A DNA stretch of 38,036 bases from a virus, in IMG/VR virus record IMGVR_UViG_3300021960_000206, positions 1 through 38,036 of that record; one strand, 5' to 3'. The notes under the pieces were generated by a model that saw only the letters and a list, made by a program, of their open reading frames with translations, had not been told where the DNA came from and made no database searches. The translations under genes and the position numbers were made by a program. Shown one piece after another: positions 1-38,036 of the stretch; the first letter of the stretch is position 1; every line of letters starts with the position of its first letter.

Positions 1-401
1 AAGAAACAAGTGAAATTGATGAAGTAAAAGCTGAATTAGAAGAAGCTATTTCTACAATCAAAGAACTTAAATCTACAATCAATGAAGTTAACTTGCTTAA
101 CGCAAAACTTCTTTACACAAACAAACTGTTCCGTTCTTATGATTTAAACAACGAACAAAAAATGAAAGTTGTTGAGACATTAGACAGAACAGGTAACGTA
201 AGAGAAGTTAAACTTGTTTACTCTACATTAGCAGAGTCATTCAAATTTAACGGAACTGCAAAAAAACAAAAACAAACTGCTAAATTAACTGAATCATTTG
301 CATCTAAGCCTGTTGCTTCAACTGCTCCTAAAAAGGAAGTAATTGCTGAATCAACTAACGCTATTGCTGATAGATTTAAGAAATTGGCAAACATTAAGTA
401 A
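1..401 (+). CDS. Prohead core scaffold protein, T4 gp22-like (C-terminal part)
   Basis: The gene enters from the left edge; the first complete codon in frame is at 3 and the stop is TAA at 399-401. The visible 132 residues begin with a Glu/Lys-rich helical, probably coiled-coil stretch, followed by a conserved-looking segment (LLNAKLLYTNKLF) and a Lys/Ala/Ser-rich tail. In T4-like phages the gene directly before the major capsid gene encodes the internal scaffold, which the prohead protease later degrades. Three tripeptides fit the T4 protease rule of Leu or Ile, any residue, then Glu: LAE, LTE and IAE, each followed by Ser. Identity comes from position, composition and these sites, so it is likely but not proven. 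A TTG inside the frame at 93 could be mistaken for a start, but the frame is open well before it. Confidence 0.7.
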   Translation, partial: ETSEIDEVKAELEEAISTIKELKSTINEVNLLNAKLLYTNKLFRSYDLNNEQKMKVVETLDRTGNVREVKLVYSTLAESFKFNGTAKKQKQTAKLTESFASKPVASTAPKKEVIAESTNAIADRFKKLANIK

Positions 402-431
402 CTAACAAAAAATTATTAAGGAGAGATAAAA

Positions 432-2039
432 ATGGCAAATTTTGATTTATCTAAACTTATGGAAGGAAAGAACCCACAACAAGTAATGTTGGCTGAAACA
501 CGTCAACTACAATCTAAGTGGGAACAAACTGGACTTCTTGAAGGTTTAAAAGAAAGAGAACAATCGCAAATCGCGGTTCTTCTCGAAAACCAAGCAAAAC
601 AATTGCTTGATGAGTCAACAGCTACCGGTACTTCTGCAGGTTCAGAAGAGTGGTCAGGTGTTGCACTTCCTTTGGTAAGAAGAATCTTTGGTGAAATCGC
701 ATCTAAAGAATTCGTTTCGGTACAACCGATGAACTTACCTTCAGGACTTATATTTTATTTAGATTTCAAATATGGAACTGCAACTGGTGGAAAATCTACT
801 GGAGCTGCTGGTTCTTTATTTGGTGGTACTGGTGGAGCTACTCCAGCAGCTGGTTTTGGTCAAACTCAAGCAGCTGAAAATGGTCTTTATGGTGATGGTG
901 CTTACGGGTACACAGTAAATGAAGTAGCTGCAGCTAACAAAGCAGTTGTATCATGGACTTCAGCTTCTTTAGCTGATGTATCTTATGATTCATCACTTTC
1001 TGCTTCAATCGCAGCTGGTGAATTAGCAAAAGTAACTGTTGCTTTATCTAATTTAACTAATCCTGATTTAGATTCAGTACGTTCTTTCAGAATCGCTGAT
1101 GCAGCTATTTCTGATTACTACCCAGCTCACACTTCAGAAGATGGAACTAACGTAACATTTATCGTTAAAGCTTCTGGTGTTGCTAGCCCTGGAACAATTG
1201 ATAACATCTATTACTCAAAACAACCAACTGATATTACAAGAGGTGATTTTGAAGATGCTTCTCCATCTGAACCAGCAACTGATTTAGGTATTCCTGAAGT
1301 TGACCTTGAATTGAAGTCTGAAGCAATCGTTGCTAAGACAAGAAAATTAAAGGCAGTATGGACTCCTGAACTTGCTCAAGATTTAAATGCTTACCATTCA
1401 ATTGATGCTGAAGCAGAATTAACTTCAATGTTATCAGAGTACATCTCTTTAGAGATTGACCTTGAAATCCTTGATATGTTAAAAGCTAACGCTTTAACAA
1501 CTGAGTACTGGTCAGTAACTTTAGGTGAAGAGTATAACTCAACTGCAGGTACTTGGGGTAACTCAGGTGCAGCAGCAGCTTATACTAAGAACTCTTGGTT
1601 CCAGACTCTTGGTGCGAAACTTAACAAAGTTTCTAACAAGATTCACCAATTGACTCTTAGAGGTGGTGCTAACTTTATCGTTGCATCTCCAGATGTTTGT
1701 ACTATTTTAGAATCAATCCCAGGATTTACAGTTTCTGCTGATAAAGATGCTTCATCTTTCGCAGCTGGTGTAACTACTGTTGGTTCTCTATCAAACAGAT
1801 ATACTGTGTACAAAAACCCTTACATGACTTCAAACGAAATCTTGTTAGGATTTAAAGGTTCTAACTTCCTTGAAACAGGAGCAGTTTACGCACCTTATGT
1901 ACCATTAATCATGACTCCACTTGTATATGACCCAACTAACTTCACTCCAAGAAGAGGTGTGATGACTAGATACGCTAAGAAAATGGTAAGACCAGAATTC
2001 TATGGTAAAATCTATGTTAAAGATTTAGCTAACCTATAA
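432..2039 (+). CDS. Major capsid protein, T4 gp23-like
   Basis: This 535-residue protein would form the hexamers of the icosahedral head. The segment at about residues 95-115 (VQPMNLPSGLIFYLDFKYG) and the C-terminal part match my knowledge of T4-type capsid proteins, and the length is close to T4 gp23 (521). Residues 1-61 are charged and helical, like the delta peptide removed on maturation. L59-D60-E61 followed by Ser fits the prohead protease rule, so cleavage after E61 is predicted. Residues about 150-290 are Ala/Ser-rich and include a beta-rich stretch that probably forms an insertion domain. The start has a strong AAGGAGAG site 8 bases upstream. The gene follows the scaffold gene by 30 bases and ends before a strong terminator, as expected for a highly expressed late gene. 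Confidence 0.93.
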   Translation: MANFDLSKLMEGKNPQQVMLAETRQLQSKWEQTGLLEGLKEREQSQIAVLLENQAKQLLDESTATGTSAGSEEWSGVALPLVRRIFGEIASKEFVSVQPMNLPSGLIFYLDFKYGTATGGKSTGAAGSLFGGTGGATPAAGFGQTQAAENGLYGDGAYGYTVNEVAAANKAVVSWTSASLADVSYDSSLSASIAAGELAKVTVALSNLTNPDLDSVRSFRIADAAISDYYPAHTSEDGTNVTFIVKASGVASPGTIDNIYYSKQPTDITRGDFEDASPSEPATDLGIPEVDLELKSEAIVAKTRKLKAVWTPELAQDLNAYHSIDAEAELTSMLSEYISLEIDLEILDMLKANALTTEYWSVTLGEEYNSTAGTWGNSGAAAAYTKNSWFQTLGAKLNKVSNKIHQLTLRGGANFIVASPDVCTILESIPGFTVSADKDASSFAAGVTTVGSLSNRYTVYKNPYMTSNEILLGFKGSNFLETGAVYAPYVPLIMTPLVYDPTNFTPRRGVMTRYAKKMVRPEFYGKIYVKDLANL

Positions 2040-2090
2040 TCGTTAATTAAATTTTAGTTAATAGGTCATTACATAGTGATGATAAAAATA

Positions 2091-2121
2091 AGAGGGATTC
2101 CGTAAGGTTTCCCTCTTTTTT
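2091..2121 (+). terminator. Intrinsic terminator after the capsid gene
   Basis: AGAGGGA (2091-2097) pairs with TCCCTCT (2110-2116). An inner CC/GG pair closes a GTAA loop of GNRA type, and a T run to 2121 follows. It lies 51 bases after the capsid stop codon and separates that transcript from the neck genes. Confidence 0.9.
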
Positions 2122-2134
2122 ATTACAAATCATA

Positions 2135-2142
2135 TATTTATA
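2135..2142 (+). promoter_or_regulatory. TATTTATA motif, possible late promoter
   Basis: TATTTATA lies just after the capsid terminator and 26 bases before the start at 2169, with an AGGAG site between. The placement after a terminator makes a promoter here plausible. The motif is the reverse complement of the T4 late octamer. Confidence 0.45.
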
Positions 2143-2168
2143 TTAAATAATATAGGAGAAACTAAATT

Positions 2169-2420
2169 ATGATAGATTTATCTTTAGAACATTTCGAGAG
2201 CTGGGTAGCTCATTCTGGAAACGCAGCTGATGTAGCAGCAGGAAAATATGGTGTCATCATTGTAAATGAAAATGGAGATGAATTTGTACCAGCGCTTATA
2301 TCAGAAGCTGCTTTTAGTAATTACCATTTAGTAGAAACTGGCGATCCAGAAAATGAATGGGTAATTGAAGCTAATAAAGGATTATCAAGCGCAAGACCTT
2401 ATGTTTCACTAAAAGTATAA
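2169..2420 (+). CDS. Small protein of unknown function between capsid and neck genes
   Basis: I do not recognise this 83-residue protein. It is acidic, has no signal peptide or membrane segment, and holds a short beta-type stretch (KYGVIIVNENGDEFVPAL). It has an AGGAG site 10 bases before the ATG and sits between a terminator and the gp13-like gene, apparently as its own short unit. The position among structural genes suggests a virion or head-associated protein, but nothing in the sequence shows this directly. The reading frame is real, judging by the ribosome site and by the non-coding spacers on both sides. Confidence 0.7.
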   Translation: MIDLSLEHFESWVAHSGNAADVAAGKYGVIIVNENGDEFVPALISEAAFSNYHLVETGDPENEWVIEANKGLSSARPYVSLKV

Positions 2421-2425
2421 TACTA

Positions 2426-2486
2426 TACTCTCCTTTTTAACAATCTTATATTTATAGTAGTATAAATGTATAAGTTAAGGAGAGTA
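2426..2486 (+). promoter_or_regulatory. Inverted repeat covering the ribosome site of the gp13-like gene
   Basis: TACTCTCCTT (2426-2435) is perfectly complementary to AAGGAGAGTA (2477-2486), which contains the Shine-Dalgarno site of the start at 2491. After a three-base bulge, AAC (2439-2441) also pairs with GTT (2474-2476). The loop contains TATTTATA at 2449-2456. A transcript from upstream could mask the ribosome site, while one starting within the loop would lack the 5' arm. Confidence 0.6.
2449..2456 (+). promoter_or_regulatory. TATTTATA motif, possible late promoter
   Basis: It lies 34 bases before the start at 2491 and inside the loop of the inverted repeat at 2426-2486. A start point about six bases downstream would leave the AAGGAG site intact and unpaired. 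Confidence 0.5.
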
Positions 2487-2490
2487 ATAT

Positions 2491-3642
2491 ATGTCTCAAG
2501 CAAGAATTTGGACAGGAACATCAACATTTACTTCTGGTTCATCAACCCCATTTGGAATTTATGATGGAGATTCATCTTTCCAATCAGATGCACCTAAAGT
2601 TGCTTCTTGGTGTGCGAAAAGATTAGGTTATCCTATAATTGATATCGAATTACAAGGAGATAACTTCTTTGCAGTATTTGAAGAAGCTGTTTCTGAATAT
2701 TCTGCACAAGTAAATCAATTTAACATTAGAAACAACCTTGGTTCTTTAGAAGGACAACCAACAGGTTCAAATTACACCCATAAATCAGTATTAGGTTCAG
2801 AATTAAACAATGTTATCACTATCGGTGAGGGTTATGGTACTCTTGCAAACGTTGGTGGTAGAACTGATATTAAAAAAGGTAAAATTACTGTAAATGCAGC
2901 AACTCAATCATATGATTTACAAACTTTATGGGCAGATGTAAGTGAAAGTGGTGAAAGAATTGATGTAACCAAAGTATTTTACGAAGCAACTCCTGCAATT
3001 AACAGATTCTTTGACCCTTATTCAGTAAGTGGACAAGGGACACTTAACTTAATTGATGAATTTGGGTTTGGTTCATTCTCACCAGCGGCACAATTTATTA
3101 TGATGCCAATCTATGAGGATGCTTTAAGAATTCAACAGATAGAATTCAACGACCAATTCAGAAAATCAGCACATACATTTAATATTGTAAATAATAAGAT
3201 ACAAATATTCCCAAATCCAACATCAACATACAATCTTTGGTTTGAATATCAAGTTAAAAAAGATTTTAGAGAAAATTCTACTGTTATAACTCCAAATGTA
3301 GTATCAGATTACTCAAACATTGGATATAACTTTGCAGAATATACTAATATCAACGATGTTGGTAAACAATGGATTAGAAAATATACACTCGCTTTGGCAA
3401 AAGAGATGTTAGGAGCAATCAGAGAGAAGTACAACACCGTACCAATCCCTGGTTCAGAGGTTTCTTTAGATGGTGCAGCACTCAGAGCTGAAGCACAGAC
3501 AGAAAAAGATAACTTAATTGAACAATTAAGAGAAAATCTTAACGAAGTTAGTAAGAAACAGAGAATGGAGAACGAATCTAATATGGTTGACCAACAACAA
3601 AAAATCATACAGAAAGTTCCCCTTAACATTTATATAGGATAA
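2491..3642 (+). CDS. Neck / head-completion protein, T4 gp13-like
   Basis: This 383-residue protein would help close the filled head and join it to the tail. An N-terminal segment (LGYPIIDIEL, near residue 47, then FFAVFEEAVSEY) and a C-terminal segment (WIRKYTLALAKEMLG, then VPIPGSEVSLDGA) match the pattern I know from neck proteins of marine T4-like phages. T4 gp13 is about 309 residues, so this one is longer. The last 70 residues are charged and helical. A strong AAGGAGAG site precedes the ATG, and a gp14-like gene follows after four bases, matching the T4 gene order 13-14-15. Family assignment is from memory of motifs. Confidence 0.68.
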   Translation: MSQARIWTGTSTFTSGSSTPFGIYDGDSSFQSDAPKVASWCAKRLGYPIIDIELQGDNFFAVFEEAVSEYSAQVNQFNIRNNLGSLEGQPTGSNYTHKSVLGSELNNVITIGEGYGTLANVGGRTDIKKGKITVNAATQSYDLQTLWADVSESGERIDVTKVFYEATPAINRFFDPYSVSGQGTLNLIDEFGFGSFSPAAQFIMMPIYEDALRIQQIEFNDQFRKSAHTFNIVNNKIQIFPNPTSTYNLWFEYQVKKDFRENSTVITPNVVSDYSNIGYNFAEYTNINDVGKQWIRKYTLALAKEMLGAIREKYNTVPIPGSEVSLDGAALRAEAQTEKDNLIEQLRENLNEVSKKQRMENESNMVDQQQKIIQKVPLNIYIG

Positions 3643-3646
3643 AACG

Positions 3647-4207
3647 ATGCCAAAGTTTTTCAACGCAAAAGATTTGGATTTTATCAAAACCATCGCAGAA
3701 GAGGTTGTTGATTATGTGGTAGAACAAGCAGTTGTTCTATTCAAAGTATCAGTTGGTGAAACAAAAACCAATCTGTATGGAGAATCTTTGGGTAAAGTTT
3801 GGAGAGCACCTTCTACTTTGATGGCAATTGTAGATAGAGAGCCAATAAATGTTGTATATGAAGGATTTGGTGCAGACCAACAAGGTGTAGTTGAATTTAG
3901 GTTTAATAGACAGAGATTAAGAGATGAATCTTACGCAGTACCAAAGGTTAGAGATATAAATGGTACTCTGATACCAACTGAAGCAATTCAGAACCTTACA
4001 GTAGGTTATCCTGAGATTGGTGATGTTATTTTATATGATTCAATTTATTATGAAATTGATAATGTAAGAGAACCACAATGGATTGGTGGTGCACCTGAAA
4101 TATATGACCAAGAAAATTCTACATTTGAAGATGCAAATAACACTTTAATAGCTGTTTGTCATATGGTAAGAAGAAGTCAAGTACAAATAGAGGATAGGAC
4201 AGTATAA
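3647..4207 (+). CDS. Neck protein, T4 gp14-like
   Basis: This 186-residue protein is shorter than T4 gp14 (256). The segment at about residues 55-80 (ETKTNLYGESLGKVW, then the hydrophobic stretch STLMAIVDREP) resembles the gp14 neck family, in which a Leu-Tyr-Gly-Glu-Ser block is common. The mid-section (EFRFNRQRL, YPEIGDVILYDSIYYEI) is beta-rich, as expected for a head-tail connector. The gene starts four bases after the gp13-like gene behind a weak AGGAT site, and its TAA overlaps the next ATG by one base, so translation is probably coupled. Position between the gp13-like and gp15-like genes supports the call. Confidence 0.65.
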   Translation: MPKFFNAKDLDFIKTIAEEVVDYVVEQAVVLFKVSVGETKTNLYGESLGKVWRAPSTLMAIVDREPINVVYEGFGADQQGVVEFRFNRQRLRDESYAVPKVRDINGTLIPTEAIQNLTVGYPEIGDVILYDSIYYEIDNVREPQWIGGAPEIYDQENSTFEDANNTLIAVCHMVRRSQVQIEDRTV

Positions 4208-5331
4208 TGGCAGTTGACCCGCTAAAAAACATTCCCATCAATCGTGGTGAGGAGATTAAGAGAGAACCTATTGAAATAGGTAAGGGTGTAAAACTCTATG
4301 ATGTTGATTTAGCAATCGCTGAACACATGATAGATACTGTTGTCCCATCTGTTGAGGCATTTAAGGAAAAAATTAAAGTACCTGTAATGTATGGTAACCC
4401 AGAAAGATGGGCAGCGGTACAAAAACAAGGATATTTGCGAGATAAAAGAGGTCAATTACAGATTCCTCTTATAATGTTTAAGAGAAACTCAATTGCGAGA
4501 GATGAATCAATGGGAAATACTATGAATCGTCATGTTTCATACCCAACTGTTACCAAATTCTCAAAAAAACACAAATACGATAGATTTTCAGCAATAACTG
4601 GTACAACAAGACCGGTAGAACAATACGATATTGTAATACCTGATTATGTATCAATCACTTACGAGGTAATGATATGGACTGATTTTACAGAACATATGAA
4701 TAAAATCGTTGAAGCATTTCAATATGCAACAGATGAATATTGGGGAGATAAAAGTGGATTCAAATTCAGAGTTCGTATAGATAACTTTGATAATACCACC
4801 GAAGTTGGTGAAGGTTCTCAAAGAATTGTAAGAACTACCTTTACAATGGTAGTAAATGCATATCTTTTACCAGAACAATTTGATAATCGTTCAACTCATA
4901 AGAAATCATTCTCTGCAAAAAAAGTTGTTTGGGGATTGGAATGGGATTTAACTGGTGGAACTGGTGCAAGTACCAATTCTCAAGTAAAACAAAAAATGTA
5001 CAACGAATATTCTGATATAATTGATTTTATGTCTATTCGTGGTTCACAAGAAGCAACATTTGTAGATGCAGATACAATCAAACTTACAAATGTTAAAACT
5101 CCTAAGTTACCTGCAGAACTTGCAGATTCATTTAATGAAAATGATAGGTTTAGAGTGTATATTAATGGTGTTTATATACCACCAGCAAAATATTCCTACA
5201 CAAGTTCTTATGTAGATAACGAAATAGTATTTAATTTTAACACAGGTTCGGTAATTTCAGCAACAGAATTGGGTTATGAACTCGAAGTAAGTGATGAAAT
5301 CGGTATAACTGGTAAATTTATTGAATTATGA
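4207..5331 (+). CDS. Tail completion / sheath stabiliser, T4 gp15-like, with extra C-terminal domain
   Basis: This 374-residue protein has a core of about 270 residues, the size of T4 gp15 (272), which caps the tail tube and sheath before head joining. Segments such as VPVMYGNPERWAAVQKQGY and QIPLIMFKR, followed by a beta-rich region with VRIDNFDNTTEV, fit the pattern I associate with gp15 homologues. Residues about 280-374 form an added domain (FRVYINGVYI, then a YELEVSDEI block) that recurs in the next two genes. Start and stop overlap neighbours in TAATG and ATGA arrangements, so the block is translationally coupled. Family assignment is moderate. Confidence 0.58.
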   Translation: MAVDPLKNIPINRGEEIKREPIEIGKGVKLYDVDLAIAEHMIDTVVPSVEAFKEKIKVPVMYGNPERWAAVQKQGYLRDKRGQLQIPLIMFKRNSIARDESMGNTMNRHVSYPTVTKFSKKHKYDRFSAITGTTRPVEQYDIVIPDYVSITYEVMIWTDFTEHMNKIVEAFQYATDEYWGDKSGFKFRVRIDNFDNTTEVGEGSQRIVRTTFTMVVNAYLLPEQFDNRSTHKKSFSAKKVVWGLEWDLTGGTGASTNSQVKQKMYNEYSDIIDFMSIRGSQEATFVDADTIKLTNVKTPKLPAELADSFNENDRFRVYINGVYIPPAKYSYTSSYVDNEIVFNFNTGSVISATELGYELEVSDEIGITGKFIEL

Positions 5332-5654
5332 TAAAAGATTTACAGAAAATATTGAAACAAGTACATGAACCTAACGAATTACAGTTAGTATCTCATGATT
5401 TGAATCACCCTATATGGTGGATATTCAAAGCAGAAAATACAAAACTTAAAGATTTAGATATAAAATTACGTCCATTAAGAAAGGAACACTCAAGGTTTGA
5501 TATATTTATTAATGGACAGTTTATTTTAGAGAAAGATTATATTTTCGAACAAAGTGGAAAAGATTTGCACGTTAATTTCATTAAAGCAAACTTTCCATAC
5601 TCATTATCAAGTGAAGATGAGATTAAAATAGAGGGGGATGTTGAATCGTTATGA
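5328..5654 (+). CDS. Small protein sharing the C-terminal domain of the gp15-like protein
   Basis: This 108-residue protein is not a named family to me. Its second half (SRFDIFINGQFILEKDY, then EDEIKIEG) aligns by eye with the end of the preceding gp15-like protein (DRFRVYINGVYI, then SDEIGITG). The pattern resembles the short 'ING' beta modules of phage tail proteins. The first half is a helix followed by a Trp-containing segment (NHPIWWIFKAEN). The ATG overlaps the previous stop (ATGA) and has no clear ribosome site, so translation depends on coupling. A role at the neck, sheath end or fibre attachment is inferred from position. Confidence 0.65.
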   Translation: MIKDLQKILKQVHEPNELQLVSHDLNHPIWWIFKAENTKLKDLDIKLRPLRKEHSRFDIFINGQFILEKDYIFEQSGKDLHVNFIKANFPYSLSSEDEIKIEGDVESL

Positions 5655-6016
5655 GTAAACAGAGACCAAATATAATCACACCTTTTAATGATAAACTAAG
5701 AATAAAAAATCTGATTCTTGAGGTTATAGATGATACATTCATCTCTACTCATGTACCAGATACGGTTACTTTGGTTGGTGGTTTTATTCAACTAACACTT
5801 TTGAACAAAAAGTTTGTTTTTCAAGATGTGGCAGTTGATACACTAAAAGATTATGTAGATGTTTTCACTACTGGATTAAAACAGAAGGATGACAGCTACT
5901 CGGTTATAGATGATGGTAGTAATATTGTAATTTCTTTTACTGAATCGGTTGGATTAGATGATTCTCTTTATTCCGCAGATGATTTTGAGGTAAAAGGTAA
6001 AATAGTGAGTAGATAA
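5651..6016 (+). CDS. Small protein with a third, diverged copy of the same C-terminal domain
   Basis: This 121-residue protein is unrecognised by family. Its end (YVDVFTTGLKQKDDSYSV, DGSNIVISF, then ADDFEVKGKI) follows the same plan as the two genes before it: a beta strand, a Gly turn, a Tyr-containing strand, an Ile/Val strand, then an acidic DxxEVxG block. Gly-Leu replaces the usual Asn-Gly turn. A GAGGGGG ribosome site lies 13 bases before the ATG, which overlaps the upstream stop by four bases. Its stop is two bases before the giant fibre gene, so it belongs to the same coupled run and may help connect fibres to the tail. Confidence 0.62.
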   Translation: MSKQRPNIITPFNDKLRIKNLILEVIDDTFISTHVPDTVTLVGGFIQLTLLNKKFVFQDVAVDTLKDYVDVFTTGLKQKDDSYSVIDDGSNIVISFTESVGLDDSLYSADDFEVKGKIVSR

Positions 6017-6018
6017 GA

Positions 6019-9000
6019 ATGGCAACATTAATTCAAAGTAAACAGATAGAAGGAGTAGTAACCGCCTCCGTCATACATGGTGAATTTTTAGTAAGTGGTT
6101 CACTTGTTGTAACGGGTTCTCAATCCGTCTTAGGAGCAGTAACCGCATCTTCTATATCTTCTTCATTTAGTGGAGATGGTAGTGGAATTACCAACATCAC
6201 ATATTCTCAAATTGAAAATACCCCACAATTTGTTGGTGGTAACAATATTACAATTACCTCTTCATCAAATGTAATCACAGTTCACGCACAATTAGATGGA
6301 ACTGGTTCAGATGCACAATCTCTTTCTATTAGTGGAGACCAACTTACTATTTTAGGTGGAAATACAATAACTATCCCAACAGGTAGTGGTGTTTCTGATT
6401 ATACACAATTAACAAACGTACCAAGTGGTATTATAAGTGGTAGTTCACAAATTACCATTACTCAATCACAAATTAGTGATTTATCACACACAGATATCTC
6501 ATCACTAAACACATTTAGTGCTTCAATACAAAGTGAGGTTGATTCTTTAACCGCAGCAACTTCATCTTATTTAACACAAGTTCCAGCAGGAACAATTTCA
6601 GGTTCTGAACAATTACCTGCAGGATTAATTAGCGGTTCATCACAAATTACTATAACTCAATCACAAATTAGTGATTTATCTCATTATAGTGATTCTGATG
6701 TAAAAATAAAATTAGATACAGAAGGAGTACTTAGTGGTTCTTTGGTATCTCAACTACCAAGTGGTTTAATTAGTGGTTCAACGTTTACTGATTACAGTTC
6801 TTCTATAAAAACTGAATTATCAGATGTAAGAACTGATTTAATAACTCAGTTCACCAATAATGACAATGCACTTGAATCAAAAATAACAAACATACAATCA
6901 TTTACTTCATCTATTCAAAGTGAAGTAGATTCGTTAACTTCTGCAACATCATCTTACCTTACAACTGTCCCAAGTGGTACGATTTCTGGTTCAGAACAAT
7001 TACCACAAGGTTTAATTAGTGGAAGTTCACAAATTACAATTACTGAATCTCAAATCTCAGACTTATCGCATTATACAAATTCAGATGTTCAGAGTTATAT
7101 TGATTCAATTGGTGTAGTAAGTGGTTCTGTTATAGCAGAACTACCAAGTGGAGTAATCTCTGGTTCATCACAAATTACTATTTCATCTTCTCAGATTTCT
7201 GATTTAGCTCACACACAAATACCAAGTGGTACTATATCGGGTTCTGAACAACTACCAAGTGGTTTAATTAGTGGTTCTATAACCGACCAATTACCAAGTG
7301 GAGTAATTTCCGGTTCATCACAAATAACAATTACTGAATCACAAATTTCTGATTTATCTCATACAGATATTTCAAACCTTAACACATTTACGAGTTCAAT
7401 ACAAACTCAAGTAGATGGATTATCTGCAGCAACTTCATCATACCTAACTTCAATCGATAGTGGTATTATAAGTTCATCTGCACAAGTAACTGATTTACTT
7501 CCAAGTGGAATTATTAGTGGTAGTTTACAATTACCAAGTGGAATTATTAGTGGTTCTTCCCAAATTACAATTACTGAATCACAAATTTCAGATTTAACTC
7601 ATTATACTGATTCTGATGTAAAAACAAAATTGGATGTTGAGGGAGTAATTAGTGGTTCTACACAAATTACTGATGGAAGTGGAATCGTTTCTTCATCTGT
7701 ACAAGTAATATCTCACTTACCAAGTGGTGTTATAAGTGGTTCACTTGGTACTTTGGTTTCATCTTCAGTAAATTTGCTAACAGAAGTAAGTGGTGCAAAC
7801 TATGAAGTAAGTGGTGCAAACTATTTAGAATCAAAATCAGTAGATTCAAGATTAGATGCCATTGAAGGAAGTTTTGGAAATTATTACGATGTATCTAACA
7901 CAGTATGGAATAATAAATATATTAGACCAGGTTCTGAACATTTTTCAGATAGTTCAACTTGGAATATTAATGAGGGTGTAAATCTATTTACATTTACCTT
8001 AAATAACGATAGAACTTTACATTACGATGAAGGTAAAATTCTTTTCATTAAAAACTTTGATGGAGATGTAAGATTATCTGTAACTCCAGTAACTGGTTCT
8101 GATGGTGTATATTACAATACTGGTAGTAGAGAAGTAACATTTAGAGTTTTAGAAATTAATGGAGAAACAACTTCTTCAAATATAACAAGAATTAATGATT
8201 CATATTGGATTTTATCAAGACATACTGCAGGATTTGTAGATTCTGCTTCTTATGTTGAAACATCTGCATCAATAGATGACCAATTCAAAGCAATAGCAAA
8301 TGCTGGAGCTGGTGCTGATTGGGATGTAAACTTATTTAACATTCCAAGTGGAATTATAAGTTCATCTCAACAATTATATTCTCCATCAGTAGAGGCCGGA
8401 TTGGCAACTACTGCATCTTTAAATGAGGTATCATCTTCGTTAAATACAAAAATAGAAAATGTTTTCTTATCATCTTCTAATTTTGACAATAAAACATTAG
8501 TTAGTGGTTCATCACAAATTGATTTAAGAAGTACAACAAATTATGTTGCAGATGAACATATAGACCACACGACTGTTACAATATCAACAGGAGATGGTTT
8601 AGTTGGTGGTGGTGATATTGCAAGTTCAAGAACGATATCATTAAATAATACATCATCTTATTTCCAAGCAGGAGTACAACGAGTATTAGATGAGTATGGA
8701 TTCCCACTATCAACAACATATACAACAGATTCTGCATCATTTGATATAAGAATCAATAGTATTTCCGCAGGTTTAACACCAGCAGGAACAGTTAGTGGTT
8801 CATCTCAAATTGATATCACTCAAACACAAAATTATACAACATTTAGTTCATCTATCGCAACTTCTATTGCAGGTGCAAGTGGTGCATCATCATGGGGAGA
8901 GCTAAGTGGAATTCCGAGCGGATTAGTATCATCATCTATTCAAGTATTAGGTGGAACTGATATTCTTAGTGGTTCTCATCCAATTGGTAATTTAAATACA

Positions 9001-12000
9001 TTTACTGAATCAGTTCAATCACAAGTTGATGCTTTAATTGCAGCAACTTCATCTTTCTTAACAAGTGAAACTGATTCACAAACACTTTCTATTGTTGGTG
9101 ACCAATTATCAATATCAAGTGGAAATACAATTACTATCCCAACAGGTAGTGGTGTTTCTGATTTCACTCAATTAACCAATGTACCAAGTGGATTAGTATC
9201 ATCTTCAGAGCAAGTATTAGGTGGTAGTGGAATAACATCAGGTTCGGTATTAACAACTTTAGATGGTACAGGTGTATTATCCGCATCGGTTGATTTTGCT
9301 ACATACTCATCATCTGTTGCAACCACAATAGATAATATTGTTCACACACAAATTCCAGCAGGAACTATTAGTGGTTCTTCGCAAGTAACTGAGTTATTAC
9401 CAGCAGGTGTAATTAGTGGTTCTACTCAATTACCAAGTGGAATCTTTAGTGGTTCGTTTATAGGACAAGGAAATGTAACCATAACTTCTGGTAGTGGTTA
9501 TGTAATCATAAGTGGTTCTGGTGGAAGTGGTGGTTCTTCTGATGTATCTTACGATGGTAACAGAGTAATATCTAACGAAGATTTAGGAGATTTATTCACC
9601 AATTCAGTAAATCCTGGTACAAGTGGTTCAATACAAGATTTCTTAAACGCAGTATTTTATCCAAACACAGCACCAAGTATATCAACTGGTAACCAAACAA
9701 TTGAAGAATATAGAACAAATGGTTCAACTATTGTAACTTTAAGTGGTACTGATCCAGAAGGACAATCAATTACTTGGGGAACTGGTTCTTCTTATACTGA
9801 TGATTTAGTTAGAGTAAGTAGTGTGGGTGTAATGACATTAAACGCATTACCAACTTCTGCTTCATTCAACACATCTGTTGTTGGTGGTGGACATGGACAT
9901 TTGGTTAAAGTAACTGCTACTGATTCATTCGGTACATCTACTGAAAAAGATATTTACATTATTGTAACTCCAAACGCAGCACCTATATTTAGAGAAACTT
10001 CTATAAGTGGTAATGAAATTACTTCTGTAACTTCAAACTTGAATGAAAATTCAACAAATGGTACATTAGTAAAAAGAGTTTACTTTACAGATGCAGAATC
10101 GGATGCAATAACAATTTATTCTTCATCAGTTGATAATAATCACTTTGCGATTACAAAATATTCAACTTATGTTGATATTACACAAAATACAAGTTCGTTA
10201 GATTATGAACAACAAACACAATATACATTTAGTATCTCTGCTTCAGATGAACATTATGTATCAGGTGAAGATTTGGATTCAATAACTTATTTACCTATTA
10301 CTGTAAATGTTACTGATAATTTAACTCCAACAGTATCAGACCAAACTCTTTCATCTATAAATGAAAATAGTTCAAATGGTGCAACTGTTGGTTCAATATC
10401 TGCAGCAGATAATGAAAGTGATACAATCACATTCAAAAACTTTGCATTACACCAATTACAATTAGATGGTGTTGTGGTTAGTAGTGGTTCTTATAGTGGA
10501 ACATCACAATTAACAGACCCACATGAAGAACCATTCCAAATGAGTACAGGTGGTGTGGTAACAAGAAAAACAGGTGTTTATCTAAACTCTGATTTAATTA
10601 ACAAATACATTTATAGAGTACAAGTAACTGATAACTTTAATGGTGATTCAAATGTTGCATTGGTAACAATCAATATTACAGATGATACACCAGCAACTCT
10701 TTCAGACAACTGGTCAGCAGGACCGTACATAAAAGAATCTGAATTAAGTGGTACAACTATAAAAACAACAAACTATGGTTCAACAACTGCAGATTATAAC
10801 TCAAACCAAAGTGGTACTTGGAGTTCATCTAACTCTGCAATATCAATCAACTCAAATGGTAACCTATCATTAAATGTTGATTTAAGTGGTTCGGTAACTC
10901 AAAGTGGTGATACTTTAGATTCAACAATTACATTTACAAATACTTTCGGTACAACAACTACTGATAATTTATCTGTAACAATTGTTGGAAACTCTGCACC
11001 AACTGCTACATTTACAGACCAAAGTTCTAACTTTAATACAAACTTGGCAACAACTGGTACAAACTTGGTAAGTGTAACAATTTCAGATGTTGAAGGAGAT
11101 ACCCCATACTCAATGTCATTGAGTGGAACTGGTGCATGGGCTATATCAGCAGTACCTCAAAATTCTAATTCATCTTCATATCAGATACAAGTAACACCTG
11201 ATACAGCATCGTTGGCAGCAGGTTCTTATTCTTATGATGTAAATGTAACCGATAACTATGGTGAATCAACAACTTATAGTGGTAGAAGTTTTACAATTGC
11301 ACAAGCTGGTTCTGGTACTATGACCGAAAATGGTACATTCTATATTATTGAATCTGCAACAAGTGGTGATTTAATAAGAATCAACTCAAGTGGTAGAACT
11401 GGTACACAAGGTGGAGTAGTAGTTTCTTACTCACCAAATTATGGTTCACAATCAGCAACCTCATTTGCATCTTCAAACCCACTAATCTCAATCAACTCAT
11501 CAACTGGTGTATTATCGGTTGGTACAGATATTAGTGGTAGTGGAAATACTAATGGTTCTATAATTGCATCAACTATAACTTGGACAGACCAATATGGAAA
11601 TAATGGTAGTGATACAATAGCAGTAAACATTACTAAAAACAATGCACCAACAGTATCATCTACTCAAACATTTAATGAAAATACAAACCAAGCAACTGGT
11701 TCATCGGAAATAGTTAGATTAAACTTAACAGATACCGAAGGTGATTCTATTTTATCAAGTGGATTATCTTGGACAAACTATAACACAACTTATTTTACAC
11801 CGAGTAACTCAACTGGTATAATGAAGTTGTTAGTAAACTCAACTTCAGTACCAGCAGGAACATATGATTACACTGCTTCAATTGAAGATGTACATGGATT
11901 TGAAACAAGATTACATAGTGGTTCTGTAACAATCTCACAAGCTGATGATGGAACACTTGGTGGAGATACATCAATCTACATTATAGAATCAGCAGAAAAT

Positions 12001-14073
12001 ACAGATGTATTTAGAGATGCGACTGGATATAATCAAGGAAATGCGGCACAAGTAAGTGTATCTTATTCACCATCGTATGGTTCACCTGTTGTAACAGAGT
12101 TTACTTCATCAAGACAAGGAATATCTGTTGATTCAAGTGGTAACTTAACTGCAGGATATGATTTTAGTGGTTCGGTAACGAGTACAGATTACACAAGTAC
12201 TGCACTTGCAAGTGATTCTACAAATAGTACATTATATGGTAAATCACTTCATGTAAATGGAATAAAAGTAGTACAAGGTGCAGCAGTTGGAGGGCAATCA
12301 GCAGTACCAGATGCATTTACTGAAAAAGTTGCTCAAATGATTAAACTGATGGTAACTTCATCAGGTGTAGATATCAATGATACCGACCAAGCAAATATGA
12401 TTGGAATTCTTAAAGGTGAAACTGGTACATGGCATAGTGGTTATCCAACTGCACAAAGAATTTTAAGAGGAGCAGGTTCGGATTACTCTCCAAACCCATT
12501 AATTGATTCTAATTACTCAAGTTATTCAGGTTTACAAAATTTCCAAGATTCTCACGCAACCGATGATATGGTTTGGTATCTAAACTCATCAGCTGCATCT
12601 GGTTCTGGTGATAATGATGCACAAGAAGTAATTGAACACATATTCCATACAATACATCAGTATGGGGTAAGAGGTGCAGTTAGTGGTTCATTTAATGGAT
12701 TATCTTGGGATCCTGAAACTGATTCAAATTGGAATACTCGTGAATTATATTACGCAATAAAAGAAGCCGTAGATAATAGTGTATTTGATATAAGTGGTTA
12801 TGGTGATGCAAGTTATAATACTGCATCAACATTTAAATTAATAGCAAAAGAATATCTTTACTTATTAAACTTTAATATGTGGGAATATTCTTCTTTATGG
12901 AGTGGAGGTTCATTATCACCAGAATGGAATGATAATTCAAGAACACCATCAGGTATTCAAACAAACAATCCATTAGGATATGCACTATATAACAAATATA
13001 TAAAACCAGTTTTAACTAAACCATCACTTTCAACTATTAGAAGTATATTCCAAGATGGTGATGTTGGTGACCCAACAATAGCAGGTTCATCAGGATATAC
13101 ACCAGAAGTTGGAACAGGATTAATTTCTAAAATAACATTTAGAGACCAATATGGAAACGTAGGTAGTGGTTCAGTAACTGCAACTGTATTTGGAAACTCA
13201 GCTCCATCAGCAACATTCACTGCAGCATCATTTAATACTGATGAAGCAATTAGTGGTTCAAACATTGGTAGTTTAACTGTAACAGATACAGAAAACAACT
13301 CACCATTTACAATCACACTTGCAGGAACAGATGGTGGTAAGTTTGATGTAAGTGGTAGTTCATCTCCATTTACAATTCAACCAACTGGTTCATTAGCAGA
13401 AGGTTCATACTCTATAAACATTACTGTAACTGATACTTATGGAGAGAGTATAACTTTAACAAACGAATCAATTACTGTGGAAGCAGCAGAAGTATTAACA
13501 ACAGTTTATATTTATCGTTCAGGGTATGGTTCAGATGCAGGATTTAGTGCGAACTATAACGCTGTAATGGGTGCAGCAACTCTTAATACAGATGTACCAC
13601 CTCAAGTAACTTCATATACTGCAAACACATCATCACCTTATTACAAATTTAAATCGGGTGATATTGGTAGTTCAACCATAACTTTAGCAGGAGGTGCTAC
13701 TGCAACATTAGCAGCAACTGTAAGTGGTTCGAGTTTAAATGCAGCAGTATCGGAATCAGCAGATAGTATAAGTTGGGCAAGTGCACAACAAACAATCATA
13801 TTAATACCATCTGGTTCTTCTATGAGCGGTGTTCCAACATCGATGACAGATGGAACTGGTGGTAGTACAGCAGGAGAATACGTTTTAGTAGAATATGCCG
13901 ATGGAACAAGTGCACCTTTAGGAGCAACTCCATCTGTAATTCATTCTATTGTGTTAGATTCGAGTAAAGATGGATATATTGAGTGGTTTGTTATTGGTGC
14001 AAAACAACAAAACAACGCAAGTTCAATGAGATTAAAAGTATTATCAAGTTCTGGTTCAATATCAGACTTTTAA
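6019..14073 (+). CDS. Giant fibre/adhesin with SGSSQI repeats, Ig/cadherin-like repeats and an inserted domain
   Basis: This 2684-residue protein is a probable host-binding fibre. Residues 1-1160 are Ser/Gly/Thr-rich, with many copies of a PSGxISGSSQI and TESQISDLSH unit that suggests an extended beta structure; a globular stretch interrupts it near residues 615-750. A Gly/Ser linker lies near 1160-1175. Residues about 1215-2050 and 2370-2505 hold tandem Ig- or cadherin-like domains, with recurring NAP and NSAP boundaries, VTD strands and DQYG motifs. Residues about 2055-2369 form an all-different helical insertion (annotated separately). The C-terminal 180 residues look like a separate beta domain. 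I see no Cys and no signal peptide. The start follows the upstream stop by two bases and has no good ribosome site, so it is probably coupled. Receptor and sub-fold are unknown. Confidence 0.85.
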   Translation: MATLIQSKQIEGVVTASVIHGEFLVSGSLVVTGSQSVLGAVTASSISSSFSGDGSGITNITYSQIENTPQFVGGNNITITSSSNVITVHAQLDGTGSDAQSLSISGDQLTILGGNTITIPTGSGVSDYTQLTNVPSGIISGSSQITITQSQISDLSHTDISSLNTFSASIQSEVDSLTAATSSYLTQVPAGTISGSEQLPAGLISGSSQITITQSQISDLSHYSDSDVKIKLDTEGVLSGSLVSQLPSGLISGSTFTDYSSSIKTELSDVRTDLITQFTNNDNALESKITNIQSFTSSIQSEVDSLTSATSSYLTTVPSGTISGSEQLPQGLISGSSQITITESQISDLSHYTNSDVQSYIDSIGVVSGSVIAELPSGVISGSSQITISSSQISDLAHTQIPSGTISGSEQLPSGLISGSITDQLPSGVISGSSQITITESQISDLSHTDISNLNTFTSSIQTQVDGLSAATSSYLTSIDSGIISSSAQVTDLLPSGIISGSLQLPSGIISGSSQITITESQISDLTHYTDSDVKTKLDVEGVISGSTQITDGSGIVSSSVQVISHLPSGVISGSLGTLVSSSVNLLTEVSGANYEVSGANYLESKSVDSRLDAIEGSFGNYYDVSNTVWNNKYIRPGSEHFSDSSTWNINEGVNLFTFTLNNDRTLHYDEGKILFIKNFDGDVRLSVTPVTGSDGVYYNTGSREVTFRVLEINGETTSSNITRINDSYWILSRHTAGFVDSASYVETSASIDDQFKAIANAGAGADWDVNLFNIPSGIISSSQQLYSPSVEAGLATTASLNEVSSSLNTKIENVFLSSSNFDNKTLVSGSSQIDLRSTTNYVADEHIDHTTVTISTGDGLVGGGDIASSRTISLNNTSSYFQAGVQRVLDEYGFPLSTTYTTDSASFDIRINSISAGLTPAGTVSGSSQIDITQTQNYTTFSSSIATSIAGASGASSWGELSGIPSGLVSSSIQVLGGTDILSGSHPIGNLNTFTESVQSQVDALIAATSSFLTSETDSQTLSIVGDQLSISSGNTITIPTGSGVSDFTQLTNVPSGLVSSSEQVLGGSGITSGSVLTTLDGTGVLSASVDFATYSSSVATTIDNIVHTQIPAGTISGSSQVTELLPAGVISGSTQLPSGIFSGSFIGQGNVTITSGSGYVIISGSGGSGGSSDVSYDGNRVISNEDLGDLFTNSVNPGTSGSIQDFLNAVFYPNTAPSISTGNQTIEEYRTNGSTIVTLSGTDPEGQSITWGTGSSYTDDLVRVSSVGVMTLNALPTSASFNTSVVGGGHGHLVKVTATDSFGTSTEKDIYIIVTPNAAPIFRETSISGNEITSVTSNLNENSTNGTLVKRVYFTDAESDAITIYSSSVDNNHFAITKYSTYVDITQNTSSLDYEQQTQYTFSISASDEHYVSGEDLDSITYLPITVNVTDNLTPTVSDQTLSSINENSSNGATVGSISAADNESDTITFKNFALHQLQLDGVVVSSGSYSGTSQLTDPHEEPFQMSTGGVVTRKTGVYLNSDLINKYIYRVQVTDNFNGDSNVALVTINITDDTPATLSDNWSAGPYIKESELSGTTIKTTNYGSTTADYNSNQSGTWSSSNSAISINSNGNLSLNVDLSGSVTQSGDTLDSTITFTNTFGTTTTDNLSVTIVGNSAPTATFTDQSSNFNTNLATTGTNLVSVTISDVEGDTPYSMSLSGTGAWAISAVPQNSNSSSYQIQVTPDTASLAAGSYSYDVNVTDNYGESTTYSGRSFTIAQAGSGTMTENGTFYIIESATSGDLIRINSSGRTGTQGGVVVSYSPNYGSQSATSFASSNPLISINSSTGVLSVGTDISGSGNTNGSIIASTITWTDQYGNNGSDTIAVNITKNNAPTVSSTQTFNENTNQATGSSEIVRLNLTDTEGDSILSSGLSWTNYNTTYFTPSNSTGIMKLLVNSTSVPAGTYDYTASIEDVHGFETRLHSGSVTISQADDGTLGGDTSIYIIESAENTDVFRDATGYNQGNAAQVSVSYSPSYGSPVVTEFTSSRQGISVDSSGNLTAGYDFSGSVTSTDYTSTALASDSTNSTLYGKSLHVNGIKVVQGAAVGGQSAVPDAFTEKVAQMIKLMVTSSGVDINDTDQANMIGILKGETGTWHSGYPTAQRILRGAGSDYSPNPLIDSNYSSYSGLQNFQDSHATDDMVWYLNSSAASGSGDNDAQEVIEHIFHTIHQYGVRGAVSGSFNGLSWDPETDSNWNTRELYYAIKEAVDNSVFDISGYGDASYNTASTFKLIAKEYLYLLNFNMWEYSSLWSGGSLSPEWNDNSRTPSGIQTNNPLGYALYNKYIKPVLTKPSLSTIRSIFQDGDVGDPTIAGSSGYTPEVGTGLISKITFRDQYGNVGSGSVTATVFGNSAPSATFTAASFNTDEAISGSNIGSLTVTDTENNSPFTITLAGTDGGKFDVSGSSSPFTIQPTGSLAEGSYSINITVTDTYGESITLTNESITVEAAEVLTTVYIYRSGYGSDAGFSANYNAVMGAATLNTDVPPQVTSYTANTSSPYYKFKSGDIGSSTITLAGGATATLAATVSGSSLNAAVSESADSISWASAQQTIILIPSGSSMSGVPTSMTDGTGGSTAGEYVLVEYADGTSAPLGATPSVIHSIVLDSSKDGYIEWFVIGAKQQNNASSMRLKVLSSSGSISDF
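12181..13119 (+). other. Unrecognised globular domain inserted in an Ig-like repeat of the giant fibre
   Basis: Residues about 2055-2369 of the giant protein break a repeat whose two halves match an intact neighbour: SISV- and GYDFSGSV-type strands come before it, and KITFRDQYGN comes after (intact copy TITWTDQYGN near 11577). The insert is mostly helical and rich in Trp, Tyr and His, unlike its surroundings. It contains EHIFHTIH (His 2207, 2210 and 2213), GTWHSGYPTAQR and DSHATDDMVWY. The grouped His and acidic residues could bind a metal, but there is no HExxH motif and I do not recognise the family. Confidence 0.65.
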
Positions 14074-14077
14074 ATTA

Positions 14078-14085
14078 TATTTATA
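14078..14085 (+). promoter_or_regulatory. TATTTATA motif, possible late promoter
   Basis: It lies 16 bases before the start at 14102. This is close: a start point six bases downstream would cut into the AAGGAG site at 14088-14093, which weakens the promoter reading for this copy. Confidence 0.3.
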
Positions 14086-14101
14086 ATAAGGAGTTAAAAA
14101 T

Positions 14102-14620
14102 ATGCCAAGTATAAGTTCAAAATTACAGTTAACATCAGCAGCATCCTCATCAGGAACAGCCCTTGCAGATATTGAATTTATCAAAGGTGCCTTTTATACT
14201 GTTGCTGAATACGATATGTTGGCTGATATTCCAATTGCGAGAATATCTGATGGACAAATAGTATGGGTAGAAGATGCAGCAGCAACTTATCAAGCAACTG
14301 TAACTCTTGCAGATTATATAAATACATTTGTAGATTCAGTATCATGGTCTGAATTTAGTGGATTTGGTGGAAGTGGTGGTTCTGGTACTGGTGATATCAC
14401 CGCAGTAGTTGCTGGTAGTGGTTTGATTGGTGGAGCATTTAGTGGAAACGCAACATTAAATATAGGACAGGGTGATGGTATTATTACTGGTTCTGATTCT
14501 ATTTCAGTAAGAGCATCGAGTGGAATAATTGTGAATTCAAATGGAGTATCAATTGATACCGGCTCAGCTCATTTTACTGGTGGAGTACAAATAGTAGAAA
14601 TTGATGGAGGAAGTATATAA
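14102..14620 (+). CDS. Short fibre-like structural protein ending in a DGG tag
   Basis: This 172-residue protein has a distinct N-terminal domain (about residues 1-115, including FIKGAFYTVAEYDML and GQIVWVEDAAATYQ), a Gly/Ser linker (FGGSGGSGTGD) and a beta-repeat part with GSGLIGGAFSGNATLNIG of a kind common in phage fibres. It ends in IDGGSI, close to the ends of two other fibre genes here. It has a good AAGGAG site before the ATG. It may be a short fibre or an adaptor on which longer fibres stand. No enzyme motif is visible. Confidence 0.72.
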   Translation: MPSISSKLQLTSAASSSGTALADIEFIKGAFYTVAEYDMLADIPIARISDGQIVWVEDAAATYQATVTLADYINTFVDSVSWSEFSGFGGSGGSGTGDITAVVAGSGLIGGAFSGNATLNIGQGDGIITGSDSISVRASSGIIVNSNGVSIDTGSAHFTGGVQIVEIDGGSI

Positions 14621-14639
14621 CAAATCCTCCCAAACGATA

Positions 14640-14647
14640 TATTTATA
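14640..14647 (+). promoter_or_regulatory. TATTTATA motif, possible late promoter
   Basis: It lies in the 127-base gap before the fibre gene at 14748, 37 bases before a tiny frame at 14685 and 100 bases before the fibre ATG. A palindrome with a T run follows at 14654. Confidence 0.4.
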
Positions 14648-14653
14648 AGATAT

Positions 14654-14672
14654 AACACTATATAGTGTTTTT
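14654..14672 (+). terminator. Weak hairpin with T run between fibre genes
   Basis: AACACTATATAGTGTT (14654-14669) is a perfect palindrome followed by TTT. The stem is short and AT-rich. It lies downstream of the TATTTATA motif, so it may attenuate rather than end transcription, or form a 5' leader hairpin. Confidence 0.4.
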
Positions 14673-14684
14673 AGGAGAGGGCAG

Positions 14685-14729
14685 ATGACCCAATTAAGGT
14701 TACAAATGTTTAATATTTATTTAATTTAA
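14685..14729 (+). CDS. Possible 14-residue leader peptide
   Basis: ATG at 14685 is preceded by AGGAG (14673-14677) at a normal distance and opens a frame of 14 codons (MTQLRLQMFNIYLI) ending in TAA at 14727-14729, 18 bases before the fibre start. It may be a translated leader, a remnant of a fibre N-terminus, or chance. No homologue is known to me. Confidence 0.25.
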   Translation: MTQLRLQMFNIYLI

Positions 14730-14747
14730 AAAAGGAAAAAAAACAAA

Positions 14748-17700
14748 ATGGCACAAATTATAAGACATAGAAAAGGGGTCTTAGAAAGTGTTTCCGGAGC
14801 AACTAAACGTAAAGCGGAGTTGTTGATAGTAACGGGTTCATCTGGTATTACATCTACTAACTCATCTGCAATGGTATTCTTTGGTGATGGCACAGATGCA
14901 ACACCAGCTAACAAGATTATCTATGGTACTTCAACACCTGATTTAACAGGTGCATCGTATAGTACTGCAGTTGATGGTGTACCTTACTATAACACTTCAG
15001 AGGAAAAACTTTACATCTTAGCAAAAGGTGGAAACACAGAAATAAAAGCAACAGCAAACACAGGTGGAACAAACATCGTATCTGGTTCAGGGCAAATAGC
15101 AACTGTAACTAATGGTACTAATGTTTATTCATCTTCTGCTCAAGTTGCTACTGACCTTCTTTCAGACAATAGAAATATAGATTTAGGAGCTGGTACATTT
15201 GATGCTGGTACTATCACATCTGATGGTACTCTTAATGTATCTGGTATCTCTAATTTAGGAGTTATCTCAGGTTCAAGTATGGACTTGACTGGTAACGCAA
15301 ACATTCAAGGTAATATCACAATCGGTGGTAACATTACAATTGGAGATGCATCGGCAGATACAATCTCTTTTGGTGGTGAAATTTCATCAGATATTATTCC
15401 TTCAGCTGCAAATACCTATGATTTAGGTTCTTCAACTGATACTTTCGCAGAAGTACACGCAACCACAATATTTGGTTCAATTTCTGCAAACAATGGAGTA
15501 GTTTCTGGTTCAGCTCAAACTATTACTCATTTACAAGGTAGTGGAGTAATTTCTGGTTCAACTCAATTAGATGGTACTATCATAGGTGGTACTTCTGATA
15601 TTGAAGCAACTGGTTCATTCAAAGGAACATTCGTTGGTGATGGTAGTGGTTTAACTGGTCTTGCTACTGATTTAGTAATTTCAGGTTCAACTGGTAATGA
15701 TGTAGTTGATTTATTAAATGATGCACTTACAGTTACAGGTACTGCTAATGAAATTGAAACTACTGTAACAAATAATACAATAACTATCGGTTTACCTTCT
15801 GATGTAACAATTGGTAACGATTTAACTGTAACTGGTAACTTAACTGTTTCTGGTACTCAAACTATCGTTGATTCTACAACTGTACAAATTGGTGATAACA
15901 TCATCGAATTGAATGGTAGTGGAGCAACAAACGCTGGTCTTTTAGTAAAAGATGCAACTGCACCAAATACAGTTTCAGGTTCTTTACTTTGGGATTCAAC
16001 AAATGACTACTGGAAAGCAGGAGCACTTGGTTCAGAAGCTAAAATTCTTTTAGCTAATGGAGATGGTGTAGTTTCTGGTTCAGCTCAAGTAACAACTGGA
16101 GCAGCTTCTGGTGAAGTTCTTTATAAGAACGCAGGTGATGGTACAATTGATGGTTCAGCTATCTATTCAGATGGAACTGATTTAATCTCAATTGGTACTT
16201 CAACTGGTAACGTTGGTGATTTAGCAAGTGGTAATCAGTTATCACTTTATGGTTCATCTCTTTCAGGTCTTTTATCTTTCGATATTAGTGGTACTGCAAA
16301 ATCATTTGATTATGTAGCTTCTGATGTAAGATATGTAGATACTAACTCAGGTGTATCAGTAGCAATTAAACCTGATGCAACTCCTGGAAAAGCATGGATA
16401 TTCGATACTGATGGAGATTTAGTATCTAATGGTGGTTCTTGGAATAGTGGTGATGTTTACGCATCTAATATAAATTTAAGAAACAACGTTGTTGCTTTAG
16501 GTGATATCTCAGGTTCAAACTTATATTTGACTGGTAATGCATTAATTGATGGTAACATTACTTTAGGTGGTAACATCACAATTGGTGATGCAGCATCTGA
16601 CACTGTAACATTATCTGCAGATTTAGCATCTGATATTATCCCAAGTGCAAACAACACTTATGACTTAGGTTCTTCAGCTGATAAATTTGCTGAAATTCAT
16701 GGTACTAACATCTATGGAGCAATTAACTCTACAAATGGTGTAGTTTCTGGTTCAGCTCAAACTATTACTCATTTACAGGGTAGTGGAGTTCACTCTGGTT
16801 CAGCTCAAGTTGTTGCAGCACTTTCTAACCAAGCAACTGATTTCGGTACTGGTAGAATTAGTGGTGATGATATAGGTAATGTTGCAGGTGATACTACATT
16901 TACTGGTTCATTTGTAGGTGATGGTAGTGGATTAACTGGTCTTTCAACTGATTTAACAATCGCTGATGGATTAGGTAACTCTAACGCTGTTGACCTTATT
17001 AATGATACCTTAACTTTTGATAGTGGTTCAGCTACTGGTATTGAAGTAACAGTTTCTACTGATAAAGTTACTGTAAGTGGTGTTAATGCAAGTACATCTG
17101 GAAAAGGTGTTGCTTCATTTGATTCTGATGATTTCTCAGTAACAAGTGGTAACGTATCTCTAAAAGCTGGTGATGGTGCAACTACAAGTGGTGGAGTAAG
17201 AGGTGCAAACCTTAATGCTGATACCGCTGGTAATGGTTTATCTTATTCATTAGGTAACCAAAACCTAAATGTAGATTATGGTTCAGATGCTAACACCGCA
17301 GTACAAGGTAACACTTCATTAACAGTTCAAGGTACTGCTAACGAAATCGAAATCTCGGATGGTTCTGTAACTTTAGGTTCTGGTGGAACTGTAACAATCG
17401 GTTTACCTAACGATGTAACAATTGGTAATGACTTAACAGTTACTACTGATGCATCTGTTGGTGGAAACTTAACTGTAACTGGTAACCTTTCAGTATTAGG
17501 TACAACTACTACTATTGATTCAACTACTGTTCAAATTGGTGATAACATTTTAGAACTTAACTATGGTGGAGCACAAACAACATCAGGACTTTTAGTTACT
17601 GATGCAACTGGTGGTTCAACTGTTAGTGGTTCTTTAGTGTGGAACGCTACTAATGATAATTGGACTGGTGGAGCATTAGGTTCAGAGAAAGAATTCGCTA

Positions 17701-17972
17701 GGTTAAATACCTCTCCAACCACGAATACTGTTCTTAAAGCTGATTCTAACGGATTATTAGTTGATTCTGTACTTTCTGATGATGGTACTGATGCTACATT
17801 TAGTGGTGATTTAACAATCACAGGTCTAAATGCAGGAGTTAATGGAGCATTTATTTATGTTGATTCTAATGATAAATTAGTTTCAGTAGATGCTTCAACA
17901 GCTGGTGATGTAATTCAATGGAATGGTTCTTCGTTCGTTGCTTCTAACGAACTTGATGGAGGTACATTCTAA
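14748..17972 (+). CDS. Tail fibre protein with modular beta repeats, DGG-type C-terminus
   Basis: This 1074-residue protein starts with the fibre tag MAQIIRHRKG. It then alternates modules seen across phage fibres: GNITIGGNITIGDA strands, two copies of a YDLGSS block (about residues 220 and 640), GDGSGLTGL turns, two LTVSGTQT/TTVQIGDNI-type modules (about residues 360-430 and 905-975), and a segment near residues 470-575 shared with the fibre at 20724. It ends in ELDGGTF with no S74 chaperone. The ATG is preceded by an AAGGA site. A strong terminator follows the stop by 21 bases. It is expected to be a trimeric, mostly beta fibre on the virion surface; which position it occupies is not visible. 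Confidence 0.85.
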   Translation: MAQIIRHRKGVLESVSGATKRKAELLIVTGSSGITSTNSSAMVFFGDGTDATPANKIIYGTSTPDLTGASYSTAVDGVPYYNTSEEKLYILAKGGNTEIKATANTGGTNIVSGSGQIATVTNGTNVYSSSAQVATDLLSDNRNIDLGAGTFDAGTITSDGTLNVSGISNLGVISGSSMDLTGNANIQGNITIGGNITIGDASADTISFGGEISSDIIPSAANTYDLGSSTDTFAEVHATTIFGSISANNGVVSGSAQTITHLQGSGVISGSTQLDGTIIGGTSDIEATGSFKGTFVGDGSGLTGLATDLVISGSTGNDVVDLLNDALTVTGTANEIETTVTNNTITIGLPSDVTIGNDLTVTGNLTVSGTQTIVDSTTVQIGDNIIELNGSGATNAGLLVKDATAPNTVSGSLLWDSTNDYWKAGALGSEAKILLANGDGVVSGSAQVTTGAASGEVLYKNAGDGTIDGSAIYSDGTDLISIGTSTGNVGDLASGNQLSLYGSSLSGLLSFDISGTAKSFDYVASDVRYVDTNSGVSVAIKPDATPGKAWIFDTDGDLVSNGGSWNSGDVYASNINLRNNVVALGDISGSNLYLTGNALIDGNITLGGNITIGDAASDTVTLSADLASDIIPSANNTYDLGSSADKFAEIHGTNIYGAINSTNGVVSGSAQTITHLQGSGVHSGSAQVVAALSNQATDFGTGRISGDDIGNVAGDTTFTGSFVGDGSGLTGLSTDLTIADGLGNSNAVDLINDTLTFDSGSATGIEVTVSTDKVTVSGVNASTSGKGVASFDSDDFSVTSGNVSLKAGDGATTSGGVRGANLNADTAGNGLSYSLGNQNLNVDYGSDANTAVQGNTSLTVQGTANEIEISDGSVTLGSGGTVTIGLPNDVTIGNDLTVTTDASVGGNLTVTGNLSVLGTTTTIDSTTVQIGDNILELNYGGAQTTSGLLVTDATGGSTVSGSLVWNATNDNWTGGALGSEKEFARLNTSPTTNTVLKADSNGLLVDSVLSDDGTDATFSGDLTITGLNAGVNGAFIYVDSNDKLVSVDASTAGDVIQWNGSSFVASNELDGGTF

Positions 17973-17993
17973 GAATATACTGATATTTAACTT

Positions 17994-18025
17994 AAAAACC
18001 CTCACAGAAATGTGGGGGTTTTTTT
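17994..18025 (+). terminator. Intrinsic terminator after the fibre gene at 14748
   Basis: AAAAACCCTCACA pairs with TGTGGGGGTTTTT (one U-G pair) around a GAAA loop at 18007-18010, and the T run continues to 18025. The GNRA loop matches the style of the capsid terminator. Confidence 0.9.
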
Positions 18026-18095
18026 ATATACCTATTTATTTTATACTTATATTAGTATTGGTATGTTTGAAAAAAACAATTATTGAAATCATCAA

Positions 18096-18103
18096 TATTT
18101 ATA
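18096..18103 (+). promoter_or_regulatory. TATTTATA motif, possible late promoter
   Basis: It lies after a strong terminator and 24 bases before the start at 18128, with a TAGGAAA ribosome site between. Confidence 0.45.
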
Positions 18104-18127
18104 TGTAATAAATTAGGAAAAACTTAA

Positions 18128-20668
18128 ATGGCAGCAATATTACAATTAAGGAGAGGTGTACTTACTGATTTTAGTGATTACGGAACTAACCTTTCCGAAC
18201 CATACTTTGATACCAGTAGAGATACACTCCACATCGGAACAACCGATGGAACGGGTTCTTCTGCTGATTGGATTACCTTAGTAAAACTTTCACAAGCAAA
18301 TAGTGGTTCTACAAAAGATGAACCAAATACAGGTTCCCTATGGATTGTAGGAGATATAACCGGCTCAGATTTGGGAAGTGGAATACATACAACTTCAAGT
18401 ATGTATTTAAGTGGAAATATAACAGCATCACACGCATGGTTTAAAAATAATGTTCGAATTGATGGTCACTTAATAATGGGTGATAATCAACCAGATGATG
18501 TTGTAACAGTAAGGTCAGATTTTAGTGGTAACCTAATACCAGATAATGACCAATTCGGACAAGTATCATCTGCTGCTACTGATGGATTGTACGATTTAGG
18601 ACAAGATACTAAACGATGGAGAAATGTTTATTTACAAAGAGATGTAAATAGTGGAAGTTTAGGAGGAGCTTTATCAGGTTCAAATATTGATTTAACAGGA
18701 CAGATTAAAGTAGATGAATTAGGTAGATTTGGATATGTAGAAGTTGAAGATTTAGTTGATAATAGACTTGTAATAGTTGGTCCTTCTGGTAGATTAGAAT
18801 CTGATTCAAATCTAACCTACGATGGACAAGATTTCAGATTAACAAATAGTGATTACTACCAAAGTGGTAGTGGTGCAAGTTTCCAATTCCATGGTGCTGG
18901 TATGAATATAACTGGTTCAGTTACTATAAATGAATTAGCAGTTAATGGTGGTATTGTATTTACAAATGTACAAGGAACTTTAGATAACTCTACAAGTTTT
19001 ACATGGAATGATACCTATGTAGGAATTACTGGTGGTGTAAGTGCTTCACAAGATATTTCAGTTGGAAATGAAGCATATTTACAATCAGCAATAGTAAAAG
19101 ATTTAACAAACGATAGAGTTGTAATAGCAGGTATTAATGGTGAATTAGAAGATAGTGTAGATTTTGTATTTACTGATACTGAATTAAACATTGGAGAAGA
19201 AAAATTCACAGTACAAAGAAGTAGTGGTAACACACATACAAGTGGTACACTAGATGTAGATGGACAATCAACTCTTGCATCAGTAAACGTAGAAGATTTA
19301 ACAGATAACAGAGTTGTAATTGTTGGAGCAGGTGGAGAAATCGAAGATGATGGAAACTTCACATTCAATGGTACAGAACTTAACATAGGAACTGGTAATT
19401 TTACAATTCAACAAGGAAGTGGTAACACACAAATATTAGGAACACTTGATGTGGATTCTCAATCAACCCTTTCTTCTCTTAATGTAGAAGATTTAACAAG
19501 TGGTAGAGTAGTACTTGCAGGAACAAGTGGTGAATTAGAAGATAGTGGTAACCTTACTTTTGATGGTTCAACTCTTACTGTAACTGGTGATACCATCGTT
19601 ACTGGTAATTTAACTATACAAGGTACACAAACACAACTTAATACTTCAATATTAAATGTTGAAGATAAAAATATCTTAATTGCAAGTGGAGCAGTAAACG
19701 CTGCAGCCGCTGATGGTGGTGGAATTACAATCGATGGAGCAGATGCAACAATCCTATATTCATCTACAAATGATTCATTCCAACTAAACAAACAATTACA
19801 AGTTGAAGGAAATATTAGTGGTTCTTCATTTGGAGGTACTACCTTACTTTCTTCATCAAACGAAAACTTCGCAGATTATTCACAATCAGTAGATTCAAGA
19901 TTGGTTGCAATCGAAGGACCGATGAGTACTTCTCTTGATTCAAGATTAATTGAAATATTTGCAACAGGTTCAGACCACGAAACAAGATTAGATGAATTAG
20001 AAGGAACTTTCTCAAGTTCAGTAGATGGTAGATTAATTGAAATATTCACAACAGGTTCAGACCACGAAACAAGATTAGATAGTTTAGAAGGAGAATTTTC
20101 TACTTCAGTAGATTCACGAATCACAAATGTATCTGCTTCGTTTGATACTACGATTGGAGCACTTACTTTTGACCAACTTGCGGATGTGAATGATTATACT
20201 GCTTCTTTAATTCCACATGGTTACTTACCTGTTTGGAATAGTGGTTCTCAAGAATGGGCACCAGGTAAACCTGATTTCGAACAAGGTAAGACTCGTTTAT
20301 TCGTTGCTGCATCAAGAAGTAATACTTCTGCATTTTTCTTTAACTCACAAACAAGAACATCAGATACTTCAGCATCACCAGTTGATGATTCAGCTTTTAT
20401 GTTGATATCAGGTGACCTTGATACAATTAAAGTTCATTTAAGATGTAGTAATTCAGTTGATGTAACTGTGGATATATTTAAGAACGCTGATGGAACAGCA
20501 TTCTCAGGTGCAACATCTATGGTAACACCAACTACCACATCATTGACTTCGAATACAATATCAACTATAACTTTCACGAGTTTAAGTATAAACCCATTCG
20601 ATTCTATACACATTAAAGTAACTCCATCAGGTGGCGGTGATTTTTATGGAATCATTGAAATCGTATAA
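18128..20668 (+). CDS. Tail fibre protein with coiled-coil repeats and a distinct C-terminal beta domain
   Basis: This 846-residue protein begins with the fibre tag MAAILQLRRG followed by a SEPYFDTSRDTLHIG segment shared with the next gene. The middle repeats a unit of about 57 residues with VEDLxxxRVVIxGxxGELED-type motifs (near residues 215, 320, 390 and 455), then a LTIQGTQTQLNTS module. Residues 601-658 are two 29-residue repeats (SRLIEIF, SDHETRLDxLEG) that look like a trimeric coiled coil. The last 135 residues form a separate beta-rich domain, possibly the receptor-binding tip, without S74. A TAGGAAA site precedes the ATG. Confidence 0.85.
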   Translation: MAAILQLRRGVLTDFSDYGTNLSEPYFDTSRDTLHIGTTDGTGSSADWITLVKLSQANSGSTKDEPNTGSLWIVGDITGSDLGSGIHTTSSMYLSGNITASHAWFKNNVRIDGHLIMGDNQPDDVVTVRSDFSGNLIPDNDQFGQVSSAATDGLYDLGQDTKRWRNVYLQRDVNSGSLGGALSGSNIDLTGQIKVDELGRFGYVEVEDLVDNRLVIVGPSGRLESDSNLTYDGQDFRLTNSDYYQSGSGASFQFHGAGMNITGSVTINELAVNGGIVFTNVQGTLDNSTSFTWNDTYVGITGGVSASQDISVGNEAYLQSAIVKDLTNDRVVIAGINGELEDSVDFVFTDTELNIGEEKFTVQRSSGNTHTSGTLDVDGQSTLASVNVEDLTDNRVVIVGAGGEIEDDGNFTFNGTELNIGTGNFTIQQGSGNTQILGTLDVDSQSTLSSLNVEDLTSGRVVLAGTSGELEDSGNLTFDGSTLTVTGDTIVTGNLTIQGTQTQLNTSILNVEDKNILIASGAVNAAAADGGGITIDGADATILYSSTNDSFQLNKQLQVEGNISGSSFGGTTLLSSSNENFADYSQSVDSRLVAIEGPMSTSLDSRLIEIFATGSDHETRLDELEGTFSSSVDGRLIEIFTTGSDHETRLDSLEGEFSTSVDSRITNVSASFDTTIGALTFDQLADVNDYTASLIPHGYLPVWNSGSQEWAPGKPDFEQGKTRLFVAASRSNTSAFFFNSQTRTSDTSASPVDDSAFMLISGDLDTIKVHLRCSNSVDVTVDIFKNADGTAFSGATSMVTPTTTSLTSNTISTITFTSLSINPFDSIHIKVTPSGGGDFYGIIEIV
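19928..20101 (+). repeat. Two 87-base tandem repeats in a fibre gene
   Basis: Units at 19928-20014 and 20015-20101 encode 29 residues each. They share SRLIEIF- or GRLIEIF-type and TGSDHETRLD sequence and begin a third partial copy (SVDSRI). The heptad-like spacing suggests a coiled coil. Confidence 0.8.
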
Positions 20669-20688
20669 TGATGGATTACAAAAAAATA

Positions 20689-20696
20689 TATTTATA
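20689..20696 (+). promoter_or_regulatory. TATTTATA motif, possible late promoter
   Basis: It lies 27 bases before the start at 20724, with a TAGGAAA-like ribosome site between. No terminator is visible between this gene and the one before it. Confidence 0.4.
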
Positions 20697-20723
20697 GTAT
20701 AGGATAAAGTTAGGAAAGAGTAA

Positions 20724-23700
20724 ATGGCAGCAATATTACAATTAAGACAAGGTTCAACGAGTACTTATATCTCACAAGGACCTAACATAGCAGAACCTTT
20801 TTTTGATACTGGTTCCAATATTCTTGTTGTAGGTAAATCTGCTAGTGAAGTAATTAAACTTACAAAATTAGATGAATCAAACGCTGGTTCATTTTCTATT
20901 ACTGGTGATTATACTGGTTCAAACTTATATCTTAGTGGTGATTTAACTGCATCAAACGTAAATCTTAGTGGTGATATCACAATTGGTGGTAATATTATTT
21001 TAGGAGATGCAGTACAAGACAGCATTACAATATCAGGTCAATTTGATTCTGATTTAATTCCATCTGCATCAGCAACTTACGATTTAGGTTCTACAACTAA
21101 AAAATGGAATCATTTATACGCATTATCTGCTTCAATTGATTCAGTAGATTTGGTAGCAAATTTACCAAGTGGGGTAGTATCAAGTTCTGCACAAATATCA
21201 TTATTAGGATATGATAATTATGGTGGATGGTATGCACGAGGAGATAATAATAATGATTTATTTATATCATCGTATCAAAGACTTTATTTTACTGGTAGAA
21301 ATGGTATAATAACTGAAACTTTAGCTCCAGGTAACGAGTATGTATATTTTGATTTAGATACTGGTTCTGTTCATTTTACTGATGCAGTTGCTGGAGTAGG
21401 TGCACCAGCCGGAACTATTTCTGGTTCACAACAAGTAATTGATTTACTACCAAGTGGTGTAATTAGTGGTTCTACACAATTACCAAATGGTTTAGTTAGT
21501 GGTTCATCTCAAGTAGTTGAATCATTACCAACAAATACAGTAAGTGGCTCAGTACAAGTTCTTGGTGGAACAAGTATAGTTTCATCTTCAGTTCAAGTAG
21601 TATCATTCTTACCAAGTGGTACTGTTAGTGGTTCATCTCAAGTAGTTGATGTATTAACTCAAGTAAATTCATTTACATCATCACAAGATACAAAAAATAC
21701 AACATTAGCAACTTATACTGGTTCAGTAGATACATCTATTAGTTCTCTTAATTCGTTTACAAATTCATTTGATACTGCAATTTCATTAAACTCAAGTGAT
21801 GTAACAATATTAGGAAACTTAACAGTACAAGGAACACAAACTCAACTTAATACAAGTACATTAAATGTTGAGGATAAAAATATTTTACTTGCAAGTGGTG
21901 CAGCTGATTCTTCAGCTGCAAATGGAGCAGGTATAACAATTGATGGAGCAAATAAATCACTACAATGGGAACATAGTACAACTCAATTCGTATTTGATGC
22001 ACAAGTAAGTTCTTCAGTAGGATTTAAAGGAGATGGTTCTAACTTAACAGGTTTAACCGCAGATTCTGTTGAATATGATAACATATTAAATAAACCAACT
22101 CTTGTAAGTGGTTCAGACCAAATATTGGGAGGGAGTGATATAGTTTCATCTTCAACTCAAGTAACCAACTTTTTACCAAGTGGTACAATAAGTGGTTCAA
22201 CTCAAGTTCTTGGTGGTACAAGTATAGTTTCATCTTCAAATCAAGTTATAACTTATTTACCAAGTGGAACAGTATCGGGTTCAACTCAAATCATAGAAGT
22301 ATTAGAAGTACAAACACCAGGTTTAGTTAGTGGTTCAGACCAAGTAACTGCATCTTTGGATTCAAGATATGCTACTCTTGGTGGTAATAATTTATTATCA
22401 TCTTCAAATGAAAACTTCTCTGATTATTCACAATCGGTAGATACAAGATTATTAAATACTCTTTCAAGTGGTTCAGCAACATCACAATCACTATATACTT
22501 TAGTTGGAAATTTCCCAACAAGTGGTTCTTTAGGAACTTCGGCATTCTATAACGTATCATCTTCATTAGCAGATGACCCTAATACAATTCCAAACGTAAA
22601 AGCAGTTTATGATTACATTAATAATGTAGTTCAAGCAGCAGATATTACTGGTGTTTCTGCCTCATTTGGTTTAAGTGGTGGTGGAGATGCTGGATATGTA
22701 TCTCTTTCTTTGGATACCTCATCTCAACATTTTATAAATGGAGTTCAAGCTCAACAATCTTATTATGGTGGTTGGTACGCTGATGCTACCAATGGTTTAA
22801 ACCAACACATTTCTTCAGGAGAAAAACTATATTTTAGGGGAGATACTACCACGAATGATATCAGTACCACAATAACCCAACTTCTTGGTGTTAACTACAT
22901 TGAGTTCCAAATAAATACAGGTTCATCTCACTTTAGTAACGCAGTTGCAGCGATAGGTGCACCAGCCGGAACTGTTTCTGGTTCTCAACAAGTAATTGAT
23001 TTCTTACCAAGTGGGGTAATTAGTGGTTCAGACCAATTACCAAGTGGTATTATTAGTGGTTCTGCAATTTCAACTGATGGAACTGATTTAGTTGCAATAG
23101 GAACTTCTGTTGGTAACGTTGCTGATTTAGGAAGTGGTAATCAATTATCACTTTATAATAGTGGACTTTCAGGTATTCTTTCTTTTGATGATTCTGGTAC
23201 AGTTAAATCTTATGATTATGTTTCATCTAACGTAAGGTATGTAGATACAAATAGTGGAGTATCCATAGCAATTAAACCCGATGCAACCGCAACAAAAGCA
23301 TGGGTATTTGATACTGATGGAGATTTAGTATCCAATGGAGGAAGTTGGAATAGTGGTAATTTATACTCAAGTAATGTAATAGCAAGAAACGCGGTTACTG
23401 CATCCAATATGTTAGTTGATTTTAATATAACTGCGGATACTTTTATTGGTACTATTGCTGCTGATAATGGTGTAATTAGTGGTTCATCTCAAGTAATATC
23501 TTCGTTACCAAGCGGAGTAGTTAGTGGAAGTTCTCAAATTACAATTACTGAATCACAGATTTCAGATTTATCTCATACAGATATTTCAAATCTTAATACA
23601 TTTACAGGTTCATTTAATAGTGCTATTTCATTAAACTCAAGTGATGTAACAATATTAGGTAACCTTACAGTACAAGGTGATACAACACAACTTAATACTG

Positions 23701-24485
23701 CAACATTGAATGTTGAGGATTTAAACATTACATTAGCTTCTGGATCTGCTTCATCGGCTGCAGCGAATGGTGCTGGTATTACAGTAGATGGAGCGAGTGC
23801 TACACTTACTTACGCATCAACTGGTGATAAGTGGGTATTTAACAAGGTAGTAGATGTACCAACAAGTGGTATTTTAATCAATGGTACGGCAGTAACTTCA
23901 ACTGCAGCAGAACTTAACCAATTAGATGGAGTAACTGTTGGAGGAACAACTGCAGGAGATATTGTAACAATCGATGCAACACAAACTCTTACTAACAAAA
24001 CTATTTCAGCAGCACAAGTAACTGAAATCAGTAACTTAACAGCAGATGAAGGTGCACAATTAGAAAATATTGGTACAACAACAATATCTGCAACTCAATG
24101 GGGATATTTGGGTTCATCCAATCAAGGAATCGCAACCGGTGATGATGTAACCTTTAATACTGTATCCGCAACTGGTGATATTGTTGCTTACGCATCCTCA
24201 GATAGAAGATTAAAAGATGAAATTCAACCGATTTCTGACCCAATTTCAAAAATAAATTCAATTGGAGGGTATTCTTTTGTTTGGAATACTGAAAAACAGA
24301 ATATTTATAATGGTAAAGATTATGGTGTTATAGCTCAAGAAATCGAAGAAATCCTACCAGAGTTGGTACAGACACGAGAAAATGGGTATAAAGCCGTAAA
24401 ATATGATAAGTTAGTATCACTACTTATCGAAGGTATTAAAGAACTTTCTAAAGAAGTTCAAGAATTAAAGAAAAAAATTAATTAG
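20724..24485 (+). CDS. Tail fibre protein with C-terminal peptidase S74 chaperone domain
   Basis: This 1253-residue fibre starts with MAAILQLRQG. It carries YDLGSTTKKW and GDGSNLTGL modules, two copies of LTVQG(T/D)TQLNT-type modules, many VSGSSQV repeats, and an internal duplication of a YGGWYA domain (21204-21480 and 22764-23040). An AAELNQLDGV block and ISATQWGYLG lead into the chaperone. The S74 domain starts at S1159-D1160 (SDRRLKDEI). It contains GYSFVWN, DYGVIAQEIEEILPELV, and a coiled-coil end. In this family the domain trimerises the fibre and then cuts itself off just before the Ser, with the Ser-Asp pair essential; both are present. A tail of about 95 residues should therefore be released. 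Confidence 0.9.
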   Translation: MAAILQLRQGSTSTYISQGPNIAEPFFDTGSNILVVGKSASEVIKLTKLDESNAGSFSITGDYTGSNLYLSGDLTASNVNLSGDITIGGNIILGDAVQDSITISGQFDSDLIPSASATYDLGSTTKKWNHLYALSASIDSVDLVANLPSGVVSSSAQISLLGYDNYGGWYARGDNNNDLFISSYQRLYFTGRNGIITETLAPGNEYVYFDLDTGSVHFTDAVAGVGAPAGTISGSQQVIDLLPSGVISGSTQLPNGLVSGSSQVVESLPTNTVSGSVQVLGGTSIVSSSVQVVSFLPSGTVSGSSQVVDVLTQVNSFTSSQDTKNTTLATYTGSVDTSISSLNSFTNSFDTAISLNSSDVTILGNLTVQGTQTQLNTSTLNVEDKNILLASGAADSSAANGAGITIDGANKSLQWEHSTTQFVFDAQVSSSVGFKGDGSNLTGLTADSVEYDNILNKPTLVSGSDQILGGSDIVSSSTQVTNFLPSGTISGSTQVLGGTSIVSSSNQVITYLPSGTVSGSTQIIEVLEVQTPGLVSGSDQVTASLDSRYATLGGNNLLSSSNENFSDYSQSVDTRLLNTLSSGSATSQSLYTLVGNFPTSGSLGTSAFYNVSSSLADDPNTIPNVKAVYDYINNVVQAADITGVSASFGLSGGGDAGYVSLSLDTSSQHFINGVQAQQSYYGGWYADATNGLNQHISSGEKLYFRGDTTTNDISTTITQLLGVNYIEFQINTGSSHFSNAVAAIGAPAGTVSGSQQVIDFLPSGVISGSDQLPSGIISGSAISTDGTDLVAIGTSVGNVADLGSGNQLSLYNSGLSGILSFDDSGTVKSYDYVSSNVRYVDTNSGVSIAIKPDATATKAWVFDTDGDLVSNGGSWNSGNLYSSNVIARNAVTASNMLVDFNITADTFIGTIAADNGVISGSSQVISSLPSGVVSGSSQITITESQISDLSHTDISNLNTFTGSFNSAISLNSSDVTILGNLTVQGDTTQLNTATLNVEDLNITLASGSASSAAANGAGITVDGASATLTYASTGDKWVFNKVVDVPTSGILINGTAVTSTAAELNQLDGVTVGGTTAGDIVTIDATQTLTNKTISAAQVTEISNLTADEGAQLENIGTTTISATQWGYLGSSNQGIATGDDVTFNTVSATGDIVAYASSDRRLKDEIQPISDPISKINSIGGYSFVWNTEKQNIYNGKDYGVIAQEIEEILPELVQTRENGYKAVKYDKLVSLLIEGIKELSKEVQELKKKIN

Positions 24486-24497
24486 GGAAAATAAAAC

Positions 24498-25130
24498 ATG
24501 GCTCAAATTATCAGACTAAAAAGAAGTACAGTAGCAGGTAGTGTTCCAACTACTTCTGATTTAACTACTGGCGAATTAGCAATCAACGTTCATGATGGTA
24601 AAGTATTCCTTCGAAAAAGTGGTTCGGCTGGTGATGATATCAGACAAGTAGTAACAGATGAATTTACAGGTTCACTTAATGTAAATGGTTCAGTTACTGC
24701 CTCATTTTTTACAGGAGATGGTAGTGGATTAACCAATATTACAGTTGACCAATCAGCAACCGTTAAACAATCTTTCACAGGAACAACTTGGACAGTAAAT
24801 CACAACTTAAATGCACCGAATCCAATCGTTCAAGCATACGATAGTGATGATTACCAAATTGTACCACAAAGTATTAGAATTACTGATTCAGATACAGTAA
24901 CAATTACATTCCCTAATTCTGTTACTGGTTATGCAGTAGTTGCAAAAGGTGGTCATATCGTTAGTGGTTCAGTAGATGCTGATAACATTAGTGGTTTTGA
25001 TGAAAAAGTAAAAACAAAATTAAATACAGATGGTGTATTTAGTGGTTCAGCACAAGTAACTCTTAGTGGTGATGTAACTGGAACCGCAGCATCTTCATCA
25101 ATCGCATCAATAGATGGTGGTGATATTTAA
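24498..25130 (+). CDS. Short fibre protein with HNL module and DGG-type C-terminus
   Basis: This 210-residue protein starts with the fibre tag MAQIIRLKRSTVAG and a PTTSDLTTGELAIN segment that is widespread in phage fibres. A GDGSGLTNI turn follows, then one copy of a module with WTVNHNLN, VQAYDSDDYQIVPQSI and VVAKGGHIV (about residues 95-155) that occurs three times in the gene at 27687. It ends in SIDGGDI, like the proteins at 14102 and 14748. It lies 12 bases after the S74 fibre and before a fibre gene that lacks an N-terminal tag, so it may act as a base or adaptor for that partner. Confidence 0.8.
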   Translation: MAQIIRLKRSTVAGSVPTTSDLTTGELAINVHDGKVFLRKSGSAGDDIRQVVTDEFTGSLNVNGSVTASFFTGDGSGLTNITVDQSATVKQSFTGTTWTVNHNLNAPNPIVQAYDSDDYQIVPQSIRITDSDTVTITFPNSVTGYAVVAKGGHIVSGSVDADNISGFDEKVKTKLNTDGVFSGSAQVTLSGDVTGTAASSSIASIDGGDI

Positions 25131-25142
25131 GAAAAAAAATAA

Positions 25143-25150
25143 TATTTATA
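25143..25150 (+). promoter_or_regulatory. TATTTATA motif, possible late promoter
   Basis: It lies in the 48-base gap, 28 bases before the start at 25179. Confidence 0.4.
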
Positions 25151-25178
25151 TAAGTAATTAAAATAGGATAGAAAAAAA

Positions 25179-27587
25179 ATGATTATACACAGTCCCATAA
25201 TTTCAGGTTCGTTAACATTCGCAGATGGAGCAACCTTTACGTTACCAGATAATGGTCAATATTCTGGTTCATTTAGTGGTTCAGCACAATTTAGTACTAT
25301 TGGTTCAGACCTTATACCTGATACATCAGGAGCTTATGACTTAGGTTCTGAGGCATACCCATTCCAAGACCTTTGGTTAGTTGGTAATACCGCAAATATT
25401 GGTGGTATTTCACTTGGAGTAAGTGCTGGTGGATTGAACATTAAAAATAAATCAACTGGTAATGCAGCTCCAATTGCAGCATCAACTATAACCATTGGTG
25501 GTATTCTTGGTGGTGTTGGAACTAAATCATTCAAATTAAACAATGATGGTGAGATAGAAGCACAGGATGAAAACGGAGCTGCAACAGCTGTCGTTGCTTC
25601 TTCTTTAATTGTATCAAGTAGTAATGGTGCAGTAACCATGAGTGTAGATACTAATGGTGAAGTAGTTACAACTACATCAGCTGGAGGTCAAGCATCTTCA
25701 AACATTTCTGGTTCATTCACAGGTTCAGTACAAGATTTAGTAGGTAATGGTAATGCAACATTTAACGATGCTGTAACCGTAAGTGGTCTATCCTCACTTG
25801 ATGGTGGTATTGATGTAGATGGAGTATTTACAGTTGCTGATTCAACTGGTAACGTTGCAACAACAGGAACTCTATCCGCAGGAGCAACAACTGTAACTGG
25901 TTTAACCGCAAATGGAAGTATTAGTGGTTCTGGCACTTTATCCGCTGGGGCAACTACTTTAACTTCAACTGTTGATGTAACTGGATTAGCAAGTTTAGAT
26001 GGTGGTATTGATGTAGATGGAGCATTTACAGTAGGAGATACAAATGGTAATGTTGTAACAACAGGTACAATCACAGTACCAGAAGGAAACTTAACAATTG
26101 GTTCAACCGCAGTTGATGCAACCGCATCAGAACTTAACTTATTAGATGGTTCAACCGCTGGTACAGTTACCAACTCGAAAGCAGTAGTATATGGTTCAGG
26201 TGGTGAAGTAAACGCTACCAAACTACAAGTTGGAGGAGTTGATATTACCGCAACACCTGCAGAACTTAACTTATTAGATGGTGTAGCTGGATTAGTTCAA
26301 TCAGATTTCACTAAATTAGCAGCAATTGAAGTAACTGCAACTAAGATTAACTACCTAACAGATATGACAGGTAATGTTAAGGAATACATCGATAATGAAG
26401 TAGCTGGTATAGTTGATTCAGCACCTGGTACTCTTGATACTCTTAATGAGTTAGCAGCTGCACTTGGTGATGATGCAAACTTCTCAACTACTATTTCTAA
26501 CACAATCGGTGGTAAAGTATCACAATCATTACAAGTTATTGCAGGAGATGGTTTAACTGGTGGTGGTAATTTAACCACAGATAGAACTTTAAATGTTGGT
26601 GGTACAGCTAATAGAATTTCAGTATCTGCAGATGCAGTTGATATCGCTTCAACATATGTTGGACAGACATCAATTACAACTTTAGGTACAATTGCAACTG
26701 GTGTTTGGCAAGGTACGACTATCGCATCAGAATACTTAGATGCAGACCCACTACCAGTTGGTTCGGTATCAGGTTCATCTCAAATTGTATTACAAGATGC
26801 TAACAAAACTGGATTTACAGGTGCTTCTTCAATTACAACTTTAGGTACAATTACAACTGGTACTTGGAATGGTACTGCAATTGCACATGATTATATTGGA
26901 TTAGATGCAATCGATGGTACAAACATCTCAGATGATGCAATTGATTCAGAACACTATGTAGAAGGTTCTATTGATAATATACACTTAGCAGGTTCAATTG
27001 CGGCTTCAAAAATTACTGAAATATCAAACCTAACAGCAGCAGAAGGTGAGCAATTAGAAAATATTGGTACAACTACAATCTCGGCAACTCAATGGGGTTA
27101 CTTAGGAGGAATGAACCAAGATGTAACTACTTCATCAAACGTAACATTTGGTAATGTAAATGGTGCGACTGGTACATTTACTGGTGACGTTATTGCATAC
27201 GCATCTTCTGATGAAAGATTAAAAGATAATATCCAAGTTATTAGTGAACCACTTCAAAAAATAAGTGAATTGAGAGGTGTAAAATGGGAATGGAATGATA
27301 ATGCAGACGCTATTCAAAAACAATTACCTACTGTTGGTGTAATTGCACAAGATGTAGAAAAAGTATTACCTGAATTAGTTCACACTAAAAGTGATGGATA
27401 TAAAGCAGTTGATTATCCTAAATTAGTTGCTCTTTTAATTGAATGTGTAAAAGAACAACAAAAAGAAATTGATGGACTTCACGCATCTCATCAAGAACAG
27501 AATAATTCTAATTCAGATATTTTGAATGGAATTTTATCGGATATCAATCAACTAAAAGATGATTTAAACGATTTAAAATCAAAATAA
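25179..27587 (+). CDS. Tail fibre protein without N-terminal tag, with C-terminal peptidase S74 domain
   Basis: This 802-residue protein opens directly in fibre repeats (SPIISGSLTFADGA) rather than the MAxI tag. It carries a YDLGSEAYPF block, two SSLDGGIDVDGxFTV-type repeats (25795 and 25993), and two ELNLLDG blocks. A GTLDTLNELAAALGDD helix and a LTGGGNLTTDRTLNVGG module come before the chaperone. The S74 domain starts at S677-D678 (SDERLKDNI) and includes KWEWND, VGVIAQDVEKVLPELV and a long coiled coil. Self-cleavage before S677 is predicted from the family. The missing tag suggests that it attaches through another protein, perhaps the short fibre just upstream. Tandem terminators follow. 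Confidence 0.9.
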   Translation: MIIHSPIISGSLTFADGATFTLPDNGQYSGSFSGSAQFSTIGSDLIPDTSGAYDLGSEAYPFQDLWLVGNTANIGGISLGVSAGGLNIKNKSTGNAAPIAASTITIGGILGGVGTKSFKLNNDGEIEAQDENGAATAVVASSLIVSSSNGAVTMSVDTNGEVVTTTSAGGQASSNISGSFTGSVQDLVGNGNATFNDAVTVSGLSSLDGGIDVDGVFTVADSTGNVATTGTLSAGATTVTGLTANGSISGSGTLSAGATTLTSTVDVTGLASLDGGIDVDGAFTVGDTNGNVVTTGTITVPEGNLTIGSTAVDATASELNLLDGSTAGTVTNSKAVVYGSGGEVNATKLQVGGVDITATPAELNLLDGVAGLVQSDFTKLAAIEVTATKINYLTDMTGNVKEYIDNEVAGIVDSAPGTLDTLNELAAALGDDANFSTTISNTIGGKVSQSLQVIAGDGLTGGGNLTTDRTLNVGGTANRISVSADAVDIASTYVGQTSITTLGTIATGVWQGTTIASEYLDADPLPVGSVSGSSQIVLQDANKTGFTGASSITTLGTITTGTWNGTAIAHDYIGLDAIDGTNISDDAIDSEHYVEGSIDNIHLAGSIAASKITEISNLTAAEGEQLENIGTTTISATQWGYLGGMNQDVTTSSNVTFGNVNGATGTFTGDVIAYASSDERLKDNIQVISEPLQKISELRGVKWEWNDNADAIQKQLPTVGVIAQDVEKVLPELVHTKSDGYKAVDYPKLVALLIECVKEQQKEIDGLHASHQEQNNSNSDILNGILSDINQLKDDLNDLKSK

Positions 27588-27598
27588 AAAGGTAAAAA

Positions 27599-27644
27599 AA
27601 ACCCCTCCTTAGTGGGGGGTTTAATCCTTATATAAGGATTTTTT
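27599..27644 (+). terminator. Tandem terminator hairpins after the S74 fibre gene
   Basis: AAACCCCTC (27599-27607) pairs with GGGGGGTTT (27614-27622, one U-G pair). Immediately after it, the perfect palindrome AATCCTTATATAAGGATT (27623-27640) is followed by TTTT. Either could end transcription; together they look like an efficient stop in the middle of the fibre array. Confidence 0.85.
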
Positions 27645-27686
27645 AATTACCAACTAATTATATAATGAAAACGGTAAGTCATAAAT

Positions 27687-30629
27687 ATGGCACAGGTAGT
27701 AAAATTAAAAAGAACCTCGGTACAGGGTAAGATACCGACTACTTCCAATCTTGAATTGGGAGAGTTGGCAATTAACACCTATGATGGTAGAATATTTTTT
27801 GAAAAAGATAATGGCGCATCTTCCATTCAAGAAATTCTTACAACAAATTCATCAAACTCAGGCTCATTTAATTTAATTGGTGCTATATCGGCTTCTTCAT
27901 TCGTTTCAGCATCTTCATTTATTGGAGATGGTTCTCAACTTACTTTATATGGAACTGATATTGTTTCATCTTCTGCACAAATAATACCTTTATTACCAAT
28001 AGGAACTGTTTCTGGTTCAGCTCAAATAGCAAATGGTAGTAATATTATTAGTGGTTCAACTCAAATTACATCTTTAGGATTTGCAATCACAGGCTCAAAT
28101 ACGTTTGTAGGTGCACAAACAATACAAAATTCAAGTGCGGGTGCTAATTATTCTTTAAAAGTACAAGGTTCAACAACCGGAGATAGATTTGGTGTAATAA
28201 CAAATACAACTGCTGGAAATGGTATTGTTATAAATTCAAGAAATGCAGCTAATAATTCCGATACCAAACTATCATTTAGTGGTTCATCGTTCGAATTCGG
28301 TGGTGGTGATGTAAATATTTTAGGTAATCTTACTTTAGGTGGTAATATTACTATTGGTGATACAACTACTGATTCGGTAGTAATATCGGCAGAATTATCA
28401 TCTTCTTTAATACCAGATATAGATAATACATTTGATTTAGGTTCTTCATCTAAAAAATGGAGACATATTTATGCAACATCTGCTTCTATTGATGATATTA
28501 CTTTAAATAGTAGTGGTATTGTTTCATCTTCTGCACAAGTAACATCACTTCTACCAACAGGAACAGTAAGTGGTTCATCTCAAGTATTAGGTGGAAGTGG
28601 AATACACTCATCTTCAAATCAAGTAATATCATCTCTATCAAATCAAACAGTTAATTTTGGTACTGGTGATATTACTGCAAACTCATTTAGTGGAGATGGT
28701 AGTAGTTTAACGGGTATCACAGTATCTCAGGCAGCAACAGTTGCAGATACATTTACAAATCAAACTTCTGTAACAGTAACACACAACTTTAATACAAGAA
28801 ACATACTTGTTGCAGTTTATGATAACACTAATAACCAAATTATACCTCAAAATGTAAATACAAGTAACTTAAATCAAGCAGTTATTACATTCCCAAGTGC
28901 AGTAACAGGTACAGTTGTAGTTGCAAAGGGTGGACATATTGTTACGGCGGCCGCTACAAGTTTTGGAGGTAATTTTGTATCAAATACAAGTTTAAATGGA
29001 TATACAATATCCGGCTCAGGTAATATTAATTTTGTTGGTGACTTAACTGTTAATGGTAACGCAACTGTTACGGGTACACTTACTTTATCGAATGCAGATG
29101 ATATTAGAATCCAAGATAATATTTTACTACTTAACTGGGGTAAAGGAAACACCGATGGTGGATTGGAAGTATCTGCTCAAAGTGGTGGTACTGGTTCCTT
29201 ATTTTGGGATGAAAGTGCCGGTCATTGGAAGGGTGGAGTAAAAGGAAGTGAATATCAATTATATACTACTAATAATTTTAATATTTCAAGTATAAACTCG
29301 TTTACTCAATCAATAGATACACGAGTAACCAATACAGAATCAACAGGTTCAGTTCATGAATCGAGATTAGATACATTAGAAACGGCCACAGGTTCTTATC
29401 AATCATTAGGAGCAGGTGTATTATCTGGCTCTGCTCAGATTACTGCTTTTGGATTTATTAGTGGTTCTGATTTAAATGAAATACATTCATATACATCTTC
29501 ATTAAAACAAGCAATTGAAGTTAGTGGTACTAACTTAACAGTACTTGGAGATTTAACTGTACAAGGTACTAATACATCGTTAAACACTACTCAACTTTTA
29601 ATAGAAGATAAATTAATAACATTAGCAAGTGGTTCAACTACATCATTACAAGCTGATGGTGCGGGTATTGAAATAGCAGGAGCAAATAAAACATTAATTT
29701 GGGACCACACTAATAGTTCTTTCTTATTTGATGCTAAAGTAAGTTCATCAGTAGGATTTAAAGGAAATGGTTCTGAATTAACCGATATTGCATATTCTAA
29801 TATTATTTTTGGTGGAACAGGTGTAGTTTCAGGTTCAGACCAAGTTACATCTTCTTTAGATTTAAGATATTTAGAAATCAATGGTGATGGTGTAGTTTCA
29901 GGCTCAGACCAAGTAACTTCATCACTCGATTTAAGATATTTAGAAATCAACGGAGATGGTGTAGTAAGTGGTTCAGACCAAGTTACATCTTCTTTAGATT
30001 TAAGATATTTAGAAATCAATGGTGATAATGTTTTATCATCATCAAACGAAAACTTTACAGATTACTCACAATCAGTTGATACACGATTAATTGCAGTAGA
30101 AGCCTTTTCTTCTTCTCTTGATATTAACAACGCAATCTTAACTGGTTCATTTACTGGCTCGTTTACCGGTGATGGTAGTGGATTAACTGGAATTAGTGTT
30201 GCACAAGTTGCAACATTAACCGCATCATTCTCTGACCAATCTACTATAAATGTAGCTCATAACTTTGATACTTATAATGTAATTGTTTCTACTTACGATA
30301 CAAGTTACAATCAACTTATACCACAAAGTGTATCTTTAACTGATAAAAATACAGTACAAGTTGTATTATCGGCAGCTGATTCTGGTCATGTTGTTGTTGC
30401 AAAAGGTGGACATATAATAGCAGCAACCAATTCATTTAGACAATCAGTATCGGGAAATACATCATATACTGTAACACACAATCTTGATGAATCCTACCCA
30501 TTTGTACAAGCGTGGAATACAGGAAGTAATCAGATGGAAATACCATCGAGTGTAACAAGTAATTCTGCAAATCAAATTACAGTAGCTTTCAATAATACAT
30601 TTAATGGTAAAATAATAGTTAAAAGATAA
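27687..30629 (+). CDS. Tail fibre protein with three HNL-type modules
   Basis: This 980-residue fibre starts with MAQVVKLKRTSVQGKIPTT and a LELGELAINTYDG segment close to that of the gene at 24498. It has GGNITIGD, FDLGSSSKKWRHIY and LTVQGTNTSLNTT modules, repeated SGSAQV/SGSSQV units and a 69-base triplicate (29820-30026). The HNxN/VxxYD/VVAKGGHI module appears at about residues 350-415 and 845-910, and a diverged copy forms the C-terminus (residues about 914-980). There is no S74 domain or DGG end. The start is chosen for the conserved tag; the ribosome site is weak (CGGTAAG). It is the first gene after the tandem terminators. Confidence 0.85.
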   Translation: MAQVVKLKRTSVQGKIPTTSNLELGELAINTYDGRIFFEKDNGASSIQEILTTNSSNSGSFNLIGAISASSFVSASSFIGDGSQLTLYGTDIVSSSAQIIPLLPIGTVSGSAQIANGSNIISGSTQITSLGFAITGSNTFVGAQTIQNSSAGANYSLKVQGSTTGDRFGVITNTTAGNGIVINSRNAANNSDTKLSFSGSSFEFGGGDVNILGNLTLGGNITIGDTTTDSVVISAELSSSLIPDIDNTFDLGSSSKKWRHIYATSASIDDITLNSSGIVSSSAQVTSLLPTGTVSGSSQVLGGSGIHSSSNQVISSLSNQTVNFGTGDITANSFSGDGSSLTGITVSQAATVADTFTNQTSVTVTHNFNTRNILVAVYDNTNNQIIPQNVNTSNLNQAVITFPSAVTGTVVVAKGGHIVTAAATSFGGNFVSNTSLNGYTISGSGNINFVGDLTVNGNATVTGTLTLSNADDIRIQDNILLLNWGKGNTDGGLEVSAQSGGTGSLFWDESAGHWKGGVKGSEYQLYTTNNFNISSINSFTQSIDTRVTNTESTGSVHESRLDTLETATGSYQSLGAGVLSGSAQITAFGFISGSDLNEIHSYTSSLKQAIEVSGTNLTVLGDLTVQGTNTSLNTTQLLIEDKLITLASGSTTSLQADGAGIEIAGANKTLIWDHTNSSFLFDAKVSSSVGFKGNGSELTDIAYSNIIFGGTGVVSGSDQVTSSLDLRYLEINGDGVVSGSDQVTSSLDLRYLEINGDGVVSGSDQVTSSLDLRYLEINGDNVLSSSNENFTDYSQSVDTRLIAVEAFSSSLDINNAILTGSFTGSFTGDGSGLTGISVAQVATLTASFSDQSTINVAHNFDTYNVIVSTYDTSYNQLIPQSVSLTDKNTVQVVLSAADSGHVVVAKGGHIIAATNSFRQSVSGNTSYTVTHNLDESYPFVQAWNTGSNQMEIPSSVTSNSANQITVAFNNTFNGKIIVKR
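29820..30026 (+). repeat. Three 69-base tandem repeats in a fibre gene
   Basis: Units at 29820, 29889 and 29958 each encode 23 residues of the type GVVSGSDQVTSSLDLRYLEI followed by NGD. The bases differ at synonymous sites, so the copies have begun to diverge while the protein has not. Confidence 0.9.
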
Positions 30630-30633
30630 TGAT

Positions 30634-33600
30634 ATGGCTACAGAATGGAATCAGACAACCTTTTTATCAACTTCTGGTGGTGAGGTAGCACAATTTATTT
30701 CTGGTGCAGTTTCATCAGGCGGTAGTGGTGGTAGTTCTTCATCAGGCGGTAGTGGTGGTAGTTCTTCATCAAGTAATACTGGTAGTATAACAATAACCGA
30801 AGATACTTCTATTGATTTTGGAAATGCATTTAATTATCCAGCATACTCTGTTGACCACCAATCCGATGGTAAACTTATAGTTGGTGCAACTAACAATGTA
30901 TATGATGGAACTAATAATTCAACAAAAATATTTAGATTAGCTACTGATGGTACTTTAGATACTTCATTTGGTGATAGAGGTGGAATAAGTTATCCTGGTA
31001 TTGATAATATGTCTTTTCCAAGGGTAAAAGTTGACCCTATAAATGATAAGATATATGTAAATCCACGATATGGAAAGTTGTATAATACAACCGGTACAAA
31101 TGAAAGTGGATTATATTATGGTTCACCTCTAACAAGACTTTCTTATTTTTTTAGATTAAATTCAGATGGTACTTATGATACAACCTTTAACTCAAACGTA
31201 TATTCTACATTTGGAGGACGATATTCAGCTACCAGTTATATTATATCAGATTTTGATTTACAGAGTGATGGTAAAATCATAGTAACATCTGAAAAATCAG
31301 GTTCTTTATTTAGATTAAATCAAAATGGTACTTTAGATTCTACATTTAGAAATGGACCTTTAACTGGTTCAACCCAAATGGGAGATGCAACTCCTCCAAT
31401 GAATACAGGATTTCCACGATTAGTTAAAGTTTTACCTGATGATTCATTTGTTTTTGATATTGCAGATAACACAACATATGAAACTGCATCTTTAGGATTT
31501 AATTTAAACTCTCATTATAATAGAAGGCCAATTAGAAAGGCATCAGTTGATGGTGCATTAGATACAACATTTAATTCTAATCCAAGTAATTATTTGGCAG
31601 GGACTACTCGGACACAATATTATCTTCAAGCTCCACACGAAATATTTCCATGGAATGACGGAACATTGGTTATTGGAGGAGCAGTAACTCAAGTATCAGG
31701 TTCAAATACATCTCAAAGTTTAGATTTTAGTAGAGTATTTGTACCTGAGTATGGAATACCTGGATATTTATCATATCCTTGGTCAACTCCATCTGTATTA
31801 ACTCAAATAACTCAAAGTGATGCAACCTATATACCAACTGGTAGTAGTGGGTTTGTCATAAACGATGTTGGATTGAGAAACGCTGGTTGGAATAACACAT
31901 GGCCAAAAGGAAATTTTGATTTAGTAACTGATATTAAAAGAGATAAAGTTGGAAACCATTGGGTAGCTGGTATTTTTAACAATTGGGTTGATAAAAGTGG
32001 TAATGTTACCGAAACAAATTGGTATTATAATCATTCTATACCATATGACCAAAATATTTTAAGAATAAGACCTGATGGTAATATTGATATGCTGGATTCC
32101 CCATATTTGAATACAGATACAAGTACAGTTAGTTGGGATAGTATTACAGAACCTATAAGTGATATTGCAGTATGGCATGATACAAATGATATAAAAGTAA
32201 CTTTTGTTGGTAAGTTTGATAATGTAAGTACTGCAAATGGTGGTATTCTTCAGTATAAGGTAGCTAACGCATATGGATTTGCACACATAGTTGGTACATA
32301 TAATGGTGGTAGATACGAAATAGCTTGTAACAAATCAAGTCCTGTAACCGAAGGTGATACCATTACTTGGACATTAAATACAAGAGGAGTTGCAACAGGT
32401 AGTGTTGCTTATACAATTAGTGGAATTACATCTGCAGATTTATCTGCTGGTAGTTTAACTGGTAATTTTAATGTAAATTATCACACTTATAAATGGGGAA
32501 GTACTATATCAATAACTTTGGCAGATGATGGTGTATATGAAAGTGAAAATATAACACTTACACTTGATGGAACTGGAATATCACAAACACTTTCTATAAC
32601 CGATACAACTTCTGCACCAAGTAGTGGTGGTGGAGGTTCTTCTGGAATATATTCACTCAATTGGATGTCAGTTTCAGGTAGTCAGACTTTTGATTTATTA
32701 TCAGGAAGTGAAATGACTTATACACTAACTTTAACGGATAACAGTTATTTTAGTAATACTTCTGTTGATGTAACGGTTGGTAGTTGGGAAATGAGAAATT
32801 ATACCCCAGAACTTCGAAGAACTGTTATACCGAGTTGGACTGAAAGTGATTTTGTTATAGATAGTACTTATGGTACTGTTACTGGAAGTAGTCTATATTT
32901 CTATGATGGTGTTGCAGAAGTTAAATTTATTTTTAACGAGACTTCATATCCAGCAGTTACCGCATCATACTCACCAAATGGAGATTACTTAACATATAAA
33001 CCATTAATTGGATATAGAATTTATCAAAGTGGGAGTAATGTATATTCAAACGCTCCGTCGGTTGGAGGTGCTGATGATTACAGAAGTTTAGCTCATAGTG
33101 CATCTGTTAACTGGACTTTACAAGATTGGCCATCTCAATACTCAAGTACGTTAGTAAACCAAAAACTGACATTAAATGAAGGTAAAACTATATATTGGGT
33201 TAGTAGGTCATTTGATGAGGGAGCGAATTATAGTCCAGTAGGTCAAACATATAGTAGTTTTAAATCCTATAACACACCTATAAAAGTAGGAGATACAATT
33301 TATGATACGGATGGTACTAGCACTAAATTATGGACAACATTAGCTTCAACTGACCAATCTTCTACTGGCTCTAATTGGTATTTCTCAAGTGGAGGAACGT
33401 TTTTACCAATAAGATATGCTGCTATATCAAGAGGAATTGTTACCAAAACATGGTATAATGATAACCAATTACAAGGAAATTGGAATCCTGTTATAAACTC
33501 TTTATTTAGTGGTTCAAATGAATGGACAGTAGATTCACCTGAATATGATAAAGTACGAACTTTTGAAGTTCAATCAAAAGAAGGATGGTGGTATAGATTT

Positions 33601-34527
33601 AACACACGAGGAACTACAAAATTACGTTCCACAGTAGAACCTACTTTAGCTGTAACCGAAAGTGGTGATAATGGAACAACTTTTACACAAGGTTCTTTTT
33701 ATACAGATGATGTATTTGCAGATATTTCTCAAGGATGGACTAAGGAAATTGTTTCTATGAGTGTAAATACTAACACAAGCCCAACATCAGCAACTAATTA
33801 TTCTACAACACGAGAAATATATTATCTAACATCTGGTTCTAAACGAGATTTTGGATGGACAAATTATAGAAGTTATCTACCTGGTGGTTTATCATATTAT
33901 AACAATACAGGTTCATACGGAGAACAAAATGTGATTAAAGCATATACTACAGCATCATATGGTGATTATGCATATAATTATTTTTGGGATACAACTACCT
34001 TTGATGTTAAATTTCATGAAGATAATTTAGATAGATTTACAGGGAATCGTTTCTTACATTATAATGGTGCAATGTATATGAGACAACAATCCGGATTGCC
34101 TTATCCAATGGTGGATTATGGTGGAAATATATCGTTTGTTAGTCCATATGATACTCAATCTTTGGATAACACTCAAGGTATATTTTACTTAGGTACTGAT
34201 ATAAATGGTAATATAATAAGTGGTTCTGAAAACTACAATATTGGAGGTACTTACAATGTTAACACTAAAGCTGGATATGCTTACTCAAGTACAACGAAAT
34301 TCACTTGTGGTACTGGAAATAAATGGCCTGCAAATGGTGATACTATATACTACTATGATGGGCCTTTGGCAGGTAATGCATTTACTGCTCCTTCTAATGG
34401 TACTTGGTATGTTGTGTTTACCGCTGAAGTACCTACTACTGATTTAACTCTTCATTCGAGTGAATGGAATAAAATGATAATAAACACAGATGGTTCAATA
34501 GGTACCTGTTTGTTTTCTATATATTAA
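30634..34527 (+). CDS. Large structural protein with delta-60 (DUF5122-type) propeller and Calx-beta-like domain
   Basis: This 1297-residue protein has a short head region, a Gly/Ser linker (residues about 28-48), then four DGTLDTSF-type motifs with partner strands such as QSDGKIIV (residues about 70-310), the mark of delta-60/DUF5122 beta-propellers. Residues about 562-662 have an EGDTITWTLNT start and a Asp-Asp-Gly/Glu-Ser end, like Calx-beta domains. The remaining 630 residues are Tyr/Trp/Ser-rich and unrecognised; SGG linkers separate the parts. It has three Cys (565, 1225, 1292), two of them near the C-terminus, while neighbouring fibres have almost none. It is probably a virion surface adhesin. 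The start lies five bases after the previous stop. Confidence 0.78.
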   Translation: MATEWNQTTFLSTSGGEVAQFISGAVSSGGSGGSSSSGGSGGSSSSSNTGSITITEDTSIDFGNAFNYPAYSVDHQSDGKLIVGATNNVYDGTNNSTKIFRLATDGTLDTSFGDRGGISYPGIDNMSFPRVKVDPINDKIYVNPRYGKLYNTTGTNESGLYYGSPLTRLSYFFRLNSDGTYDTTFNSNVYSTFGGRYSATSYIISDFDLQSDGKIIVTSEKSGSLFRLNQNGTLDSTFRNGPLTGSTQMGDATPPMNTGFPRLVKVLPDDSFVFDIADNTTYETASLGFNLNSHYNRRPIRKASVDGALDTTFNSNPSNYLAGTTRTQYYLQAPHEIFPWNDGTLVIGGAVTQVSGSNTSQSLDFSRVFVPEYGIPGYLSYPWSTPSVLTQITQSDATYIPTGSSGFVINDVGLRNAGWNNTWPKGNFDLVTDIKRDKVGNHWVAGIFNNWVDKSGNVTETNWYYNHSIPYDQNILRIRPDGNIDMLDSPYLNTDTSTVSWDSITEPISDIAVWHDTNDIKVTFVGKFDNVSTANGGILQYKVANAYGFAHIVGTYNGGRYEIACNKSSPVTEGDTITWTLNTRGVATGSVAYTISGITSADLSAGSLTGNFNVNYHTYKWGSTISITLADDGVYESENITLTLDGTGISQTLSITDTTSAPSSGGGGSSGIYSLNWMSVSGSQTFDLLSGSEMTYTLTLTDNSYFSNTSVDVTVGSWEMRNYTPELRRTVIPSWTESDFVIDSTYGTVTGSSLYFYDGVAEVKFIFNETSYPAVTASYSPNGDYLTYKPLIGYRIYQSGSNVYSNAPSVGGADDYRSLAHSASVNWTLQDWPSQYSSTLVNQKLTLNEGKTIYWVSRSFDEGANYSPVGQTYSSFKSYNTPIKVGDTIYDTDGTSTKLWTTLASTDQSSTGSNWYFSSGGTFLPIRYAAISRGIVTKTWYNDNQLQGNWNPVINSLFSGSNEWTVDSPEYDKVRTFEVQSKEGWWYRFNTRGTTKLRSTVEPTLAVTESGDNGTTFTQGSFYTDDVFADISQGWTKEIVSMSVNTNTSPTSATNYSTTREIYYLTSGSKRDFGWTNYRSYLPGGLSYYNNTGSYGEQNVIKAYTTASYGDYAYNYFWDTTTFDVKFHEDNLDRFTGNRFLHYNGAMYMRQQSGLPYPMVDYGGNISFVSPYDTQSLDNTQGIFYLGTDINGNIISGSENYNIGGTYNVNTKAGYAYSSTTKFTCGTGNKWPANGDTIYYYDGPLAGNAFTAPSNGTWYVVFTAEVPTTDLTLHSSEWNKMIINTDGSIGTCLFSIY
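30715..30768 (+). repeat. Exact 27-base tandem duplication encoding a Gly/Ser linker
   Basis: The 27-base unit at 30715-30741 is repeated exactly at 30742-30768 and encodes SGGSGGSSS twice. The exact identity points to a recent duplication. Confidence 0.9.
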
Positions 34528-34539
34528 AAAGGAATAATT

Positions 34540-34863
34540 ATGTTTATAGAATCAGATAACATATTTACATTACAAAAATTAACATCGGCTAGAGATAAAA
34601 CTATTGTTATGTTTGGTGTTAATTGGTGTGAACAATGTGAATCTCTAAAAAAAGAGTTTGTAAAATTAGAACCAACTGAAAGAGAAAAAAATATTGATTT
34701 TATCTATTGTGATGTAGATAGAAATCAAAATATTTCAGAATTAGTAGAAATAGAAAAATTACCAACATTAGTTTCTTTCAATAGAACTAATGTAGTTTTG
34801 AAACACGAAGGTAAAACAAAAAAAGATATAATAAAAACATTAAAATCTTTAATAGGAATATAA
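34540..34863 (+). CDS. Thioredoxin-like protein with WCEQC active site
   Basis: This 107-residue protein has the size and order of a thioredoxin fold: a strand (TIVMFGVNW), the redox motif W29-C30-E31-Q32-C33, a helix, the strand IDFIYCDVD, a helix, and KLPTL with the expected cis-proline at P75. It would reduce, form or shuffle disulphides in the cytoplasm of the infected cell; no signal peptide is seen. The CEQC pair differs from the CGPC of bacterial thioredoxin and from the CPxC of glutaredoxins, so its redox potential and partners may differ. An AAGGA site precedes the ATG. It lies just downstream of the one fibre-like protein here with a Cys-bearing C-terminus. Confidence 0.82.
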   Translation: MFIESDNIFTLQKLTSARDKTIVMFGVNWCEQCESLKKEFVKLEPTEREKNIDFIYCDVDRNQNISELVEIEKLPTLVSFNRTNVVLKHEGKTKKDIIKTLKSLIGI

Positions 34864-35175
34864 ATGGACAGAGGTAATAAAAAAATAGCAGAAGCTAAGT
34901 TTTCAGACAATAGAAAAAAAATATTAAAAGCTGAAAAAATTATATCTGAGTTAAGGGGTTATAAGTTCACATGGAATGAAGGTCAAAACTCATATAAAGG
35001 AAACGATTATGGTTTTTTAGGAAATGAACTAAAAAACAATGAACATCTAAAAGATTTAGTGATTCATCAAGATAATACTCATTTCGTAAGATATGAATCA
35101 ATCGTAACTATATTAGTAGAGGCAGTTAAAGTTCTTCAAGAAAAAGTTAAAAATTTAGAAGAAAACCAAAAATAA
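34864..35175 (+). CDS. Free-standing peptidase S74-like chaperone domain
   Basis: This 103-residue protein aligns by eye with the S74 ends of the fibres at 20724 and 25179. S14-D15 begins SDNRKKI (SDRRLKDEI in the fibre), followed by a GYKFTWNE strand (GYSFVWN), NDYGFLGNEL (KDYGVIAQEI), a VRYESIVTILVEAVK helix (VKYDKLVSLLIEGIK) and a coiled-coil end. The fibre part is absent: only 13 residues precede the Ser. It may assist folding or trimerisation of a fibre in trans, or be the remnant of a lost fibre. The usual Leu-Lys-Asp after Arg is changed, so self-cleavage may be impaired. It starts directly after the thioredoxin stop codon with an AGGA site. Confidence 0.75.
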   Translation: MDRGNKKIAEAKFSDNRKKILKAEKIISELRGYKFTWNEGQNSYKGNDYGFLGNELKNNEHLKDLVIHQDNTHFVRYESIVTILVEAVKVLQEKVKNLEENQK

Positions 35176-35178
35176 TTT

Positions 35179-36177
35179 ATGGAATATGATGTTTATTGTT
35201 CAACAGGTGGGGGACCTTGGGTAAATGCAGGTACTGATACTTGGGTAAACTTATGGATGGAATTAGTTGCACCTAAATTAGATGTTAAACCAATACTTTT
35301 AATTCATAGAAATAAACCAAAAGGACATGAAGATTACCAATTTCCAATTGAAACTTATTGGCATGGTGATGATATTGAAAAATTTGATGAATTATGTAAA
35401 GGAGCAAGAAGAATTAACATATTACATGGACATTATACTCCAATGAGGTGTATAGTTGAAAATAAACATAAAATTCATTCTAACGTTTTACATAATTCAG
35501 TAGACCATATTATAAAATCACAAGTTCTTACTGATGCAGTTCGTGGATGGCATCCTTGGATTGATTCTGCTTGGGAAAGAGAAGTAAATGATTGGGCAAA
35601 TCACTCAATATGGGTTGGTTTATTTAAAATACCATATAAAAATAAAAACATAAGAAATTTTTATGAATTTAAGCATAATTTACCTTTAAGTAAATCAAAT
35701 AAACTTGGATTTGCTTCAAGATGTGAGGGGAGAAAAAACCCACACTATTTAGATAAAAAAGATTGTTACATATTTACTAACTCTCGTGAATTTAAAGTTG
35801 TTTGGAAACAAGGAGCTGGTGTAGAATGTCATAATGCAAAAATATATCACTACGATTCATCTTTTAAAGATGTATTTTGGAATATGGATTGGGGAATATC
35901 TCATTCCTGTTTCGTAGCAGAACCATTTGGATATTCAATTTTTCAGTCAGTTGATTATGGAAAGCTACCAATTATACATACAATGTGGTGTAGTGATTTA
36001 GAATATCCTTACAGGACTGAAACTAAAAAGGAATTCGATGATATTTATAGTAGATTAAAAGAAACCTCATATGAAGAAAAAAATAAGTGGTTTTTACACA
36101 TAAAAGAGTATATGATTAATAATTTTACCAACAAAGATGTGTGGGTAGAAGAATTACTCAATATTTATAATATATAG
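35179..36177 (+). CDS. Probable GT-B glycosyltransferase (GT4-like)
   Basis: This 332-residue protein resembles GT-B glycosyltransferases, enzymes that move a sugar from a nucleotide-sugar donor. The main sign is EPFGYSIFQSVDYGKLPII near residues 255-273, the place of the acidic EX7E motif and the Gly-Pro/Leu-Pro turn in GT4 enzymes. The second Glu is Gln here. Other visible features are an N-terminal GGGPWVNAGTDTW loop and many His and Cys residues. Composition differs sharply from the fibre genes. There is no membrane segment. It sits among fibre-associated genes, so a virion protein could be the acceptor, though host glycans are an alternative. No ribosome site is evident; coupling to the previous gene is likely. 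Confidence 0.62.
   Translation: MEYDVYCSTGGGPWVNAGTDTWVNLWMELVAPKLDVKPILLIHRNKPKGHEDYQFPIETYWHGDDIEKFDELCKGARRINILHGHYTPMRCIVENKHKIHSNVLHNSVDHIIKSQVLTDAVRGWHPWIDSAWEREVNDWANHSIWVGLFKIPYKNKNIRNFYEFKHNLPLSKSNKLGFASRCEGRKNPHYLDKKDCYIFTNSREFKVVWKQGAGVECHNAKIYHYDSSFKDVFWNMDWGISHSCFVAEPFGYSIFQSVDYGKLPIIHTMWCSDLEYPYRTETKKEFDDIYSRLKETSYEEKNKWFLHIKEYMINNFTNKDVWVEELLNIYNI
36162..36169 (+). promoter_or_regulatory. TATTTATA motif, possible late promoter
   Basis: It lies within the last codons of the glycosyltransferase gene, 16 bases before the start at 36186 and just before an AGGAG site. Confidence 0.3.
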
Positions 36178-36185
36178 GAGAAATT

Positions 36186-37493
36186 ATGGCAAGAACTTCG
36201 GGTGACACTTTATCACTAAATAATTTAGCAGGAGCATTAGGAGCAACTCAAAATTCAAATGTATCTTTAAATGCTATGAATGGAAATGCTAATACTGCAG
36301 TTTCATTGGATAACTATGGAATTGACTCTGTTGATTCTATAACTGGATATAGATACATTGTTGAGGGAGATTCCGATACCTATGAATTGGGATTTTCTGG
36401 TGAAGGAAGTAAATTCACAAGTGTAAAAAGCAGATATCAAAATTTTACATGGTCAGTAGCTGCTGGTAGTTATATTTCTATTAGTGGAACTATAAATAAA
36501 CAAGCTACTGTAACAGCTTCTAACATGAACCCACAAAATCCAAGTACACAAACCGTTTTACAGAGTGCACAGGATAATACTATACGAGTTAAATTTAATG
36601 ACGGATTCAATGACCACGCTACAAACTATAATGTAAATAGAGATAAGACTGTAACTGCAGTTGATTCATATGATGGTAACTCAACCGCATTGTGTTTACG
36701 TTCCGATTCTCCTATCACAAAGGCAGATGGTACTATTGTAGAAATCGGTGATTTATCAGAAGGAGATTTATTACAAGGATTCCAAATTAATAATTTAGCA
36801 AAAGATTTAGATGGCCAAAGTAATTTTTTAAATTGGATGGAAGATGAGTTAACAGTAACACCTGTTGAAGTTGAGATAAAAAATCTTATATATTCTTTCT
36901 CAAATAAAATATATAATATTAATGATGGTGAAATTAGATGTACTATCGAACATCCATTATTAGTAAAAGATTCACATGAAAAATATAGATTCTTAGAAGC
37001 AAGAAGAGTTATTGTTGGAGACCACTTGATTAAGTATACAGAAAATGGTACTCAAGAAATAGAAGTAACTTCAATCGAGATTGAAACAGATGATGTTGAA
37101 ATCGTATCAATTGATGTTGCAGACCAAGATACTTATATGGTTAATGGGTATATAACTCACAATAAATCAGGAGATACTCATACTGATTTAGGTGCACCTG
37201 CTCAAGTAAGTGGTCTTTCGTTTTCAAACCCTAACCTAACTTGGACTGCGGTTAGTGGAGCAGATACTTATTACATTGAAATTGATGATGCATCAAACTT
37301 CTCATCGGTAAATACAACTTATAGTAATTGGAGTACAAATTCAATTAGAATAGGTCGTTCTTTCGATGCAGCAACAGAAAATATTTCACCAGTTGCACTT
37401 GCGGTAGGAACTTGGTATATTAGAATTAAAGCAATTGACCATGGACTGTTATCAGCGAACTGGTCATCTACTTTAACGGTGACTATTTCATAA
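36186..37493 (+). CDS. Structural protein with internal Hint (intein-like) domain and fibronectin-III-like end
   Basis: This 435-residue protein has three parts. Residues 1-169 are a Ser/Asn-rich beta domain (LSLNNLAGALGATQNSNVSL) of a type seen near phage tails. Residues 170-326 are a Hint domain: C170 at the start, a T253-I-E-H256 block B, EARRVIVGDHLI, and YITHN ending at H325-N326. Residues 327-435 include a fibronectin-III-like domain (APAQVSGLSFS to TVTIS). The residue after N326 is Lys, not Cys, Ser or Thr, so ordinary splicing lacks its last nucleophile and cleavage after N326 is more likely. No homing endonuclease is present. An AGGAG site precedes the ATG. A link to sheath or fibre assembly is inferred from position. 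Confidence 0.8.
   Translation: MARTSGDTLSLNNLAGALGATQNSNVSLNAMNGNANTAVSLDNYGIDSVDSITGYRYIVEGDSDTYELGFSGEGSKFTSVKSRYQNFTWSVAAGSYISISGTINKQATVTASNMNPQNPSTQTVLQSAQDNTIRVKFNDGFNDHATNYNVNRDKTVTAVDSYDGNSTALCLRSDSPITKADGTIVEIGDLSEGDLLQGFQINNLAKDLDGQSNFLNWMEDELTVTPVEVEIKNLIYSFSNKIYNINDGEIRCTIEHPLLVKDSHEKYRFLEARRVIVGDHLIKYTENGTQEIEVTSIEIETDDVEIVSIDVADQDTYMVNGYITHNKSGDTHTDLGAPAQVSGLSFSNPNLTWTAVSGADTYYIEIDDASNFSSVNTTYSNWSTNSIRIGRSFDAATENISPVALAVGTWYIRIKAIDHGLLSANWSSTLTVTIS
36693..37163 (+). other. Hint / bacterial intein-like domain
   Basis: The region encodes C170 to N326, 157 residues, mini-intein size. Visible blocks are the N-terminal Cys followed by ITKADGTIVEIGDLSEGD, the TIEH block, and the terminal His-Asn. 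The next codon is Lys. This matches intein-like Hint domains that cleave rather than splice. Confidence 0.8.
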
Positions 37494-37519
37494 AATTTTA
37501 CGTTTTCAGAAAATGTATA

Positions 37520-37527
37520 TATTTATA
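37520..37527 (+). promoter_or_regulatory. TATTTATA motif, possible late promoter
   Basis: It lies in the 68-base gap, 34 bases before the start at 37562. No clear Shine-Dalgarno site follows. Confidence 0.4.
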
Positions 37528-37561
37528 TATATAAATTAAAAAATAATTAAAATACAAAGTT

Positions 37562-37849
37562 ATGGCAGAAACAATTAAATTTACAGAAGAAGAAGTAAGT
37601 TCAATTAATCAATTAAGAATAGATGTTTCAAATGTTTTTACACAATTAGGACAGTTACAAATTGAAAAATCAAGAAGAAATCAAGAATTTGAAAGTATTG
37701 AGACTCAGTTAATACAAAAACATCAAGAACTTGTAGAAACAGAAAGAGAAATATTCAAAGGTTTAAATGAAAAATATGGAGATGGTAACTTTGACCCTTC
37801 AACTGGTGAATTCACTCCAACTCCAAAAGAAGAAACAACAGAAATATAA
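37562..37849 (+). CDS. Small coiled-coil protein upstream of the sheath gene
   Basis: This 95-residue protein is mostly one long helix with heptad-like spacing (about residues 7-68) and a short tail with EKYGDGNFDPSTGEFTP. I recall similar short proteins in other T4-like phages but know no function; T4 itself has no obvious counterpart at this site. It has no Cys or membrane segment. The ATG lacks a clear ribosome site, and the coding call rests on frame, composition and placement directly before the sheath gene. An assembly or structural role next to the sheath is inference. Confidence 0.72.
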   Translation: MAETIKFTEEEVSSINQLRIDVSNVFTQLGQLQIEKSRRNQEFESIETQLIQKHQELVETEREIFKGLNEKYGDGNFDPSTGEFTPTPKEETTEI

Positions 37850-37878
37850 GGATATTCAAAAATACCTTTGGAAAAAAT

Positions 37879-37886
37879 AATTTATA
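37879..37886 (+). promoter_or_regulatory. AATTTATA, variant of the repeated motif before the sheath gene
   Basis: It differs from TATTTATA at one base and lies 48 bases before the sheath start, a little farther than the other copies. The 85-base gap holds no other clear signal apart from GAGGAG at 37919-37924. Confidence 0.25.
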
Positions 37887-37934
37887 CTTATATAAAGAGT
37901 ATATTATACAAAAATTAACGAGGAGTAATATAAA

Positions 37935-38036
37935 ATGGCAGAAAAAATTGTATCACCTGGTGTATTTACGAGAGAAAATGACCTTTCTTTCTTATCACAA
38001 GGGATTGGTGAAATAGGAGCAGCAATCATTGGACCT
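37935..38036 (+). CDS. Tail sheath protein, T4 gp18-like (N-terminal fragment)
   Basis: The first 34 codons are visible before the right edge. The start MAEKIVSPGVFTRENDLSF followed by IGEIGAAIIGP is typical of myovirus contractile sheath proteins, where an N-terminal 'SPGV' arm links neighbouring subunits. A GAGGAG site lies ten bases before the ATG. The sheath surrounds the tail tube and contracts on infection. In T4 it follows the terminase genes 16 and 17; here it follows the fibre array instead. Confidence 0.9.
   Translation, partial: MAEKIVSPGVFTRENDLSFLSQGIGEIGAAIIGP

Follow-up and report, generated by a model that had tools for sequence, protein, structure and literature searches.

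A conserved, repeatedly relocated domain with a putative metal site interrupts an Ig-like repeat of a giant phage fibre

Introduction

A domain of 312 residues interrupts one Ig-like repeat of a giant fibre protein encoded in the window (the whole stretch of DNA analysed here, a 38,036-base IMG/VR virus record). Comparison of the window with its relatives has shown that the domain is a promiscuous in-frame cassette, repeatedly relocated among surface and tail proteins. Its nesting in host proteins, the matching empty sites and the repeated relocation are all shown, as is its association with S8 and other peptidases. The family is undescribed and unnamed when set against Pfam, PHROGs, NCBIfam, PDB, BFVD and the open literature. 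We infer the metal, the catalysis, the substrate and the display on the particle, and we hold with about even confidence that the domain is a virion-displayed metal-dependent hydrolase, carried as a mobile cassette and probably working with peptidases.

Tail-associated hydrolases govern how phages breach the surfaces of their hosts, and little is known about those of phages in the ocean. The present family is conserved, foldable and unnamed, and it occurs in isolated cyanophages, which opens its function to testing. Its characterization would name parts of many proteins now listed as "hypothetical" or "baseplate wedge" and offers a testable putative active site. The family also illustrates with unusual clarity how a single domain can be inserted again and again within other folded domains, even between the residues that form the catalytic site of a protease; close relatives show the empty sites.

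The interrupted Ig-like repeat

The window carries T4-like head and neck genes (a major head protein, a head-tail adaptor and a weak match to a tail-sheath stabiliser), followed by fibre and baseplate-type genes. The giant fibre gene (6019-14073; Table 1) lies downstream of the T4-like major head protein and head-tail adaptor genes. Its product is made up of low-complexity collar repeats, a cadherin match (Pfam Cadherin, E 1.7e-11, residues 1340-1429) and Ig-like repeats.

An earlier note on this DNA had claimed that about 315 residues interrupt one of these repeats, and that the two halves can be rejoined against an intact neighbouring copy. Both claims were borne out. The insert was delimited to residues 2056-2367, and the rejoined halves scored 198 against the intact copy; 500 shuffles averaged 44 and reached 76 at most. 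Relatives of the fibre without the insert, which the note had proposed to look for, were also found. Three IMG/VR relatives on other contigs (L171-L173) are 73-76% identical to the window at the left flank and read "SGSVTQSGDT(F/I)(T/S)STITF" without interruption across the insertion point. At that point the window reads "DFSGSVTS[312 aa]LISKITFRDQYGN" and L172 reads "DISGSVTQSGDTFTSTITFDDQYGN". In a close relative (L001/L011), the insert occupies the identical position and is 91% identical. The edges of the insert are sharp, as the tblastn match to two bacterial copies (L008 and L009) spans 12184-13119 and no further; the alignment to L008 covers query residues 6-319 and then ends.

The insert was described earlier as rich in Trp, His and Tyr, and its composition agrees when compared with the rest of the fibre (Trp 2.2% vs 0.5%, His 1.9% vs 1.1%, Tyr 6.1% vs 3.4%). 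Nucleotide composition gives no sign of a foreign origin: GC and GC3 are 0.343 and 0.121 in the insert and 0.341 and 0.118 in the remainder of the gene. If the insert was acquired, it has by now been assimilated.

Table 1. Positions in the window of the fibre gene, the split repeat, the inserted domain and its invariant residues.
Feature	Position	Strand	Basis or remark
Giant fibre/adhesin-like virion protein, 2684 aa	6019..14073	+	ORF call; carries the insert
Intact neighbouring Ig-like repeat (reference)	11314..11652	+	Pairwise alignment
Left half of split Ig-like repeat, aa 1978-2055	11950..12183	+	Local score 140 vs intact copy; continuous in L171-L173
Inserted domain, aa 2056-2367, 312 residues	12184..13119	+	tblastn limits, empty sites, AF2 model
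Invariant Lys K42	12325..12327	+	74/74; aligned with invariant His of LEExxH family, correspondence read from the alignment
Invariant His H78, GT[WY]H motif	12433..12435	+	74/74; 60/60 in loci from first search
ExxEHxxHTxH (E142, E145, H146, H149, T150, H152), proposed metal site	12625..12657	+	Helix 136-156; 74/74
Invariant Glu-Tyr E217-Y218, proposed further ligand or acid	12850..12855	+	Helix 208-226; TEY in LEExxH family
Invariant EWxD (E241, W242, D244)	12922..12933	+	EW also in LEExxH family
Right half of split Ig-like repeat, aa 2368-2397	13120..13209	+	Local score 74 vs intact copy; 79% identical, continuous in L172

Fold of the insert and comparison with known families

Structure prediction showed the insert as a self-contained domain that is expected to fold alone. 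The AlphaFold2 model of the insert by itself (12202-13119, with 37 related sequences) reached a pLDDT of 91.4 and a pTM of 0.91. The modelled fold is alpha/beta and consists mostly of helix, so that the earlier description of a "helical" domain holds for its main content and gives way to alpha/beta for the fold as a whole. The model begins with a beta hairpin and a pair of helices. A strand, short helices and another strand lead to the motif helix 136-156, after which come helices 181-191 and 208-226 and, at the C-terminus, three more helices. A second model, in which the domain was nested between its flanks, gave a pLDDT of 84-98 over most blocks of the domain. The flanks were predicted as beta strands at low confidence (pLDDT about 30-55), too poor to show a closed Ig sandwich. 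The domain is thus modelled as a separate, non-fibrous unit and not as the continuous beta fold that had been named as the outcome counting against the proposal. The other such outcome, similarity to an already known fibre domain without catalytic function, was not seen in Pfam, PHROGs or Foldseek searches of PDB and BFVD.

The family had not been recognised from the sequence, and database searches led to the same result, with no convincing match in Pfam, PHROGs, NCBIfam, PDB sequences and folds, or BFVD. Nothing credible was returned by Pfam for the window domain and 36 relatives, or by NCBIfam for the window domain and seven family members. PHROGs gave 0 families for the insert and 0 for seven family members, and a known PHROGs fibre or tail domain was rejected as its identity. 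Searches of PDB by sequence and by profile returned noise alone, and no significant structural match to the model was found by Foldseek in PDB or BFVD. Several weak BFVD matches of low probability, to insect-virus proteins of 800-1000 residues, were not used. No plasmid matched the domain. No description of the family was found in the open-access literature searched.

Distribution in viruses

The domain was found by tblastn in 85 phage records, all of marine cyanophages, where identity is 48-51%. Among them are the T4-like marine cyanophages S-RIM2, S-RIM12, Syn33, S-B43 and RN05-S, whose copies match at least 80% of the domain length. Their carrier proteins are annotated as "baseplate wedge subunit/initiator" or "hypothetical protein", and the domain itself is without annotation there. 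The carrier in these phages is a different protein from the window fibre, and it adjoins gp9, gp8 and VrlC genes. A profile search of marine viral proteins with the insert had been suggested earlier; when run, it matched hundreds of IMG/VR loci. Three such searches confirmed 194, 322 and 336 loci in overlapping sets, amounting to more than 300 loci. Conservation at 41-91% identity across hundreds of loci argues that the domain is more than chance. Chromosomes of Verrucomicrobiota also carry it.

Invariant residues and a putative metal site

Invariance was assessed in 74 non-redundant members (less than 95% identity), with residues numbered by the modelled domain. All 74 keep K42, H78, P82, Q85, R86, D122, M123, W125, Y126, E142, E145, H146, H149, T150, H152, E217, Y218, N223, W233, E241, W242, D244 and K273, and these residues are retained in sequences down to 41% identity. 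The cluster EHIFHTIH, which had been noticed from the letters of the window, starts at 12634, lies within one helix and belongs to the invariant ExxEHxxHTxH. Of the "two more His-containing motifs" claimed alongside it, one holds an invariant His (H78, in GT[WY]H), and the second proved not to be invariant.

The second and third IMG/VR searches used patterns containing some of the invariant residues. The first relied on patterns that lie away from the His motif, and all 60 distinct rows from that search still show the motif in full. One exception was noted, a truncated partial copy (L003) with Cys in place of the third His (H152). The invariance in 74 members, together with that in the 60 distinct rows, resembles an active site more than a binding surface.

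In the proposed arrangement, E142, E145, H146, H149 and H152 would lie on a single helix face, and the long helix that comes next would contribute E217. This cluster, together with H78, K42, E241 and D244, would most likely form a metal-dependent hydrolytic active site holding one or two metal ions. Such a site may hydrolyse a protein or glycan layer of the cell surface. As the window domain hangs from an Ig-like repeat of the giant fibre, it would be displayed on the particle. A more specific proposal is possible, and we put it forward tentatively: a new enzyme superfamily of secreted bacterial origin, whose fold has no counterpart in the PDB library and whose metal site is of the ExxE(H)xxH type. 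It would serve marine phages as a plug-in catalytic module that arms the virion surface in fibres, baseplate proteins and the catalytic domain of subtilases. Against an enzyme stands the finding that neither fold nor sequence matches any enzyme in Pfam, NCBIfam, PDB or BFVD, and the invariant Trp, Tyr and Asp can equally serve binding or folding.

Zincins were considered as candidate relatives. In this group, strands are followed by a motif helix and a later helix with a Glu, an order that the domain loosely resembles, and E217 is a candidate third-ligand Glu, invariant on the predicted helix 208-226. An HExxH zincin was rejected by motif, as ExxEHxxHTxH is kept in 74/74 members and its i,i+4 pairs are Glu-His and not His-His. 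The zincin fold was rejected as well, as Foldseek returned no significant PDB match at a pLDDT of 91 and the best zincin had an E of 2.4 and a TM of 0.2. Matches to M1 and M60 were non-significant (E at least 2.4). M60 does occur as a neighbouring domain in one bacterial carrier.

Relocation among host proteins

Clustering of the flanks of 102 distinct carriers gave 22 host-context groups, and at least 28 changes of context were counted on a tree of the 74 domains, in which the context labels were automatic and in part imprecise and the SH-aLRT support came from a quick search. Several of the settings are within or beside subtilases. In the subtilase L016, the domain directly follows the Asp motif ("HPEFAIPI[domain]VTTDGSRVQQIDWF", then HGTH), and the subtilase of S-H38 reads "HPEFAVNVDGTGGSRVVEYDWF" at the same insertion point, with no domain. 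In L044, the L016-type site is empty and the domain precedes the Asp motif. The domain forms the C-terminal end of L023, after the Ser motif of a subtilase, and in L026 its place is downstream of the S8 domain, inside a Calx-beta-like stretch.

In Syn33, the domain sits between two pieces matching YHYH (the left one covering profile positions 89-139 and the right one 157-183), with about 180 residues between the left piece and the domain. A 3037-residue protein (L018) holds it amid CBM5/12 units and carries no S8, and a 334-residue ORF (L077), also free of S8, consists of the domain and little else. Further copies occur in Ser/Thr/Pro linkers and at protein C-termini. We suggest that the cassette inserts into loops exposed on virion proteins (fibre, baseplate and tail-protease) and leaves the host fold intact. 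Relocation of this kind would work if the ends of the domain lie close together, and the empty sites imply such closeness.

Such neighbours bear on another explanation, in which the domain is a non-catalytic adhesion module, possibly metal-stabilised, that binds a host-surface polymer and is swapped among fibre, baseplate and protease proteins to alter or strengthen attachment. It is the first of the rivals, which rank in falling order as binding module, protease partner and selfish cassette, and we consider it rather doubtful. The adhesive units beside the domain (Ig-like, CBM5/12, Ser/Thr/Pro linkers, PF16403 repeats), carriers that are likely to meet the host, and secreted cellular homologs with a Trp/Tyr-rich N-terminal part all accord with it. 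Receptor-binding modules, however, usually vary at the binding surface, and here no fewer than 18 polar or aromatic positions stay unchanged across the 74 members, a diverse set from many phages; the domain is also concentrated in peptidase-bearing proteins.

The cassette-like edges, the many insertion sites and the empty sites in close relatives would also fit a selfish in-frame element, intein-like or a homing cassette, with no function other than its own spread. This explanation is very improbable. An intein or Hint element was rejected because the boundaries in 34 carriers have no conserved Cys/Ser start and no HN-Cys/Ser/Thr end, and no Hint or nuclease profile matched the insert. Flanking repeats gave no systematic signal, the longest common string averaging 7.8 nt compared with 6.5 nt in shuffled flanks. 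Copies that are C-terminal, near-solitary, or secreted from a fixed chromosomal locus would be unneeded for selfish spread. Single cases resembling target-site duplications were seen at L008 (11 nt) and L044 (13 nt).

The YHYH domain (PF14240), tail-associated and with conserved His, has been predicted to be a Zn-dependent hydrolase (PMC7824862). YHYH domains may be the closest known analogues in role. Membership in that family was rejected, since neither the window domain nor 36 relatives matched the profile. The two domains share a phage protein in L005, with no sequence similarity between them.

Association with peptidases

An S8 peptidase is encoded in the same ORF as the domain in 56 of 78 complete carriers. 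The other 22 lack S8, as does the window fibre. By search, S8 was present in 35/48, 39/48 and 29/35 carriers; the first is the least biased figure, because the second and third searches were partly seeded with subtilase carriers. In at least 25 carriers the domain lies between the S8 Asp motif and the His/Ser motifs. Two bacterial carriers have other peptidases, M60 in L008 and a calpain-type C2 in L009. The insert itself was rejected as a peptidase S8 (no Pfam match, hhalign probability 0.5), and the marine-phage S8 subtilase, although its commonest host protein, is a container of the domain and not a relative.

The frequency of S8 and the position between its catalytic motifs raise the question of a subtilase partner, that is, a module built in to regulate S8, help it fold or clamp its substrate, with a conserved site that is structural. 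This is unlikely given the carriers in which the domain precedes the Asp motif (L044) or follows the Ser motif (L023, L026), those with no S8 at all (the window, L018, L077) and those with M60 or C2; subtilases such as that of S-H38 also manage without the domain. Under the favoured reading of a metal-dependent hydrolase, the domain would act in the same particle, and often in the same polypeptide, as the subtilase.

Bacterial relatives and the LEExxH family

The copies nearest to that of the window are on two Verrucomicrobiota contigs (L008 and L009), where the domain sits within PF16403 Ig-like repeats; they are 75-78% identical to it and are joined to it with 100% support. The domain was detected in 1 of 388 genomes of the Verrucomicrobiota phylum and in 1 of 289 in the order of genome G001. 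The order to which the Opitutae genome G002 belongs gave matches in 7 of 273 genomes, counting G002 itself. Five of the other matches are full-length proteins. Four are secreted proteins, 441-449 residues long, that begin with a signal-peptide-like stretch and have an N-terminal part rich in Trp and Tyr; the fifth, L260, has 738 residues and is encoded on a 338-kb contig. A queA-like gene adjoins the domain gene in L258, L259, L261, L262 and the partial L263, which points to chromosomal genes.

In L260 the domain is C-terminal, and the N-terminal half of the protein holds a second domain marked by an LEExxH motif. This half and L264-L270 form a second unnamed family of secreted bacterial proteins (LEExxHxxT...TEYxYW...EW). 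Profile comparison showed that the two families are distantly related, as judged at the level of sequence. The domain aligned to the LEExxH family by hhalign with a score of 45-47 and a probability of 83-85 over 213-215 colinear columns. Column-shuffled controls reached a score of at most 21 and a probability of at most 1.1, reversed ones about 15, and exchange of query and template gave a probability of 64 and a score of 40. Both families contain V(N/F)G, VPD, E..H, EY and EW. In the LEExxH family, Glu replaces H146, the third His is absent and there is an EF-hand-like DNDEDG loop, whereas the window family has variable D(P/S)xG-type loops and EHxxHTxH. The LEExxH family thus keeps part of the invariant cluster only. 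The shared core, together with the lack of the DNDEDG loop and of the LEExxH core motif in the window family, indicates a related but separate family. No Pfam match and no significant PDB match were found for the LEExxH family. Among its proteins, one with a YHYH-like region and another with an HEMGH peptidase-like motif were noticed by eye.

Relatives of the fibre insert

The closest copies of the insert in the window's giant fibre were found in two Verrucomicrobiota contigs (L008 and L009), where they form part of large proteins with PF16403 repeats and peptidases. This proximity hints at gene exchange between the virus and these Verrucomicrobiota, or at a host among them. In five viral loci (L080, L084, L158, L162 and L164), the domain is placed between linker blocks of giant proteins, and these linkers are long and composed of Ser/Thr/Pro ('TPTPS/TNTPT').

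A second undescribed secreted family was also observed (L260, L264-L270; L271, L272), characterized by LEExxHxxT...TEYxYW...EW and an EF-hand-like loop. Each genome carries several paralogs, and in two cases the LEExxH domain is embedded in a very long ORF on a viral contig. In L264, a single bacterial protein combines the LEExxH domain with a region that by eye looks YHYH-like, a parallel to cyanophage Syn33, where the window-type domain and YHYH occur together.

Fibre and structural genes of the window

The same C-terminal segment recurs in several fibre genes, and the product of 25179-27587 also carries an S74 chaperone domain. A 103-aa ORF consists of hardly anything more than this segment, much like a reserve copy of a tip module stored close to the fibre genes.

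The Hint-like region of the 435-aa structural protein is marked by ALC|LRSDSPI..., CTIEHPLL and ...VNGYITHN|KS and is followed by an Fn3-like tail. Its +1 residue is Lys, and therefore self-cleavage instead of splicing is possible.

Features of the window and of locus L264
Feature	Location	Strand	Match
Fibre genes and 103-aa ORF with common C-terminal segment	window 20724-24485, 25179-27587, 34864-35175	+	PHROG 8215/5668 and others
Small thioredoxin-like gene, surrounded by fibre genes	window 34540-34863	+	PHROG 22, E 4e-05
Structural protein, 435 aa, Hint/intein-like region	window 36186-37493	+	Pfam PT-HINT, E 4.6e-05, slightly under the cut-off of that entry
LEExxH protein with YHYH-like region	L264 1495-3873		YHYH-like region recognised by eye
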